Origin: Synechococcus sp. LA31
GTDB taxonomy: Bacteria; Cyanobacteriota; Cyanobacteriia; PCC-6307; Cyanobiaceae
DNA length: 64,000 bases
NCBI RefSeq assembly: GCF_018502385.1
Contig: NZ_CP075523.1
Location: 1,798,001 to 1,862,000, forward strand
Direction of reading: 5' to 3'
The translations under genes were made by a program, and so were the position numbers. Numbering within the stretch: position 1 is the stretch's first letter; each line of letters starts with the position of its first letter. Shown one piece after another: positions 1 to 64,000 of the stretch. The notes beneath the pieces are model-generated. The model did not search any database. It saw only the letters and a program-made list of their open reading frames with translations, and was not told the origin of the DNA.

Positions 1-25
1 GCCAACCATTCGCGCAGGCGGGAGT

Positions 26-1306
26 TCATCGTGCAGCCACAGCGGAGAGAGCCAGTTTGGCCATGCCTAGGGCTGCGCTGCACTGGGGCCGGTTGTGCAC
101 GGGCCGCTGCAGCAGGCGCTGGCGGATCGCCCGCCACTGGGGATTGCGGGCTCCGCCCCCCAGGCTGATCACCCGCTGCACCGGCGGCGCCCCCAACTGC
201 TCCAGCCGCTGCCAGCCTTCGCGCTCGATCGCGGCCAGCCCCTCAAGCAACCCCTGCAGATAGCGGGCATCGCTCACCGGCCGGGGCTCGAGCACCGGCT
301 CAAGCATTGGATCGTCGATCGGGAAGCGTTCCCCACGCCGAGGCAGGGGCCGCAGCTGCAGGCCACTGCTGCGGCGGGGATCGATCTGGCGACTGAGCTC
401 CGCCAGCTGCCCATCACTGAAGAAGCGGCGCAACACCCCAGCGCCCGCATTAGAGGCTCCGCCCACCAGCCAGCGGCCCGCCACCCGCTGGCAGCTCAAG
501 CCAGGCCCCTGCAAGGGCTGATCGCTGAACTGCTTCAGCACCAGGGTGGTGCCGAGCACAGTGGCCCCATCTCCCGGCTGCAAATCGGCGGCCAGGGCAG
601 CAGCGCTGGCGTCGGTACTGCCAGCCACCACCTGGCTCTCCGCGGGTAGGCCCAGAGCCTCAGCAGCGATCGGCCCCAGCGGGCCCATGGGCTGGCCGGA
701 GCGACAAATCCGCGGCAACGCCCCGCTCCAAGGCTGCTGTGTCAGATCGCCCAGCCACACGCTCGTCACTTGATCCCAGCCGAGGCGGAGGTTGTTGCCT
801 TCCTCCCCCCAGCTCCAATCCCCCAACAGACATCCCATCAGCCAATCGGCCTGATGGCGCAGCCACCAGGGGCCAGGCTCTCCGCCGGAGCGGGCCAGCT
901 CCAACAGGTGCAAGGCGCGGGCCAAGCTGCCACTGGCACTGGCAGCGGGAGTTTGAGCGGCCTCTACACCCACGAGAGCCGCAGCGGTTGCGGCCTGCTC
1001 CGGGCAGGCCAGGTGATACGGCAGAGCCCGCGCCAAGGGCGCCGGCCCAAGGGCGCCATCGGGCCGGCAGAGCAGCACAGTGCCGGAGGTGCCGTCGATG
1101 GCGATAGCCGCTACAGCGGCCCTAACCTCCTCAGGCAGCTGGGCGCAAAGGGCAATCAGGCCTTCACGCCAGCCGAGCGGATCTTCAAACCTGGTTGGGT
1201 AGTCAGCACTGCATTCGGCCTGCAACTGACCGTTGGCATCCACCACGGCCAGCCGCAGGCCACTGGTGCCCAGGTCGATGCCCAGGCCCAGCGGATCAGA
1301 CAGCAA
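26..1306 (-). CDS. FGGY-family carbohydrate kinase (xylulokinase-like)
   Basis: A 426-residue ATP-dependent sugar kinase of the FGGY/ASKHA fold. Visible motifs are the N-terminal phosphate-binding strand [10 protein letters not shown] (about residues 9-18), a second motif [10 protein letters not shown], the central [12 protein letters not shown] loop, and the adenosine motif [13 protein letters not shown] near the C terminus. It is shorter than typical xylulokinases (about 480-500 residues), so the substrate is uncertain; cyanobacterial relatives are usually annotated as xylulose or D-ribulose kinases. Its start overlaps the 3' end of metK by 11 bases on the same strand, so the two are probably cotranscribed. 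The family is clear; the sugar is not. Confidence 0.85.
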
Positions 1307-2564
1307 CGCGGCTGGCGGTGGCCTGCTTCAGAGTGGCGGCGATCGCGTCCACGTTCTCCCAGGGGAGATTGAGATCGCTACGGCCGAAGTGGCCGTAGGC
1401 CGCCACGTCTTGATAGAAGCGCCCACCGCGCTGCTGAGGCAGCTGACGCAAACCAAAGGTTTCGATGATCGCGCCCGGGCGCAGGTCGAAGTGCTCTTGC
1501 ACCAACGCAGTGAGATCGGCGTTGCTGATAGCACCGGTACCGAAGCTCTCCACCAGGATGCTCACCGGCTTGGCCACACCGATGGCATAGCTGAGCTGAA
1601 CTTCAGCCTTGCGGGCCAGGCCAGCGGCCACCAGGGCCTTGGCTACATAGCGGGCGGCATAGGCGGCGGAACGATCCACCTTGGTGGGGTCTTTCCCGGA
1701 GAAGGCGCCGCCGCCATGGCGGGCATAGCCACCGTAGGTATCCACGATGATCTTGCGGCCGGTGAGGCCGGCATCGCCCTGGGGGCCGCCCACCACGAAT
1801 TTGCCGGTGGGGTTCACCAGGAAGCGGGTGATCTCTTTGGAGGGCTTGAGACTCAGATCCGAGGTGGCGGGCTCCACCACATGGATCCACAGGTCGGCGG
1901 CGATGCGCTCACGCATGGCCTTGTCCTCTGAGATGCCATCGATCTCTGCGGTGTGCTGGGTAGAGATCAGGATGGTGTCGATCGCCACGGGCTGATCGTT
2001 CTCGTACACCACGCTCACCTGGGTTTTGCCGTCAGGCAGCAGGTAGCCCAAGGTGCCGTTGTGGCGAACCTCTGCCAGACGCCGAGCCAGCCGGTGGGCC
2101 AGGCTGATCGGCAGTGGCATCAGCTCCGGCGTTTCATCGCAGGCGTAGCCAAACATGATGCCCTGGTCGCCCGCACCCACCAGATCGAGGGGATCACCGG
2201 CGTGGTCATCGGCCTCATTGACCCCCTGGGCGATATCGGGAGACTGCTGATCGAGCGCCACCAGCACGGCGCAGCTGTGGGCATCGAAACCACCGGCGCG
2301 GGCACCGCTGTAGCCGATCTGCTCGATCACATTGCGTACCAGGGTATTGAAATCAACCCGGGCGGTGGTGGTCACTTCGCCAGTGATCAGGCAGAGGCCC
2401 GTGTTCACAACGGTTTCGCAAGCCACCCGCGAGGCCGGATCTTGAGCCAGCAGCGCATCGAGCACTGCATCGCTCACCTGATCACAGATCTTGTCGGGAT
2501 GGCCCTCGGTCACCGATTCAGAGGTGAACACGTAGCGCGATGGCGCCCCGGCGGTGCTGCTCAT
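1296..2564 (-). CDS. metK: S-adenosylmethionine synthetase
   Basis: Makes S-adenosylmethionine from methionine and ATP in the cytoplasm, the methyl donor for the several methyltransferases and radical SAM enzymes in this window. The 422-residue product carries the family signatures: [17 protein letters not shown] near residues 17-33, the [12 protein letters not shown] hexapeptide region around residue 130, and the glycine-rich phosphate loop [19 protein letters not shown]. It is longer than the E. coli enzyme (384) in the manner of cyanobacterial MetK. The ATG start is followed by a short polar leader before YVFTSESV, as in relatives. It lies upstream of and overlaps the sugar kinase gene. 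Confidence 0.97.
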
Positions 2565-2596
2565 TCGCTCAGGTCGGTAGCAAATAGCTTTCCACC

Positions 2597-3397
2597 CTAG
2601 GGGCCAACCAAGCTGAGCTCCTGCCAGTGATGGATCAACGGATGGGGCTCAGCCAGCGGGGGCGGGGTGCTCCAGGCCGCGGTGTAGCCGAGGGCAAGCT
2701 GATGGGGAATACCCGCCGCAACAGCCATCTGCAGATCACTGTTGGCATCGCCAATCAGGGCGCAGCGGGCGGCCGCCACTCCCAACTGTTCGCAGAGACC
2801 ATGCACAGCCGCGGGATCCGGCTTGCGCGGGCGGTGTTCGGCGCTCCAAAGACCCGCGAAAAAGCCACCCAAATGGTGGCTAGCCAGGAAATGCTCGATG
2901 CCAGCCATGTCGTCGTTGCTGATCACGGCGCACACCACACCGGCAGCCTGCAGCTGCTCGAGCATCGGCCGCAGCCCATGGGTGGTGGTGCTGGTGGTGC
3001 CAGGGTTGTCGCTCTGATCCACGCGGCGACGCGCATCCAGCTGATCGGCCTGGGCAAACACCTGCTCGCTCAGGGCCAGGGCCTCAGGCCATCCCATCCC
3101 CACCTGCACCAAGGCGGTGGCCGTGGCGATCAAGTTGTGGTCACGGCTGGCGACGGCCGTAATCCCTGCTGGGCAGATCGCATCGGCGCCCAGGCCATAA
3201 GCACGCTCGAGCAGCTGTTGAAGCTCCTGTTGGGCGAGCGGAGCGAGGCAGAGCGCAGCCTGTTCCAGGCATAGAAAAACCCTGGCCTTAGCCAGGGTGA
3301 GGAGCTGGGGTTCGCTGATGCTGAGGGTGCCGTCTTTGTCGAACAGCACCGCATCCACATCGCCGAGGCCCGTGCCGCGTAGTTGCAGGCACACCAT
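2597..3397 (-). CDS. HAD-superfamily hydrolase (phosphatase)
   Basis: A 266-residue haloacid-dehalogenase-fold phosphohydrolase. Motif I is [10 protein letters not shown] (nucleophile and acid-base aspartates, near residue 20), motif II is VCAVISNDD, the lysine motif lies in RPRKPDPA, and motif IV is [12 protein letters not shown] with its metal-binding aspartates. A helical cap domain lies between motifs I and II, as in phosphoglycolate-phosphatase-like members. Substrate cannot be read from sequence; phosphoglycolate or another small phosphate ester is possible. It lies between metK and rpsA, all on the minus strand, with only 6 bases to rpsA, so it may be read through from the rpsA promoter. 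Confidence 0.85.
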
Positions 3398-3403
3398 GAG
3401 GAA

Positions 3404-4471
3404 TCAGTCGAGAGTGACACCCATGGGCTCATTATCTTCGGCCTGCTCGAGCAGCATCTGCTTGTAGCGAGCAGCCATCTCCTCGGCTTTTTCGAACACC
3501 TTCTGGGGATCGGTGAGCATGTCGCCGGGCTCGGGCTCGAGCGCCTTGGTGGACAGGGAGATACGACCGCGCTCGGCGTCGAGGTCGATGATCATCACCT
3601 TCATTTGATCGTTCACATTGAGCACCGTGTGGGGTGTCTCGATGTGCTCATGGCTGATCTCGGAGATGTGCAGCAGGCCGCTCACACCACCGATATCGAT
3701 GAAGGCGCCGTAGGGCTTGATGCCGCGAACGGTACCGAGCACCACCTCGCCCACTTCCAGGCGATTCATCTTGCGCTCCACCAGGGCGCGGCGATGGCTG
3801 AGCACCAGGCGATTGCGCTCTTCGTCCACCTCCAGGAATTTGAGGGGAAGGAAATCAGCAACGAGCTCTTCCTTGGGCTTGCGGGTACTGATGTGGCTGC
3901 CGGGGATAAAGCCGCGCAGACCTTCCACCCGCACCAAGGCACCACCACGGTTGGTGGCAAACACTTCGCTGTAGATGGTGGCGTCTTCCTTCTGCAGCTG
4001 ACGAACCCGCTCCCAGGCACGCTGGTACTCGATGCGACGGATCGAAAGGGTGAGCTGACCGTCTTCGTTTTCTTCGCTGAGGATGAAGAATTCGCGCTCT
4101 TCACCGGGCTCGAGCACATCGGCGATGCCCTCCACCCGGTTGATCGACACCTCCTGCATCGGCATGAAGGCGGCGGTCTTGGCGCCGATGTCGATCATCG
4201 CGCCTTTCGACTCGATGGCGAACACGGTGCCCTTCACCACGTCGCCAGGCTTGAAGTTGTAGTCGTACTTGCTCAGCAGCGACGCGAACTCATCCAGCGT
4301 GAAACCCACACCATCGAGATCCCGAGCCACAGCACGGCTGGAGGGGTCATCGGCACTGGGCACCTCTTCCGGAATGCCGAGGTCGAGCTCGGCGGCTGCA
4401 TCAGCAGCAAAGTCCTGGTCCACGGCGAGCTCCTGCTCGCTTGTGGTGAGATCGGAAGGGGTCACGGTCAT
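3404..4471 (-). CDS. rpsA: 30S ribosomal protein S1
   Basis: Cyanobacterial-type S1, 355 residues, much shorter than the six-domain proteobacterial protein (about 557). It has an acidic N-terminal tail, then three S1 RNA-binding domains, visible at GDVVKGTVFAIESKGAMIDIG, the degenerate middle repeat, and GEVVLGTVRGIKPYGAFIDIGG followed by LLHISEISHEHIE. S1 helps mRNA docking on the 30S subunit. The ATG at the 3' end is supported by the conserved start of related proteins. A TATAGT hexamer on the minus strand at 4549-4554 is a plausible -10 box about 75 bases upstream; no good -35 is visible. Confidence 0.96.
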   Translation of the reverse strand: MTVTPSDLTTSEQELAVDQDFAADAAAELDLGIPEEVPSADDPSSRAVARDLDGVGFTLDEFASLLSKYDYNFKPGDVVKGTVFAIESKGAMIDIGAKTAAFMPMQEVSINRVEGIADVLEPGEEREFFILSEENEDGQLTLSIRRIEYQRAWERVRQLQKEDATIYSEVFATNRGGALVRVEGLRGFIPGSHISTRKPKEELVADFLPLKFLEVDEERNRLVLSHRRALVERKMNRLEVGEVVLGTVRGIKPYGAFIDIGGVSGLLHISEISHEHIETPHTVLNVNDQMKVMIIDLDAERGRISLSTKALEPEPGDMLTDPQKVFEKAEEMAARYKQMLLEQAEDNEPMGVTLD

Positions 4472-4589
4472 GGAGAGTCGGCGGCCTGCCGGTGGCAGTA
4501 CGAGAGGACCTCTGTCGCCGCCCGCCAGCGGACGAAGAGGAATCTCACACTATACAAAGCGCTAAGACAGGCCCTAGGGATCCCGCCCT

Positions 4590-5084
4590 TCAGCCCACCA
4601 CAGCGAGGTGTTTCCCAGAGCCACGGCGTTCGCCACCTGTTTTCAAGCCTTCCAGGGTGGCCACAAAATCACTCACGCTCTGGAATTGGCGATACACCGA
4701 CGCGAAGCGCACATACGCCACATCACTCATGCCGGCCAACTGCTGCAGCACCAGCTCACCGATCTCACCGCTGCCAACCTCTCGACCACTACGACCCTGA
4801 AGCTGCAGCTCGAGCTCATCAACAACGGCTTCGAGGCGACTGGGCTCGAGGCCTGTTTTTTCGCAGGCGCGAATCAAACCGTGCAGCAATTTGCTGCGAT
4901 TAAAAGCTTCGCGCGTGCCATTTCGCTTCACCACCGTGATGGGAACGGTTTCCACCCGCTCATAGGTGGTGAAGCGAAATTCACAGTGCAGGCATTCGCG
5001 GCGGCGGCGCACACTACGGCCTGAATCAGCCGAACGCGATTCCAGAACGCGGCTGTCGGTGTGCTGGCACGAGGGGCACTGCAT
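4590..5084 (-). CDS. nrdR: Transcriptional repressor NrdR
   Basis: 164-residue zinc-ribbon and ATP-cone repressor of ribonucleotide reductase genes. The start is placed at the ATG at 5084, because the protein then begins [17 protein letters not shown] as NrdR proteins do; the open frame continues upstream without family similarity. The zinc ribbon has Cys3/Cys6 and the later pair in CLHCEFRF; the ATP-cone follows from [16 protein letters not shown]. The C terminus [16 protein letters not shown] is diagnostic. It senses dATP/ATP. No ribonucleotide reductase gene lies in this window. It is tandem with rpsA on the minus strand and downstream of psbT. Confidence 0.95.
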
Positions 5085-5232
5085 GGCCCGAAAATCCGCC
5101 GGAAGTATGAAACAAGTGTAGACAACCTTCGGCCACTTGAGAAGGGAGTCGGAGCCATGGGTTTTGCTGTGCGATCGCGCCAAACCGTGGCGAACACGTG
5201 AGACTGACCTCCTCCAACAGCCCGAAATCAAC

Positions 5233-5258
5233 AAAAAACCCCCGCCAAGGCGGGGGTT
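5233..5258 (-). terminator. Rho-independent terminator after psbB-psbT
   Basis: A 10-bp perfect inverted repeat (AACCCCCGCC/GGCGGGGGTT) read on the minus strand and followed by a run of six T. It lies just downstream of the psbT stop codon and separates the photosystem II operon from nrdR. Confidence 0.85.
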
Positions 5259-5281
5259 GGTCGTCTCTCGAAGGAGAGCCA

Positions 5282-5377
5282 TCACTTTCCGATCTTCGGG
5301 GGATCGCGGAAGGCAATCGCGAAGAACAGGGTGGAAATGGCCAACGCCAGGATGAGGATGTAAGCGAAGCTTTCCAT
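5282..5377 (-). CDS. psbT: Photosystem II reaction center protein T
   Basis: A 31-residue single-span membrane protein of the photosystem II core, found at the dimer interface. Translation from the ATG at 5377 gives [20 protein letters not shown] followed by a short stromal tail [11 protein letters not shown], which matches the PsbT family in length and sequence. A strong Shine-Dalgarno (AGGAGG, minus strand, bases 5384-5389) precedes the start. It follows psbB by 18 bases, the classic psbB-psbT order, and is closed by a terminator. Confidence 0.95.
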
Positions 5378-5395
5378 GGATGAACCTCCTGGCGA

Positions 5396-6955
5396 TCAGC
5401 TGAGAGTAGAACCAGCGGGGGGCACGTAGCCCTCCGGCAGACGGCGTGTGGAGCGGTCGCCAAGCTTTTGGAACAGACCAAACTCCACCTGCTCTCCGAG
5501 ATCGGGATCGATACCGGCGAACACATCGCGGTAGAGGGTGCGAGCACCGTGCCAGATGTGCCCGAAGAAGAAGAGCAACGCGAAGCAAGCATGACCGAAG
5601 GTGAACCAGCCGCGGGGTGAGCTACGGAAGGTGCCGTCGGAGTGGTAGGTCTCGCGATCGAATTCGAACGCTTCACCCAGCTGCGCCTTACGGGCCAGGC
5701 GCTTCACATCCGCGGGGTCAGTGAAGGTTTGGCCGCTGAGAGCACCGCCATAGACCGTTGCCGTCACACCAGTCTGTTCGAAGGAGTACTTCGCTTCAGC
5801 GCGGCGGAAGGGAATGTCAGCGCGGACGATGCCCTGGTTGTCTTCAAGAACAACGGGGAAGTTCTCGAAGAAGTTGGGCAGACGACGCACCTCGAGGTTG
5901 CGACCGTCTTGATCGGTGAACGCAATGTGACCCAGCCAACCGGTGGGCAGGCCATCACCGTTCACCATCGGACCCACACGGAACAAACCACCCTTGGCAG
6001 GGCTGTTGCCCACGTAGTCATAGAAGGCGAGCTTCTCAGGAATCGAGGCGTAGGCCTGTTCCACTGTGGAGCCGTTGTCGAGGGCGGTCTGCACACGACG
6101 GTTGATCTCAGTTTTGAAGTAGCCCTGATCCCACTGGTAGCGGGTGGGGCCAAACAGCTCAACCGGAGTGGCAGCAGCGCCATACCACATGGTGCCTGCT
6201 ACCACGAAGGCAGCAAAGAACACGGCAGCGATGGCGCTGGCGAGCACCGTTTCGATGTTGCCCATGCGCAGAGCCTTGTAGAGGCGCTCCGGCGGGCGGG
6301 TGGTGATGTGGAAGATCCCGGCAATGATGCCGACGATGCCTGCAGCGATGTGGTGGGCCACGATGCCGCCGGGGTTGAAGGGGTTGAAACCTTCAGGCCC
6401 CCAGGAGGGCTGTACCGGCTCAAGGTGCCCTGTGATCCCGTAAGGGTCGGAGACCCACATGCCGGGGCCAAAAACGCCGGTGAGGTGGAAAGCACCAAAG
6501 CCGAAACAGGCCAGACCAGCCAGCAGCAGGTGGATACCGAAGATCTTGGGCAGATCGAGGGCAGGCTCGCCGGTGCGAGGGTCCTGCCAGATCTCTAGAT
6601 CCCAGTAAGTCCAGTGCCAGATGGCGGCCAAGAAAAGTAAGCCGCTGAAAATGATGTGGGCAGCTGCCACACCTTCGAAGCTCCAGAAGCCAGGGTCCAC
6701 ACCGGTTTCACCGGTGATGCTCCAACCACCCCAGCTGCCAGTCACACCCAAGCGGGCCATGAACGGCATCACAAACATGCCCTGGCGCCACATCGGGTTG
6801 AGCACCGGGTCGGAGGGATCGAAGATGGCGAGCTCGTAAAGCGCCATGGAGCCGGCCCAGCCGGCGACCAAAGCGGTGTGCATGAGGTGCACGGCCAACA
6901 GACGGCCCGGGTCGTTGATCACGACCGTGTGCACCCGATACCAGGGCAATCCCAT
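5396..6955 (-). CDS. psbB: Photosystem II CP47 chlorophyll-binding protein
   Basis: CP47, the 519-residue inner antenna of photosystem II that carries excitation to the D1/D2 reaction centre in the thylakoid membrane. The start is set at the ATG at 6955, giving [20 protein letters not shown], the invariant CP47 N terminus; the upstream 32 codons lack similarity. Six transmembrane helices with chlorophyll-ligating histidines (for example [47 protein letters not shown]) and the large lumenal loop E are present. It forms an operon with psbT and diverges from the ferredoxin gene on the plus strand, with a 266-base shared upstream region. Confidence 0.98.
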
Positions 6956-7221
6956 GGGGGTTAGGTCCGGGGAACAATCAGCCGCCCGCGCCGGAAACCG
7001 GCTTGCGGTTGGCAACACGATCAGGCTCGGCCAGTCGAAACCAGCAGACACTTGATCCGTGCTGGCGATGGTAAGGGGTTCGGGCAGCTCACCGATTCGA
7101 TCGGAGCAGAGCTGAAACGTGCCGTGATGGCGCCAGCCCCGCCGCTAGGCGCCCCAGGCCTGAACAGCGGTTACAAAACGCAACCCTCGGCCTCACAATG
7201 GAGCGGTTGCCGCTGGTTCCC

Positions 7222-7668
7222 ATGCCCGTGATTCGGTTTGTACGCGAAGGACGCGACGTGGAGTGCTTCCCAGGTGAAAACCTGCGGGAGGTTGCCCTAC
7301 GCGAGGGCATCGAGCTGTACGGACTCAAGGGCCGCCTGGGCAATTGCGGTGGCTGCGGACAATGCATCACCTGCTTTGTGGATGTGGTGGGCGAAAGCAG
7401 CCCTGACAGCCTCAGCAGCCGCACCGGCGTGGAAGACCAGAAGCTGCGCCGCCGCCCCCAGAGCTGGCGCCTGGCCTGCCAGGCGCTTGTGCAGCACTCG
7501 CTCTTGGTGCTCACCAAACCCCAGACAGGCCTGGCGGATGGAGATCAAAAGATCGCGCAGGCCAAGGCCCAGGTTCTGCCCGCTGGACCCACCGCCTGGC
7601 CCGTGGTTGAAAGCCCAGAGGAGGTGGACGATGACAACGAATCCACTACGAGCGGTGAAGAGCCCTGA
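7222..7668 (+). CDS. [2Fe-2S] ferredoxin-like protein
   Basis: A 148-residue soluble protein with a ferredoxin domain in its first 100 residues. The start is placed at the ATG at 7222 (MPVIRFVREGRDVECFPGEN) because the preceding in-frame residues are not conserved. Cysteines at 15, 42, 45, 48, 51 and 86 are visible; C42, C48, C51 and C86 match the C-x5-C-x2-C-x34-C spacing of adrenodoxin-like [2Fe-2S] proteins rather than the plant-type C-x4-C-x2-C. The last 50 residues are acidic and low-complexity. It lies between divergent psbB and downstream psbM, which suggests a photosystem-linked electron-transfer or assembly role, but the partner is unknown. Confidence 0.8.
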   Translation: MPVIRFVREGRDVECFPGENLREVALREGIELYGLKGRLGNCGGCGQCITCFVDVVGESSPDSLSSRTGVEDQKLRRRPQSWRLACQALVQHSLLVLTKPQTGLADGDQKIAQAKAQVLPAGPTAWPVVESPEEVDDDNESTTSGEEP

Positions 7669-7716
7669 TCCGCGCCTTGCGGCGGTGATACCGTCATCGC
7701 GCTGAAGGCTCTTGCA

Positions 7717-7821
7717 ATGGAAACCAACGATCTCGGCTTTGTCGCCAGTCTGATGTTCGTGCTGGTTCCAACCGTGTTCCTGTTGGTGCTGTACATCCAG
7801 ACCAGCAGCCGCCAGGGTTGA
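7717..7821 (+). CDS. psbM: Photosystem II reaction center protein M
   Basis: 34-residue single-span protein at the photosystem II dimer interface. The frame from the ATG at 7717 reads [20 protein letters not shown] followed by [14 protein letters not shown], an unmistakable PsbM sequence. It follows the ferredoxin-like gene by 48 bases on the same strand and is closed by a strong terminator at 7858-7896. Confidence 0.96.
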
Positions 7822-7857
7822 GCCACGGACGTTCGTCCCTAGCCGGTTTTAACGCTG

Positions 7858-7896
7858 AAATCCCCGGAGCTCCCATTGAGGGCTCCGGGGATTTTT
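7858..7896 (+). terminator. Rho-independent terminator after psbM
   Basis: A 13-bp perfect stem (AAATCCCCGGAGC/GCTCCGGGGATTT) with an 11-base loop, ending in a T-run on the plus strand. It sits between psbM and the convergent universal stress protein gene; because the stem is flanked by A and T tracts it could also act on the other strand. Confidence 0.85.
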
Positions 7897-7927
7897 GCTG
7901 ATCAATCACGCTCCAGTTTGGGTCGCC

Positions 7928-8776
7928 TCAGCGGCGGCCTTCTGGCTCGCGCACCAGCAGCACTGGCGCCGGGGCATGCACGCGGATGTAATCGCTGACC
8001 GAGGAGCCCAGCAGGCGATCGATATCAACAAGCCCGCGCGCCACAAGGGGGCGGCGGTCCTGGGAGGCAATCACCAGCAAATCGGCTTTCTCTTCCTCTG
8101 CCACTTGGCACACGCCACGGCCGATATCACCGGTGCGGTGAATTCCTTTCATCTCCACCCCAAAGGCGCGGGCCCGCTGCACAGCTTTCTCAAGCAACTC
8201 ATCAGCTGGGGATTTGCCACCGCGGGAGGGTGTGATGTCTTGGCGGCTGATGTGAATGCCGGTGAGGCTGGCACCAGGTGTGTCACGCACCAGCTCACAG
8301 GCAAGGCGGAGAGCATCATCGCCCACACCTGTGCCATCGACAGCCACCATCACGCGGTTGATGTGGCGCACATAGAGGTCGTCGCGCACCAGCAGCATCG
8401 GCCGCGTGGAGAGCTGAAACACGTACTGACTGGCACTGTTGCTGAGGATCGACTGCAGCCGCCCCAGCCCCCTGGAGCCCATCACGATCAGATCGGCATC
8501 CAGCTCATCAGCCACCTTCAGCACCGTTTGCTTGGTGTCGCCCTGGCGAATGATCGTGTTCACATCGGTGGGATTGAGCCCGAGGCGCTGCACGGCCTCG
8601 GCCACGATCCCGGCAGCCTTCTGGGAATGCTCCGCGTAGTTTTCGCCAGCCTGCTCAGACACCACATGTAAGAGGTTGAGGCGGGCATCACGCACGGCCG
8701 GGATGTCGCGCAGCATGCGCACCATCTCTTCAACATGGCCCTTGCCGGAATCGGCGATCAAAAGGTTGCGGAACAC
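7928..8776 (-). CDS. Tandem universal stress protein (UspA x2)
   Basis: A cytoplasmic protein with two UspA domains. The start is taken as the GTG at 8776 (VFRNLLIADSGKGHVEEMVR), which gives 282 residues and the normal family beginning; a longer frame to 8905 would overlap the divergent thioesterase gene. Domain 1 ends with the ATP-binding loop LIVMGSRGLGRLQSILSNSA; domain 2 runs from RVMVAVDGTGVGDDA to LLVIASQDRRPLVARGLVDI, with a less canonical loop, so perhaps only domain 1 binds nucleotide. Function is general stress signalling by inference only. It is transcribed divergently from the thioesterase, 67 bases away. Confidence 0.88.
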   Translation of the reverse strand: MFRNLLIADSGKGHVEEMVRMLRDIPAVRDARLNLLHVVSEQAGENYAEHSQKAAGIVAEAVQRLGLNPTDVNTIIRQGDTKQTVLKVADELDADLIVMGSRGLGRLQSILSNSASQYVFQLSTRPMLLVRDDLYVRHINRVMVAVDGTGVGDDALRLACELVRDTPGASLTGIHISRQDITPSRGGKSPADELLEKAVQRARAFGVEMKGIHRTGDIGRGVCQVAEEEKADLLVIASQDRRPLVARGLVDIDRLLGSSVSDYIRVHAPAPVLLVREPEGRR

Positions 8777-8843
8777 AGCCGTTGCAACGCGCTCGGGCAG
8801 CCTATGGCTGATCTGCCATGGCGGACCAACCGCAACCGACACC

Positions 8844-9314
8844 GTGACGGACCAACAAGAACAGCGTCCATGGCGCCTGCTGCGGCGGGTGCTTCCCCAG
8901 CACACAGATCACGCTGGCGTGATGTGGCACGGGGCTTATCTGAGCTGGATGGAGGAGGCCCGGGTGGAGGCCCTGAGCGCCGCCGGACTCGCCTACGCCG
9001 ATCTCTCCGCCTCTGGCCTGGAGCTACCGGTGGTGAACCTCTCCATCCAATACCGCCAAGCACTCCTGCATGGAGAAACCGTGGCTCTATACAGCTGGGT
9101 GCTCAGTCGGCGCGGCGTGAAACTGCCCTGGCGCACGGCCTTTGTGAAAGCCGATGGCAGCGTGGCCGCCGAAGCGAACGTGGAGCTGGTGCTGGTGGAG
9201 CTCAGCAGCAGCCCCGAACGGCGCAAAGTGCTGCGTCAACTACCGCAGACCCTCAGCGCCGCCATCAAACGCCTGGAGCGCGGCCCAGAGCAAGAATCAG
9301 CCATCTCGCTATAG
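8844..9314 (+). CDS. Hotdog-fold acyl-CoA thioesterase (DHNA-CoA hydrolase-like)
   Basis: 156-residue 4-hydroxybenzoyl-CoA-thioesterase-like enzyme. The start is a GTG at 8844 (VTDQQEQRPWRLLRRVLPQH). The active-site stretch HTDHAGVMWHGAYLSWMEEA carries the catalytic aspartate and downstream WxEEAR, as in the cyanobacterial 1,4-dihydroxy-2-naphthoyl-CoA hydrolase of phylloquinone synthesis (Synechocystis Slr0204 type). Phylloquinone is the A1 acceptor of photosystem I, so the assignment suits the photosynthetic neighbourhood, but other acyl-CoA substrates are possible. Its stop codon lies within a dyad that resembles a LexA box upstream of dprA. Confidence 0.8.
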   Translation: MTDQQEQRPWRLLRRVLPQHTDHAGVMWHGAYLSWMEEARVEALSAAGLAYADLSASGLELPVVNLSIQYRQALLHGETVALYSWVLSRRGVKLPWRTAFVKADGSVAAEANVELVLVELSSSPERRKVLRQLPQTLSAAIKRLERGPEQESAISL

Positions 9315-9326
9315 TACAAACGAACT
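9313..9326. promoter_or_regulatory. Candidate LexA (SOS) box upstream of dprA
   Basis: AGTACAAACGAACT, an interrupted dyad (AGTnC-N4-GnACT). Read on the minus strand it is AGTTCGTTTGTACT, which differs at one position from the published cyanobacterial LexA consensus RGTACNNNDGTWCB. It sits 12 bases before the dprA start and overlaps a possible -10 hexamer TATAGT, so a bound repressor would block transcription. This is a motif match only. Confidence 0.4.
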
Positions 9327-9338
9327 AGCGGAGGGGTT

Positions 9339-10595
9339 GTGGGGGAGTTGTTGCAGGTGCCCTTCGCGGCGCCAGCCGGGCCGCGGAGTCAGAGGAGCGG
9401 TGGTCGCACCCGCCGCAGACGCCAGCGCCGCGACCAACAGCCACGGGGGCACAACCCAGCCGTGGAGTATGCGCGGCTTTGGCGGCTGGTGTGGTCGCGC
9501 TGCCCAGGCATCGGCTGGCAGCGATTGGAGCGGATCGAAGGGATGTTTGGCAGCCTGGAGCTCGCCTGGCAGGCCAAGGAGTCGGATTTGCTGCACGCCC
9601 TCAGCGGCCGCACCCGGCTGAAGCCGCAGGAGGCGGAAGCCATCGGCCGCTACCGCGAGAAGCTCGGGCCCACGCCCTTCAAACAACCGCTGTGCAGGGA
9701 TCAACGGCGGCGGTGGACGACGCCGCTCTGCCTCCTCCCCGACGACCCTGCCTACCCTTCAGCCCTGCTGGATCTGGATCGACCGCCGACCCAGCTGTTC
9801 TGGCACGGGCGCGGGTCGCTTTGGGCTCCGCTCTGCCGCGGTCAGGCCGTGGCGGTGGTCGGAACTCGCCGACCATCGCGTCACGGAGGCGGCATGGCCC
9901 GAGCGATCGGGCGTGCCCTGGCCGAGGCCGGTTGGCCGGTGGTGAGTGGACTAGCCGAGGGGATTGACGCTGAAGCCCATCAGGGATGCCTGGAGGCTGG
10001 TGGCCGGCCGGTTGGCGTGCTCGGCACTCCACTGAGCCGCGTGTATCCACGCCATCACCATCAGCTGCAGGCGGCCGTAGGCGAGCAGGGGCTGCTGGTG
10101 AGCGAGCTGGCTCACGGCACCCCAGGGCGCCCGGGCCATTTCGCCCTGCGCAATCGTCTACAGGTGGGCCTTGCCCAGGCGCTAGTGCTGGTGGAATGCC
10201 CTGAGAGCAGCGGCGCCCTGCATTCAGCCACCATTGCCTGGGAACTGGGGATGCCGATCTGGGTGGTGCCGGCTGACGCTTCCAAATTCAGCGCCGCAGG
10301 CAGCAACCGCTGGCTGGGACAGGGCGCAACACCCTTGCTTAGCCCGGCCGATCTGCTCAGCAGCCTCGGCGCCGGGCCACTGATGGCGCGTGCAGCAGCG
10401 GAGCCCACAGCGGAGCACGGCGCTCTGCAATTGCGTGAAGCCGCTCTGCTTGGGGCGATGGGGGCTGGCGCATCGCTGGATCAACTCTGTGATCGGTTGC
10501 GCCTGAGCCCTGCGGTGTTGAGCGAGCGACTGCTGCGGCTGGAGCTAGCGGGGTTACTGCGCAGTGAGCCCGGCCTCTGGTGGAGGCCCTGCTGA
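9339..10595 (+). CDS. dprA: DNA-protecting protein DprA (Smf)
   Basis: 418-residue DprA, which binds incoming single-stranded DNA during natural transformation and loads RecA. The Rossmann-like core is clear: AVAVVGTRRPSRHGGGMARA, VVSGLAEGIDAEAHQGCLEAG, the GTPLSRVYPRHHHQL segment, LLVSELAHGTPGRPGHFALR and NRLQVGLAQALVLVE. The first 35 residues are basic and glutamine/arginine rich and may include a non-conserved extension, so the real start could lie further in. The last 60 residues form a winged-helix (DML1-like) domain. No competence pilus genes are in the window. A LexA-like dyad precedes the gene. Confidence 0.92.
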   Translation: MGELLQVPFAAPAGPRSQRSGGRTRRRRQRRDQQPRGHNPAVEYARLWRLVWSRCPGIGWQRLERIEGMFGSLELAWQAKESDLLHALSGRTRLKPQEAEAIGRYREKLGPTPFKQPLCRDQRRRWTTPLCLLPDDPAYPSALLDLDRPPTQLFWHGRGSLWAPLCRGQAVAVVGTRRPSRHGGGMARAIGRALAEAGWPVVSGLAEGIDAEAHQGCLEAGGRPVGVLGTPLSRVYPRHHHQLQAAVGEQGLLVSELAHGTPGRPGHFALRNRLQVGLAQALVLVECPESSGALHSATIAWELGMPIWVVPADASKFSAAGSNRWLGQGATPLLSPADLLSSLGAGPLMARAAAEPTAEHGALQLREAALLGAMGAGASLDQLCDRLRLSPAVLSERLLRLELAGLLRSEPGLWWRPC

Positions 10596-10620
10596 GCCAG
10601 CCTCTGCTTAGGGTTTAGAG

Positions 10621-11502
10621 ATGCACTACCCGGTGGTCGCAACCGATCTTCTGCAGTGGCGGCGGCAACAGCTTGAGCGGGGCGGCCAACCCAGTGAGCT
10701 GGACTGGTTGCTTGATCTGGAGGGCGGGCTGCCATGGCAAAAGCAGCAACAACTGCGGCTCTATCCCGAGGAACCCGTAGCCCTGGCAGTGCCGCTGAGC
10801 CGGCTGGCGGAGCTGTGGCAGCAATACCTCCAACAGCACACGCCATTGCAATACCTCGTGGGCCGTTGCCCATGGCGGGATCTCGACATCAAGGTGGAAC
10901 CTGGAGCCTTGATTCCCAGGCAGGAAACAGAGCTGCTCGTGGATCTGGCTCAGGGCCTGATTGGCCCCCAATGGGCGAACCCTCCGATGCGCTGGGCGGA
11001 CCTGGGCACAGGATCGGGCTGCTTAGCTCTAGCCCTGGCGCGCAGCTGGCCCAACAGCCTGGGCTGGGCCGTAGACCAATCGCCCCAAGCCCTCGCCCTG
11101 GCCAAGCGCAACCTTTCAACCGAGACCGGTGTGCAACTGCGCCAGGGCAGCTGGTGGGCTCCCCTCCACGATTGCCTGGGACAGCTGGATCTGGTGGTAT
11201 CCAATCCCCCGTACATCCCCACAGAGATATGGCGTGACCTAGAGCCACAGGTGCGCGATCACGAACCTGAACTGGCCCTCCATGGCGGCAGCGACGGCCT
11301 CGATGCCATCCGCGCCATCACTGCCGGTGCAGCGATGGCGCTTGCCCCAGGCGGTTGGCTGTTGATCGAGCACCACCACGACCAAAGCGCCGCGGTACTT
11401 GAACTGCTCGCCGCCGGCGGGTTAGAGCAACGGGAAGCCCACCAAGATCTCGAGGGCGTGAAGCGCTTCGCCAGTGGTCGGCGCCAGGCGGCGCCGACCT
11501 GA
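10621..11502 (+). CDS. prmC: Release factor glutamine methyltransferase
   Basis: HemK/PrmC, 293 residues: methylates the glutamine of the GGQ motif in release factors RF1 and RF2 with SAM, aiding translation termination. The N-terminal helical domain is followed by the characteristic VGRCPWRDLDIKVEPGALIP RQETE segment, the SAM site WADLGTGSGCLALALA, and the catalytic VVSNPPYIPTE (NPPY motif). The ATG start at 10621 is 26 bases after dprA, so it probably shares a transcript with dprA and the downstream tsaC-type gene. Confidence 0.95.
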   Translation: MHYPVVATDLLQWRRQQLERGGQPSELDWLLDLEGGLPWQKQQQLRLYPEEPVALAVPLSRLAELWQQYLQQHTPLQYLVGRCPWRDLDIKVEPGALIPRQETELLVDLAQGLIGPQWANPPMRWADLGTGSGCLALALARSWPNSLGWAVDQSPQALALAKRNLSTETGVQLRQGSWWAPLHDCLGQLDLVVSNPPYIPTEIWRDLEPQVRDHEPELALHGGSDGLDAIRAITAGAAMALAPGGWLLIEHHHDQSAAVLELLAAGGLEQREAHQDLEGVKRFASGRRQAAPT

Positions 11503-11532
11503 TCCGCAACGCAACGCCAGCAGCAGCCTGCG

Positions 11533-12138
11533 ATGACCAGCCAAGCCGTTCCAGCGATCGAGCTCGCCGCACGCCTCCAGGCCGGCGAAGCAGCGCTCTT
11601 TCCAACCGACACACTGCCAGCCCTAGCAGCGCGGCCCGAATCCGCAGCGCTGTTGTGGGAGCTGAAACAGCGCCCTCAGCACAAGCCTGTGATTCTGATG
11701 GCAGCAACAAGCGCGGAGCTGCTGAGCTGCCTGGGAGTGCCGATCGATCCGGCCTGGCAAGCCATGGCTGATCGCTACTGGCCCGGAGCGCTCACCCTGG
11801 TGTTACCAGCCCGGGGCCCTCTGCTAGCGCAACTCAACCCAGGCGGCACCAGCCTCGGGGTGCGGCTACCGGCCTGCCCAGCGGCCCAGGCACTGCTGGC
11901 TAAGACTGGACCCCTTGCTACCACCAGCGCCAACCGCTCAGGGGAGCCTGCCTGCCTGGATCACCAACAAGCAGGCGATCGTTTTCCAGCTGTGGCACAA
12001 CTAGCTCCCGTGCCCTGGCCAGCCCTCTCGGGCCAAGGCAGCACGGTGATGGAGTGGTGTCCAGCAGGGGGCTGGAATCTGCTCCGCGCTGGTGCTGTAC
12101 TGCCGCCTGAACTTGAGAGTATTGGCCACTCAATCTGA
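11533..12138 (+). CDS. tsaC: L-threonylcarbamoyladenylate synthase (Sua5/YrdC family)
   Basis: 201-residue YrdC/Sua5-domain enzyme that makes threonylcarbamoyl-AMP from threonine, bicarbonate and ATP for t6A37 modification of ANN-decoding tRNAs. Motifs: ALFPTDTLPALAARPES near the N terminus, KQRPQHKPVILMAA (KxR substrate motif), DRYWPGALTLVLPA, LGVRLPACPAAQALL, and ATTSANRSGEPA. It lacks the extra C-terminal Sua5 domain, so the short TsaC/YrdC type is favoured. It lies 30 bases after prmC, and its TGA overlaps the ATG of the next small gene (TGATG), implying translational coupling. Confidence 0.9.
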   Translation: MTSQAVPAIELAARLQAGEAALFPTDTLPALAARPESAALLWELKQRPQHKPVILMAATSAELLSCLGVPIDPAWQAMADRYWPGALTLVLPARGPLLAQLNPGGTSLGVRLPACPAAQALLAKTGPLATTSANRSGEPACLDHQQAGDRFPAVAQLAPVPWPALSGQGSTVMEWCPAGGWNLLRAGAVLPPELESIGHSI

Positions 12139-12299
12139 TGGCGCTGATCCTTCTGGTGGCCTTACTCCTCGGCTTCAACCACTGGCTGCTGGAACCGGTG
12201 CTCATCGCCTCCAGTGAGCTGTTGGAGCTCAAGCTGCTGCCCTGGCTTCTGCTGGCGATCGTGGTCTGGCTGCTGGCGGGTCGCCCCGGAAACCGCTGA
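12138..12299 (+). CDS. Small membrane protein, function unknown
   Basis: A 53-residue open frame beginning MALILLVALLLGFNHWLLEP and ending VVWLLAGRPGNR. Two hydrophobic stretches (residues 2-18 and 33-47) flank a short polar segment with two glutamates, suggesting a two-span hairpin protein. The start overlaps the tsaC stop as TGATG, a layout that favours a real, coupled gene. No function is recognisable. The converging psaB gene and its terminator lie just downstream. Confidence 0.65.
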   Translation: MALILLVALLLGFNHWLLEPVLIASSELLELKLLPWLLLAIVVWLLAGRPGNR

Positions 12300-12340
12300 G
12301 CGCCGCAACGCGAGAGCAAAGTCAAGCCATCACGCCAACG

Positions 12341-12367
12341 AAAAAGCCCCCGGCGGAAGCCGGAGGC
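12341..12367 (-). terminator. Rho-independent terminator after psaB
   Basis: Minus-strand hairpin GCCTCCGGC-TTCC-GCCGGGGGC followed by five T, with one G-U pair in the stem. It lies 67 bases beyond the psaB stop and closes the psaA-psaB operon. Confidence 0.85.
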
Positions 12368-12433
12368 TGAAGTCGTCCCTCGAAGGGGGCAAGGGCAGGA
12401 AAGAGAGCGGCTGAAAGCAGCCGCTCAAAGACA

Positions 12434-14644
12434 TCAGCCGAACTTGCCAGAAGTTGAGGCGATCAGGAAGGCGGCGTAGGTCACGAAGTAGCCCACGGTG
12501 AAGTGAGCCAGACCAACCACACGAGCCTGAACGATCGAGAGAGCCACGGGCTTGTCGCGCCAGCCCACCAGGTTGGCGAGCGGAGTGCGTTGGTGAGCCC
12601 AGACGATGGTCTCGATCAGTTCCTGCCAATAACCGCGCCAGGAGATCAGGAACATGAAGCCGGTGGCCCAGATCAGGTGACCGAACAGGAACATCCAGGC
12701 CCAGACGGCGAGGTTGTTGCTGCCATACGGGTTGTAACCGTTGATCAGCTGAGAGGAGTTGAGCCACAGGTAGTCGCGGAACCAGCCCATCAGATAGGTG
12801 CTGGATTCGTTGAACTGAGCCACGTTGCCCTGCCAGATGGCGAGGTGCTTCCAGTGCCAATAGAAGGTGAGCCAGCCCACGGTATTCAGGGCCCAGAAGA
12901 CAGCCAGATAGAAGGCGTCCCAGGCACTGATGTCGCAGGTGCCGCCACGGCCGGGGCCGTCGCAGGGGAAGGAGTAGCCGAAGTCCTTTTTGTCGGGCAT
13001 CAGCTTGGAACCCCGGGCATCCAGGGCACCCTTCACCAGGATCAAGGTGGTGGTGTGCAGACCCAGGGCGATGGCGTGGTGCACCAGGAAGTCGCCAGGG
13101 CCGATCTGCAGGAACAGATCGTTGCCACCGTCGTTGATGGCATCCATCCAACCGCCCATGTAGGCGGCGCTGGCATTGCTAGCAGCGCTAGCGCCATTGG
13201 AGAGGAGCACATCGAAGCCGTACATAGCCTTACCAGAGGCGGCCTGCACGAACTGTGCGAACACGGGCTCCACCAGGATCTGCTTCTCGGGGGTACCGAA
13301 GGCCACCACCACGTCGTTATGGACGTAGAGGCCCAGGGTGTGGAAACCGAGGAACAGAGATACCCAGCTCAGGTGGCTGATGATCGCTTCTTTGTGTTCG
13401 AGCATCCGAGCCAGGACATTGTCCTTATTGGCTTCGGGGTCGTAATCACGGATGAAGAAGATCGCACCGTGAGCGAAGGCACCGCACATCAGGAAGATGG
13501 CGATGTACTGGTGGTGGGTGTAAAGCGCAGCCTGTGTGGTGTAGTCCTTCGCGATGAACGCGTAGGACGGCATCGAATACATGTGCTGCGCCACCAGGCT
13601 GGTCACAACGCCCAGGGAAGCCAGGGCCAGACCGAGCTGGAAGTGGAGCGAGTTGTTGATGGTGTCGTAGAGACCCTTGTGGCCAGCGCCGAGGTCACCA
13701 GGGGTGCCCTTGGGCGGGTTGTGGGCTTCGAGGATCTCGCGGATCGAGTGGCCGATACCGAAGTTGGTCCGGTACATGTGGCCGGCAATCACAAACAGAC
13801 AGCCAATCGCCAGGTGGTGATGGGCAATGTCGGTGAGCCAGAGGGCCTCACTCTGAGGATGGAAACCACCCAGGAAGGTGAGGATGGCGGTGCCTGCGCC
13901 TTCTGAGGTACCGAACACCTGATAGGCGGTGTCGGGGTTCTGGGCGTAAACGCCCCAATTGCCGGTGAAGAACGGAGCCAGACCCGCGGGGTGAGGCAGC
14001 ACATTCAGGAAGTTGTCCCAACCGACGTGCTGACCGCGGGATTCAGGAATCGCCACGTGAACCAGGTGACCGGCCCAGGCGATGGAGCTGAAGCCGAACA
14101 GCACCGCAAGGTGGTGGTTCAGGCGGGATTCAGCGTTCTTGAACCAAGCCAGGGAAGGCCGGAACTTGGGCTGCAGGTGCAGCCAGCCAGCGAACAGAGC
14201 CCAGGCCGACAGGATCATCATGAAGATGGAACCCTGATACAGCTCGGCATTGGTGCGCATGCCAATCGTGTACCACCAGTGGTACACGCCGGAGTACGCA
14301 ATGTTCACCGGGGAGGAGGCGCCGGCCTGGGTGAAGGCCGTGATGGCGCCTTGGCCGAAGTGGGGATCCCAGATCGCGTGAGCGATGGGACGAACATGCA
14401 GAGGATCGGCGACCCACTGCTCGAAGTTGCCCTGCCAGGCGACATGGAACAGGTTGCCCGAAACCCAGAGGCCGATGATCGCGAGGTGACCGAAGTGGGT
14501 GGAGAAGAGCTTTTGGTAAAGCTTCTCCTCCGTCATTCCGTCATGGCTCTCGAAGTCGTGAGCCGTGGCGATCCCGTACCAAATACGACGGGTTGTCGGG
14601 TCCTGTGCCAGGCCCTGGCTGAACGAAGGAAATTTCGTTGCCAT
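12434..14644 (-). CDS. psaB: Photosystem I P700 apoprotein A2
   Basis: 736-residue core subunit of photosystem I, which with PsaA binds P700, most antenna chlorophylls and the electron carriers to FX. It has 11 transmembrane helices and the FX-cluster loop [20 protein letters not shown], whose two cysteines ligate the [4Fe-4S] centre. The N terminus [20 protein letters not shown] is that of PsaB. It starts 19 bases downstream of psaA, so both are made from one transcript, and a terminator follows. Length and motifs are normal. Confidence 0.98.
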
Positions 14645-14663
14645 TGGGAAAGGTCAGGAGAGG

Positions 14664-16967
14664 TCAGCCGACCGCAATGATGCGGGCCAGGAAGAACGAC
14701 CAGGTGGTCGCGATGCCGCCCAGCAGATAGTGGGCAACACCAACGGCACGGCCCTGGGTGATGGAGAGCGCCCGCGGCTGAATGGCGGGAGCAACCTTCA
14801 GCTTGTTGTGGGCCCAAACAATGGACTCAATCAGCTCTTGCCAGTAGCCGCGGCCACTGAACAGGAACATCAAGCTGAACGCCCAGACGAAGTGGGCACC
14901 CAGGAACATCAGACCGTAGGCACTTGAGGCAGAGCCATAGCTGTTGATCACCTGTGCAGCCTGAGCCCACAGGAAGTCACGCAGCCAGCCATTGATCGTG
15001 ATGGCGCTTTGGGCAAAGTTGCCGTTGGTGATGTGAGACACGGTTCCGTCAGCGTTGACGGTGCCCCACACGTCGCTCTGCATCTTCCAAGAGAAGTGGA
15101 AGATGACGATCGACAGGGAGTTGTACATCCAGAACAGGCCCAGGAACACGTGGTCCCAAGCCGACACCTGGCAGGTACCGCCACGGCCGGGGCCGTCGCA
15201 GGGGAAACGGAAGCCGAGGTTCGCCTTGTCGGGAACCAGGCGGCTGCTGCGGGCATAAAGAACACCCTTCAACAGGATCAGCACCGTCACGTGAATCGTG
15301 AAGGCGTGAATGTGGTGGACCATGAAGTCGGCCGTTCCCAGGGGGATCGGACCGGCTGCCACCTTGCCGCCCACGGCCACCACGGTGCCGTTGAACACTT
15401 CGCTCACGCCGGCGAGGGCATTGGGAGCGGTGCTACCGGCAGCAGCAGCGTGCAGACCCTGAATCCACTGCGCGAAGACGGGCTTCAGGGCAATGGCGGA
15501 GTCGCTGAACATGTCCTGGGGACGACCCAGGGCACGCATGGTGTCGTTGTGGATGTAGAGGCCGAAGCTGTGGAAGCCCAGCCAGATACACACCCAATTG
15601 AGGTGTGAGATCAGGGCATCACGCGCCTTGAGCACCCGGTCGAGCACGTTGTCGACGTGCTTGGCGGGGTCGTAGTCGCGGATCATGGCGATGGCAGCGT
15701 GAGCGCCGGCGCCAACGATCAGGAAGCCACCAATCCAGGTGTGGTGGGTGAAAATCGACAGCTGGGTCGGGTAGTCGATGCCGATGTAGGGATACGGAGG
15801 CATCGCATACATGTGCTGAGCCACGATGATGCTCAGCGAACCCATCAGAGCCAGATTCACAGCCAGCTGGGCGTGCCAGCTGGTGGTCATGAACTCGTAG
15901 AGACCGTCATGACCATTGGAGGCGGGGAACAGCAGGGGGTCGCCCTTCTGGCCCTCGAGGATCTCCTTGATGCTGTGACCGATACCCCAGTTGGTCCGGT
16001 ACATGTGACCGGCCACGATGAACAGCACCGCAATCGCCAGGTGGTGATGAGCGATATCGCTCATCCACAGGCTGCCAGTCACAGGATTCAGACCACCTTT
16101 AAAGGTGAGGAAATCGCTGTAAGCAGCCCAGTTGCCGGTGAAGAAGGCATTGATGCCAGCACCGAAACCGGGGAACAGCTGGGCGATGAGGTCCTGATTC
16201 AGGAACTCGTGGGGGAGGGGAATGTCGGCGTAGGTGGCGATGGTCTTGCCGTTGAGCGCCAGCGGCTTGCCGGCGTCGATGGCATCCATGAGCGCTGTCG
16301 TGGGCAGAGACACATGGATCAGGTGTCCTGTCCAGGACAGGGAGCCCAGACCAAGCAGACCGGCCAGATGGTGGTTGAGCATCGACTCAACGTTCTGGAA
16401 CCACTCGAGCTTGGGAGCCGCCTTGTGGTAGTGGAACACGCCGGCATTGAGCATCAAGCCGGCCATCACCAGAGCACCGATGGCCAGAGCCATCAGCTGC
16501 GTTTCGTTGGTGATGCCCCAGGCCCGCCACACATGGAAGAGGCCGGAGGTGATCTGAATGCCGTGGAAGCCGGCACCCACATCGCCATTGAGGATTTCTT
16601 GGCCGAACACAGGCCAAACCACCTGCGCACTGGGTTTCACGTGCGTGGGGTCGGCCAGCCAGCCGGAGTAATTGGAGAAGCGGGCGCCGTGGAAGAAGGC
16701 ACCGCTCAGCCAAATGAAGATGACAGCCAGATGACCGAAGTGGGCCGAAAAGATCTTCCGGCTGACCTCTTCGAGATCGCTGGTGTGGCTGTCGAAGTCG
16801 TGAGCGTTGGCGTGGAGGTTCCAAACCCACGTGGTGGTTTTGGGACCTTTGGCAAGGCTGCGATCGAAATGGCCGGGCTTGCCGAACAGTTCGAAGGTGG
16901 CCGGGTTGTTCACCCGGTCGACCTGGGCCTTCGCCGTTTTCCCACGCTCTGGTGGGCTGATGGTCAT
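14664..16967 (-). CDS. psaA: Photosystem I P700 apoprotein A1
   Basis: 767-residue PsaA, partner of PsaB in the photosystem I reaction centre. The start is the ATG at 16967 ([20 protein letters not shown]); the open frame extends 50 codons upstream but that part is not PsaA-like. The FX loop [20 protein letters not shown] and the long series of histidine-containing helices (for example [20 protein letters not shown]) are intact. It is first in the psaA-psaB operon, with a leader of roughly 200 bases upstream and a plausible RpaB-type promoter region near 17180-17235. Confidence 0.98.
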
Positions 16968-17436
16968 CGAGACGTTCCTCGAGGGACGGGGTCGAGGTGG
17001 AGGTCCACCCTTCCGGCCTGACGCACCGGACGAACCGGCAACGCGAGACCAGTGGAGCCACGGACGGAGGCAACAAGGCTGCGCTCGCCCATGGGCACCA
17101 GCCACAAGAGGGAGCACAGACGAAGCTGAAACCCCTTTTCATGACTGGAGCTTGGGCCCCAAAAAGGGGACCGCTGGCGGAAGTATAAAAGTGAATTCCA
17201 AGCTCTTTGGCCAGGCAGTTACAAAGGTTCAATCCGGAGCCGCCCCAGTCAGAGACTGAGCTCTCGCGGAAGCAAACCATCAGCGAAAAAACCGGAGTTT
17301 CAGCGGTTGAGCTAGTCAATCAAGGGCAATTAGCGCCGGTTTCTTGTTAGCGATTCACACTTGCGCCGCTTGTTGATGTCCGCAACGCTGCAGAATGAAC
17401 GCATCACGCTCAGCGCGAGCATCGGGAGGTTTCAAC
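16968..17436. other. psaA leader and divergent promoter region
   Basis: 469 bases with no convincing gene between divergent psaA and the lipoprotein gene. The psaA-proximal 200 bases would be a long 5' leader. Further out are a CCCC-A5-GGGG hairpin (about 17158-17170), a -10-like hexamer and an HLR1-like element (listed separately). The lipoprotein-proximal part holds a Shine-Dalgarno GGGAGGT at 17424-17430. Confidence 0.6.
17181..17233 (-). promoter_or_regulatory. Candidate psaA promoter with HLR1-like (RpaB) element
   Basis: On the minus strand TATACT (bases 17181-17186) could be a -10 box about 215 bases ahead of the psaA ATG, and no good -35 lies 17 bases away. Upstream of it, bases 17218-17232 hold GTTACAAA followed by an imperfect GTTCAAT, similar to the paired (G/T)TTACA(A/T)(A/T) repeats bound by RpaB, known to control psaA light responses in other cyanobacteria. 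Spacing is one base short of the consensus, so this is tentative. Confidence 0.35.
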
Positions 17437-18753
17437 ATGCTGGCGGCACCGCGGCGGGCGCTTTTGGCCCTGGTGCTGGTTGTGCTCACTCTCGTGAGTG
17501 GGGGCTGCAGCAAAACAGCATCTCCAGAGCGGGGCTCAGGCTTGGAGCCCAACCTGAGCGCCACTGCGCCCAGCGGCGCCCTGCAGGAAGTCGCTCCACC
17601 GGGCGCCGTACAACAACTGAACGAACGTCTTAATGAGCGGTCGCCACAGGTGCAGGTCATCGCCCCAGCAGATCAGGCGCTGTTACCAGAGGGCCCCTGG
17701 AGCCTGAAGCTTCAGGTAAACGATTGGCCCCTGATGGATGCCGGCAGCCTGGGGCTGGGGCCGCACCTGGTGGTGCAGCTCGACGATCAGGAGCCCCTGC
17801 GCATCAGCAGCGCTGAAGCCGCAGCCAACGTGGCGATGCCGGCTCTGCGGCCTGGCAGCCACCGCGTCACGGTGTATGCCGCCCGGCCCTGGGGCGAGGC
17901 GGTGAAGGCCCCTGGAGCCAGTGCCCAGATCCGCCTGAACCGGGTGGCCCGTAACGCCGCCGAACTACCCGCCAGCGGCAGCGCCCAACTGATTGCCGCC
18001 AGCCCCGATGCACTGCAACAGATCGAGCCGGTGCTGATCGACTGGCTGCTGCTGGATGCGCCCCTGCAGAACCTGCGTGGCGACGATGCCCGCTGGCGCC
18101 TGCGCATCAGCGTGAACGGCGACAGCTTCCTGGTGGACCGGCAGACCCCCCTATGGCTCAAGGGCTTTAAACGGGGCAGCAACGCGGTGCAGCTGGAGCT
18201 GCTCGATGGCCGAGGCGATCCGCTCAACCCTCCGTTCAACAGCGTGGTGCGCGAGGTGGTGGTTGGCACAGGCAACCGGCCAGCCTGGCTGCGCCCCAAC
18301 CTCACGCCAGCAGAACTCGCGCTGCTGGCAGGAGAACAACCCGCACCAGCGCCGGAAACGCCACTCCCCCCCGTTAACACTGAACCTCAAGCCCTTGCGC
18401 CCTCTGCTGAAGCTGCGCCAGCGGAGGAACCAGCCCTTGAACCCATCGCTGCTGCAGAGCCTCCGGCGGATCAGCCTGCGCCGCAGGAGCCGGATGCCCA
18501 GCAGCCTGCCGACAAGGACGAGACGGATACCCAGGCCGTGGAAGACGGCGAAGAAGCTCCGTTAACCGAAGGTGCGGCCAACGAGCCACCCCAGCCAGAA
18601 GAGCCTGCTCTAGCCAGCGCTCCCCCTGAGCGTGTGGCTCCCCAGAGCAGCCTGAGCGGCTCGGCCCGTGATCAGGTGAACGCTGATGGAACTCTTCAAC
18701 AGCCCCCCGCCCGCAGCCCCCTAGCCGGGCTGCGAGAGAAGCTGGGTGGATGA
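17437..18753 (+). CDS. Putative lipoprotein with Pro/Ala/Glu-rich tail
   Basis: 438 residues from the ATG at 17437, chosen because GGGAGGT lies 6 bases ahead; an ATG at 17395 in the same frame would add 14 residues. It begins MLAAPRRALLALVLVVLTLV followed by SGGC, a signal peptide with lipobox, so it is probably anchored to a membrane outside the cytoplasm. Residues 60-290 form a compact beta-rich region of unknown family (QVQVIAPADQALLPEGPW, HRVTVYAARPWGEA). The last 130 residues are a low-complexity P/A/E/Q linker ending in SPLAGLREKLGG. Its stop overlaps the next start (ATGA), linking it to the cobalamin gene, but I see no functional reason for that pairing. Confidence 0.75.
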   Translation: MLAAPRRALLALVLVVLTLVSGGCSKTASPERGSGLEPNLSATAPSGALQEVAPPGAVQQLNERLNERSPQVQVIAPADQALLPEGPWSLKLQVNDWPLMDAGSLGLGPHLVVQLDDQEPLRISSAEAAANVAMPALRPGSHRVTVYAARPWGEAVKAPGASAQIRLNRVARNAAELPASGSAQLIAASPDALQQIEPVLIDWLLLDAPLQNLRGDDARWRLRISVNGDSFLVDRQTPLWLKGFKRGSNAVQLELLDGRGDPLNPPFNSVVREVVVGTGNRPAWLRPNLTPAELALLAGEQPAPAPETPLPPVNTEPQALAPSAEAAPAEEPALEPIAAAEPPADQPAPQEPDAQQPADKDETDTQAVEDGEEAPLTEGAANEPPQPEEPALASAPPERVAPQSSLSGSARDQVNADGTLQQPPARSPLAGLREKLGG

Positions 18754-20528
18754 GTGAACGCCTGAACTGGGGTTTTTCCCTCAGCAACCAAGCCCTGCCC
18801 CTGTTGCGTCAGCTGCTGGAGCGGGGGCTGATCGATCGGATCGCCAGCCCCGCTGATGGTGTGGCCTGGCAAACCGGGGATCTGCAACGGTTGCTCACCA
18901 GCGAGTGGTCTCGCAGCCGTGCCTTTGTGGCGGTGGGGTCGTGCGGTGCCATCACGCGCTTGATTGCACCACGACTGAGTGGGAAAGACACCGATCCAGC
19001 CGTGGTGGTCGTCGACGGCCAGGGCCGTTTTGCCATCCCCCTACTGGGGGGCCATGGCGCCGGAGCTGAAGCTTTGGCCATCGCGGTGGCAGCCCTGCTG
19101 GGCGGGGAAGCGGTGATCACCGGTGCAGGTGCCAGCCAAGGCCGCCTGGCGCTCGACAGCTTTGGCACCGGCTGGGGGTGGCGCCGCGGCCCGGGCCCCT
19201 GGGATGCGCTGATGAAAAGCAGCGCCCGCGGGGCGCCGCTGCAGCTGGAGCACCACAGCGGCAACGATCGCTGGCTACAGCTCGATGGTCTGCCATGCAC
19301 AGGGACCAGCAGCGAGCGGCTGAGCGTGGGTGTGAAGCGAAGCGACCACTGCCGCTGGCACCCGCCGGCCCTGTGGGTGGGAATGGGCTGTGAGCGCAAC
19401 ACCAGCCTGGAGCTGCTGGAACGCGGCCTCAGTGAGGCCCTCGCCGCTCAGGGGCTCGCCCTCGAGGCTGTGGCAGGGCTGGCCAGCGCTGATCGCAAAG
19501 CCGATGAGCCAGCCCTGCTGGAGCTGGCGGAGCGGCATGGCTGGCCGCTCCGCTGCTTCAGCAGCAGCGCACTGCATGCGGTGGAGGTGCCCAACCCCTC
19601 GCCCGTGGTGGAGGCCGAACTCGGCACGGCCAGCGTGGCGGAGGCCGCTGCGCTGTTGGCCTGCGGACCCAACGCCAGCTTGCGGGTTCAAAAGCACATC
19701 GAGCGGGCTGCCCCTGGTGAGCAAGGCGCTGCCACGGTGGCCATTGCCCAGGCCGCTAAGCAGTGGGCGCCCCAGCGCGGCACCCTGCACCTAATCGGCA
19801 GCGGTCCTGGCAGTCTTGCGCTGCTCACCCCCGATGCCCGGGCCGCCCTGGCCGAGAGCAGCGTGTGGGTGGGCTACGGCCTGTATCTGGATCTGCTGGA
19901 GCCGCTGCGCCGGCCCGATCAACTACGCAGCGACGGCCAGCTCACCCAGGAGCGCGAGCGTTGCCGCGAAGCCTTGGAGCTGGCCTGCCAGGGCCTCAGC
20001 GTGGCGCTGGTGTCGTCGGGTGACAGCGGCATCTACGGCATGGCTGGCCTGGCCCTGGAGCAATGGATGGCCCTGGCCAAGCACGATCGACCGGCATTCC
20101 AAGTGCATCCGGGCCTCTCGGCACTGCAACTAGCGGCAGCCCGGGCCGGGGCACCACTGATGCACGATTTCTGCACTGTGAGCCTCAGCGACCGGCTCAC
20201 CCCCTGGGCGGTGATCGAGCAGCGCCTGCAGGCCGCCGCCGACGGTGATTTCGTGGTGGCGCTTTACAACCCACGCTCCAAGGGGCGCGACTGGCAACTG
20301 GGCCGGGCCCAGGAGCTGCTCCTGGCTCAACGACCAGGGACAACGCCGGTGGTGCTGGCGCGCCAACTGGGCCGCCCCGAAGAAGCCGTGAGCCTGCACA
20401 CCCTGGGGGAGCTGCCGATCGAGCAGGTCGACATGCTCACGCTGGTGCTGATCGGCAACAGCAGCAGTCGCGTTGAGGGCGGACGCATGGTCACACCCAG
20501 GGGCTATCCAGGCGCGGAACTCAGCTGA
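18750..20528 (+). CDS. cobJ: CbiG-CobJ fusion: cobalt-precorrin-5A hydrolase / precorrin-3B C17-methyltransferase
   Basis: 592-residue bifunctional cobalamin (corrinoid) biosynthesis enzyme. Residues 1 to about 340 are CbiG-like, with the VAVGSCGAITRLIAPRLSGK and LLGGHGAGAEALA motifs of the lactone-opening hydrolase domain and the C-terminal CbiG segment ALWVGMGCERNTSLELLERG. From residue 345 it becomes a SAM-dependent tetrapyrrole methylase of the CobJ/CbiH type: GTLHLIGSGPGSLALLTPDA, VALVSSGDSGIYGMAGLALE, and LVLIGNSSSRV near the end. Both steps belong to corrin ring contraction. The gene overlaps the lipoprotein stop by four bases. Such fusions are known in cyanobacteria. Confidence 0.92.
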   Translation: MSERLNWGFSLSNQALPLLRQLLERGLIDRIASPADGVAWQTGDLQRLLTSEWSRSRAFVAVGSCGAITRLIAPRLSGKDTDPAVVVVDGQGRFAIPLLGGHGAGAEALAIAVAALLGGEAVITGAGASQGRLALDSFGTGWGWRRGPGPWDALMKSSARGAPLQLEHHSGNDRWLQLDGLPCTGTSSERLSVGVKRSDHCRWHPPALWVGMGCERNTSLELLERGLSEALAAQGLALEAVAGLASADRKADEPALLELAERHGWPLRCFSSSALHAVEVPNPSPVVEAELGTASVAEAAALLACGPNASLRVQKHIERAAPGEQGAATVAIAQAAKQWAPQRGTLHLIGSGPGSLALLTPDARAALAESSVWVGYGLYLDLLEPLRRPDQLRSDGQLTQERERCREALELACQGLSVALVSSGDSGIYGMAGLALEQWMALAKHDRPAFQVHPGLSALQLAAARAGAPLMHDFCTVSLSDRLTPWAVIEQRLQAAADGDFVVALYNPRSKGRDWQLGRAQELLLAQRPGTTPVVLARQLGRPEEAVSLHTLGELPIEQVDMLTLVLIGNSSSRVEGGRMVTPRGYPGAELS

Positions 20529-20531
20529 AAG

Positions 20532-20605
20532 TCGGGATGACAGGATTCGAACCTGCGGCCCCTTCGTCCCGAACGAAGTGCGCTACCAAGCTGCGCTACA
20601 TCCCG
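20532..20605 (-). tRNA. tRNA-Pro (CGG)
   Basis: A 74-base cloverleaf on the minus strand: acceptor CGGGATG/CATCCCG, D-arm GCGCAGCTTGGTAGCGC, anticodon stem CTTCG/CGAAG with loop TTCGGGA (anticodon CGG, decoding CCG), and T-arm GCAGG-TTCGAAT-CCTGT. CCA is not encoded. It lies between cobJ and lipA. Confidence 0.95.
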
Positions 20606-20730
20606 ATGCCGGGAGTGTAGGAGATGGCCCTCCGGCAAGGGTTCTGGGCTACCGCAAGCCGAGAACAGAGAGATGGAGGCCGGTTTCTAAAGTTGATTGC
20701 TGATCTGCGCCTGCGGGCGGAACTGGCGCT

Positions 20731-21600
20731 GTGCTCAAACCCGACTGGCTGCGTGTCAAGGCTCCCCAGCGCGAGCGGATTGGCGAAGTGGCTGATCTGC
20801 TGCTGGATCTCAAGCTCAACACGGTCTGTCAGGAAGCCAGCTGCCCCAACATCGGCGAGTGCTTCGCCGGTGGCACCGCCACTTTTTTGATCATGGGGCC
20901 GGGCTGCACCCGCGCCTGCCCCTACTGCGACATCGACTTCGACAAGAGCGTTCGCGAGCTCGACCCCAGCGAACCCTTGCGGCTGGGTGAAGCCGTGGCG
21001 CGGCTGGGCCTGAAGCACGTGGTGATCACCTCGGTAAACCGCGACGACCTCACCGATGGAGGCGCCAGCCAATTTGTGGCCTGCATCGAGCAGGTGCGTC
21101 AGCGCTCACCCCTCACCACAATCGAGCTGCTCATCCCGGACTTCTGCGGCAACTGGCAGGCCCTGGCCACCGTGATGGAGGCCGGGCCCGATGTGCTGAA
21201 CCACAACATCGAAACGGTGCCGCGGCTGTACAAGAAAGCCCGCCCCCAGGGCATCTACGAGCGTTCCTTGGAGCTGCTCCAGCGGGTGAGAAAGCAGTGG
21301 CCCCGTAGCTACTCCAAATCCGGGCTGATGGTGGGCTTGGGAGAGAGCGACTCCGAGGTGATCGAGGTTCTGGCGGATCTACGCCGCCATCAGGTCGACA
21401 TCGTGACCATCGGCCAATACCTCTCCCCTGGACCCAAACACCTGCCGGTCGACCGCTTCGTGACCCCGGACCAATTCGAGGCCTTCCGCCAGCACGGGGA
21501 AGCAGAGCTGGGCTTTCTGCAAGTGGTGAGCACACCACTCACCCGCAGCAGTTACCACGCCGGCGAAGTGCAGCGGCTGATGGCACAGCATCCGCGCTGA
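20731..21600 (+). CDS. lipA: Lipoyl synthase
   Basis: Radical SAM enzyme, 289 residues, that inserts two sulfurs into protein-bound octanoyl groups to make lipoyl cofactor. The auxiliary cluster motif [13 protein letters not shown] and the radical SAM motif CTRACPYCD are intact, as are [31 protein letters not shown] and the C-terminal RSSYHAGEV serine ligand region. The start is a GTG at 20731 ([11 protein letters not shown]), the usual beginning for the family. It follows the tRNA-Pro gene, which is on the other strand, by about 125 bases. Confidence 0.95.
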
Positions 21601-21613
21601 AGCGCGCCACGCC

Positions 21614-21832
21614 TCAGTTCTCCGGGCCCAGGGCTTCAGGGTCGATCGGATCGAGCAAAAACTCCGCTTCCAAAGCACATGCTTCCTGCGCCATGGGGCC
21701 GGTAGCGAGTGCGTCGATTCGGCTATTCACCAGACTCACCGGAGCCTGGAGTTGGGCGCAGTGCTCAAGAAACGCCACCGCCAACTGGCGAGCGAAGAGC
21801 TGCTGCATGTGCTGGGCAAATTCTGGAGGCAT
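21614..21832 (-). CDS. Small hypothetical protein
   Basis: 72 residues from the ATG at 21832 (MPPEFAQHMQQLFARQLAVA) to an acidic end LDPIDPEALGPEN. The frame extends to 21892 but the added residues look unconstrained. It is predicted helical with hydrophobic LAVAFLEHCAQLQAPVSLV, soluble, and of unknown function. It converges on lipA with 13 bases between stops. I take it as a probable gene because it fills the only space between lipA and the glutamate synthase gene and has a protein-like composition. Confidence 0.55.
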   Translation of the reverse strand: MPPEFAQHMQQLFARQLAVAFLEHCAQLQAPVSLVNSRIDALATGPMAQEACALEAEFLLDPIDPEALGPEN

Positions 21833-21959
21833 GGCTGCCTGTGCAAGTGCAGGAAAGCTATGCAGGGCAGCTGAATCTGAAGGCCGGGCCAACCGAACCC
21901 GCCGGTGGTGCGAACCGACCAGCGGGTGCGACAGCCGAACAGGGCAGCCGGCTAACCGA

Positions 21960-24900
21960 TCAGGCCGTCACGGCCTCACGCTCTTCGAGGCCCACATTGG
22001 CCTTCTCGCTTGGGGGCACCAGCAACTTGAAGCGCGTCTTCCAGCTGCTCCAATCGGCCAGGATCGCTGCGGCCTTGCTGCTGCCGGTGGCCTCGAGGTG
22101 GGCCTCCAGCAAAGGCTTGAGCAGTGCTTCCTGCTCGGGGGTGGTGAGCTCGCAGATGGCCACGATCTCAGGGTTCACGCGCTCGGCCAGACCGCCGGTT
22201 TCATCCAGCAGGAAGGCCACGCCACCGGTCATGCCGGCGGCCACATTGCGGCCGGTGCTGCCAAGCACCACCACTACACCACCGGTCATGTATTCACAGC
22301 AATGGTCCCCGGCGCCTTCCACCACGGTGCGGGCACCGCTGTTGCGCACGGCGAAGCGCTCACCGGCGCGGCCCAGGGCGAATAGCTCGCCGCCGGTGGC
22401 GCCGTAAAGGCAGGTGTTGCCCAGGATCACCTGGCTGCCGGGATCACGACCGCCGGCCGGAGGCACCACCGTGATGCGGCCGCCATTGATGCCCTTGCCC
22501 ACGTAGTCGTTGGCTTCACCCACCAGGCGCACGTTCATGCCCTGCACGTTGAAGGCACCGAAGCTCTGGCCAGCAGCACCCTCGTAAGTGAGATCAAGCT
22601 GGCCCTGGAAGCCGGTGTTGCCATGGCGGGCAGCGATCTCGCCGCCCAGGCGCGCGCACACGCTGCGATCGGTGTTGATGATCGGCAGGGTGCGGGCCAA
22701 GCGGCCATGCCCCTCAATCGCGGCCATTAGCTCGGCGTCAGCTAGCAGCTGGTCTTCAAGGATCGGGCCATTGCCATGGGCTTCGGCGTCGTGTTGCAGC
22801 CAGGAGCGATCGGCGGCCTGGGGAATGGGATCGATCAGGCAGGAGAGGTCGATCGCCTTGGTTTTGGCCAACTGCACAGCGCGGGGCTGCAGCAGCTCGG
22901 TGCGGCCGATCAGATCCTCGAGGCGAGCCACGCCGAGCACGCTCAGCAGCTGCCGCACCTCTTCTGCCACGAACAGGAAGAAGTTCACCACGTGCTCGGG
23001 GATGCCGGTGAAGCGCTTACGCAGCGCTTCCTTCTGAGTAGCCACCCCCACCGGGCAGTTATTGGTGTGGCAAACGCGGGCCATGATGCAGCCCTCGGCG
23101 ATCATCGCGATCGAGCCGAAGCCGTATTCCTCAGCACCGAGCAGGGCGGCGATGATCACATCCCAGCCGGTCTTGAGGCCGCCATCGGCGCGCAGCAGCA
23201 CCCGGTCGCGCAACCCGTTCTCGAGCAGGGCGCGGTGCACCTCGGTGAGGCCAAGCTCCCAGGGGCCGCCAGCGTGCTTGATCGAGCTCAGCGGCGAGGC
23301 GCCAGTGCCGCCGTCATGGCCGGAGATCTGGATCACATCGGCATTGGCCTTGGCCACACCGGCGGCGATGGTGCCGATGCCGATCTCGGCCACCAGCTTC
23401 ACGCTCACCTTGGCGGCAGGATGCACCTGGTGCAGGTCGTGAATCAGCTGGGCCAGATCCTCGATGGAATAGATGTCGTGGTGGGGCGGTGGCGAGATCA
23501 GTGCGACGCCGGGCTTGCTGTTGCGCAGCCAGGCGATGTAGGGGTCCACCTTCGGGCCAGGCAGCTGGCCGCCTTCGCCGGGCTTGGCACCCTGGGCCAC
23601 CTTGATCTCCAGCTGCCGGCCGCTGCGCAGATATTCAGGGGTGACGCCGAACCGGCCTGAGGCGATCTGCTTAATGGCGGAGCAGGCAGTGTCGCCGTTG
23701 CGCAGGCCTTTGATCGTGGGCAGGGTGGCAGAGCGGCCCACGCCGTCCACATCCTTCAGCGCATGGAAGCGGGCCGGGTCTTCACCACCCTCGCCGCTGT
23801 TGCTCTTGCCGCCAATGCGGTTCATGGCGATGGCCAGCACCTCATGGGCCTCCCGCGAAAGGGCGCCCAGGCTCATGCCGCCGGTGCAGAAGCGCTCGCA
23901 GATGCTCTCCACGCTCTCCACCTGATCCAGGGGCAGGGCCGCCGGTGCCGGCTTGAGCTCCAGCAGATCGCGCAGCGCCGTAACCGGGCGGTTCTCCAGC
24001 AGGGTTTTGTAGGTGGAGAAGTGGTCGTAGCCGGGGCCGGCTTCCACAGCAGAGTGGAGCGCCTTGGCCATCTCCGGGCTGTTGAGGTGGTATTCGCCAC
24101 CGGTGCGGTACTGCACAAAGCCCATGAACTCAAGCTTGGTGCGGTTGAGCTCGGGGAAGGCCTTGGCGTGGAAGCTGAGGGTTTCGCTGGCCAGTTCGCT
24201 CAGGCTCAGGCCAGCCACACGGCTCGTGGTGCCCTTGAACGCCAGTTCGATCAGGTCGGCACCGATGCCGATCGCCTCGAAGATCTGCGCGCCGTGGTAA
24301 CTGGCGAGCAGCGAAATACCGATCTTGGAGAGGATCTTGCGCAGGCCATCCTCGAGGGCCTTGCGCACATTGGCCTGCACCAGATCGGGCGTGAGGGCAG
24401 GCAACTTGCCGCGCTCGATGTTGGTCTGCACCTTGGGCTGAGCCAGCCAGTGGCGGGCTGTTTCCCAGGTGAGCCAGGGGCACACGGCGCTGGCGCCGAA
24501 GCCGATCAGGCAGGCCACGTGGTGGGTGCTCCAGCACTGGGCCGTATCGGCCACCAGTGAGGTCTGCAGGCGCAGGCCGAGATTGAGCAGGTGGTGGTGC
24601 ACCGCACCCACCGCCAGCAGGGGCGGCATGTAGGTGGTGGTGGCGTTGATGCCGCGATCGCTGAGCACCAGGATCTGGCTACCGCTGCGCACGGCAGCTT
24701 CGGCGTCGGCCTTGAGCCGCTCCACAGCCGCCGCCAGCCCGGCGGGGCCATCGGTGATCGGCATCAAGGTGGAAAGGGTGCTGCAGGGGATGCCCTGCTG
24801 CGCCACAGCCGCCAGCTCGGCTTCGTTGAGGATCGGGCTGCTCAGGTGCAGCGCGGCTGCAGCAGAAGCCTGAGGCTGCAGCGGTGAACCGCGCTTGCCC

Positions 24901-26543
24901 AGGTGCATCTCCAGGCTCATCACCAGCTTTTCGCGCAGCGGATCGATCGGCGGGTTGGTGACCTGCGCGAAGCGCTGCTTGAAGTAGTCGTAGAGCAGAT
25001 GCGGCTTGTTGGAGAGCACCGCCAAGGGAATGTCGTCGCCCATGCAGTAGGTGGGCTCTTTTCCGGCACCGGCCATGTCTTCGATCACCAGATCGAAGTC
25101 TTCGGCAGTGAAGCCAAAGGCGGTCTGCTGCTGCAACAGATCCAGATCGCCAAGCTGGCGCTCCTGGGCCCAGGGCTGAACCCCCAGGTTGCGGCGGTGC
25201 TCGGCCAGCCACTGGCCGTAGGGATGGCGCGTGGCGATCTCCTGCTTCACCTCCCAGTTGTGCAGCAGGCGACCGTTCTCCAGGTCGACCGCCAGCATCT
25301 GGCCGGGGCCGAGGCGGCCCTTCTCGATGATGCGGCTCTCCTCAAGCTCCACCACACCGGTTTCTGAGCCCATCACCACGAAGCCGTCGTTGGTGATGCA
25401 GTAGCGAGCCGGGCGCAGGCCGTTGCGATCGAGGGTGGCGCCGACGCTGCGCCCATCGGCGAACACCAGCAGGGCGGGGCCATCCCAGGGCTCCTGAGTG
25501 CAGGCGGAATACTCGTAGAAGGCCTGAATCTCAGGCTTATCGGCCAGCTCGGGCTGGTCGCGGAAGGCTTCGGGCACCAGGGTGAGCAGGCTCTCGGTGA
25601 TCGGCCGGCCGCTGCGCACCAGCAGCTCCAGAGTGGCGTCGAGGTTGGCGGAATCACTGAAGGCCGGGTTCACCACCGGCTTGAGGTCTGCAGCAGCCTC
25701 ACCCCACACCGCATCGAGATCGGCCTCGGAGGCGCGGGCCCAGTTGAGGTTGCCCAGCAGGGTGTTGATCTCACCGTTGTGGCCGAGCAGCCGCATCGGC
25801 TGGGCCAGGGGCCAGCGGGGCAGGGTGTTGGTGCTGAAGCGGCGGTGATACACCGCAAAACTCACGGCGAAGCGCTCATCGCGCAGGTCGCCGTAGAAAG
25901 CCGAGAGCACTTCCGAGCGCACCATGCCCTTGTAAACAACAGTGCGGCTGCTCAACGACGCGAAATACAGATCACTCGGGCCAGGGCCCCAGGCCGCCCT
26001 GGCCCGATCACCGCAGCGGCGGCGCAAACGGAAGAGCAGGGCCTCGAGCGCATCACCCCCTTCCTTTGCTGCGAGCAACCACTGCTCGATCGCCGGAGCC
26101 GTGCCGCGGGCCAGAGGGCCGAGCACTCCTGGGTCAACGGGCACCTCTCGCCAGCCCAGGCTGGTGAGACCGAGCTTGCTCGCTTCCTCGGCGCAGAAAG
26201 CCTTGACCTGCTCACGGCGGGAAGCATCAGCCGGGAGAAACACCATGCCCAGGCCCCGGGCGGGGGAGCTCGAGGCGGCCGCCTCGGGCCACACCGCGTC
26301 GAGATAACTCCACGGGATGCCGCAGAGCACGCCCGCACCATCACCGGAATCGCCATCGCCCCCGCAGCCACCGCGGTGCTCCATGCAATCGAGGCCGCGC
26401 AAGGCCTGACGCAGCACCCAATGGCTGGACTCACCTTTCAAGCTGGCCAGAAAACCCACGCCGCAGGCGTCTTTCTCGCCGGCCACCGCCGCTGGAGCGG
26501 GGCTGTCGCGATGGGGCCATTCGGGGCGAGAAGACAGCGGCAT
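21960..26543 (-). CDS. glsF: Ferredoxin-dependent glutamate synthase
   Basis: 1527-residue Fd-GOGAT, which converts glutamine and 2-oxoglutarate to two glutamates using reduced ferredoxin: the main ammonium assimilation step with GlnA. The start is the ATG at 26543, which puts the N-terminal nucleophile cysteine at EKDACGVGFLA after a short propeptide; an upstream ATG at 26645 is less likely. Order: class II glutamine amidotransferase, central domain, FMN/3Fe-4S synthase domain (EGGEDPARFHAL, CHTNNCPVGVATQ with cluster cysteines), and the C-terminal GXGXG beta-helix (GEANDYVGKGINGGRI). No gltD-like NADPH subunit is nearby, supporting the ferredoxin type. Confidence 0.96.
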   Translation of the reverse strand: MPLSSRPEWPHRDSPAPAAVAGEKDACGVGFLASLKGESSHWVLRQALRGLDCMEHRGGCGGDGDSGDGAGVLCGIPWSYLDAVWPEAAASSSPARGLGMVFLPADASRREQVKAFCAEEASKLGLTSLGWREVPVDPGVLGPLARGTAPAIEQWLLAAKEGGDALEALLFRLRRRCGDRARAAWGPGPSDLYFASLSSRTVVYKGMVRSEVLSAFYGDLRDERFAVSFAVYHRRFSTNTLPRWPLAQPMRLLGHNGEINTLLGNLNWARASEADLDAVWGEAAADLKPVVNPAFSDSANLDATLELLVRSGRPITESLLTLVPEAFRDQPELADKPEIQAFYEYSACTQEPWDGPALLVFADGRSVGATLDRNGLRPARYCITNDGFVVMGSETGVVELEESRIIEKGRLGPGQMLAVDLENGRLLHNWEVKQEIATRHPYGQWLAEHRRNLGVQPWAQERQLGDLDLLQQQTAFGFTAEDFDLVIEDMAGAGKEPTYCMGDDIPLAVLSNKPHLLYDYFKQRFAQVTNPPIDPLREKLVMSLEMHLGKRGSPLQPQASAAAALHLSSPILNEAELAAVAQQGIPCSTLSTLMPITDGPAGLAAAVERLKADAEAAVRSGSQILVLSDRGINATTTYMPPLLAVGAVHHHLLNLGLRLQTSLVADTAQCWSTHHVACLIGFGASAVCPWLTWETARHWLAQPKVQTNIERGKLPALTPDLVQANVRKALEDGLRKILSKIGISLLASYHGAQIFEAIGIGADLIELAFKGTTSRVAGLSLSELASETLSFHAKAFPELNRTKLEFMGFVQYRTGGEYHLNSPEMAKALHSAVEAGPGYDHFSTYKTLLENRPVTALRDLLELKPAPAALPLDQVESVESICERFCTGGMSLGALSREAHEVLAIAMNRIGGKSNSGEGGEDPARFHALKDVDGVGRSATLPTIKGLRNGDTACSAIKQIASGRFGVTPEYLRSGRQLEIKVAQGAKPGEGGQLPGPKVDPYIAWLRNSKPGVALISPPPHHDIYSIEDLAQLIHDLHQVHPAAKVSVKLVAEIGIGTIAAGVAKANADVIQISGHDGGTGASPLSSIKHAGGPWELGLTEVHRALLENGLRDRVLLRADGGLKTGWDVIIAALLGAEEYGFGSIAMIAEGCIMARVCHTNNCPVGVATQKEALRKRFTGIPEHVVNFFLFVAEEVRQLLSVLGVARLEDLIGRTELLQPRAVQLAKTKAIDLSCLIDPIPQAADRSWLQHDAEAHGNGPILEDQLLADAELMAAIEGHGRLARTLPIINTDRSVCARLGGEIAARHGNTGFQGQLDLTYEGAAGQSFGAFNVQGMNVRLVGEANDYVGKGINGGRITVVPPAGGRDPGSQVILGNTCLYGATGGELFALGRAGERFAVRNSGARTVVEGAGDHCCEYMTGGVVVVLGSTGRNVAAGMTGGVAFLLDETGGLAERVNPEIVAICELTTPEQEALLKPLLEAHLEATGSSKAAAILADWSSWKTRFKLLVPPSEKANVGLEEREAVTA

Positions 26544-26767
26544 AACCCGGCGACAACCTTTTGCTAGTTGATCCAGCGCTAGAGCGAACCAGCCACCGTC
26601 TGGATGGGGGCACCAGTTGATCGGGTGCGGGCTCTGCCGGGACAATTAACGGTTGTGCACATGGGGTGCACCGCAACTGCCGCCGAAGCCTTGGCTCGCC
26701 CGGCCCGAGGCCGCGCTGCGAACTGCTGATCCTAGGAGTTGGTATTCCCTGGGCGCCGTTAAATGAC

Positions 26768-26795
26768 CTCGCTAGCGTGTCCAAGCTCGCTAGCG
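26768..26795. repeat. Tandem CTCGCTAGCG repeat before the phosphodiester-glycosidase-like gene
   Basis: The 10-mer CTCGCTAGCG occurs at 26768-26777 and 26786-26795, an 18-base period, each holding the 8-base palindrome CGCTAGCG. The second copy ends 7 bases before the ATG at 26803. This layout resembles a pair of operator half-sites or a translational control element; the role is unknown. Confidence 0.5.
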
Positions 26796-26802
26796 CTGAT
26801 GG

Positions 26803-28584
26803 ATGGCACCCCTTTCGGCGCTGGCGGCTCTACTGCCTGGCATTCCACTCACTCCCCCTCCGCCGCTACCGCCAACAGCGCCAGCCCCATCGCTACAGCG
26901 CCGGGTCGCACCCACCCCAAGCGGCCAGCTGCGAGGCAGCTCGATCAGCATCAATGGGATCCGCCAGCAGGCGCTCTGGCTGGAAGAAGGGGGTGAGCTC
27001 TGGCTGCCGCTGGAGGTGCTCGAAGACCAATTGGGGGTGAGCCGCAGCAGCCGCGCCAACGGCAGCATCGAGCTGGCGTGGTTCGGCCAGACCGTGGTGC
27101 TGCCCGCTGATCGCCAGCGCAGCCTCGAAGACGAGGTGGCCGTGCCAGTGAGCGGCTTGATCGAGGCAGTGGGAGTGAACGTGCGCCGCGCGGGCGGGGA
27201 GCTGAAGCTTGAACTCCCCTCCCGCCCGCTGCAGGCGATCCGTTCGCGGGATCAGGGCATCAGCGGCCGACGCGTGGTGTTCGATCTGAGCGCCCCGGCC
27301 CTGGTGCGCCAAAGCGATCGCGGGCTGCTGATCAGTGCTGAAGCCACAAGGCCGCAGCTTGAGCAGCTCAAGCGGCTTGGGCTGAGCCCCACCCAGAGCA
27401 AGGGCTGGCTGGGGCTCCAGATCCCTCAGGAGGGTGAACGGCTCAGCCTGGGGGGGCCATGGCGGCTAGTGCTGGATTTACCGGCTGCGGAAGGAAGCTC
27501 GGTCGCTGCAGCTCCAGCCGCGCCCGAGCGTGATCCCCGCTTGATAGCCCTGAAGAAGCAGGGCCTGCAATTAGAGCGCCGTATCGGCCGTATCGGCTCG
27601 CGCCAAGTGCTGATCAACAGCGTGCGGCTCGATCCTCGGCAGGTCCCCCTTGACCTTCGCCCCCTGAACCGCCGCGATGGCATGCAGGGGCTGAGCAGCC
27701 TCAGCCAGTTGGCACGCCAGGAGGAAGCCTTGATTGCGATCAACGGGGGCTACTTCAACCGGGTGAACCGCCTGCCTTTAGGAGCAATGCGCGAACAGGG
27801 GCGCTGGCTCTCCGGACCGATCCTCAACCGCGGTGCAGCCGGATGGAGCAGCGGCGAACTACCGAGCTTCGATCGACTCATGCTGGTGGAAAGCATCGAA
27901 GACAGCCGCCGACGGCGCTGGCCGATAGCGAGTGTGAACAGCGGCTATGTGCAGAAGGGGCTGGCTCGCTACACCGCCGATTGGGGCAGCCGCTACCAGC
28001 CGATCACCGGCAGCGAGATGGGCGTTCTGGTGCGCAACGGGACCGTTAACGAACGCTATGAACTGGGGCAGCTTCGAGCCGGTGTGCCCCTGAAAGATGG
28101 GGACTTGTTGCTTGTGGCGCGTGGCGGCATGAGCGTTCCCTGGCAGACCGGCGAACAGCTCACCCTGCAGAGCCGAGCCAGCAGCTCCGTGGGCGAGAAA
28201 CCCAACGTGCTTGGCGGCGGGCCCCTGCTGCTGAAAGACGGACGTGTGGTGCTCAACGGCACCGCCGAAGGCTTCAGCTCCGGCTTCATTGGCCAGGGGG
28301 CGCCGCGCACGGTGATCGGCAGCGATGGTCGCCAGCTCTGGCTGATCACCCTGCAAGGGGTGAACAACCCCGGACCCACACTGATGGAAGCGGCTCTGCT
28401 GATGCGCCAGGAGGGCCTGCGCGATGCCCTCAACCTCGATGGCGGCAGCTCAACTGGCCTAGTGGTGGCGAATGTGCACACGGTGAAAGGCCGTGGCGTT
28501 GCTGCATCGGTGCACAACGGCCTCGGTCTGGTGCCACGGGACGCCACACCAACCCAACGGGCAATGGTCACCGGCAGCCCCTGA
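26803..28584 (+). CDS. Phosphodiester glycosidase (NAGPA-domain) family protein
   Basis: 593 residues. The N terminus is short, hydrophobic, then proline rich (PGIPLTPPPPLPPTAPAPSL), consistent with export and a linker. Residues 45-150 resemble a copper-amine-oxidase-N/StbA-like module (GIRQQALWLEEGGELWLPLE). The C-terminal 330 residues match the NAGPA/DUF2233 phosphodiester glycosidase fold: EEALIAINGGYFNRVNRLPL, NVLGGGPLLLKDG, PRTVIGSDGRQLWLITLQG and LNLDGGSSTGLVV are the signatures. Likely acts on cell-surface or periplasmic glycoconjugates; the substrate is unknown. It diverges from glsF. The exact start is uncertain because the signal sequence is weak. Confidence 0.8.
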   Translation: MAPLSALAALLPGIPLTPPPPLPPTAPAPSLQRRVAPTPSGQLRGSSISINGIRQQALWLEEGGELWLPLEVLEDQLGVSRSSRANGSIELAWFGQTVVLPADRQRSLEDEVAVPVSGLIEAVGVNVRRAGGELKLELPSRPLQAIRSRDQGISGRRVVFDLSAPALVRQSDRGLLISAEATRPQLEQLKRLGLSPTQSKGWLGLQIPQEGERLSLGGPWRLVLDLPAAEGSSVAAAPAAPERDPRLIALKKQGLQLERRIGRIGSRQVLINSVRLDPRQVPLDLRPLNRRDGMQGLSSLSQLARQEEALIAINGGYFNRVNRLPLGAMREQGRWLSGPILNRGAAGWSSGELPSFDRLMLVESIEDSRRRRWPIASVNSGYVQKGLARYTADWGSRYQPITGSEMGVLVRNGTVNERYELGQLRAGVPLKDGDLLLVARGGMSVPWQTGEQLTLQSRASSSVGEKPNVLGGGPLLLKDGRVVLNGTAEGFSSGFIGQGAPRTVIGSDGRQLWLITLQGVNNPGPTLMEAALLMRQEGLRDALNLDGGSSTGLVVANVHTVKGRGVAASVHNGLGLVPRDATPTQRAMVTGSP

Positions 28585-28616
28585 CACACTGGCTCGATTG
28601 CCCATCCCCGTTCGTC

Positions 28617-28985
28617 ATGCCCAAGGGCCAGAGCCTGCGCCTCTCAGCAGCAGCAGCAGCCGAGCTCGGCAGACAGGCCGCCGTGGCTGGTACGCCCGGG
28701 ATGATGCATCTGGATCTGGTGGATGGCAGCTGTGAACGCTGGGTGATCCGAATCAGGCCTGGTCATCTCTCGGGTGTGCCCGTGGCCCGTGCCGACGGCA
28801 TCACCCTGTTCGCCCCACGCGATCAGATCGAGCGCCTGGGAGCCCTAAAGCTCGATTACCAGGGCGATCTCAGCGGTGGCGGCTTTCTGGTGCGCGCCGG
28901 CCGCGAGCTGCGGATGTGCGCTTGTGGCGCCGCCTTCAGCCCCGCTGACGAGGCAGCCGGAGCTGGGGTGCAGGCGACAAAGTAA
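28617..28985 (+). CDS. HesB/IscA-like (A-type) iron-sulfur protein
   Basis: A 122-residue protein related to A-type Fe-S carriers. Of the three cluster cysteines, one is in VDGSCERWVI (C39) and two in MCACGAAFSP (C101, C103), the normal spacing for IscA. The region around the first cysteine differs from classical GCSG motifs, so it is a divergent paralogue rather than SufA/IscA itself. It lies just ahead of rpsL and is on the same strand; A-type proteins in this position are common in marine Synechococcus, from memory. Role: Fe-S cluster transfer or iron binding, inferred. Confidence 0.75.
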   Translation: MPKGQSLRLSAAAAAELGRQAAVAGTPGMMHLDLVDGSCERWVIRIRPGHLSGVPVARADGITLFAPRDQIERLGALKLDYQGDLSGGGFLVRAGRELRMCACGAAFSPADEAAGAGVQATK

Positions 28986-29039
28986 TGTGGCGGATTGTCG
29001 CAATGGTCGGGCTTCCGACCTCCCTGTAACCGGCCCTCG

Positions 29040-29414
29040 ATGCCCACGATTCAGCAGCTGATCCGCAGCGAGCGGCAGCGCCTTACCCGCAAGACCAAGT
29101 CGCCTGCCCTGCGCGCCTGCCCAGAGCGCCGTGGCGTGTGCACCCGCGTGTACACCTCCACCCCGAAGAAGCCGAATTCGGCTCTGCGGAAAGTTGCCCG
29201 TGTGCGTCTCACATCCGGCTTTGAGGTCACGGCCTACATCCCGGGCATAGGCCACAACCTCCAGGAGCACTCCGTGGTGATGATCCGCGGCGGTCGTGTG
29301 AAAGACCTGCCTGGTGTTCGTTATCACATCATTCGCGGAACTCTCGACACCGCCGGTGTGAAGGATCGCCGCCAGTCACGCTCCAAGTACGGCGCCAAGA
29401 CGCCCAAGGACTGA
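29040..29414 (+). CDS. rpsL: 30S ribosomal protein S12
   Basis: 124-residue S12 of the decoding centre, first gene of the str cluster. The ATG at 29040 gives [15 protein letters not shown], the normal start. The conserved [20 protein letters not shown] contains Lys43-equivalent, the usual streptomycin-resistance position, with the sensitive-type lysine; the second site is in [10 protein letters not shown]. Followed by rpsG after 47 bases. Confidence 0.98.
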
Positions 29415-29461
29415 TCTCCTCTTCAGCTGTAGCCGTTTCCTGATTTCCTCCCTCCAGGTTT

Positions 29462-29932
29462 ATGTCCCGCCGCAACGCCGCCGAGAAGCGCCCAATCCTG
29501 CCGGATCCCCAGTTCAATAGCCGTTTGGCCACGATGATCGTGGCGCGGTTGATGAAGCATGGCAAGAAGTCAACCGCTCAGCGGATTCTTTCCGATGCCT
29601 TCAGCCTGATCGGCGAGCGCACCGGTTCTGACCCCCTGGAGGTCTTTGAAACCGCTGTAAAGAACGCCACCCCCCTAGTGGAAGTGCGTGCACGGCGTGT
29701 GGGCGGCGCCACCTACCAGGTGCCGATGGAAGTGCGCCAGGAACGTGGCACCGCCATGGCCCTGCGCTGGCTCGTGAACTTCTCACGCGCTCGCAATGGC
29801 CGCAGCATGGCCCAAAAGCTCGCTGGCGAGTTGATGGATGCCGCCAACGAAGCTGGCAGTGCTGTTCGCAAGCGCGAAGAAACCCACAAGATGGCCGAAG
29901 CCAACAAGGCCTTCGCCCACTACCGCTACTGA
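29462..29932 (+). CDS. rpsG: 30S ribosomal protein S7
   Basis: 156 residues; binds the 3' domain of 16S rRNA and nucleates assembly of the 30S head. The sequence [20 protein letters not shown], then [16 protein letters not shown], and [20 protein letters not shown] are diagnostic. Second gene in the str cluster, with 84 bases to fusA. The E. coli S7 autoregulatory leader is not obvious here. Confidence 0.98.
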
Positions 29933-30016
29933 GTGCCGGCTGTGCAGGTCGGCGGAGTCCGACTTGTAGAGTGACGCCCACTTTTTTGTCGATCCCCCCC
30001 TCCGGAGACCTGCCCC

Positions 30017-32092
<2,076 letters not shown>

Positions 32093-32131
32093 TCTTCCCC
32101 ATACCCATTCACCCCCCGATTCTTTACCACC

Positions 32132-33331
<1,200 letters not shown>

Positions 33332-33365
33332 TCCTGATCTGGCTCCGGCCATGATCTAGGTTTCG

Positions 33366-33401
33366 GGAAGGAGAGCTACCTTCGGGATCTTCTCTCCTTC
33401 C
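33366..33401 (+). other. Intercistronic hairpin with UUCG tetraloop between tuf and rpsJ
   Basis: GGAAGGAGAG at 33366-33375 pairs perfectly with CTCTCCTTCC at 33392-33401; inside, CC-TTCG-GG forms a cUUCGg tetraloop. No T-run follows, so it is not a simple terminator. It may mark RNA processing, stability, or regulation of rpsJ. Confidence 0.6.
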
Positions 33402-33489
33402 TTTCCGCACCTCGACAATCGAGCTCTAATTCCCTGGCAGTCTCGAGCCCATCGAGTGCTTTGCCTCGCTGACCTCTCCCGTCTCATCC

Positions 33490-33810
33490 ATGTCCACCGC
33501 TATCGCACAGCAGAAGATCCGCATCCGCCTGAAGGCGTTTGATCGCCGCATGCTGGATCTGTCCTGCGAAAAAATCATCGAAACGGCCGATCACACCGCT
33601 GCAACCGCGATCGGTCCGATTCCCCTGCCCACCAAGCGCAAGATCTATTGCGTACTGCGCTCGCCCCACGTGGACAAGGACTCCCGTGAACACTTCGAGA
33701 CCCGCACCCACCGCCGCATCATTGATATCTACAGCCCTTCGGCTAAAACCATCGATGCGCTGATGAAGCTGGATCTCCCCAGCGGCGTCGACATCGAGGT
33801 GAAGCTCTGA
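33490..33810 (+). CDS. rpsJ: 30S ribosomal protein S10
   Basis: 106 residues; head protein of the 30S subunit and NusE factor in antitermination. Sequence [20 protein letters not shown], then [20 protein letters not shown], and [15 protein letters not shown] are diagnostic. In cyanobacteria rpsJ ends the str cluster instead of leading the S10 operon; a terminator follows at once. Confidence 0.98.
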
Positions 33811-33840
33811 TCCGCTGACTCACCGAGAGATCAGCACCTG

Positions 33841-33863
33841 GCCCGCCCGTTGGCGGGCTTTTT
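33841..33863 (+). terminator. Rho-independent terminator of the str cluster
   Basis: GCCCGCC-CGTT-GGCGGGC followed by TTTTT, 31 bases after the rpsJ stop. It should end the rpsL-rpsJ transcript. Confidence 0.9.
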
Positions 33864-33935
33864 CATGGCCGGCTCACCCAGCCCCGCCGTCCGGCACCTC
33901 TGCCTAGGATTCACTCCACCACGACGTTCTGCCAC

Positions 33936-34610
33936 GTGACGCAACTGGCTGTGCGCGAGCTGCCACTGTTCCCGTTGCCGGATGTGGTGCTGTTTCCGCA
34001 GGAAGTGCTGCCTCTGCACATCTTCGAGCCGCGCTATCGGATGATGCTGCGCACCGTGCTCGACACCGATCGGCGATTTGGGGTGGTGCGCTGGGACCCT
34101 CAGGAAGGCCGGATGGCCGATGTGGGTTGCTGCGCGGAGATCCTCCAGTGCCAGACCCAGTCGGACGACCGCAGCAACATCGTGACCCTGGGCCAGCAAC
34201 GCTTTCGCGTGCTCGAGGTGGTGCGGGAGGCACCATTCAAGGTGGGCCTCGTGAGCTGGATTGAAGACGACGACCCCCAGAGCCAGGATGAGCTCAGCAC
34301 CCTCTCCACAGAGGTGGAAAAGGCCCTGCGTGATGTGGTGGAACTCACCGGCAAACTGATGGGTAAGCCCACCAGCCTCCCTACCGACCTGCCCGATCTG
34401 CCGCGAGAGCTGTCCTTTTGGATCGGATCCCACCTGGGCGGTCCGGTGGCCGATCAACAACAAACTTTGCTGGAAATCACCGACACCCACGAGCGTCTGC
34501 GCCAGGAATTCGACCTACTCGATGAAACCCGGCGTCAGCTTGCGGCGCGCACCGTGCTGCAAGACACCTTTCGCGATCTGAACGATTCCAGCGCCGGCGA
34601 GGAGCGCTGA
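33936..34610 (+). CDS. Lon-N (LON substrate-binding) domain protein
   Basis: 224 residues starting at a GTG (33936). The region VRELPLFPLPDVVLFPQEVL followed by HIFEPRYRMMLRTVLD is the Lon protease N-terminal domain, but there is no ATPase or protease domain, so this is a stand-alone LonN protein common in cyanobacteria. A zinc-free form: the C-terminal half is helical (TLSTEVEKALRDVVELTGKL). Function is unknown; it may be an adaptor that binds unfolded proteins. Seven bases separate it from the methyltransferase gene. Confidence 0.88.
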   Translation: MTQLAVRELPLFPLPDVVLFPQEVLPLHIFEPRYRMMLRTVLDTDRRFGVVRWDPQEGRMADVGCCAEILQCQTQSDDRSNIVTLGQQRFRVLEVVREAPFKVGLVSWIEDDDPQSQDELSTLSTEVEKALRDVVELTGKLMGKPTSLPTDLPDLPRELSFWIGSHLGGPVADQQQTLLEITDTHERLRQEFDLLDETRRQLAARTVLQDTFRDLNDSSAGEER

Positions 34611-34617
34611 TTCCTCC

Positions 34618-35604
34618 ATGCACTTCATTGCTGTGCTCTCGCCGCTGGCGGGAGGTTTGATGCTCGCTGCTGCCGTGCTGGCGGGAGCTCTGTTGGTCGG
34701 ATTACTGGTGTGGTCGTGGCGTGATCGCGCCTTTGAGAGCACGGCCAGCGTGGCTGATGCCTACGACCGCTGGACCGACGACCGGTTGTTGGAGCGCCTC
34801 TGGGGCGAGCACGTGCACCTGGGCCACTACGGCACCCCGCCGCGGCGCCGGGATTTCCGCCGCGCCAAGGAAGATTTCGTGCACGAACTGGTGCGCTGGA
34901 GTGGGCTCGATCAATTACCCCCTGGCAGCCGCGTGCTCGATGTGGGCTGCGGCATCGGCGGCAGCGCACGCATCCTCGCCCGTGACTACGGCCTCGATGT
35001 GCTCGGCATCAGCATCAGCCCAGGCCAGATCCGCCGTGCCCAAGAGCTCACGCCCGCAGGCTTGAGCTGCCGCTTCGCCGTGATGGATGCTCTCGATCTT
35101 GATCTGCCGGACGCCGGCTTCGATGCCGTGTGGAGTGTGGAAGCCGGTCCCCACATGCCGGATAAACAGCGCTACGCGGATGAATTACTGCGGGTGCTCA
35201 AGCCAGGCGGCCGATTAGCCGTAGCCGACTGGAATCGCCGTGATCCGGGTGTTCGCCCACTCAATGGCCTGGAGCGCTGGGTGATGCACCAATTACTGGT
35301 GCAGTGGGCACACCCGGAATTCGCCAGCATTCCCGGTTTTCAACGCAACCTCGAACAAAGCCGCTGGGGTGCTCAGGGCCCATCTCCCCTGCGCGTGGAG
35401 GTCGACGACTGGAGCCGCGAAACGCTGCCCTCATGGATCGATTCAGTTCTGGAGGGGATCCGACGCCCCGCAACTGTGTTGGGCCTGGGCCCCAAGGCGG
35501 TACTGATGGGCTTACGCGAAACTCCCACCCTGCTGCTGATGCACTGGGGTTTCGCCACCGGAATGATGCAGTTCGGTGTGTTCAGAGCCAAGAAGCCTGC
35601 CTAA
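34618..35604 (+). CDS. MPBQ/MSBQ methyltransferase (plastoquinone/tocopherol pathway)
   Basis: 328-residue SAM methyltransferase with one N-terminal membrane span (residues 6-34), then the class I fold: SRVLDVGCGIGGSARILARD (SAM motif I) and the WSVEAGPHMPDKQRYADELL segment. This architecture and many exact motifs match Synechocystis Sll0418, the 2-methyl-6-phytyl-benzoquinone methyltransferase, which also methylates the solanesyl precursor of plastoquinone. The identification is by recalled sequence similarity and is strong; substrate breadth is not proven. The stop codon overlaps the convergent pheA stop. Confidence 0.88.
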   Translation: MHFIAVLSPLAGGLMLAAAVLAGALLVGLLVWSWRDRAFESTASVADAYDRWTDDRLLERLWGEHVHLGHYGTPPRRRDFRRAKEDFVHELVRWSGLDQLPPGSRVLDVGCGIGGSARILARDYGLDVLGISISPGQIRRAQELTPAGLSCRFAVMDALDLDLPDAGFDAVWSVEAGPHMPDKQRYADELLRVLKPGGRLAVADWNRRDPGVRPLNGLERWVMHQLLVQWAHPEFASIPGFQRNLEQSRWGAQGPSPLRVEVDDWSRETLPSWIDSVLEGIRRPATVLGLGPKAVLMGLRETPTLLLMHWGFATGMMQFGVFRAKKPA

Positions 35605-36434
35605 GCCTGATCGAGTTGGGTGATCGGGTATGCCCCAAACACCGCCAGGTGCTCGCATAGCGGCCTGAGCTGATCGAGAGCCTGGAGCAACGGCTCTTGC
35701 CCACTGGGCAGCTCCAGGTCCACAAAGAAAATGTATTCGCCCATCTCCCGCTTGGAGGGCCGCGATTCGATGCGCGTCATGTTGAGCTGGCGGTGGGCAA
35801 AGCAGGTGAGGGCCTCCAAAAGGGCACCGGGCTGGTTCGCATGCAGCGAAAAGGCCAAGCTGGCCATGGGCCCATTGAGGCTGCGCTCCCCCTGGCGCAG
35901 CAGCAGAAAGCGGGTGCTGTTACCCACCACATCGTTGATCGGGTAGGCCAGCACCTCAAGGCCGTGCTCCTCGGCAGCCTGCAACGACGCCACGGCGGCA
36001 CGGAAGCGGCTACCCGCCACCATCCGCGCCGCATCCGCGGTGGAACTCGTGGGAAGTTGCAGCGCGCTGGGCAAGTTGTCGCCCAGCCATTGGCTGCACT
36101 GGGCCAGCGCCTGGGGATGGGAGAGAACCTCGCTCACCCCTTCCAGCGGGCCACTACCCAGCAGGGCATGGCGGATCGGCAAAACCAAAGCCCGTCCCAC
36201 CCGCAGCTCAGGGTGCGCCCAAAGGGCATCCATACACGCGGTCACCCCGCCTTCCACAGAGTTCTCCACCGGAACCACCGCGGCGTCGCAGCGTCCTTCC
36301 GCCAGGGCCTTCACCACAGCGCGGATGCCCACCTGAGGCAGCAATTGTGGTGCTGCGATGGCCTCGAGCTCACACAGCCGCAGCGCCGCTTGCTCGCCAT
36401 AGGTACCGACTGGACCAAGAAATGCGATGCGCAT
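35601..36434 (-). CDS. pheA: Prephenate dehydratase
   Basis: 277-residue monofunctional enzyme turning prephenate into phenylpyruvate on the phenylalanine pathway. The start is set at the ATG at 36434 (MRIAFLGPVGTYGEQAALRL); the frame extends further but not with family similarity. The catalytic domain has VVPVENSVEGGVTACMDAL and NSTRFLLLRQG (TRF motif). A C-terminal ACT domain (SLAFSLHANQPGALLEALTC and MTRIESRPSKREMGEY with the ESRP motif) suggests feedback control by phenylalanine. It converges on the methyltransferase gene with overlapping stop codons, and diverges from the DUF1997 gene. Confidence 0.95.
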   Translation of the reverse strand: MRIAFLGPVGTYGEQAALRLCELEAIAAPQLLPQVGIRAVVKALAEGRCDAAVVPVENSVEGGVTACMDALWAHPELRVGRALVLPIRHALLGSGPLEGVSEVLSHPQALAQCSQWLGDNLPSALQLPTSSTADAARMVAGSRFRAAVASLQAAEEHGLEVLAYPINDVVGNSTRFLLLRQGERSLNGPMASLAFSLHANQPGALLEALTCFAHRQLNMTRIESRPSKREMGEYIFFVDLELPSGQEPLLQALDQLRPLCEHLAVFGAYPITQLDQA

Positions 36435-36487
36435 ACAGGCGGAGCAGGCTGTGCTGGATAGGATCATGGCGCCCCGGCCGTTGAGCA

Positions 36488-37009
36488 ATGCCCCTGGCCT
36501 TCAGCGCCAGCCAAGCCTTGCAGCTGTCGGTGAAGCAGCATGCGGATCAACTGCCGGCCTACCTCGACGACGAGGAGCGATTGATCGGAGCCCTGCTTGA
36601 TCCCAGCCAGCTCGAGAAGCTGGGAGAAGGTCGCTATCGCTATACCGTGACCCGGCTGCAGGTGTTTCAGCTCCAGATCCAACCGGTGGTGGAACTGGTG
36701 GCACGCCGCCATGCCAACCGCATCGAGCTTGAAGCGGTGGATTGTGAGCTCGAAGGGCTCGGCATCGTGGATGATTTCCAGCTCAGCCTTGAATCCTGGC
36801 TGGAAGCCAGCGACCAGGGGGTCCATGGCGAGGCTGCCCTGGCGGTGAGCGTGAGCCAGCCAAGCCTGCTGAAGCTGATCCCGGTCAAGATGCTCGAGGC
36901 CACCGGCCGCTCACTGCTCGCGGGCATCCTGCTGGGCATCAAAACCAGGGTGCAGCAGCAGCTACTCGACGATTTCGAGGCCTGGTGCCTGGCGCCAGTC
37001 GGCCGCTAA
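36488..37009 (+). CDS. DUF1997 family protein
   Basis: 173-residue protein conserved in cyanobacteria and plastid-bearing organisms, function unknown. It has a mixed alpha/beta body ([40 protein letters not shown]) and an amphipathic C-terminal helix ([20 protein letters not shown]), resembling START/SRPBCC-like lipid-binding folds, though that fold is my inference. The stop overlaps the rnhB stop by 4 bases on the opposite strand. Confidence 0.8.
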
Positions 37010-37599
37010 GCGGGCAACACCTTCCGTAGAAACGAGCGCCTGTGCAGAGGTGTTGGGCCGTGGTCCAGCAGCGCCTGGCGGTGCACGGCTGTGCCATAGC
37101 CAGCGTGACGCTCGAGGCCATAGGCGGGGTAGCTCACCGCCAGGCGGGTGATCAGGGCATCACGAGCTTGTTTGGCGAGCACGCTGGCCGCAGCAATCTC
37201 TAGGTGTTCACAATCGCCGCGCACCACGGTCTGTTGCGGGCCGCTCCAAAGGCGCAGCGCTAACACCCCGTCTACCAGCACCAGCTCAGGCAGCGGAGCT
37301 GCCAACTTCTGCAACGCCCGCAGCATGGCCCGTTCGGTGGCTGCGCGGATGCCGAAGCGATCGATCTCACGCGCTGAGGCCTGGCCCAATGCCCAGGCGC
37401 GGGCCTGCTGCTGGATCAGGGGCACCAACTGGGCTCGGCGGCGGGCCGTGAGCTTCTTGCTGTCGGTAAGACCAGCTGCAGCAAGGCTGGGGTGGGCGTC
37501 AGGTGGAAGGATCACTGCACCGGCAAACACCGGTCCAAACCAGCAGCCACGGCCCACTTCATCCACACCGGCGATGCAGCGCCGGCCCTGATCGCTCAC
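37006..37599 (-). CDS. rnhB: Ribonuclease HII
   Basis: 197 residues; nicks RNA in RNA-DNA hybrids, including single misincorporated ribonucleotides. The catalytic DEVGRG motif is in [20 protein letters not shown]; the other acidic residues are in LVDGVLAL and [12 protein letters not shown]. The GRGCWFGPV variation of the usual GRGPLAGPV is common in cyanobacteria. It overlaps the upstream rne stop region by 4 bases (ATGA), so rne-rnhB is one operon, a conserved cyanobacterial order. Confidence 0.95.
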
Positions 37600-39626
37600 T
37601 CGGTCGCTGAGGAGCGGCGGCGGCGGCGGCGGGGCTCGCCGGTGTCGTCTTCGGCGGCTTCGGCGTTAGCCGCAGGCTCCTCAACGGCAGGCATTACAGC
37701 CACAGCGGCAGCGCCCACAGCGGGAGCATCGTTACGCCGGCGGCTGCGCACACGGCGGCCATTGGAGGCTTCAGCGGCAGGTTCTGCAGAGGCAACACCG
37801 AGCTCTAGGCCGCTATCGGGCAGCACCGGCACAGTGGGGAAGGTTTCCACCGGCAGCGGCGTGATCTCCACCGTGACCGGCAGGGTCGCCGTGTCCCGTT
37901 CAGCCGAAGCACCGTGGCCATTTGCAGGAGCTGGGCTGGAGGCACCATTGGCGCCGCGTCCCCTGCGCCGGCGGCGAGGGCCGGAGGCTGCCAGCTGCTG
38001 ACGGGCCTCCTCCAGCACCGCTTCAGCGTCTTCCCCAGGACGAACCACGCGCACCACCAGATTGTCGGCCGCCGGCACAGGATCCAACAGCAACGTGGGA
38101 TTCAGGCCAAGCCAGCCGTAGACCAATTCCTGCTCGGCATCCATCGGCACAGCCACAAGCTGCGGCTCTGGGCGGCGTGAGCTGGGTTCTGCCGGCGTGG
38201 TGGCCGCCTCATGGGATAGGCCAGCGGTAGTGGTGTCATCGAGGCTGATCAACTCTGGAGCGTCAGCCGCGCCGCGCGCACCGCGGCCACCACGGCGGCG
38301 GCGACCACCACTGGATTCAGCCGCTGCAGGGCTCAGCACCTCAGCGCGAGCCGAAGCAGCCGAGCGCACCAGGCCAGGAGCTGCTGCCAGGGGCTGCAGG
38401 CTGTCCTTGCCAGGCAGCACAGCCACGTGGCCAAGCCCACCGCAGCTGGGACAAGCCCGTCCAAACAGTTCGTAGATGTTCTGGCCTTGGCGCTTACGGG
38501 TGAGCTCCACCAGACCCAATTCGCTGATCTGGGCGATCTGGGGGCGTGCGGAATCCGGGCGAATCGCTGCGGTGAAGTGCTCCAGCAGTTGCAGTTGATC
38601 GCGACGCGACTCCATATCAATGAAGTCGATGATCACCACGCCGCCGATGTTGCGCAGCTTCAGCTGACGGGCAATTTCAGTGGCGGCCTCATAGTTGGTC
38701 CACAGCACGGTTTCCCGTGCGTTAGCGGAGCGGGTGAAGGAACCCGAGTTCACGTCGATCACCGTGAGCGCCTCAGTGGGCTCGATGATCACGTAGCCGC
38801 CGGAGGGCAGATCCACGCGCGGCTTGAGGGCGTCGTGGATCGCGGCATTCACCTTGAAGGCTTCCAGGATCTCCGTGGAATCCAGGTGCTGCTCCACCAC
38901 CACCTGGCTTTGATCAGCCCCAAGGAAGGCATTGACCCTGCCAACACCATCAGGGCTGTCGAGCACGATGCGTGCCACATCCAAGGTGGAGTGGTCGCGC
39001 AGGATGCGATGAATAAAGTCTTCATCGCGATTGAGCAGAACCGGCGGCGTGGCGGTTTCCGCTGCGGTCTGAATCGCTTCCCACTGGCGCAGCAGCGCTT
39101 CGAGGTCGTCGATGAGCAAGTCTTCGCTGACCCCTTCCGCTTCGGTGCGAATCAACAGCCCCGCACCAGGGGGCTTGATCAGCACACCGAGGGCACGCAG
39201 ACGATTCCGTTCGCTTTCGGCATTGATCCGGCGGGAGATATTCACCCCCTGCCCGTGGGGCTGCAGGATCAGAAAACGCCCGGGCAGGGCGAGATTGCCA
39301 GTAAGGCGCGGTCCCTTGGTGCCGGTGGGCTCCTTCATCACCTGCACCAGCACCTTCTGGCGGGGCTCGAGCAGCTCAGTGATGCCGAGGGTGCCTTTCT
39401 TGAGGCGCAGCGGGCCGAGATCGGTGACGTGAATGAAGCCGTTTTTCTCGCCTTCGCCGATATTCACGAAAGCGGCATCGATGCCCGGCAACACGTTTTC
39501 AACGGTACCGAGATACACATCGCCGATCTGATAGCGGCCCTGGGCCACCACCAGTTCATCAACACGATCATCGGTGAGCACCGCGGCGATGCGCAGCTGC
39601 TCGGCGATGACGATCTGCTGAGGCAT
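37596..39626 (-). CDS. rne: Ribonuclease E/G
   Basis: 676-residue cyanobacterial RNase E. It has an S1 domain near the N terminus ([20 protein letters not shown]), the 5' sensor and DNase I-like core with catalytic aspartates in [16 protein letters not shown] and [10 protein letters not shown], and the zinc-link [10 protein letters not shown] that joins the tetramer. The C-terminal third is disordered and has several arginine clusters (RRRRRG, RRRRRRS at the end), including the basic patch used to bind PNPase in other cyanobacteria. It heads an operon with rnhB. About 380 gene-free bases precede it, probably a regulatory leader. Confidence 0.96.
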
Positions 39627-40005
39627 GGAAGGTCAGGAGAGGGCCAGCGGGAAGCAGGCCAGGAACAGAGACATGAAGAGGCGCTCAGCGCCGCACGCCT
39701 GATCCAGTCGGGCTAACCCACATCGCCGATGCGGGAACCGGAAGGGAGCAGCAGTGCTGGAAAAACTCAGTTGAAACGCCGGGTATGACAACGGCGGCAG
39801 GCCAATGGCCTCGATCGTGATTGGGCCTAGGGCCCGGTGCTTGCGGAGTCCTGATCTGATCGGAACCCGTCTGAACGGTGCCGCTAGGGCAGGTTTCAGG
39901 AAGAGAGGTTCGAGAAAACTGCTGCGGGACCAAGCGATGATGCCGGGCTAGTTAGCCGAGCTTGCGCCTGGTTCTACCGATGAACTGAAGTTAGCACGGG
40001 CGTTT
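39627..40005 (-). other. Long gene-free leader of rne
   Basis: 379 bases between the rne start and the stop of the upstream radical SAM gene hold no supported gene on either strand. On the minus strand it includes GGTCCCGCAGCAG, several GC-rich dyads (for example GGGCCCTAGGCCC) and a pyrimidine-rich run before the start. Long rne 5' leaders with autoregulation are known in bacteria, so this is a likely regulatory UTR. Confidence 0.45.
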
Positions 40006-42669
40006 TCAAGCGTTAGCGCCCTGCCGCAGCTGCAGTGATTCGCGCCGAAGGCTCACCATCTCCAACTGCAGATCCAAAGCCTGGCTGAACCAGTGCTGCA
40101 GCTGCTCCGGCCTCAGGCTGCGGCCGGCCGGATCAACAACAGCGCTGTAGCGAACCATCACGACGTCTGCCGCCACCGAGCTCACCGCCAGACTCTCCAG
40201 AAAGGGCCTGCAGTCACGCTGCCGCGGCCGCCCCTTCTTATCGGTGTCGTGCCAAGTCCATGTATCACTGGCCAACAGATCCGTGGTCGCCGCCTGCCAG
40301 GCCGCTAGCGGAGGCGCCACCGTCTCGGGAGCGCCAGCAATCGGCCGCAAGTGCAGCTGCCAACGGGCACCCACCAGCTCCTGCGACAGGCTCGCGCCAA
40401 ACACCTCCACCGGCTCGACCTGCAACAAGGCAAACCCCTCGGGCAGCTGAGGCTGGAGCTGCTGCAAAACCTCAACCGCATCAAGTTCACGGGTGAATTC
40501 GATATCCATCCATTCGCCATCGGCCTCGGCCCCAAGCGGCAGGGCAAGGGCGAACTGCACCCGCGGCAGCGGATGGAAACCGCCGGTGAAACTCACCGGC
40601 AGTGCGCTGCGGCGCAGGGCCCGCTCCATCAGCCGCACCAGATCGAGATGGCTGAGCAGGGCCATGGAGCCTGTTTTGCTGAAGCGGAAGCGCAGCCTCG
40701 CAACCCGTTCACTGGCCGGCGCCCGCTGGGGCCGCTGCTCCGGAATCGGCGGCGGCGGCACCACCACGTTGTGGCCCAACTCGGGGCCACACACCCCGCA
40801 GCTGCTGCAGCCCTCAAACGAGCAATCCGGCACCACGGCCGCGGCCAGGGCCTGACGCAGATCCTCTGCCAACCAGGTTTTCTCCACACCGGAATCGATG
40901 TGATCCCAGGGCAGCGGTTGGCTGCAGAAGGCAGCCAGATCGTCGGGGTCCATCCCTTCTGCTGCACTCCACTCCCCCATTTCCAGGTCGCGGTAGCGCC
41001 CCCCGAGGCCAGCGGCCTCAATGGCGGAGGTCCAGGCTTCATAGGTGCGATCCGCCGCCTCAAACCAGGCATCAAGGCCGGCACCGGCGCGCCAAGCGGC
41101 TTCGATCACCGGCGCCAAGCGGCGATCGCCGCGGCCCACAAAGTCCTCCATCGCCGAGAGACGGATGTCGGTGTAGTTGGTTTTGATGCCACGCATCCGC
41201 CGCAGCTCATCGCGCAGCAACTGCTGGCGGCGCTGGAATTCCGCCGTGCTCACGCTGTGCCACTGAAAAGGCGTATGCGGCTTGGGGGTGAAATTGCTGA
41301 TCGTGAGGTTGAGCTCGAGCCGCCCCAGATCGCGGCATTGCTGCTGCAACGAGCGGCAGGTGTCGGCGATGCCGATCACATCCGCATCGGTTTCCCCCGG
41401 CAGGCCGATCATGAAATAGAGCTTCACCTTGCGGTAGCCGCTCTCCATGGCGGTGCGGATGCCGCGCAACAGCTCCGCGTCGGTGAGCCCCTTGTTCACG
41501 ATGTCGCGCAGGCGCTGGGTACCGGCCTCGGGCGCGAAGGTGAGGCCCGCCTTACGGGTGCCCCCCAGGATGTGGGCGATGTTCTCGTCGAAGCGATCCA
41601 CCCGCTGGCTTGGCAGCGTGAGGCTCACGTTCTTATCAGCGAGGCGGTTGCGCAGCTCTACCCCTACGGCCGGCAAGGCGAGGTAATCCGAGCAGCTCAG
41701 CGAGAGCAACGAGAAATCGGAGTAGCCGGTGCGCTCCATGCCGGTTTCGATCGCCTCGATCACCGCTTCGGGCTCCACATCGCGAGCGGGGCGGGTGAGC
41801 ATTCCGGGCTGGCAGAAGCGACAACCGCGGGTGCAGCCGCGGCGAATCTCCACGGTGAGCCGGTCGTGCACCGTTTCGATGTGGGGCACCAGCCCCATGG
41901 CGTAGTGGGGCATGGGCGTGGCGGTACGCCGCAGCACGCGCGCCGGCACCCCAGGCAACAGCGGCACCTGAGTCACACCATCAGCGGCCGGGCCGTAAAG
42001 GGCTGGCACATACACGCCTGGCACTTGAGCCAGATCGATCAGCAGCTGCCGCCGACTTAAGCCAGCGGCCTTGGCCTCCGCCACCACCAGGCCGATCTCC
42101 GGCAGCACCTCCTCGCCATCCCCCAGCACCACGAAGTCGAAGAAGGCCGCGAAGGGCTCGGGGTTGCTGGTGGCCGTAGGACCGCCGGCAAAAATCAGCG
42201 GCGGCGCCGCCGGATCGGCCAGGGGCAGATCGCCGCGGTCGGCTGCACGGAGCGGCACCTGAGCCAGCTCCAGCATCGCGAGGATATTGGTGGCACCGAG
42301 CTCGTAGCTGAGCGAAAAACCGAGGATGTCGAAGGCGGGCAGCGGCCGGCGGCTCTCCACCGCAAACAGGGCCTCGCCGCGGGAGCGCAGCCGCTCCGCC
42401 AGATCCGGGCCGGGCAGATAGCTGCGATCACACAGCTGACCTGGAACGCTGTTGAGAATTGAATAGAGAATGACGTGGCCGGTGTTGCTGGAGCCGACCT
42501 CGTAAACCTCGGGGTAAGTGAGCGCCCAGCGCACGCCTGCGGCCGCCCAGGCCTGATCCCAGTCGCGGGGCTGCACGCCGAGCTCATTGCCGAGATAGCG
42601 GCCCGGCTTGGCGATGGTGCGATCGACCAGGGACTCGAAATCCACCGGCTGAGCTGGAGCAACAGTCAC
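40006..42669 (-). CDS. Radical SAM protein with C-terminal DUF2344 domain (TIGR03960 family)
   Basis: 887 residues from the GTG at 42669 ([20 protein letters not shown]); an ATG at 42726 in the same frame is the alternative. Order: a B12-binding-like N-terminal domain (about 30-230), the radical SAM core with [20 protein letters not shown] (CxxxCxxC, SAM-binding [4Fe-4S]), [20 protein letters not shown], a cysteine cluster [17 protein letters not shown], and a TIGR03936/DUF2344 domain from about residue 690. Homologues occur across bacteria; some relate to ribosomal or tRNA modification, but the reaction is unknown. It diverges from dapL, with about 105 bases between starts. Confidence 0.88.
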
Positions 42670-42774
42670 GGTGGTGGCGGCAGCGCTACTTCGATCGTAT
42701 GCACGACCAGGCAGCCACCACCGCATAGGACAATCGCGCCCAGTACCCCGGGGCCCGCGCGGCCCGCATGCGAC

Positions 42775-44025
42775 ATGGCCCAGGTCAACGGCAATTACCT
42801 CAAGCTCAAGGCGGGCTATCTCTTCCCCGAGATCGCACGGCGGGTGAAGGCCTTCAGCGAAGCGAACCCCAACGCCCCGATCATTCGCCTCGGCATCGGC
42901 GATGTGACCGAGCCCCTGCCGGCAGCCTGCCGCAACGCGATGAAGGCCGCCATCGATGAAATGGGCACCCGCGAAGGCTTCCACGGCTATGGCCCCGAGC
43001 AGGGCTACCTCTGGCTGCGTGAGGCAATCGCCCAGCACGATTTCCAGGCCCGCGGCTGCCAGATCAGCGCCGATGAGATCTTCGTCTCCGACGGCTCTAA
43101 GTGCGACAGCGCCAACATCCTCGACATCCTGGGCGAAGGCAACCGCATCGCCGTCACCGACCCGGTGTATCCGGTGTATGTGGACAGCAACGTGATGGCC
43201 GGCCGCACGGGTGATGCCGATGACGCCGGCCAGTACGGCGGGCTCACCTATCTGCCCATCAACGCCACCAACCACTTCACCGCCCAGATCCCGAGCGAGA
43301 AGGTGGATCTGATCTACCTCTGCTTCCCCAATAACCCCACCGGTGCGGTGGCCAGCAAGGAGCAGCTCACGGCCTGGGTGGATTACGCCCGTGCCAACGG
43401 CGCCCTGATCCTGTTCGATGCCGCCTATGAGGCCTTCATTCAGGACCCCTCGCTGCCCCACTCGATCTATGAGATCGAAGGCGCCCGCGAGTGCGCCATC
43501 GAATTCCGCTCCTTCTCCAAAAACGCCGGCTTCACCGGCACCCGCTGCGCCCTCACCGTGGTGCCACGGGGCCTGATGGGCACCGCCGCCAATGGCGAAC
43601 AGGTGGAGCTGTGGACCCTCTGGAACCGCCGCCAGTGCACCAAGTTCAACGGCGTGAGCTACATCGTGCAGCGCGGTGCCGAAGCGGTGTATTCACCTGA
43701 AGGCCAGGCCCAGGTGAAGGCGCTGATCGCCTTCTACATGGAGAACGCCGCGATCATCCGCCGCGAGCTCAGCGCCGCTGGGCTGCAGATCTACGGCGGT
43801 GAGCAGGCTCCCTATGTGTGGATCAAAACCCCTGAAGGGGTCGACTCCTGGGGTTTCTTCGATCTACTGCTCAGCCAGGCCAACGTGGTGGGAACCCCCG
43901 GCAGCGGCTTTGGCGCCGCCGGCGAGGGCTACTTCCGCCTCTCGGCGTTCAACAGCCGCGAGAACGTGCTCGAAGCGATGCGCCGCATCCAGGCCGCTCT
44001 CGCTCCGTCGGCCGCTGCCGCCTGA
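42775..44025 (+). CDS. dapL: LL-diaminopimelate aminotransferase
   Basis: 416-residue PLP enzyme that makes LL-diaminopimelate directly from tetrahydrodipicolinate, the lysine/peptidoglycan route of cyanobacteria and plants. The ATG at 42775 gives [20 protein letters not shown]. Evidence: [44 protein letters not shown], the PLP lysine in [20 protein letters not shown], and [20 protein letters not shown]. Upstream in-frame sequence to 42475 is antisense to the radical SAM gene and not part of the protein. It begins the run to clpS, CPBP protease and the two-component pair. Confidence 0.96.
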
Positions 44026-44069
44026 GCCTCTGCCTAAAGTCCGCACTCGTGATGCCGGAGCTGGACAGG

Positions 44070-44417
44070 ATGAGCCGATCCACCCCCTGCGGAACCGCTT
44101 TCACCGCCACTCAGTCGCCCGGCCGTGAAAGCGGTGGGGCCGCCGTGATGGAAAAGGCCCCGGAGCGGGTGCGCAAGCCCTCCCCCCGCTACAAGGTGCT
44201 GCTGCACAACGACCCGGTAAACACCATGGAATACGTGGTGAGCACCCTGCGACAGGTGGTGCCCTCGCTCAGCGAGCAGGACGCCATCGCCGTGATGCTC
44301 GAGACCCACAACACCGGGGTTGGATTGGTGATCGTGTGCGATATCGAGCCGGCTGAGTTTTACAGCGAAACGCTGAAAGCCAAGGGGCTCAGCAGCACGA
44401 TCGAACCGGAAACCTGA
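44070..44417 (+). CDS. clpS: ATP-dependent Clp protease adaptor ClpS
   Basis: 115 residues from the ATG at 44070 (MSRSTPCGTAF), preceded by GGACAGG; in-frame GTG (44049) and ATG (44052) are alternatives. ClpS hands N-degron substrates to ClpCP. The core SPRYKVLLHNDPVNTMEYVV carries the conserved HNDPxNTMEYVV pocket, and TLRQVVPSLSEQDAIAVMLE and HNTGVGLVIVCDIEPAEFY follow. The non-conserved N-terminal extension is low-complexity. The TGA overlaps the next ATG as TGATG. Confidence 0.92.
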   Translation: MSRSTPCGTAFTATQSPGRESGGAAVMEKAPERVRKPSPRYKVLLHNDPVNTMEYVVSTLRQVVPSLSEQDAIAVMLETHNTGVGLVIVCDIEPAEFYSETLKAKGLSSTIEPET

Positions 44418-45223
44418 TGCCTCGCCTGCACTGGTGGGGCACGCTGCTCTACCCGGCGGCACTGGTGGCCGTGTTTCTGGGCTGTCAACTGCTGCTGCGG
44501 TGGTTGGGTGCCCCAGCTGGCCTTGAGGCCAGCCTGGCGGCCGTGCCAGCGGTGGCCGCACTCCTATTCAGCCTGCCGCCGCGGCTGCAACGCTGCTGGG
44601 GCGAACCAAACCCTTGGCGAGCCCTTGGTGTTGCCGCGCCCGCCGCGCAGCTCCTCAAAGCGTTGGTGCGCGGTGCACTCAAGGCTGTTGTGCTACTGGC
44701 ACTGGTGATCGTGGCCCTAACCATGGCCAGACAGCTGAGCTGGATGCCCCGGATTAGCCCAGGCCTATTGCTCAATGCTTTAGCCCTAGGGCTGGGAGTG
44801 GGCTTTGCCGAAGAACTCCTGTTCCGCGGCTGGCTGATGGGTGAGCTCACGCTGCTGATCGGCCAGCAACGGGCGCTGTGGCTGCAGGCGGCGTTGTTCA
44901 GCCTGGTGCACACCCGCTTCAACCTTCCCCCTCTGGAGCTCTTGGGGTTGCTGATCGGTCTGTTGCTGTTGGGGCTGGCCCTAGGCCTACAGCGCCGCGC
45001 TGATGGTGGCGTGCTCTGGGGGGCCATCGGCCTGCATGGTGGCCTGGTGGCCGGTTGGTTTGTGCTCCATCAAGGCTTGGTGGCGATCCAACCTGAGGCG
45101 CCGACCTGGCTGATGGGCCCCGACAATCCCATCGGCGGGCTTGTTGGCTGGTTGGGGCTGGTGCTGTTGCTCTTGATCCGTCAGCCTTGGTGGAATGTGT
45201 CCAGCAGCGCCTCCACACCATGA
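44417..45223 (+). CDS. CPBP-family intramembrane metalloprotease
   Basis: 268-residue polytopic membrane protein of the CAAX-protease/bacteriocin-processing (CPBP) family. The glutamate motif EELLFRGWLMGELTLL and the FSLVHTRFNLPPLE (HxxxN/D-like) motif are present, and GGVLWGAIGLHGGLVAGWF supplies the third motif. About eight hydrophobic segments are visible. Substrate is unknown; possible roles include processing of membrane proteins or peptides. It overlaps clpS at its start, and its stop overlaps the response-regulator start (ATGA), so clpS-CPBP-regulator-kinase look cotranscribed. Confidence 0.85.
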   Translation: MPRLHWWGTLLYPAALVAVFLGCQLLLRWLGAPAGLEASLAAVPAVAALLFSLPPRLQRCWGEPNPWRALGVAAPAAQLLKALVRGALKAVVLLALVIVALTMARQLSWMPRISPGLLLNALALGLGVGFAEELLFRGWLMGELTLLIGQQRALWLQAALFSLVHTRFNLPPLELLGLLIGLLLLGLALGLQRRADGGVLWGAIGLHGGLVAGWFVLHQGLVAIQPEAPTWLMGPDNPIGGLVGWLGLVLLLLIRQPWWNVSSSASTP

Positions 45224-45984
45224 CGGGAGCAGTCACGACGCCAACGCCAGGCTCAAGCCATCCCGATGCCCGCGTCTGGGTGGTTGACGATGACCGTGAT
45301 TTGCTGGCCCTGCTGCAGGAGCGCTTCAACGATTGCGGTTGGCAGCCCCGCGGCTTTGAAAACGGCGCGTCTCTTGATGAGGCGCTGCGCGAAGAGATGC
45401 CCCATGTGCTGGTGCTCGATCGCCTGCTGCCTGGCCAGAACGGCACCCACCTGCTCGAACGCCTGCGGGGCCAGGGACACCGCTTTCCTGTGCTGATGCT
45501 CTCAGCCCTTGGCACCGCTGATGAACGCATCGAGGGGCTGGAAACCGGAGCCGACGACTACATGGCCAAACCCTTCCTCTGGCGCGAATTGCAGCTGCGG
45601 CTGGAGCGCTTGCTCGACTACCGCCGCGAACTCACACCGCAACGGCCTCCCGAGCAGATCTTCCGCATCAACACCTTGCTGTTTGATCCAGGCCGGCTGG
45701 AGCTGCAAGGCCCCACCGGCGTGGTGAACACCCTCAGCCGCGGCGATGCCTCGCTGCTCAGTTTCTTCTGCCTCTCGCCTGGGATCGCCTTTGAGCGAGA
45801 ACAGCTTTGCCAGGCGACCGGCAGCCTGGTGGATGCCACCAACAGCCGCAGCATCGACGTGCGCATCTCCAAGCTGCGCAAACTGCTCAACAGCTGCAAA
45901 CGCGGCAGTGGCCGCATGATCGAGGCGGTTCGTGGCCGCGGCTACCGCCTCAATGCCGAGGTGCAGTCAGACCCCCACACCTGA
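45220..45984 (+). CDS. OmpR-family two-component response regulator
   Basis: 254 residues from the ATG at 45220. Receiver domain: acidic pocket VVDDDRDLL, phospho-acceptor Asp67 in VLVLDRLLPG, Thr/Ser in LMLSALG, Lys117 in YMAKPF. A linker follows, then an OmpR/PhoB winged-helix DNA-binding domain with TLSRGDASLLSFFC and DVRISKLRKLL, ending AVRGRGYRLNAEV. The cognate kinase gene starts 5 bases after the stop but carries a frameshift. The target genes are unknown; I do not recognise it as RpaA/RpaB, PhoB or ManR specifically. Confidence 0.9.
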   Translation: MTGAVTTPTPGSSHPDARVWVVDDDRDLLALLQERFNDCGWQPRGFENGASLDEALREEMPHVLVLDRLLPGQNGTHLLERLRGQGHRFPVLMLSALGTADERIEGLETGADDYMAKPFLWRELQLRLERLLDYRRELTPQRPPEQIFRINTLLFDPGRLELQGPTGVVNTLSRGDASLLSFFCLSPGIAFEREQLCQATGSLVDATNSRSIDVRISKLRKLLNSCKRGSGRMIEAVRGRGYRLNAEVQSDPHT

Positions 45985-45988
45985 GCTG

Positions 45989-47276
45989 ATGGGCGTTGGG
46001 AGCGATCGATTCCGAGGTTTTTCTGGTCGCGATGGGTTGCGGCTCTTGCTGTGTGTGGGCGGTGCCTGGGGCGCCTGCTTCGCCTTGCTCAGCCTGGTTG
46101 TGCCCTCCCTGCTCCAACCCACCACCACCCAAGCGATCAGCCTCAGCCTCATCCGCCAGGCGCTCCAACTGGAGGGGAAGCCCGCCAGCCGATCCCACAA
46201 CCGAGCGCTACGGATCTGGGCGGCCGCCGCCCCGCCACCGCTGAGCCAACCGGCCAACAACCAACAGGCTGCGGCACTGCAACGCAGCCTGCGCGATGAA
46301 GGCCTCACCGGTGAGCTGCGTCGCGAGCCCCCAAACCAACGCAACTGGCTGGGGGGCTACTGGCTCTCGGTGAACGATCGGTTTTGGGTGTATGCCAATC
46401 CGGGCACAGCCCTGCCGTGGTTCTGGCCGGCGATCCGGATCGGGAGCCTGTTGCTTGGCGGCAGCAGCGGTGTGGCGCTCTTCCTGCAGTGGCAACTGCA
46501 GCGGCCGATTCAGCGGTTGCTCAAGCAGCTCCCTGCGATCCCTTCGGGTGAGCTGGAGCTGGTGCCTGAGGGGGGCATGGCTGCCATGCGGGAGCTAAGC
46601 GTCCGCATCAACCGCGTGCTGGAGCAGCTCAACCAACAGCACGAGTCGAGGCGACGTTTTTTTGCAGGGTCTGGCCCATGATCTGGGTAGCCCGCTGACG
46701 CGGCTCTCGATGCGGGTGGAGCGGCTCGAAGATCAACCCAACCGCCCCGCGGTGATGAGCGAAGCGCTACCGCACCTGCGGGTCGAGATCGACCGGCTGA
46801 TGAGCCTCACCCATCTATTGCAGGAAGCAGCCGGAGAGCAGATCGAGCCGTTCCAACCTCGGCTGAGCGCGCTTGATGAACTGTGTGAACGGGTGGCTGC
46901 CAGCTACCCGCAGCAACCGATCGAGCTGGCCGTGCCGCGTCTGCTGGTGCGGCTCGACCAGAGCCTGATTGAGCGGGCCCTGCAGAACCTGATCGATAAC
47001 GCCATCCGCTACGGCCGCGCACCAATCCGTCTGGCCGCCCACCAACAGAAATCAACCGTGATTTTGCAGGTGGAAGACAGTGGCTCCGGTCTGAGCAGCG
47101 CCAATCTGCTGGGCATGCCGCGCATTGCCCCCGCCGACGACCGTCAGCAGCGCAAGCGGTCCGGGGTGGGACTCACGATCGTGGAGCGCTGCTGCCAACT
47201 CCATGGCGGCCGGTTGGCTTTGCAACGCTCAGCCCTCGGCGGCCTACAGGCAGAACTGCACCTGCCTATGAGCTAG
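45989..47276 (+). pseudogene. Sensor histidine kinase with frameshift at a T7 run
   Basis: Membrane-bound histidine kinase, cognate to the upstream regulator, split into two frames. Frame 1 (ATG at 45989 to a stop at 46681) has two transmembrane segments (GAWGACFALLSLVVPSLL; IRIGSLLLGGSSGVALFL) around a periplasmic domain, and a HAMP linker, then reads RRRFFAGSGP and stops. The other frame continues as LQGLAHDLGSPLTRLSMRVE (H-box, His in AHDLGSPLTRL), NLIDNAIRYG (N-box), VEDSGSGL (G1) and GVGLTIVERC (G2) to 47276. The frames join at seven T, 46657-46663; six T would give continuous RRRFLQGLAHDLG. Either a real mutation, programmed slippage, or a sequencing error. No other defect is visible. 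Confidence 0.85.
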
Positions 47277-47277
47277 T

Positions 47278-48864
47278 TCAACGGCTGGCGGTGGCCAGGG
47301 CGCGGCGCCCCTCCACCGGTGCATGCAACGCCTCCTCCAAGGGAGCCAAGCCGTAATCGCGCTCGAGCAGGTCCATCACCGTGCGGCCAAAATCAGCTGG
47401 GTTGCGCTCGAACGCCTCCAGGCAGATACGACCAAAAGTGCTGCCCATCGGCTCGGGATTCCACAGCAGCTGGCGGGCTGTCCACGGGAGCATGCTCATC
47501 GGGTTGTAGCCCGGCTTGATCAGGCCTTGATCGAAGCCGTACTGCTCAAGGTGGGTGTGGGGCTGCAGGCCGATGAAGAAGATCGCCGGCTCCACCTTGT
47601 CCGCCCCAAAGATCCGCTCGAGCTCACGGTGATAAGCCACGGTCTGGCGGATCGTCTCCGGTCGTTCGTCGATCACGTTGAACGAGTAGTTCACCGACAC
47701 GTGTTCGCGGAAGCCCGCCCGAGCTAGCAAACGGCAGTTGTCGAGCACGGTGCGCAGGTTGTAGCCCATACGCATCTTGCGCACGAGCTCCTGGGAGCCG
47801 GAGGTGATGCCGATCTCGAAGTAGTCCATCCCGGTGGCCACCATTAACTCCGCCAACTCGGCGTCGAGGTTGTCGGCGCGGATGTAGGCAGCCCAGCGAA
47901 TATCGCTCCATCCCTGAGCCTGAATGGCTCGCAACAGCTGCTTGGCATCGTCGATGTAACGGCGTGCGGGGATGAACTGGGCATCGGTGAACCAGAAGCC
48001 GCGCACGCCCTTGGCATAGAGCTGACGCATCTCGGCGATCACCTCCTCCACGGGGTTCACGCGCACCGCTTTGCCTTCCACCACGGTGTAAACGCAGTAG
48101 CAGCAGTTATGGGGGCAACCGCGTTTGGTTTGCACGCCCACGTAAAAGTCGCCGCCATCGAGATACCAATCCAGCTGCGGCCAAATCGAGGCGATGTAGC
48201 CGTAATCGCAGGCAGTTTTCTCCATACCCGCCGGCTGCTCGTGGATCAGCCCAGGCCTGGGCTCTGCACCAGCGAGGAAGCAGCGCTCAGCCGCCAGCGA
48301 TTCACCGCGGATCATCTTCTCGAGCAGCGGCTCGCCTTCCCCCACCGAGACCACCGTTCCGCGGGGGAGCTTGCGGCCCAACTGCTCGTAGAACACACTC
48401 ACGGCGCCACCTCCAAGCACGGCCGTGGCGCGGGGCTGGAAGCGACGGGCCGTCCGCAGCCCGCGGCGCACCAGCCGCAAATTGCGCCAGAGCTCGCCGT
48501 AAAACGAGGCCATCAGCCGCAGACCGCCGAAAGCGCCACGTAGGCGCTTGATGGGGTTACGGGCATAGAACACCTCAAAGGAGTTCTGCAGTGGATTGCC
48601 ACCGCGCCCGTCCACGGGCGCATAGATCTGGATATCGCGCCAGGAGAACACCAACAACGTGGGCTGAAAGCGTTCGATCTGCTGTTTGAGCACCGCCTCC
48701 ACGTCCAACAACGGCACCGCAGCTAGATCGAGGATCTGCTGCTCGATCTGCGGAAACAGTTTGTGGATGTGATCGGCCAGGTAAACCGGACCGATCGGAA
48801 AGATGGGATTACAGGGCAGGCGCACCAGCAGCACCCGCTGATCCTCCTGGGAGGCGTGTCGCAC
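47278..48864 (-). CDS. B12-binding-domain radical SAM protein
   Basis: 528 residues. The N-terminal third resembles a cobalamin-binding domain (RVLLVRLPCNPIFPIGPVYL, AVLGGGAVSVFYEQLGRKLP), and the core has the radical SAM motif KRGCPHNCCYCVYTVVEGKA with CxxxCxxC. The tail (WTARQLLWNPEPMGSTFGRI) is conserved in cyanobacteria. It is separated from cofG by only 6 bases and shares its strand, so the two are likely cotranscribed. The reaction is unknown; neighbours and the cobalamin domain fit methylation or ring chemistry. It converges on the histidine kinase. Confidence 0.85.
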   Translation of the reverse strand: MRHASQEDQRVLLVRLPCNPIFPIGPVYLADHIHKLFPQIEQQILDLAAVPLLDVEAVLKQQIERFQPTLLVFSWRDIQIYAPVDGRGGNPLQNSFEVFYARNPIKRLRGAFGGLRLMASFYGELWRNLRLVRRGLRTARRFQPRATAVLGGGAVSVFYEQLGRKLPRGTVVSVGEGEPLLEKMIRGESLAAERCFLAGAEPRPGLIHEQPAGMEKTACDYGYIASIWPQLDWYLDGGDFYVGVQTKRGCPHNCCYCVYTVVEGKAVRVNPVEEVIAEMRQLYAKGVRGFWFTDAQFIPARRYIDDAKQLLRAIQAQGWSDIRWAAYIRADNLDAELAELMVATGMDYFEIGITSGSQELVRKMRMGYNLRTVLDNCRLLARAGFREHVSVNYSFNVIDERPETIRQTVAYHRELERIFGADKVEPAIFFIGLQPHTHLEQYGFDQGLIKPGYNPMSMLPWTARQLLWNPEPMGSTFGRICLEAFERNPADFGRTVMDLLERDYGLAPLEEALHAPVEGRRALATASR

Positions 48865-48870
48865 AGTGAG

Positions 48871-49860
48871 TCAGAGGTGGGTCGCGTTGGCCTGAGCCGA
48901 TGCGGACGCTAACAAGCGCGCACCCCGCTCCACGCGGCGCCGCAAGGCTCCAGGCAGCCAGGACCACCAGGCACGGTGCACGCAGGTGCGGGCCTCAAGC
49001 TCCCAGCCTCGATGCTGCAACCGCTGCCGAAGCTCAGCGACAGGGGGTTGGGGATAAGCCGGGTTGATCACATCGTGAACATCAATCCCGCCCAGATCAC
49101 TGATCCCGGCCTCCAGCGCTTGGGGCAACCGCTCGATCGGCCAGAGGTTGGGTGGCGTCTGCAGATGCACCTCTGCGGGCAACAGCTGCCGCGCCATGGC
49201 GATGGTGGCCAAAAGCTCCTGCTGCTCGGAGGGTTTCAAATGCTGAGCGGTGTCACCATCGGGGCGCCAGGGCTGGAGGATCACCTCCTGGAGATGGCCC
49301 CAGCGCCGCTGTAGAGCGGCGAGCACATGCAGAGCTCGTTCGCGCTCAGCCATGGTTTCACCCACCCCCAGCAACAAACCTGTGGTGAAGGGAACACCCA
49401 AACGCCCGGCCTGCTCCAGCTGAGCTAGCCGCACCTCAGGGCTCTTGCTCGGGGCCCGGCCATGAAGCGCCTCGTAGGCCGGCCCCAATCCCTCGAGCAT
49501 CAGCCCCATGGAGGGATTGAGCCTGGCCAGGGCAACCATCTCTCGCGCAGAGAGAGGGCCAGCATTGGTGTGCGGCAAGCGGCCGTGGCGCAGGGCCAAA
49601 GCGCTGAGAGCTCGCAGATGGCCAAACCAAGCCGCACGCTGCGGCGCACCTGGCGCCACTTCACCACTGAGGAGCAGCACCTCCGCGGCCGCAGGACGCG
49701 CCTCCAGTTGAGCGCTGGCCTCAGCCAACAAGAGCACCGGCGCGCGATCCACCGGAAGCCGGAAGCTGCAGTAGGTGCAAGCGTTAAAGCAGCCGCGGGT
49801 GGGAACCAGCGTGACGCTGGGGCTCCAGGTGATCACACCCCGCACTGCCACTGAACCCAC
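48871..49860 (-). CDS. cofG: 7,8-didemethyl-8-hydroxy-5-deazariboflavin synthase subunit CofG
   Basis: 329-residue radical SAM enzyme, one half of FO synthase, which with CofH builds the deazaflavin FO used as the 8-HDF antenna in DNA photolyase and in coenzyme F420. The radical SAM motif is TRGCFNACTYCSF, near residue 25. Further CofG-like features are VLLLSGEVAPG, NAGPLSAREMVALARLNPSM and FTTGLLLGVGETMAER. No cofH or photolyase lies in this window, so the partner must be elsewhere. Cyanobacteria use FO mainly for photolyase. The 6-base gap to the radical SAM gene downstream is notable. Confidence 0.88.
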   Translation of the reverse strand: MGSVAVRGVITWSPSVTLVPTRGCFNACTYCSFRLPVDRAPVLLLAEASAQLEARPAAAEVLLLSGEVAPGAPQRAAWFGHLRALSALALRHGRLPHTNAGPLSAREMVALARLNPSMGLMLEGLGPAYEALHGRAPSKSPEVRLAQLEQAGRLGVPFTTGLLLGVGETMAERERALHVLAALQRRWGHLQEVILQPWRPDGDTAQHLKPSEQQELLATIAMARQLLPAEVHLQTPPNLWPIERLPQALEAGISDLGGIDVHDVINPAYPQPPVAELRQRLQHRGWELEARTCVHRAWWSWLPGALRRRVERGARLLASASAQANATHL

Positions 49861-49938
49861 AAGCTCCGCTAATCCCTGAGATAAGCACCGCTGGTGGAAG
49901 GCTGCACCTTAAGAGCGCGTCACACGGCGCAAACATCC

Positions 49939-49946
49939 GTTACATT
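49939..49946 (+). promoter_or_regulatory. HLR1-like half-site upstream of psbA
   Basis: GTTACATT matches one (G/T)TTACA(T/A)(T/A) half of an HLR1 (RpaB) element, 99 bases before the psbA ATG; the partner repeat at ten bases spacing is not good. TACATT within it could instead be a weak -10 box, making a leader of about 90 bases. Confidence 0.3.
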
Positions 49947-50044
49947 GGAGTTTGGCAGGACGGGTTACCGCCCTGTCCTTCCTTCCCGCTCGACAGCGGG
50001 TCCGATTTCGGGCCTTGCCGCTGAGCATTACGTATCCCGTACTC

Positions 50045-51124
50045 ATGACCACCACTCTCCAGCAGCGCCAAGGCGCTTCTGCGTGGAACCAGTTCTGCGA
50101 GTGGGTCACCAGCACCGACAACCGCCTCTATGTGGGTTGGTTCGGCGTTCTGATGATCCCCTGCCTGCTGGCAGCCACCATCTGCTTCATCGTTGCTTTC
50201 ATCGCAGCTCCCCCCGTCGACATCGACGGCATCCGTGAGCCTGTGGCCGGCAGCCTGATGTATGGCAACAACATCATCTCCGGCGCTGTGATCCCCAGCA
50301 GCAACGCCATCGGCCTTCACTTCTATCCCATTTGGGAAGCCGCCAGCCTCGACGAGTGGCTGTACAACGGCGGTCCTTTCCAGCTGGTTGTTTTCCACTT
50401 CCTCATCGGCATCTACGCCTACATGGGTCGTGAGTGGGAACTCTCCTACCGCCTGGGTATGCGCCCCTGGATCTGCGTTGCTTATAGCGCACCCGTGGCT
50501 GCTGCCTCTGCTGTGTTCCTGGTGTATCCCTTCGGTCAGGGCTCCTTCTCGGACGCCATGCCCCTGGGTATCTCCGGCACCTTCAACTACATGCTGGTGT
50601 TCCAGGCTGAGCACAACATCCTGATGCACCCCTTCCACATGCTTGGTGTGGCTGGTGTGTTCGGTGGCTCCCTGTTCTCCGCCATGCACGGTTCGCTGGT
50701 GACCTCCTCCCTGGTGCGTGAAACCACCGAGAGCGAGAGCCAGAACTACGGCTACAAGTTCGGCCAAGAGGAAGAGACCTACAACATCGTGGCTGCCCAC
50801 GGTTACTTCGGTCGCCTGATCTTCCAATACGCCTCCTTCAACAACAGCCGCAGCCTGCACTTCTTCCTGGCTGCCTGGCCTGTGGTCGGCATCTGGTTCA
50901 CCGCCCTGGGCGTGAGCACGATGGCCTTCAACCTGAACGGTTTCAACTTCAACCAGTCCATCCTGGATTCCCAGGGCCGTGTTCTGAACACCTGGGCTGA
51001 CGTGCTGAACCGTGCAGGTCTGGGTATGGAAGTGATGCACGAGCGCAACGCTCACAACTTCCCCCTCGACCTGGCTGCTGCAGAAGCCACCCCCGTGGCA
51101 CTGACTGCACCTGCCATCGGCTGA
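50045..51124 (+). CDS. psbA: Photosystem II D1 protein (D1:2 type)
   Basis: 359-residue reaction-centre protein; binds P680, pheophytin, QB and most of the Mn4CaO5 ligands. Start ATG at 50045 ([20 protein letters not shown]). Residue 130 is Glu in [14 protein letters not shown], the high-light D1:2 form rather than Gln130 of D1:1. D170, H332, E333 and the C-terminal DLA344/AAEATPV processing site by CtpA are in place ([20 protein letters not shown]). The C-terminal tail, ending in VALTAPAIG, is removed. It stands alone with its own leader and 3' hairpins; picocyanobacteria usually hold several copies, others being outside the window. Codon use is strongly biased to C-ending codons. Confidence 0.98.
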
Positions 51125-51160
51125 GGTTGAACCTCAACGAGATTCAACCAAGGTTGAATC
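51122..51160 (+). repeat. Two inverted repeats in the psbA 3' region
   Basis: TGAGGTTGAACCTCA (51122-51136) includes the psbA stop codon and is a 7-bp-armed dyad. GATTCAACC-AA-GGTTGAATC (51141-51160) is a 9-bp perfect inverted repeat. Together with the terminator they give three hairpins in 70 bases. Confidence 0.6.
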
Positions 51161-51165
51161 GAAAG

Positions 51166-51190
51166 GCCCCCGCGTAAGCGGGGGCTTTTT
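51166..51190 (+). terminator. Rho-independent terminator of psbA
   Basis: GCCCCCGC-GTAA-GCGGGGGC followed by TTTTT: an 8-bp GC stem with a GNRA-type loop, 41 bases after the psbA stop. Confidence 0.95.
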
Positions 51191-51230
51191 GTTGTACTAG
51201 ACATCTAGCCTCACGACGAGAAACAGCAAC

Positions 51231-52094
51231 ATGGTCGAGCTAGTCCTATCCGCAGGCCTCGCATTCATAATGCTGACGCTCGGCCTGTCCCTTACGCCAG
51301 GCGACTTCACACGAGCAATTCGACGCCCCAAAGCGCTGATCGCAGGAATCGTCGCCCAGATCATATTGCTCCCGTTAATAGCTTTCGGCCTGTTGAATGT
51401 CACAGGCCTCAAGGGAGAGCTAGCCCTAGGCGTCATGATTCTCAGCTGCTGCCCGGGCGGCATCACTTCGAACGTGATGACTCGACTATCACGAGGTGAT
51501 GTGGCGCTGTCCGTTTCTTACACAGCCCTGGCAAGCCTGCTGACTGCAGCAACCATGCCTGTAGTCCTCGGGATTACCGCTCCCTTACTTTTGCCAGAAA
51601 AAAGCCTAGAGCTGTCGATATTGCCTCTGAGTCTCAAGGTTTTTGCGTTGAGCACTGCACCGGTACTGGCAGGAGTATGGATTGCACGACAGGCACCTGA
51701 ATTCACATGCCGCTGGGAACGGCGAGCAGGATTAACAGCCAACCTCCTGTTTGCGCTCATTGTGGCCGGCACACTAGTCAGCCAGTGGGCTGTCTTTACG
51801 GCAAATCTTTCAAACCTTGGCCCCACGCTGCTGAGCCTGAATATTCTGATGCTTAGCCTTGGCCTATCTATCGGCGCCCTACTAAGAATGCCCAGAGCAC
51901 AATCAACAGCACTGGCAGTGGAAGCCGGCTTTCAGAATGGAACAATTGGCATTGTAGTGGGTTCCTTGATTGGGCCCAATTTGGCCGACTCGCAAATCAA
52001 TAGCCTTAGCCTACCCTCAGCGGTATACGGGGTCTTGATGATGTGCACGATTATTCCATTCATCATCTGGAGGAGAGGTATTGAGCCCACCTGA
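51231..52094 (+). CDS. BASS-family (bile acid:sodium symporter) transporter
   Basis: 287-residue membrane protein with about nine hydrophobic spans. It matches the bile acid/Na+ symporter family: LSLTPGDFTRAIRRPKALIA at the first pair, LSCCPGGITSNVMTRLSRGD (the conserved cluster-1 region) and ALAVEAGFQNGTIGIVVGSL (the crossover/GFQN-type motif). Substrate unknown; family members move organic anions such as pyruvate, glycolate or pantoate. Base composition is clearly lower in GC than in neighbouring genes, with AT-ending codons such as ATA, AGA and TTT, consistent with later acquisition next to psbA. The start is ATG at 51231, 41 bases after the psbA terminator. Confidence 0.85.
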   Translation: MVELVLSAGLAFIMLTLGLSLTPGDFTRAIRRPKALIAGIVAQIILLPLIAFGLLNVTGLKGELALGVMILSCCPGGITSNVMTRLSRGDVALSVSYTALASLLTAATMPVVLGITAPLLLPEKSLELSILPLSLKVFALSTAPVLAGVWIARQAPEFTCRWERRAGLTANLLFALIVAGTLVSQWAVFTANLSNLGPTLLSLNILMLSLGLSIGALLRMPRAQSTALAVEAGFQNGTIGIVVGSLIGPNLADSQINSLSLPSAVYGVLMMCTIIPFIIWRRGIEPT

Positions 52095-52364
52095 AGCAAA
52101 AGGCCCAAAGCACCCGCGCTTCGGGGGAAGCACCACGCCGCCGCTTAATTCAGAACAAGCAAGAAATAATCTCCTATAGCAAGACCCAGGAACCGGCTAG
52201 AAAGGCTCAACCATAAACCAAGCCTCCCGCCATGACTGTGTGAATGACAGAGGCACTCGACAATCAACAGACCACGACTTCACATTACTTATACGAAATG
52301 AAGGACAGACATGATCGGCACAATCATAAGCATGCCGAATGAGGATAAAACACTTGGATATTAC
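52095..52364. other. AT-richer gene-free segment
   Basis: 270 bases of lower GC than the surroundings with no supported gene. It holds a 32-codon open frame at 52244-52342 ending in a His-rich stretch (see findings) and no repeats that I can see. Confidence 0.4.
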
Positions 52365-53021
52365 TCATGGCTTTTGCAAAATCACAGGGCTTCGGCGTTT
52401 TGGGAACAACTCGCGACAGAGAGGACAACACGTACCATCACAACCACGAGCTGTGCAAAACTCTCGACCATAGAAGATGATCTGAAGATGGAGCTTATTC
52501 CAGGCTGACTTCGGAAACAAACGCTTCAGATCCGTTTCTGTACGCTTGACGCTTACTCCACTGCTCAACCCCCAACGCTGAGCAAGCCGGTGGATGTGTG
52601 TATCCACGGGAAAGGCCGGCACTCCGAAGGCCTGGGCCATCACAACGGAGGCCGTTTTATGCCCCACGCCTGGCAACGCTTCCAACGCATGAAAACTGGC
52701 CGGAACCTCGCCGCCATGGCGCTCCAGTAGCAACTCAGCCAAGCGCCTCACATTGCGCGCCTTGGTTTTGGCCAAACCAAGCTGCCGGATATGGCCCAGG
52801 ATCGTGGCCTCCGGCAGTGCCGCCATCGCCTGAGGCGTGGACCCTGCAGCAAACAACGCAGGCGTAACCTCATTCACCTTTTTATCGGTGCACTGAGCAC
52901 TGAGCAGAACCGCAATCAGCAGCGTGAAGGGATCGCTGTGATCAAGTGGAACCGGTGTGATGGGGTACTGCTCCTCAAGCCGCTGCATGATGAGAGCGGC
53001 GCGCTCCTGCTGTCTCACCAA
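52365..53021 (-). CDS. nth: Endonuclease III (DNA glycosylase/AP lyase)
   Basis: 218-residue HhH-GPD glycosylase that removes oxidised pyrimidines. The helix-hairpin-helix with catalytic lysine is in ALPGVGHKTASVVMAQA and the catalytic aspartate in FPVDTHIHRLAQRW. The C-terminal iron-sulfur loop reads CTARGCDGTCCPLC, whose cysteine spacing differs from the classical C-x6-C-x2-C-x5-C of E. coli Nth. Size is normal. It converges on the segment behind the BASS gene and diverges from the cupin gene. Confidence 0.93.
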   Translation of the reverse strand: MVRQQERAALIMQRLEEQYPITPVPLDHSDPFTLLIAVLLSAQCTDKKVNEVTPALFAAGSTPQAMAALPEATILGHIRQLGLAKTKARNVRRLAELLLERHGGEVPASFHALEALPGVGHKTASVVMAQAFGVPAFPVDTHIHRLAQRWGLSSGVSVKRTETDLKRLFPKSAWNKLHLQIIFYGREFCTARGCDGTCCPLCRELFPKRRSPVILQKP

Positions 53022-53068
53022 ACATCGATAGCTGGATACGAACCTAGAGAGAACTCAGCAGCACATCC

Positions 53069-53551
53069 ATGCTCATGCTTAAAAACGCCATCACCAGTCT
53101 CGGGCTGATCAGCCTGGGGGTGAGCATCGCTGGGCCTGTGATGCCCGCCCGGGCGGACGACGATGGGCATGGCGGTGCGGCCCGAGGGGTACAGGTGGAA
53201 ACCTTGGCGCGCAGCAGCCAAGACTGGACGGGCGGACAACTGCCTCGCTATCCCAGCGGGCAGCCCGAGGTGACGGTGTTGCGGATCACGATTCCTGCCG
53301 GGGTCAGCCTGCCCAATCACCATCACCCGGTGATCAATGCCGGTGTCTTGCTGCAAGGCAGGCTTGAAGTGGTGACCGAGCGAGGTGAAACGCTCCTGCT
53401 CTCTGCGGGTGATGCGCTGATCGAACTGGTAAATCGTGTGCATCACGGCAAAAGCCTTGGCCCTCAGCCGGCCGTGATTGTGGTGGTATACGCAGGCGCC
53501 GTGGGCCTTCCCACAACAGTGCTCAACCCTGCTCCAAGCCCTGGTTTGTAG
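53069..53551 (+). CDS. Secreted cupin-domain protein
   Basis: 160 residues. The first 30 form a Sec signal peptide with a probable cut after PARA, so the mature protein is periplasmic. A single cupin domain follows: [20 protein letters not shown] (metal-binding histidines of motif 1; the usual glutamate is replaced by Asn) and [20 protein letters not shown] (motif 2 His). It may be a metal-binding enzyme or storage protein; function unknown. An ATG at 53075 is a possible alternative start. Twenty-three bases separate it from aroC on the same strand. Confidence 0.8.
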
Positions 53552-53574
53552 GCTCGCTCCAGCGCACTCAGCTC

Positions 53575-54672
53575 ATGGGCAGCAGCTTCGGCGACCTCTT
53601 CCGCATCAGCACCTTCGGTGAATCACACGGCGGTGGTGTGGGCGTCATTGTGGAGGGGTGTCCGCCCCGGTTGACCCTCGATCTGAACGCGATCCAGGCA
53701 GAACTCGATCGCCGCAAACCAGGGCAGAGCAAGATCACCACTCCGCGCAAGGAAGACGACCGGGTGGAGATCCTCAGCGGCCTGCTCGATGGGGTCACCC
53801 TCGGCACCCCGATCGCGATGGTGGTGCGCAACAAAGATCAGCGTCCACAGGACTACAAGGAAATGGAGGTGGCCTTCCGTCCCTCCCACGCCGATGCCAC
53901 ATATCAGGCCAAATACGGGATTCAGGCCCGCAGCGGCGGCGGGCGTGCCTCCGCCCGGGAAACGATTGGCCGCGTGGCGGCCGGCGCCATCGCCAAGCAA
54001 CTGCTCGCCAAGGCCCATGGCACCGAAGTGATTGCCTGGGTGAAACGCATTCACACGCTCGAAGCCTCGATCGATCCGAGCACGGTGAGCCTGAAGGCCG
54101 TGGAAAGCAACATCGTGCGCTGCCCCGACACCGCCATGGCCGAGCAGATGATCGAGCGCATTGAGGCGATTGGCCGCGAAGGCGATTCCTGCGGTGGCGT
54201 GATCGAATGTGTGGTGCGGGGCATACCGGCGGGACTGGGCATGCCGGTGTTCGACAAGCTGGAGGCCGATCTGGCCAAAGCGGTGATGTCGCTTCCCGCC
54301 ACCAAAGGCTTTGAGATCGGCTCAGGCTTTGCTGGAACCCTTCAGAAAGGCAGCGAACACAACGATGCCTTTCTGCCTACAGCCGATGGCACGCTGCACA
54401 CCGCCACCAACAACTCCGGCGGCATTCAGGGCGGTATCAGCAACGGCGAAGCGATCGTGATCCGAGTGGCGTTCAAGCCCACCGCCACGATCCGCAAGGC
54501 CCAGCAAACAATCAACGCCAGCGGTGCAGCCACCACCCTGGAAGCCAAAGGCCGGCACGACCCCTGCGTGCTGCCGCGGGCCGTGCCGATGGTGGAAGCC
54601 ATGGTGGCTTTAGTCCTCGCCGATCACCTGCTGCGGCAACAGGGTCAATGCGGGCTCAGCTCACAGTGGTGA
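53575..54672 (+). CDS. aroC: Chorismate synthase
   Basis: 365 residues; the last step of the shikimate pathway, anti-elimination of EPSP to chorismate with reduced FMN. Signatures: [20 protein letters not shown], the [20 protein letters not shown] (FMN/EPSP) region, and the [11 protein letters not shown] segment. Its 3' end overlaps the convergent RHH-tail gene by 17 bases. Shikimate flux feeds pheA seen elsewhere in the window, though the two are not linked. Confidence 0.97.
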
Positions 54673-55219
54673 GCTGAGTCACCCCATTGCTACCGGGCGC
54701 CGCAGGAGCTGAAGCGCCCAGACGGCTCACGGCCTTAGCCATGCGCCGTGCCGTTGATGAGCCAGCAGCCGGCTTGGCCTTGGCAGCAGTGGCCTTCACG
54801 GCTGTTTTCTTCACGGGATTACGGGCCGGCTTAGCGGGCTTCGGCTTGGCCTTCGCCGTGGTCGCCGCCTTGCGGGCTGGGGCTTTACGGGCTGGTGCAG
54901 CCTTAACAGCTGGCTTGGCCGCGGGCTTGGAAGAGCGAGCACGGTGGCTCAGCACCATGGCCCACTCGGCATCACTGAGATTGGCCGGCTTGCTGCCATG
55001 AGCATTGGCCAACTTGGCAGCCTTCTCGATATCGGAGATCAAGTTTTTCCAAGAGGTAGCGAAGCGCTTATCCGACTGCGATTTCGCACCGCTCTCCACA
55101 AGGGTTTCCACCACCCCTGCGGCGGACACCTTCTTGCGGCGGCGATTAAAGATCTCCTTCTGAAGCTGAGCCAGCAGGGCATCCGCCTTGTCGCTGAGCT
55201 TGATCGTGAGCTGAGACAT
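54656..55219 (-). CDS. Ribbon-helix-helix-like protein with histone-H1-like tail
   Basis: 187 residues. The N terminus [20 protein letters not shown] and [20 protein letters not shown] resemble a ribbon-helix-helix/CopG-type DNA-binding fold. The middle ([40 protein letters not shown]) is helical. The last 85 residues are rich in Lys, Ala, Pro and Thr with short repeats ([52 protein letters not shown]), like bacterial histone H1-like tails. A chromosomal or nucleoid-associated DNA-binding role is inferred. It converges on aroC with a 17-base overlap, and diverges from nothing. Confidence 0.75.
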
Positions 55220-55258
55220 ACAGACAACAACGTCTATCTCAGGGGTAGCACTTGATTC

Positions 55259-55906
55259 TCAGCCTGACAACACAGTGAGCAAATCCGGCAGCCCTGGCCG
55301 CAGCGCGCATGCTTCACCGGCTCCGCTGAAAAGGGTGCTGCCCAACGCAACCGCATCCACTCCGGCCTTGATCCAACCGGGCACATCAGCGATCGAGAGG
55401 CCACCGGCTGCAATGCAGAACGGCAAGGGATGCAGCGGCCCAGCCAAAGATCGCCAATAGGCAGACCCGAGGCTCGCAGCGGGATAGAGCTTCACAGCAG
55501 ATGCGCCCCAACGCACAGCAGCTGCCACCTCACTGGGGCTGAACACCCCTGGCACCAGGGTGATGGAAGCATCAGCCGCCTGCTGAAGGAGCTGAGGGTC
55601 AAGAATTGGCGACACGACATAGCCGAGACCTGCAGCAATTGCCGCCTGAAGGCCGGCCGGCGTGCACACGGACGCTGCTCCAAGCCTCAGCCCCGGGAAC
55701 TCGATCACCAGGCTGCGGGCCATACCGACCCAGACCTCTTCAGCCTGCACGGCGAGCTCCACATGGCGAAGGCCCGACTGCTGCAAAAGCTGCAGCTGAT
55801 GGCGGGCCTCATGGATATCGCGAGGCCGGAGCACCGCCAGCACAGGCTGGCGATGCAGACCTTGGATCAGAGCAGAGGGATCAGACGTATTCCGCCACCC
55901 GTACAT
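55259..55906 (-). CDS. eda: KDPG/KHG aldolase-like protein
   Basis: 215 residues, class I aldolase fold of the KDPG (Entner-Doudoroff) family. The Schiff-base lysine is in SAVKLYPAASLG; other segments are AASVCTPAGLQAAIAAGLGY, VVSPILDPQLL, LVPGVFSPSEVAAAVRWGAS and AAGGLSIADVPGWI. The family's EVTLRT phosphate/acid motif is replaced by HVELAVQAEEVW: the Glu remains but the Thr and Arg are not visible, so the natural substrate may differ from KDPG. The start overlaps the 3' end of ftsH by 26 bases, so it is probably cotranscribed with it. Confidence 0.78.
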   Translation of the reverse strand: MYGWRNTSDPSALIQGLHRQPVLAVLRPRDIHEARHQLQLLQQSGLRHVELAVQAEEVWVGMARSLVIEFPGLRLGAASVCTPAGLQAAIAAGLGYVVSPILDPQLLQQAADASITLVPGVFSPSEVAAAVRWGASAVKLYPAASLGSAYWRSLAGPLHPLPFCIAAGGLSIADVPGWIKAGVDAVALGSTLFSGAGEACALRPGLPDLLTVLSG

Positions 55907-57725
55907 CGCTGCGGATCAACAGCTCCTGCAGGTCCTCAGCGTCAACCGTTTCACGCTCCACGAGCATGTCAGCCAGTTCATCGAGCACCTTGCGGTTGCC
56001 GTTGAGCACAGCTGTCGCGCGCTTGTAAGCCTCGGCCACCAATTGGCTCACCTCCTCGTCGATAGCAGCGGCCGTGTCTTCGGAGAAATCGCGCTCGGCA
56101 GCGATGTCGCGTCCAAGGAACATGCCTCCCTGGCTCCGGCCCAGAGCCACAGGCCCAAGGCGATCGCTCATCCCAAAGCGAGTGACCATCTGACGTGCCA
56201 CACGGGCGACCTGCTGAAGGTCATTGGATGCACCGGTGGTGACTTCGTCTTCGCCGTAGACGATCTCTTCAGCCACACGGCCACCGAGGGCCACCGCCAT
56301 CTGGTTGTGCAGATAGGCGCGGGAGTAGAGGCCCGATTCCATGCGCTCTTCACTGGGGGTGAAGAAGGTGAGGCCGCCGGCGTTGCCGCGGGGAATGATC
56401 GAGATCTTCTGAACCGGGTCGTAATCGGGCATCAGAGCGCCCACCAGGGCATGGCCCGCTTCGTGATACGCCACCAAGCGCTTGCGCTTCTCACTCATCA
56501 CCCGATCCTTCTTCTCAGGGCCGGCCATCACGCGCTCAATCGCGTCGTTCACCTCATCCATGGAGACTTCGGTGAGCTCACGGCGAGCAGCCAGGATGGC
56601 GGCCTCGTTGAGCAGGTTGGCGAGATCAGCACCGGTGTAGCCGGGAGTGCGTCGGGCGATCTTGTCGAGGTCAACGTCCTTGGCCAGGGTCTTGCCGCGG
56701 GCGTGCACGCCAAGGATCTGGAGACGACCGGCATAGTCGGGGCGATCGACAACCACTTGGCGGTCAAAACGGCCTGGACGCATCAACGCCGCATCCAACA
56801 CATCGGGGCGGTTGGTAGCCGCCACGATGATGATGCCGGTGTTGCCTTCAAAGCCGTCCATCTCAGTGAGCAGCTGGTTGAGGGTCTGCTCGCGCTCGTC
56901 GTTGCCGCCACCGAGACCAGCGCCACGCTGACGACCCACCGCGTCGATCTCGTCGATGAAGACGATGCAGGGTGCGCTCTTCTTGGCTTGCTCGAACAGA
57001 TCGCGCACGCGGCTGGCACCCACGCCCACAAACATCTCCACAAACTCCGAACCGGAGATTGAGAAGAAAGGCACGCCAGCTTCGCCAGCCACGGCCTTGG
57101 CAAGCAGGGTTTTACCGGTGCCTGGAGGGCCCACCAGCAGCACACCCTTGGGGATCTTGGCCCCAACTGCGGTGAAGCGATCGGGGTTCTTGAGGAAATC
57201 GACGACTTCCGTGAGCTCGAGCTTGGCGCCTTCAATACCGGCTACATCGCCGAAGGTCACCTGGGTCTGCGGCTCCATCTGCAACCGGGCCTTGCTCTTG
57301 CCAAAGCTCATGGCAGGGTTACCGCCACCGCCTTGGGCGCGGCGCAGCAGGAAGAACAACCCACCCAGCAGCAGCAGGGGGAAGATCAGCGAACCGATGG
57401 CTTGCTGCCAGGGCTGGGCCTGACGCGATGGCTCAACAGCGATGTCGACCTTGTGGTCTTCCAGAAGCTTGAGGAGATCTTTGTCGGGGGCGAGGTTCAC
57501 CACGGCGCGCTGGCCGTTGTTCTCCACGACCTGAGCGGTGCCTCGATCCGGGGCAATCAGCACCCGCGACACCTCGTTGCCCTCAACGGCCTCCACGAAA
57601 TCGCTGTAGCGAAGCGTGCGCGGCGCGTTGGCCGGATCGGGACGGTCGAGGAAAGCCGTGCCAACGGCGATCACCACCACGGCCAGGAGGACGTAGAGGC
57701 CTGCATTGCGCCAGCGCTTCTTCAC
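55881..57725 (-). CDS. ftsH: ATP-dependent zinc metalloprotease FtsH
   Basis: 614-residue thylakoid-type FtsH, the hexameric AAA protease that degrades photodamaged D1 and other membrane proteins. Two transmembrane segments (about 9-25 and 110-128) flank a lumenal domain; Walker A GPPGTGKT (199-206), Walker B VFIDEID (255-261), the second region of homology [19 protein letters not shown], and the zinc site HEAGH (421-425) are complete. The start is [20 protein letters not shown]. It precedes the aldolase-like gene and lies after sat. Which FtsH paralogue it is (FtsH2 or other) cannot be settled here. Confidence 0.96.
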
Positions 57726-57762
57726 TTGGATCTCCGCTGTGATTAAGGAATGTTAACCGCTC

Positions 57763-58929
57763 TCAGGCTGCGGATCGCAGCACGTCGACCACGCTACGGA
57801 AAGCAAACCACTCGGGGATCTCCTCGCCGCTGCGCAGCATCTTGCGGAACTGGGTGCCGCTGAGCTTCTTGACGTGCAGGCCACGGGCCTCGGCATGCTC
57901 GGCGGTCACGTAGCCCTCCTCTTCGGTGTAGACGAGGTTGAGCGACGGCACTGTCTCCATGCCGAGCTCAGGTGCGTGATCGCGGGCAAAATCCTGTGCC
58001 TGATACGGGCCGTAGAAGTCGTCGCCGCTGATGGAGCTCTTGCAGCCCGCCATGTCGCGACCAATGATGAAGTGGGTGCAGCCGTAGTTCTTGCGGATGA
58101 TCATGTGCTGCAGGGCCTCCCGGGGACCAGCCATGTGCATCGAGTAGGGCAGATACGACCAACGGATGCGGGGGTTGTTCACCTCAGCAGCCAATCGCTC
58201 GTAGGTCTGGAAGCGCACCGCACCAGGAATGTCGTCGTCCTGAGTCGGGCCGCAGGTGGGATGCACCAGCACCACGCCGTCATTGCTCACGTTGGTGGCA
58301 TCAAGGGCGCGGGTGAACAGCTCGTAGTGGGCGCGGTGGATGGGATTACGGCACTGGAAGGCCACCACGTCCTGCCCCTCTGGCAGGTTGGCGCGAACCT
58401 CGGCAGGTGTTTTGCAGGGGAACACGCGCTGGGGCAACTCCAGGCCCTGAATGGCACCACCGAGGTAGTAACGACCGCGCTCGGTGGCGATCATCTTCAC
58501 GGCGGGGTGTTCGATCGAGGAGGTGCCGTAGCAACCCACCGCCTCACGGGCCTTGTCTGGCTCCCACTTGCTCTCCACGGTCATCACCGCCAGCTCCTGG
58601 CCGCGGTAGGTGAGCAACAGCTTTTGGCCCACGGCGATGTCGTCGCGATGGGTGTCCATCACGATCGGCAGGCCAAACAGCAGGCCGCTGGTGGTGCGGT
58701 TGCTCTCCACCACCGACTGATAGTCGTCTTGGTGCATGAAGCCGCGCAGGGGCGAAAAGCCCCCCACCATCAGCAGCTCCACATCGCAAGCGTTGCGATC
58801 AGAGCACTCCACCACGTGATCAACACCGGCCTTCACGGCATCGCGCTGCTCCGCAGGCACCCGCAGGTCCACCAGGCTGCCGCCGTGAGGTGCAATCAGG
58901 CCTTGGGGGGAGGCAACGGTGCTCGTCAT
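57763..58929 (-). CDS. sat: ATP sulfurylase (sulfate adenylyltransferase)
   Basis: 388 residues, activates sulfate to APS at the entry of assimilation. Start ATG at 58929 (MTSTVASPQGLIAPHGGSLV); the upstream 45 in-frame codons are not similar and cross the 40-bp palindrome. Motifs: VAFQCRNPIHRAHYELFTRA (QxRN and HxxH), PHIG-like THFIIGRDMAGCKSS, and GTQFRKMLRSGEEIPEWF. No APS kinase domain is fused, so this is the plain enzyme. It is upstream of ftsH, 37 bases away on the same strand. Confidence 0.95.
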   Translation of the reverse strand: MTSTVASPQGLIAPHGGSLVDLRVPAEQRDAVKAGVDHVVECSDRNACDVELLMVGGFSPLRGFMHQDDYQSVVESNRTTSGLLFGLPIVMDTHRDDIAVGQKLLLTYRGQELAVMTVESKWEPDKAREAVGCYGTSSIEHPAVKMIATERGRYYLGGAIQGLELPQRVFPCKTPAEVRANLPEGQDVVAFQCRNPIHRAHYELFTRALDATNVSNDGVVLVHPTCGPTQDDDIPGAVRFQTYERLAAEVNNPRIRWSYLPYSMHMAGPREALQHMIIRKNYGCTHFIIGRDMAGCKSSISGDDFYGPYQAQDFARDHAPELGMETVPSLNLVYTEEEGYVTAEHAEARGLHVKKLSGTQFRKMLRSGEEIPEWFAFRSVVDVLRSAA

Positions 58930-59018
58930 GGCGGCGGTAGAGGCATGCGTTGGAGGGGATTCTCCCAGAGCGCGTCCTAAGGGGTACGTCAACAGCGGCA
59001 GGAACCGAAGCCAGACGC

Positions 59019-59058
59019 TGTCCCAGTCGGGATATCCATGGATATCCCGACTGGGACA
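59019..59058. repeat. Perfect 40-bp palindrome between sat and psbO
   Basis: An uninterrupted 20-bp-arm inverted repeat with no spacer, starting TGTCCCAGTCGGGATATCC and centred on CCATGG (59036-59041). It could form a cruciform or, if transcribed, a long hairpin. It lies 7 bases from the psbO terminator and 90 bases from the sat start. Confidence 0.9.
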
Positions 59059-59064
59059 AGACAC

Positions 59065-59086
59065 AAAAAAGGGGCCCTAGGGCCCC
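59065..59086 (-). terminator. Rho-independent terminator of psbO
   Basis: Minus-strand GGGGCCC-TA-GGGCCCC palindrome followed by six T, 26 bases past the psbO stop. It separates psbO from the palindrome and sat. Confidence 0.85.
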
Positions 59087-59112
59087 TGGCGATCAAGAAC
59101 GCTCGAACCGGA

Positions 59113-59934
59113 TCAAGCCTTTTCGAGACGGCCGTAGAGCTGGCCAACGATCTTCACATCGACGGGGTCATGGCTGCCCATGTCGGTGTCAGACGGCTGA
59201 ACGGCCGTGAACACGCCAGCGAATTCACCGGTGGACGCATCAACTTTGGTGATGGAGAGGTTCATCTCACCGGTGCCGTCGATGTAGCGCTTGCTGTTCT
59301 CGCGAGCCAGCTCGTCATCCTGGCCATTCAGCGCAACCAGACCTTGGGCGTACTGCACCCCGGTTGTAAGCGCACGACCCTTGGGGTCAAGGAAGTTGGA
59401 GGTGCGGTAGCTCGGCACCCGATAGGTGCCGTTCAGGTCTGTGCTGGTGGTGAGAGCAGCGCCATCAGCGGTTGCGCTGAGCTCCTTGCTCGAGAAGGTG
59501 AAAGGCACTTCCTCACCGCCGGGCAGAAGCACGGTCACGATCTGGAAGTCGATCCCGCCCTGCTCCTGGAAGTTGATGCCGTTATCGGTCACCGCCAGGT
59601 CGCCATAGACCTGGTCAAGGCTGGTGGTGAAGCGAGTGAGGATTTTGGACTCCACAAACTGCGCCTCTTGGCGCTTGTTAGCGGGTTCTCCTTTCACAAA
59701 CACCTCAGAGGGGTGCATGCAGATCTCCCGGAGCTGGTACTTGCTGCCGGCGTCCAGGCCGATCGAACCGCGAGCCGAATCGGGCAGGGTCGGGCAGTCG
59801 TTAGCCAGACCGGTGTTGTGGATGTCGTCGTAGGTGAGGTTGGCCCGATCAACAGCCTTGGCGCCGCCGCTGCAGGCGGTCACGAGGGTGAGACAAAGCG
59901 CCAGCACGAGGGCCAGCAGGGGACGGAAACGCAT
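59113..59934 (-). CDS. psbO: Photosystem II manganese-stabilizing protein
   Basis: 273-residue extrinsic subunit that stabilises the Mn cluster on the lumenal side. Start at the ATG at 59934 (MRFRPLLALVLALCLTLVTA), followed by CSGG: a signal peptide with a lipobox, so the mature protein may be lipid-anchored, as proposed for other cyanobacterial PsbO. The family sequence is clear: LTYDDIHNTGLANDCPTL, DAGSKYQLREICMHPSEVFV, GIDFQIVTVLLPGGEEVPF and LNLSITKVD-type region near the end. Cysteines CPT and EICMHP make the conserved disulfide. It has its own terminator. Confidence 0.97.
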   Translation of the reverse strand: MRFRPLLALVLALCLTLVTACSGGAKAVDRANLTYDDIHNTGLANDCPTLPDSARGSIGLDAGSKYQLREICMHPSEVFVKGEPANKRQEAQFVESKILTRFTTSLDQVYGDLAVTDNGINFQEQGGIDFQIVTVLLPGGEEVPFTFSSKELSATADGAALTTSTDLNGTYRVPSYRTSNFLDPKGRALTTGVQYAQGLVALNGQDDELARENSKRYIDGTGEMNLSITKVDASTGEFAGVFTAVQPSDTDMGSHDPVDVKIVGQLYGRLEKA

Positions 59935-60073
59935 GGGGAGAAGCCGGTCTGGCGGGGAATACCTCTGGGTGGGGGTGCGCCCGCTGCGGATACTACCGGT
60001 GCAAAAAGCCCATTCCGCGTACCATGTCGCGGCTCTCAACAACCTGTATGCGAGGGCGGCCGATTCAGAACGC

Positions 60074-60415
60074 ATGAACGAAGGCAGCAGCGATCACCGC
60101 ACCACAAACAACCTGGCCGCAGGTGACTGGGAAGCTCGCCTCAGCGAGGAGCTGCTCAGCATCCAGGCCCTGTCTGATGAGGTGGATGGTGATTCCGAGG
60201 CGCTTCTCCTGCTGTTGCGCCGCCTGGAAGAGCTGCACCGCAACATTCAAGACGGCCCCTTCCGCTCCAGCCTTCCCGCCGACCGCGGCGAGCTGTTCAA
60301 CCTGCTGCAAGGCATGGAAAAGAGCGGTGGCTGGCCCTATATCCCCCGCCTACAGCTGCGCACCTTCATGGATCTGCTGCAGAGCGGCGATTCCGGCTCA
60401 GCCCTGGCCGCCTAA
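60074..60415 (+). CDS. Conserved cyanobacterial small protein (unknown)
   Basis: 113 residues from ATG at 60074 (MNEGSSDHRTTNNLAAGDWE); in-frame upstream sequence is antisense to psbO. It is acidic and helical: EELLSIQALSDEVDGDSEAL, LRRLEELHRNIQDGPFRSSL, GELFNLLQGMEKSGGWPYIP. No recognised domain. It diverges from psbO, and its end overlaps the convergent coaBC gene by 4 bases. From memory, marine Synechococcus keep this order (sat-psbO-small protein-coaBC), supporting a real gene. Confidence 0.72.
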   Translation: MNEGSSDHRTTNNLAAGDWEARLSEELLSIQALSDEVDGDSEALLLLLRRLEELHRNIQDGPFRSSLPADRGELFNLLQGMEKSGGWPYIPRLQLRTFMDLLQSGDSGSALAA

Positions 60416-61683
60416 GCAGGACAACGGGTGGCCAGCAAGCCGCCGAGGCGATCCAGTAATAGGTGGCCCATCGCCAATTTGGCCATGGGCTCCAAGCGCT
60501 CCTCCGCACAACCTGGTCCCAGCAACCAGCCCTGATTGAGGGCGCTGCCAAAGCCTGCGCCTGGTTGATCAATTGGATTGGCAAGCAGCAGATCGCAACC
60601 CTTCCGCGCCAATTTCGCCCGAGCCTGAGGAAGCACCTCGCCGCTGTGGGCTGCAAAACCAAGGATCGCCTGGTGGGGCAGGCGGTGCTGCACAAGCTCG
60701 ATCAGCAGATCCGGCACCGCCTCCCAACCGGCCGCCATCGCCTCGGCACAGCCCGCCTTATCGCTTTTATGGGCCAACGGCCTGGCAGGTCGATGGTCGG
60801 CCACAGCCGCCGCCATGGCAATGGCATCCACCTGGGGCTGTAAGCGCTGAAGCGTCTGCTGCAGCTCAGCGCCGGTCTCGATCGGGTGCGACTCCACCCC
60901 CTCGAGCCACGCTGGCTCAACCTGCAGAGGCCCATGCACCAGCTGCACCGCAGCGCCCCGCAGCCGAGCGGCCTGAGCCAGCAGCACCCCCATGCGGCCG
61001 GTACTGGGGTTACTGATGCAACGGGCCGGATCCAACCACTCCCGGGTGGGACCAGCCGTCACCAACAAGCGACGGCCGTGCCAGTCGCGCTGCCAGCCCC
61101 AACAGGCCAGGCTTTCCAGGGCCAACAGCAGCAGGGCGGGTTCTGCCATACGACCGGACCCTTGGCGATCACAGGCCAGCAGCCCCTCGGCAGGGCCGAG
61201 GGGGAGCACTCCCGCAAAACCCTGCAACCTCTCCCAATTGCCATGCACCCCAGGCGAGGACCACATGGCGGTGTTCATGGCTGCGGCCGCCAGCACCGGT
61301 GCCTCGGTGGCGAGCAGGGTGGCCGCCAGCAATGTGTCGCCCAGGCCATACACCCAGCGGCCCAGGCTCGTGGCACTGAGAGGAGCCAACAACACCAGTT
61401 CGGCCCATTCCGCCAGCTCCACATGCAGAGGCCGCGCAGCGGTATGGCTCCACTGGTCGGCATCGAGGTAACAACGTTCACGGCTGAGGCTGGCGAGGGC
61501 CACGGGGCTCACCAGCTGGGCTGCACTGGGGGTGAGAACGCAACGCACCTGAGCGCCGCGTTTGGCGAGGGCGCTCACCACCAGAGGCAATTTCACCGCG
61601 GCGATGCTGCCGCTGATGCCCACCAGGATGCGCCTGCCCCTCAGCGGATCAGCCGGTGCCGCTGGAGCCGGGTCAGTCTTCAT
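60412..61683 (-). CDS. coaBC: Phosphopantothenoylcysteine decarboxylase / synthetase
   Basis: 423-residue bifunctional enzyme for coenzyme A synthesis. Start ATG at 61683 (MKTDPAPAAPADPLRGRRIL). The CoaC half has the flavin fold with ILVGISGSIAAVKLPLVVSA, the catalytic histidine in PLHVELAEWAELVLLAPLSA, the AAAMNTAMWSSP motif and the cysteine flap GLLACDRQGSGRMAEPAL. The CoaB half follows with LLVTAGPTREWLDPARCISN and GRMGVLLAQAARLRGAAV, and MAAAVADHRPARP. It overlaps the DUF2555 gene start by 11 bases. Confidence 0.93.
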   Translation of the reverse strand: MKTDPAPAAPADPLRGRRILVGISGSIAAVKLPLVVSALAKRGAQVRCVLTPSAAQLVSPVALASLSRERCYLDADQWSHTAARPLHVELAEWAELVLLAPLSATSLGRWVYGLGDTLLAATLLATEAPVLAAAAMNTAMWSSPGVHGNWERLQGFAGVLPLGPAEGLLACDRQGSGRMAEPALLLLALESLACWGWQRDWHGRRLLVTAGPTREWLDPARCISNPSTGRMGVLLAQAARLRGAAVQLVHGPLQVEPAWLEGVESHPIETGAELQQTLQRLQPQVDAIAMAAAVADHRPARPLAHKSDKAGCAEAMAAGWEAVPDLLIELVQHRLPHQAILGFAAHSGEVLPQARAKLARKGCDLLLANPIDQPGAGFGSALNQGWLLGPGCAEERLEPMAKLAMGHLLLDRLGGLLATRCPA

Positions 61684-61888
61684 CAAAGGGTTCCTGATCC
61701 ACCAGGTGCACGTAGGGCCTGGCCAACTCGGGGCGATGAATGGCCACAGCGCGCAACAGATGCCAATCGCGAAGCCCCGCAAACGGGGTGGGGTAGTCGT
61801 CATCTTCGAGACGACGGGCCAGCTCGGCTAGGGCAGCCTCATCCAGCGAGGCCAGCAGTTCAGGCGTGATCGTGGCGGGCTCGGTCAT
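61673..61888 (-). CDS. DUF2555 family protein
   Basis: 71-residue protein conserved in cyanobacteria. The sequence ALAELARRLEDDDYPTPFAG and LRDWHLLRAVAIHRPELARP is the DUF2555 signature. It is acidic and likely cytoplasmic; function unknown. Start ATG at 61888 (MTEPATITPELLASLDEAAL). It overlaps coaBC by 11 bases on the same strand, so the two are probably coexpressed. Confidence 0.85.
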   Translation of the reverse strand: MTEPATITPELLASLDEAALAELARRLEDDDYPTPFAGLRDWHLLRAVAIHRPELARPYVHLVDQEPFDED

Positions 61889-61977
61889 GTCTGGGGACAG
61901 CAGGGGACGGACATCAGCCGCTACAGCACCAGTAAAGGCTGATAAGTTCTCGCCAGAGCCCCGCGTTGGGCACTCGA

Positions 61978-62050
61978 GGGGAATTAGCTCAGCTGGTAGA
62001 GCGCTGCGATCGCACCGCAGAGGTCAGGGGTTCGAGTCCCCTATTCTCCA
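61978..62050 (+). tRNA. tRNA-Ala (CGC)
   Basis: 73-base cloverleaf: acceptor GGGGAAT/ATTCTCC (one G-T pair), D-arm GCTCAGCTGGTAGAGC, anticodon stem CTGCG/CGCAG with loop ATCGCAC (anticodon CGC, decoding GCG), T-arm AGGGG-TTCGAGT-CCCCT, discriminator A. The usual cyanobacterial Ala set has TGC and GGC too, outside the window. Confidence 0.93.
62006..62013. repeat. HIP1 octamer inside tRNA-Ala anticodon arm
   Basis: GCGATCGC, the HIP1 palindrome over-represented in many cyanobacteria, spans the anticodon stem-loop and ends on the anticodon CGC. I also saw HIP1 at 1339, 5171, 27314 and 41122, without a systematic count. Confidence 0.7.
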
Positions 62051-62081
62051 TCCACCCAATGAAGGCTGAGCAACGGCAGCG

Positions 62082-62243
62082 ATGAACTGGAGCGCAGACG
62101 CCGAAGCCAAATTGAAGGAGATTCCTTTCTTCGTGCGCCCAGCCGTGCGCAAGCGCATCGAAACCCTGGCCAAGGAGGCGGGCCACCACTGCATCGAGCT
62201 CGCCTTTTATGAACAAGCCAAAGCCCAATTTGGCCAGAAGTAA
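62082..62243 (+). CDS. PCP_red-domain mini-protein
   Basis: 53 residues from ATG at 62082 (MNWSADAEAKLKEIPFFVRP). The sequence AVRKRIETLAKEAGHHCIEL matches the small C-terminal domain (PCP_red) of the protochlorophyllide reductase ChlB subunit and stand-alone relatives. It is a three-helix unit; the reductase itself is not present. A role in chlorophyll synthesis or its regulation is inferred from the family name only. Follows the tRNA-Ala gene by 31 bases on the same strand. Confidence 0.78.
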   Translation: MNWSADAEAKLKEIPFFVRPAVRKRIETLAKEAGHHCIELAFYEQAKAQFGQK

Positions 62244-62358
62244 GGCGACACGACCCCATCTGTAACGGCTGTGGGATTCACTGGGCTGACCACGGCCCGG
62301 TCTCTGCTAGAGGGCGATGCGGTAAAAGAGACTGATCAGTCCGTTCCTGATCACAGGC

Positions 62359-62556
62359 ATGTCGCAGTCGAAACGCGAGCAAGTGGTGAGCCATCTGCGC
62401 TACATCCGACAGGAACTGCGCGAGATGCACCAGGGCGTGATGGACGACGGCCTGCTGCCTGAAGCCGGCGAGGTTCGCGGTGTGATGGCTCAGATGGAAG
62501 CCCTGCTGGAGCTGCTGGAAGGCAAAGGCTCCCGCAAGAAAGACGCCGACAGCTGA
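62359..62556 (+). CDS. Small conserved hypothetical protein
   Basis: 65 residues (MSQSKREQVVSHLRYIRQEL to GSRKKDADS). Mainly two amphipathic helices with a charged end. It carries no recognised domain. It is followed 7 bases later by the Ycf20-like gene, so they may share a transcript. I regard it as probably real because of its coding-like composition and start. Confidence 0.6.
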   Translation: MSQSKREQVVSHLRYIRQELREMHQGVMDDGLLPEAGEVRGVMAQMEALLELLEGKGSRKKDADS

Positions 62557-62563
62557 GCCCTGA

Positions 62564-62911
62564 TTGAACAGCTCCCGCCCACTGCAGCGCACCCGCCTTC
62601 AGCAGAGCCTGGGCGGTGCCTGGCCGCGGCTTGAGCAATGGTCCACCAACCCCTGGCGCCGACTGTCACTCCTGCTGATCGTGCTTTTGAGCACGTTTTT
62701 CATCGGCAATGCTGTGAGCACGATCATCGGGGCACGGGCTTTTCTTGATCCGCCCGCCGCTCTGATCTGCGTGGCGATGATCGAGCTGGCGGTCCGAGCG
62801 CGCCGCCCCTTGCTGCGCCGAAGCGGCGACCGCCTGGGGTTGCAACTGCTCGACATGAGCCGTATCGGCTTCTGCTACGGACTGCTACTCGAGGGTTTCA
62901 AGCTGCTCTGA
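62564..62911 (+). CDS. ycf20: DUF565/Ycf20-like membrane protein
   Basis: 115 residues beginning at a TTG (62564). One to three hydrophobic stretches: RRLSLLLIVLLSTFFIGNAV, LDPPAALICVAMIELAVRAR and FCYGLLLEGFKLL. The pattern matches Ycf20 (DUF565), a plastid/cyanobacterial family; plant homologues are linked to photoprotection (NPQ). TTG start is unusual, and no better ATG in frame is present. Ends 15 bases from the convergent pyrB stop. Confidence 0.7.
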   Translation: MNSSRPLQRTRLQQSLGGAWPRLEQWSTNPWRRLSLLLIVLLSTFFIGNAVSTIIGARAFLDPPAALICVAMIELAVRARRPLLRRSGDRLGLQLLDMSRIGFCYGLLLEGFKLL

Positions 62912-62926
62912 ACGGCCCACAGCCGA

Positions 62927-63949
62927 TCAACTGGCTGCCATCAGATACAGCAATGCCATCCGAACCGCGATGCCGTTAGTGACCTGCTGCTCCACCAAGG
63001 AGCGCTGAGGATCGTCAAGCAGGGCGCCGCTCATCTCCACGCCACGGTTCACCGGACCTGGGTGAAGCACTGGCACATCGGGAGAGCAGCCGCTGAGGCG
63101 TGCATGGGTGAGGCCATAGGCGCGGTGGTAGCTCTCCAGGCTGGTGAGCAGATGCTGGTTCATGCGCTCCTGCTGCAGCCGCAGGGTCATCACTGCATCA
63201 GCACCAGCCAAGGCTTGATCCAGATCGCGCTCCACCCGGATCGAGCCACGCTGAACCACTGGATCCACGGCCTGCCCTGGGGGTGGAGCATCAGCGAACT
63301 GCGCGAACGTCTCCGGCAGGAGCGTGGCGGGCCCACACAAAACCACCTCGGCTCCGCAGGCGGTGAGGGCCCAGAGGTTGGAGCGTGCCACACGAGAATG
63401 GAGGATGTCGCCCACGATCACGATGCGGCGCCCGCGCAACGCCTCCGGGGTGGGGGCATCCGGGCTGAAATGGCGCGCCAGGGTGAACAGATCGAGAAGG
63501 CCCTGGCTGGGATGGCTGTGCAGGCCATCGCCACCATTGAGCACTGCAACCCGCTCGCCACTGGCATCGAGATCACGCGCTAGAGCTGCAGGCACGCCCG
63601 TGCAGCGATGCCGCACCACCAGCAGATCCGCACCCATGGCCACGTAGGTGCGCACCGTGTCGAGCAAGCTTTCGCCCTTGCTTAACGAACTGGAGGACGG
63701 TGAGAAGCTCTGCACGTCAGCCGAGAGACGCTTGGCAGCGAGCTCAAAGCTGCTGCGCGTGCGGGTGCTGGGCTCAAAGAACAAGGTGGTCACAAGCCGG
63801 CCCTGCAAGGCCGGTAGCTTGCGCGCACCGGACGTCGGCATCACGCGGAAGCGCTGAGCCAGCTCGAGCACCGTGGCGAAATCATCGAGCGAGAAGGCCG
63901 ACAGATCCAGCACATGGCGATGGGTCCAGTCGCTCAAGGTGGTCTGCAA
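62927..63949 (-). CDS. pyrB: Aspartate carbamoyltransferase catalytic subunit
   Basis: 340 residues, first committed step of pyrimidine synthesis. The carbamoyl-phosphate motif [20 protein letters not shown], then [31 protein letters not shown] and [11 protein letters not shown] are all intact. No regulatory pyrI nearby; the trimeric catalytic form is usual in cyanobacteria. Start ATG at 63949 ([20 protein letters not shown]). The remaining 51 bases of the window hold nothing recognised. Confidence 0.97.
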
Positions 63950-64000
63950 GCGTCGACTTCAGGCTAAGAGTCCATCGGCAGCGGGGCCACGAAAAGGGCA

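Follow-up and report, generated by a model that had tools for sequence, protein, structure and literature searches.

Why does a perfect 40-bp palindrome lie between the psbO and sat genes of this cyanobacterium? It occupies positions 59019-59058 of the window (the whole 64-kb stretch of DNA analysed here, which is C1:1798001-1862000 of a single-contig genome of 2,752,051 bp, or 2.75 Mb) and thus C1:1857019-1857058 of the genome. As a sequence-only reading of the window had claimed, there is no mismatch and no spacer; the two 20-nt arms (59019-59038 and 59039-59058) are 100% complementary. No other palindrome in the window has arms of at least 12 nt without a spacer, and arms of at least 20 nt are expected 2.4e-7 times per window from the composition, which is indeed far beyond chance. 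The first tip is TGTCC (59019-59023, plus strand), followed by a free mid-arm, CAGTCG (59024-59029, plus strand; positions 6-11 of the arm). The centre is a conserved core, GGATATCCATGGATATCC (59030-59047), in which the self-palindrome GGATATCC occurs twice, 10 bp apart. The second mid-arm (59048-59053, plus strand) is the exact complement of the first, and the second tip is GGACA (59054-59058, plus strand). The mid-arm differs from those of the orthologous copies described below, yet it is fully paired.

The order of the features is psbO, psbO terminator, palindrome, TCTGGGAGAATC, and sat. The psbO open reading frame (59113-60075, minus strand) encodes the manganese-stabilising protein, and its intrinsic terminator (59064-59087, minus strand) has a stem at 59087-59070 and a T-run, both of which are separate from the palindrome. 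The palindrome itself is a stem without a T-run, so that it falls outside the definition of an intrinsic terminator; the sequence-only reading had rightly called it neither a standard terminator nor a part of the psbO one. The sat gene for ATP-sulfurylase (57763-58929, minus strand) has its ATG at 58929, with 89 nt between the palindrome and the start codon, in agreement with the earlier figure of about 90 bases. The 12-nt motif TCTGGGAGAATC (58969-58958, minus strand) lies 49 nt from the palindrome and is invariant in all 24 aligned genomes of the genus (the 25th gave no sat match). It is probably the -10 region of the sat promoter, of the extended -10 type. The palindrome therefore has the psbO terminator on one side and a conserved promoter-like motif on the other. 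The single strand of 59005-59095, which includes the psbO hairpin, folds with a z of -7.5, and an Rfam search of 58850-59250 with E values up to 1 gave zero matches. Cruciform extrusion by the window palindrome is possible.

Is the palindrome unique to this locus? When the half-arm was searched for with up to three mismatches, the genome gave 10 matches, six of which form three inverted pairs. A search for the core as GGATATCCRYGGATATCC with up to two mismatches found 16 copies in the same genome (a 17th match, with three mismatches, was discarded) and none with a reversed control pattern. In the genus, a group of freshwater cyanobacteria called Vulcanococcus here after the titles of named records, eight of the 25 genomes match the core with up to one mismatch, and the element is multi-copy in each of them. 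At the family level, a longer pattern, searched with a tolerance of two mismatches, was found in 13 of 400 genomes. These are the same eight genomes and five outside the genus, each of the five having one copy at maf or a maf fragment; the highest count in this search was 16 copies per genome. In a collection of named genomes, which may leave out near relatives of the window, the exact pattern was found in 22 stretches with exclusively cyanobacterial titles, namely Vulcanococcus sp. (two isolates), uncultured Synechococcus sp., and Cyanobacteria bacterium M_surface_7_m2_037. The 20-nt half-arm had no exact counterpart in viral contigs. Half-sites outside the known copies were sought with one mismatch in two genomes, and three were found in each (G000 and G002). 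In a codon tree of Sat and PolA from 19 genomes, the eight carriers form one clade with a support of 0.90; the tree omits six non-carriers of the 25 and holds partial data for G013 (no Sat) and G023 (part of PolA). Three of the carrier genomes are only 68-85% complete. The sequence-only reading had proposed a search of the genome and its relatives to tell a repeat family from a single conserved copy ahead of sat, and the many copies point to the former.

I catalogued 84 copies in 13 genomes. The catalogue is incomplete; for example, G023 has 11 copies by search versus eight catalogued, and one additional G023 copy was seen at site 17. When the copies were grouped by the similarity of their flanks, 30 sites were obtained, and 25 of them are common to at least two of the eight genomes. 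Of the 16 copies in the window's own genome, 14 are at shared sites. Thus, this is a multi-copy family, most of whose catalogued addresses are common to several genomes. Six of the 16 lie between convergent genes (infA/trxB, leuS/pgi, asparaginase/transaldolase-like, aminotransferase/2OG oxygenase, serS/mqo, and tsaE/pfkB, names that are interpretations of Pfam matches), and the neighbouring genes in this genome show no evident common theme or pathway.

At the psbO-sat address, the element is present in four of 24 genomes (G000, G013, G015, and G023) and absent in the other 20, while the promoter-like motif ahead of sat is kept in all 24. The four copies have four different arm sets and one core; the pairing is perfect over 20 pairs in three of them and over 18 in G013. 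Since three further genomes have palindromes at this address, with arms of their own, the palindrome is unlikely to be an assembly artefact. The sequence-only reading had offered a site for a dimeric regulator, a cruciform, a remnant of mobile-element termini, or a REP-like element. The REP-like or mobile-element reading is supported by the 16 copies, the clade-wide family, and the in-frame insertions missing in relatives. A conserved and specific sat operator was rejected, since the element is present at sat in 4/24 genomes and 15 further copies in the same genome adjoin diverse genes.

Most copies are intergenic, but two of the sites are inside protein genes. In an alignment of 29 Maf proteins, an extra stretch, CPxxDIHGYPxx or close to it, was found in G000, G219, G002, G068, G023, and G015, and it is missing in the other 23 (for example, G197, G124, G009, G016, and G012), some of which have unrelated additional residues in the same loop. 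The window's own maf is 36 nt longer than the genes of G124 and G009, the closest without the element. In 18 aligned PolA proteins, a related peptide lies in the linker before DTETT in G000, G002, G009, G016, and G013 and is missing in 13. Thus, Maf and the PolA linker carry an extra in-frame stretch in some genomes, and these copies appear from the alignments to be in-frame insertions missing in relatives, although non-carriers also vary in the length of this Maf loop and of the PolA linker. The boundaries of the PolA insertion are undefined because the linker is variable, and the remaining unoccupied sites align too poorly to give boundaries. Two clearly coding sites out of 30 is a minimum, as sites 23 and 24 also score high in one frame by a crude measure of the flanks and several sites have long open frames.

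The consensus of the half-arm is TGTCCAnnnYcGGATATCCA. The conservation of the core is partly by construction because the copies were found via the core. The outer CC lies outside the core used to find most copies; of the 158 half-arms of 79 copies, 155 have C at position 4 and 139 have it at position 5. Among copies with unpaired arms, 72 of 88 half-arms have CC at positions 4-5, as do 42 of 46 half-arms of fully paired copies; the full tip TGTCC is found in 34/88 versus 29/46. In G012, positions 2-4 of the tip are CAC in nine of 18 noncoding half-arms and GTC in none, while GTC or CTC prevails elsewhere. The tip sequences suggest a genome-wide shift in G012, whose copies L038, L057, and L180-L186 have CAC or GCC tips in 14 of 18 half-arms.

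How symmetrical are the other copies? I counted the pairs at the six free positions (6-11) in the 69 catalogued copies of the eight genomes outside maf and polA. The numbers of copies with zero to six pairs were 4, 10, 14, 11, 5, 2, and 23, respectively. The 23 fully paired copies compare with a shuffled-partner mean of 0.56 and a maximum of 4 in 10,000 shuffles, while 44 copies are close to random pairing. The mean was 3.46 pairs versus 2.51 when shuffled within genomes (maximum 3.14 in 5,000 shuffles). In the fully paired copies, the pairing falls to background 2-3 nt past the 20-nt arm. None of the 15 maf and polA copies is fully paired, and their mean of 1.2 of 6 is below the shuffle mean of 2.6. 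Thus, the pairing is nearly all-or-none, and some process or selection would keep about one-third of the noncoding copies fully paired.

At five sites, fully paired copies are present in two or more genomes, and the 12 resulting pairs differ at two to six of the six positions on both sides. Between genomes, fully paired copies at the same site share 2.42 of 6 positions, versus 2.43 between sites, while the identity within a genome is modestly higher (2.98 versus 2.43 of 6, P = 0.017). The arm identity at the same site was 0.40 for 12 paired-paired comparisons versus 0.51 for 37 unpaired-unpaired ones (p ~0.1, the comparisons not being independent), which is suggestive only as evidence on selection versus turnover. 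At site 10, one half-arm of the G000 copy is similar to the perfect arm found in G016, and G023 has identical arms at two addresses. Since few copies have four or five pairs, copying or re-insertion of a whole arm fits better than gradual compensation; alternatively, strong selection on one class of copies together with decay in the other could produce the pattern. I tentatively propose that an enzymatic or replicative process of this clade may rewrite the palindrome in place, so that shared addresses would receive fresh symmetric 40-bp copies with private arms while the genic copies drift. This proposal is more doubtful than not.

Features of mobility and termination were also searched for. 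The Y1/RAYT transposase family PF01797 was found in one of 25 genus genomes and in none of the eight carriers, three of which have the incomplete assemblies mentioned above. When the first 8 nt of 158 flanks were searched for tags on either strand, one contained GTAG and five contained CGTC. No clear target-site duplication was found among 79 copies. At edge 20, the only edge for which shuffles were made, there were 4, 3, 0, and 0 duplications of k = 2, 3, 4, and 5 (shuffle means 7.9, 1.4, 1.1, and 0.2) and none of k = 6-9. No parent element with matching ends was seen in two genomes, G000 and G002. T-runs (five of six T) adjoin two of 25 paired and five of 44 unpaired copies. They occur at site 18 (three of seven copies) and site 24 (two of three copies), where the palindrome looks from its sequence to have been recruited as an intrinsic terminator. 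At site 18, T-runs adjoin the stem in L081, L191, and L182; the same holds for L183 and L212 at site 24, which looks like a terminator in G015 and G012 and, in degenerate form, in G009.

Does the element belong to a known class of repeats? The Rickettsia palindromic elements (RPEs) are described as dispersed palindromes that are both intergenic and in-frame in unrelated protein genes (PMC10969869, PMC2229807). The Vulcanococcus element is likewise palindromic, dispersed, and in-frame in unrelated genes (Maf and PolA). It differs in being 40 bp long, with pairing that ends at 20-22 nt, while RPEs are given as 105-146 bp (PMC2229807). According to one of these accounts, almost half of the RPEs of R. 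conorii are inside genes (PMC10969869), unlike the at least two clearly coding sites of 30 found here, the comparison with RPEs being one by description, not by sequence. Under a broad definition, REPs are short multi-copy palindromes with a common consensus that are seldom coding and have extragenic transcription (PMC12306157), and the 16 copies of 40 bp with a consensus half-arm and at least two of 30 sites clearly coding resemble this. In contrast, membership of the tagged, RAYT-associated REPs is not supported; the GTAG/CGTC tag is a criterion of tagged REPs (PMC3733652), and the Vulcanococcus element does not show this tag, nor was a Y1/RAYT gene found in the eight carriers. The lack of an arm spacer, the at most 16 copies per genome, and the two in-frame coding sites also set it apart from REP/BIME elements. 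Bacterial MITEs, such as the cyanobacterial Nezha, are also non-autonomous, have inverted repeats, and lie near genes. MITEs are 70-300 bp long (PMC3733652), while the present element has 40 bp, no clear target-site duplication, and no parent seen in the two genomes. HIP1 is a repeated palindromic octamer of cyanobacteria, GCGATCGC; the element resembles it as a repeated palindrome in cyanobacteria and differs in sequence and length. In summary, the element is RPE-like in entering protein genes in-frame and matches the broad description of REPs, but differs in length from RPEs and lacks the tag and the RAYT association. The genome paper of Vulcanococcus limneticus, in its accessible text, reports 52 transposases and does not contain "palindrom" (PMC5902973). 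Among titles and abstract openings, with few subscription papers covered, no description of the repeat was found, and the strings DIHGYP and GGATATCCATGGATATCC were absent from the literature searched, most of it outside subscription papers.

The best-supported account, and a probable one, is that the palindrome is a copy of a short, non-autonomous, REP/RPE-like dispersed element, which would have spread when the Vulcanococcus clade of the carriers was still a single ancestor. The element may have been spread by an enzyme or by hairpin copying, and its copies would have settled where they are least harmful, at gene ends and in tolerant protein loops. They would now be mostly inherited, lost, or eroded, while some would remain, or be remade as, perfect hairpins. 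For the window copy, the role of a passenger is the most likely one, and any influence on read-through or on the local structure of the DNA would be minor. Against such an insertion family, the searches yielded neither a transposase candidate nor a clear target-site duplication nor any sign of movement, and the full pairing of one-third of the noncoding copies together with the shared addresses could reflect a function under selection. Might each copy instead be an operator or architectural site for a putative clade-specific symmetric protein that recognises the core together with the tips? The two GGATATCC sequences, separated by one helical turn, and the free positions that lie between core and tips would suit such a protein, as would the shared addresses and the CC kept in unpaired and paired half-arms alike; the CAC-for-GTC tips of G012 look as if a specificity had shifted genome-wide. 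The neighbouring genes lack a theme, two sites are inside protein genes, the addresses are patchily occupied, and TGTCC is kept less in unpaired than in paired copies. Moreover, binding alone leaves unexplained why 23 of 69 copies are fully paired at their free positions. On balance, a binding site is unlikely.

Selection for an RNA hairpin at transcript ends, as a terminator, a 3′-end stabiliser, or an insulator of convergent genes, is more unlikely still. The six own copies between convergent genes, the T-runs at sites 18 and 24, and the missing arm pairing in the maf and polA copies are in its favour. On the other hand, T-runs are rare in paired and unpaired copies, the psbO transcript should terminate ahead of the element, a terminator needs no conservation of a core sequence, and the pairing is bimodal rather than mostly four or five of six. 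The last explanation concerns upkeep and is compatible with an insertion family: perfect copies may arise from local template switching, in which the replication fork folds back at the core and one arm is copied onto the other, so that the symmetry would be a mutational by-product. The all-or-none pairing and the similar arms at site 10 agree with this, and a study of yeast genes describes such homogenisation of arms by template switching (PMC8604942). Such copying should continue beyond the element, whereas the pairing is at background within 2-3 nt. The identical arms at two G023 addresses and the 0/15 fully paired maf and polA copies, the variable PolA linker included, also speak against it, and I regard it as an improbable explanation, though less so than protein binding.

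In-frame palindromic insertions at a similar scale have been reported for Rickettsia (PMC10969869, PMC2229807). A cyanobacterial clade, with genes without the insertion and several species for comparison, allows tests of how such elements spread and are maintained beyond obligate intracellular bacteria. The all-or-none symmetry, combined with arms that are private to a species even at shared addresses, also provides a natural record for separating hairpin selection from template switching or re-insertion.

The copies cluster around maf and polA, with six of 16 at C1:42-175 kb in the window's own genome and six of 12 at C1:1031-1155 kb in G002. A link to the replication origin was dropped because dnaN lies at 2.13 Mb, away from the copies at 42-175 kb. 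In L178:2374-4943 (C1:41.9-44.4 kb of the window's own genome), a nucleotidyltransferase/HepT-like gene pair, which I interpret as MntA-like in its nucleotidyltransferase, is flanked by maf and, on its other side, a second 3′ fragment of maf. Such fragments share a contig with maf in G002, G124, G197, G208, and G219. The Maf of G219, which belongs to another genus, is 99% identical to that of the window's genome, and together these observations suggest a small island at maf and horizontal transfer.
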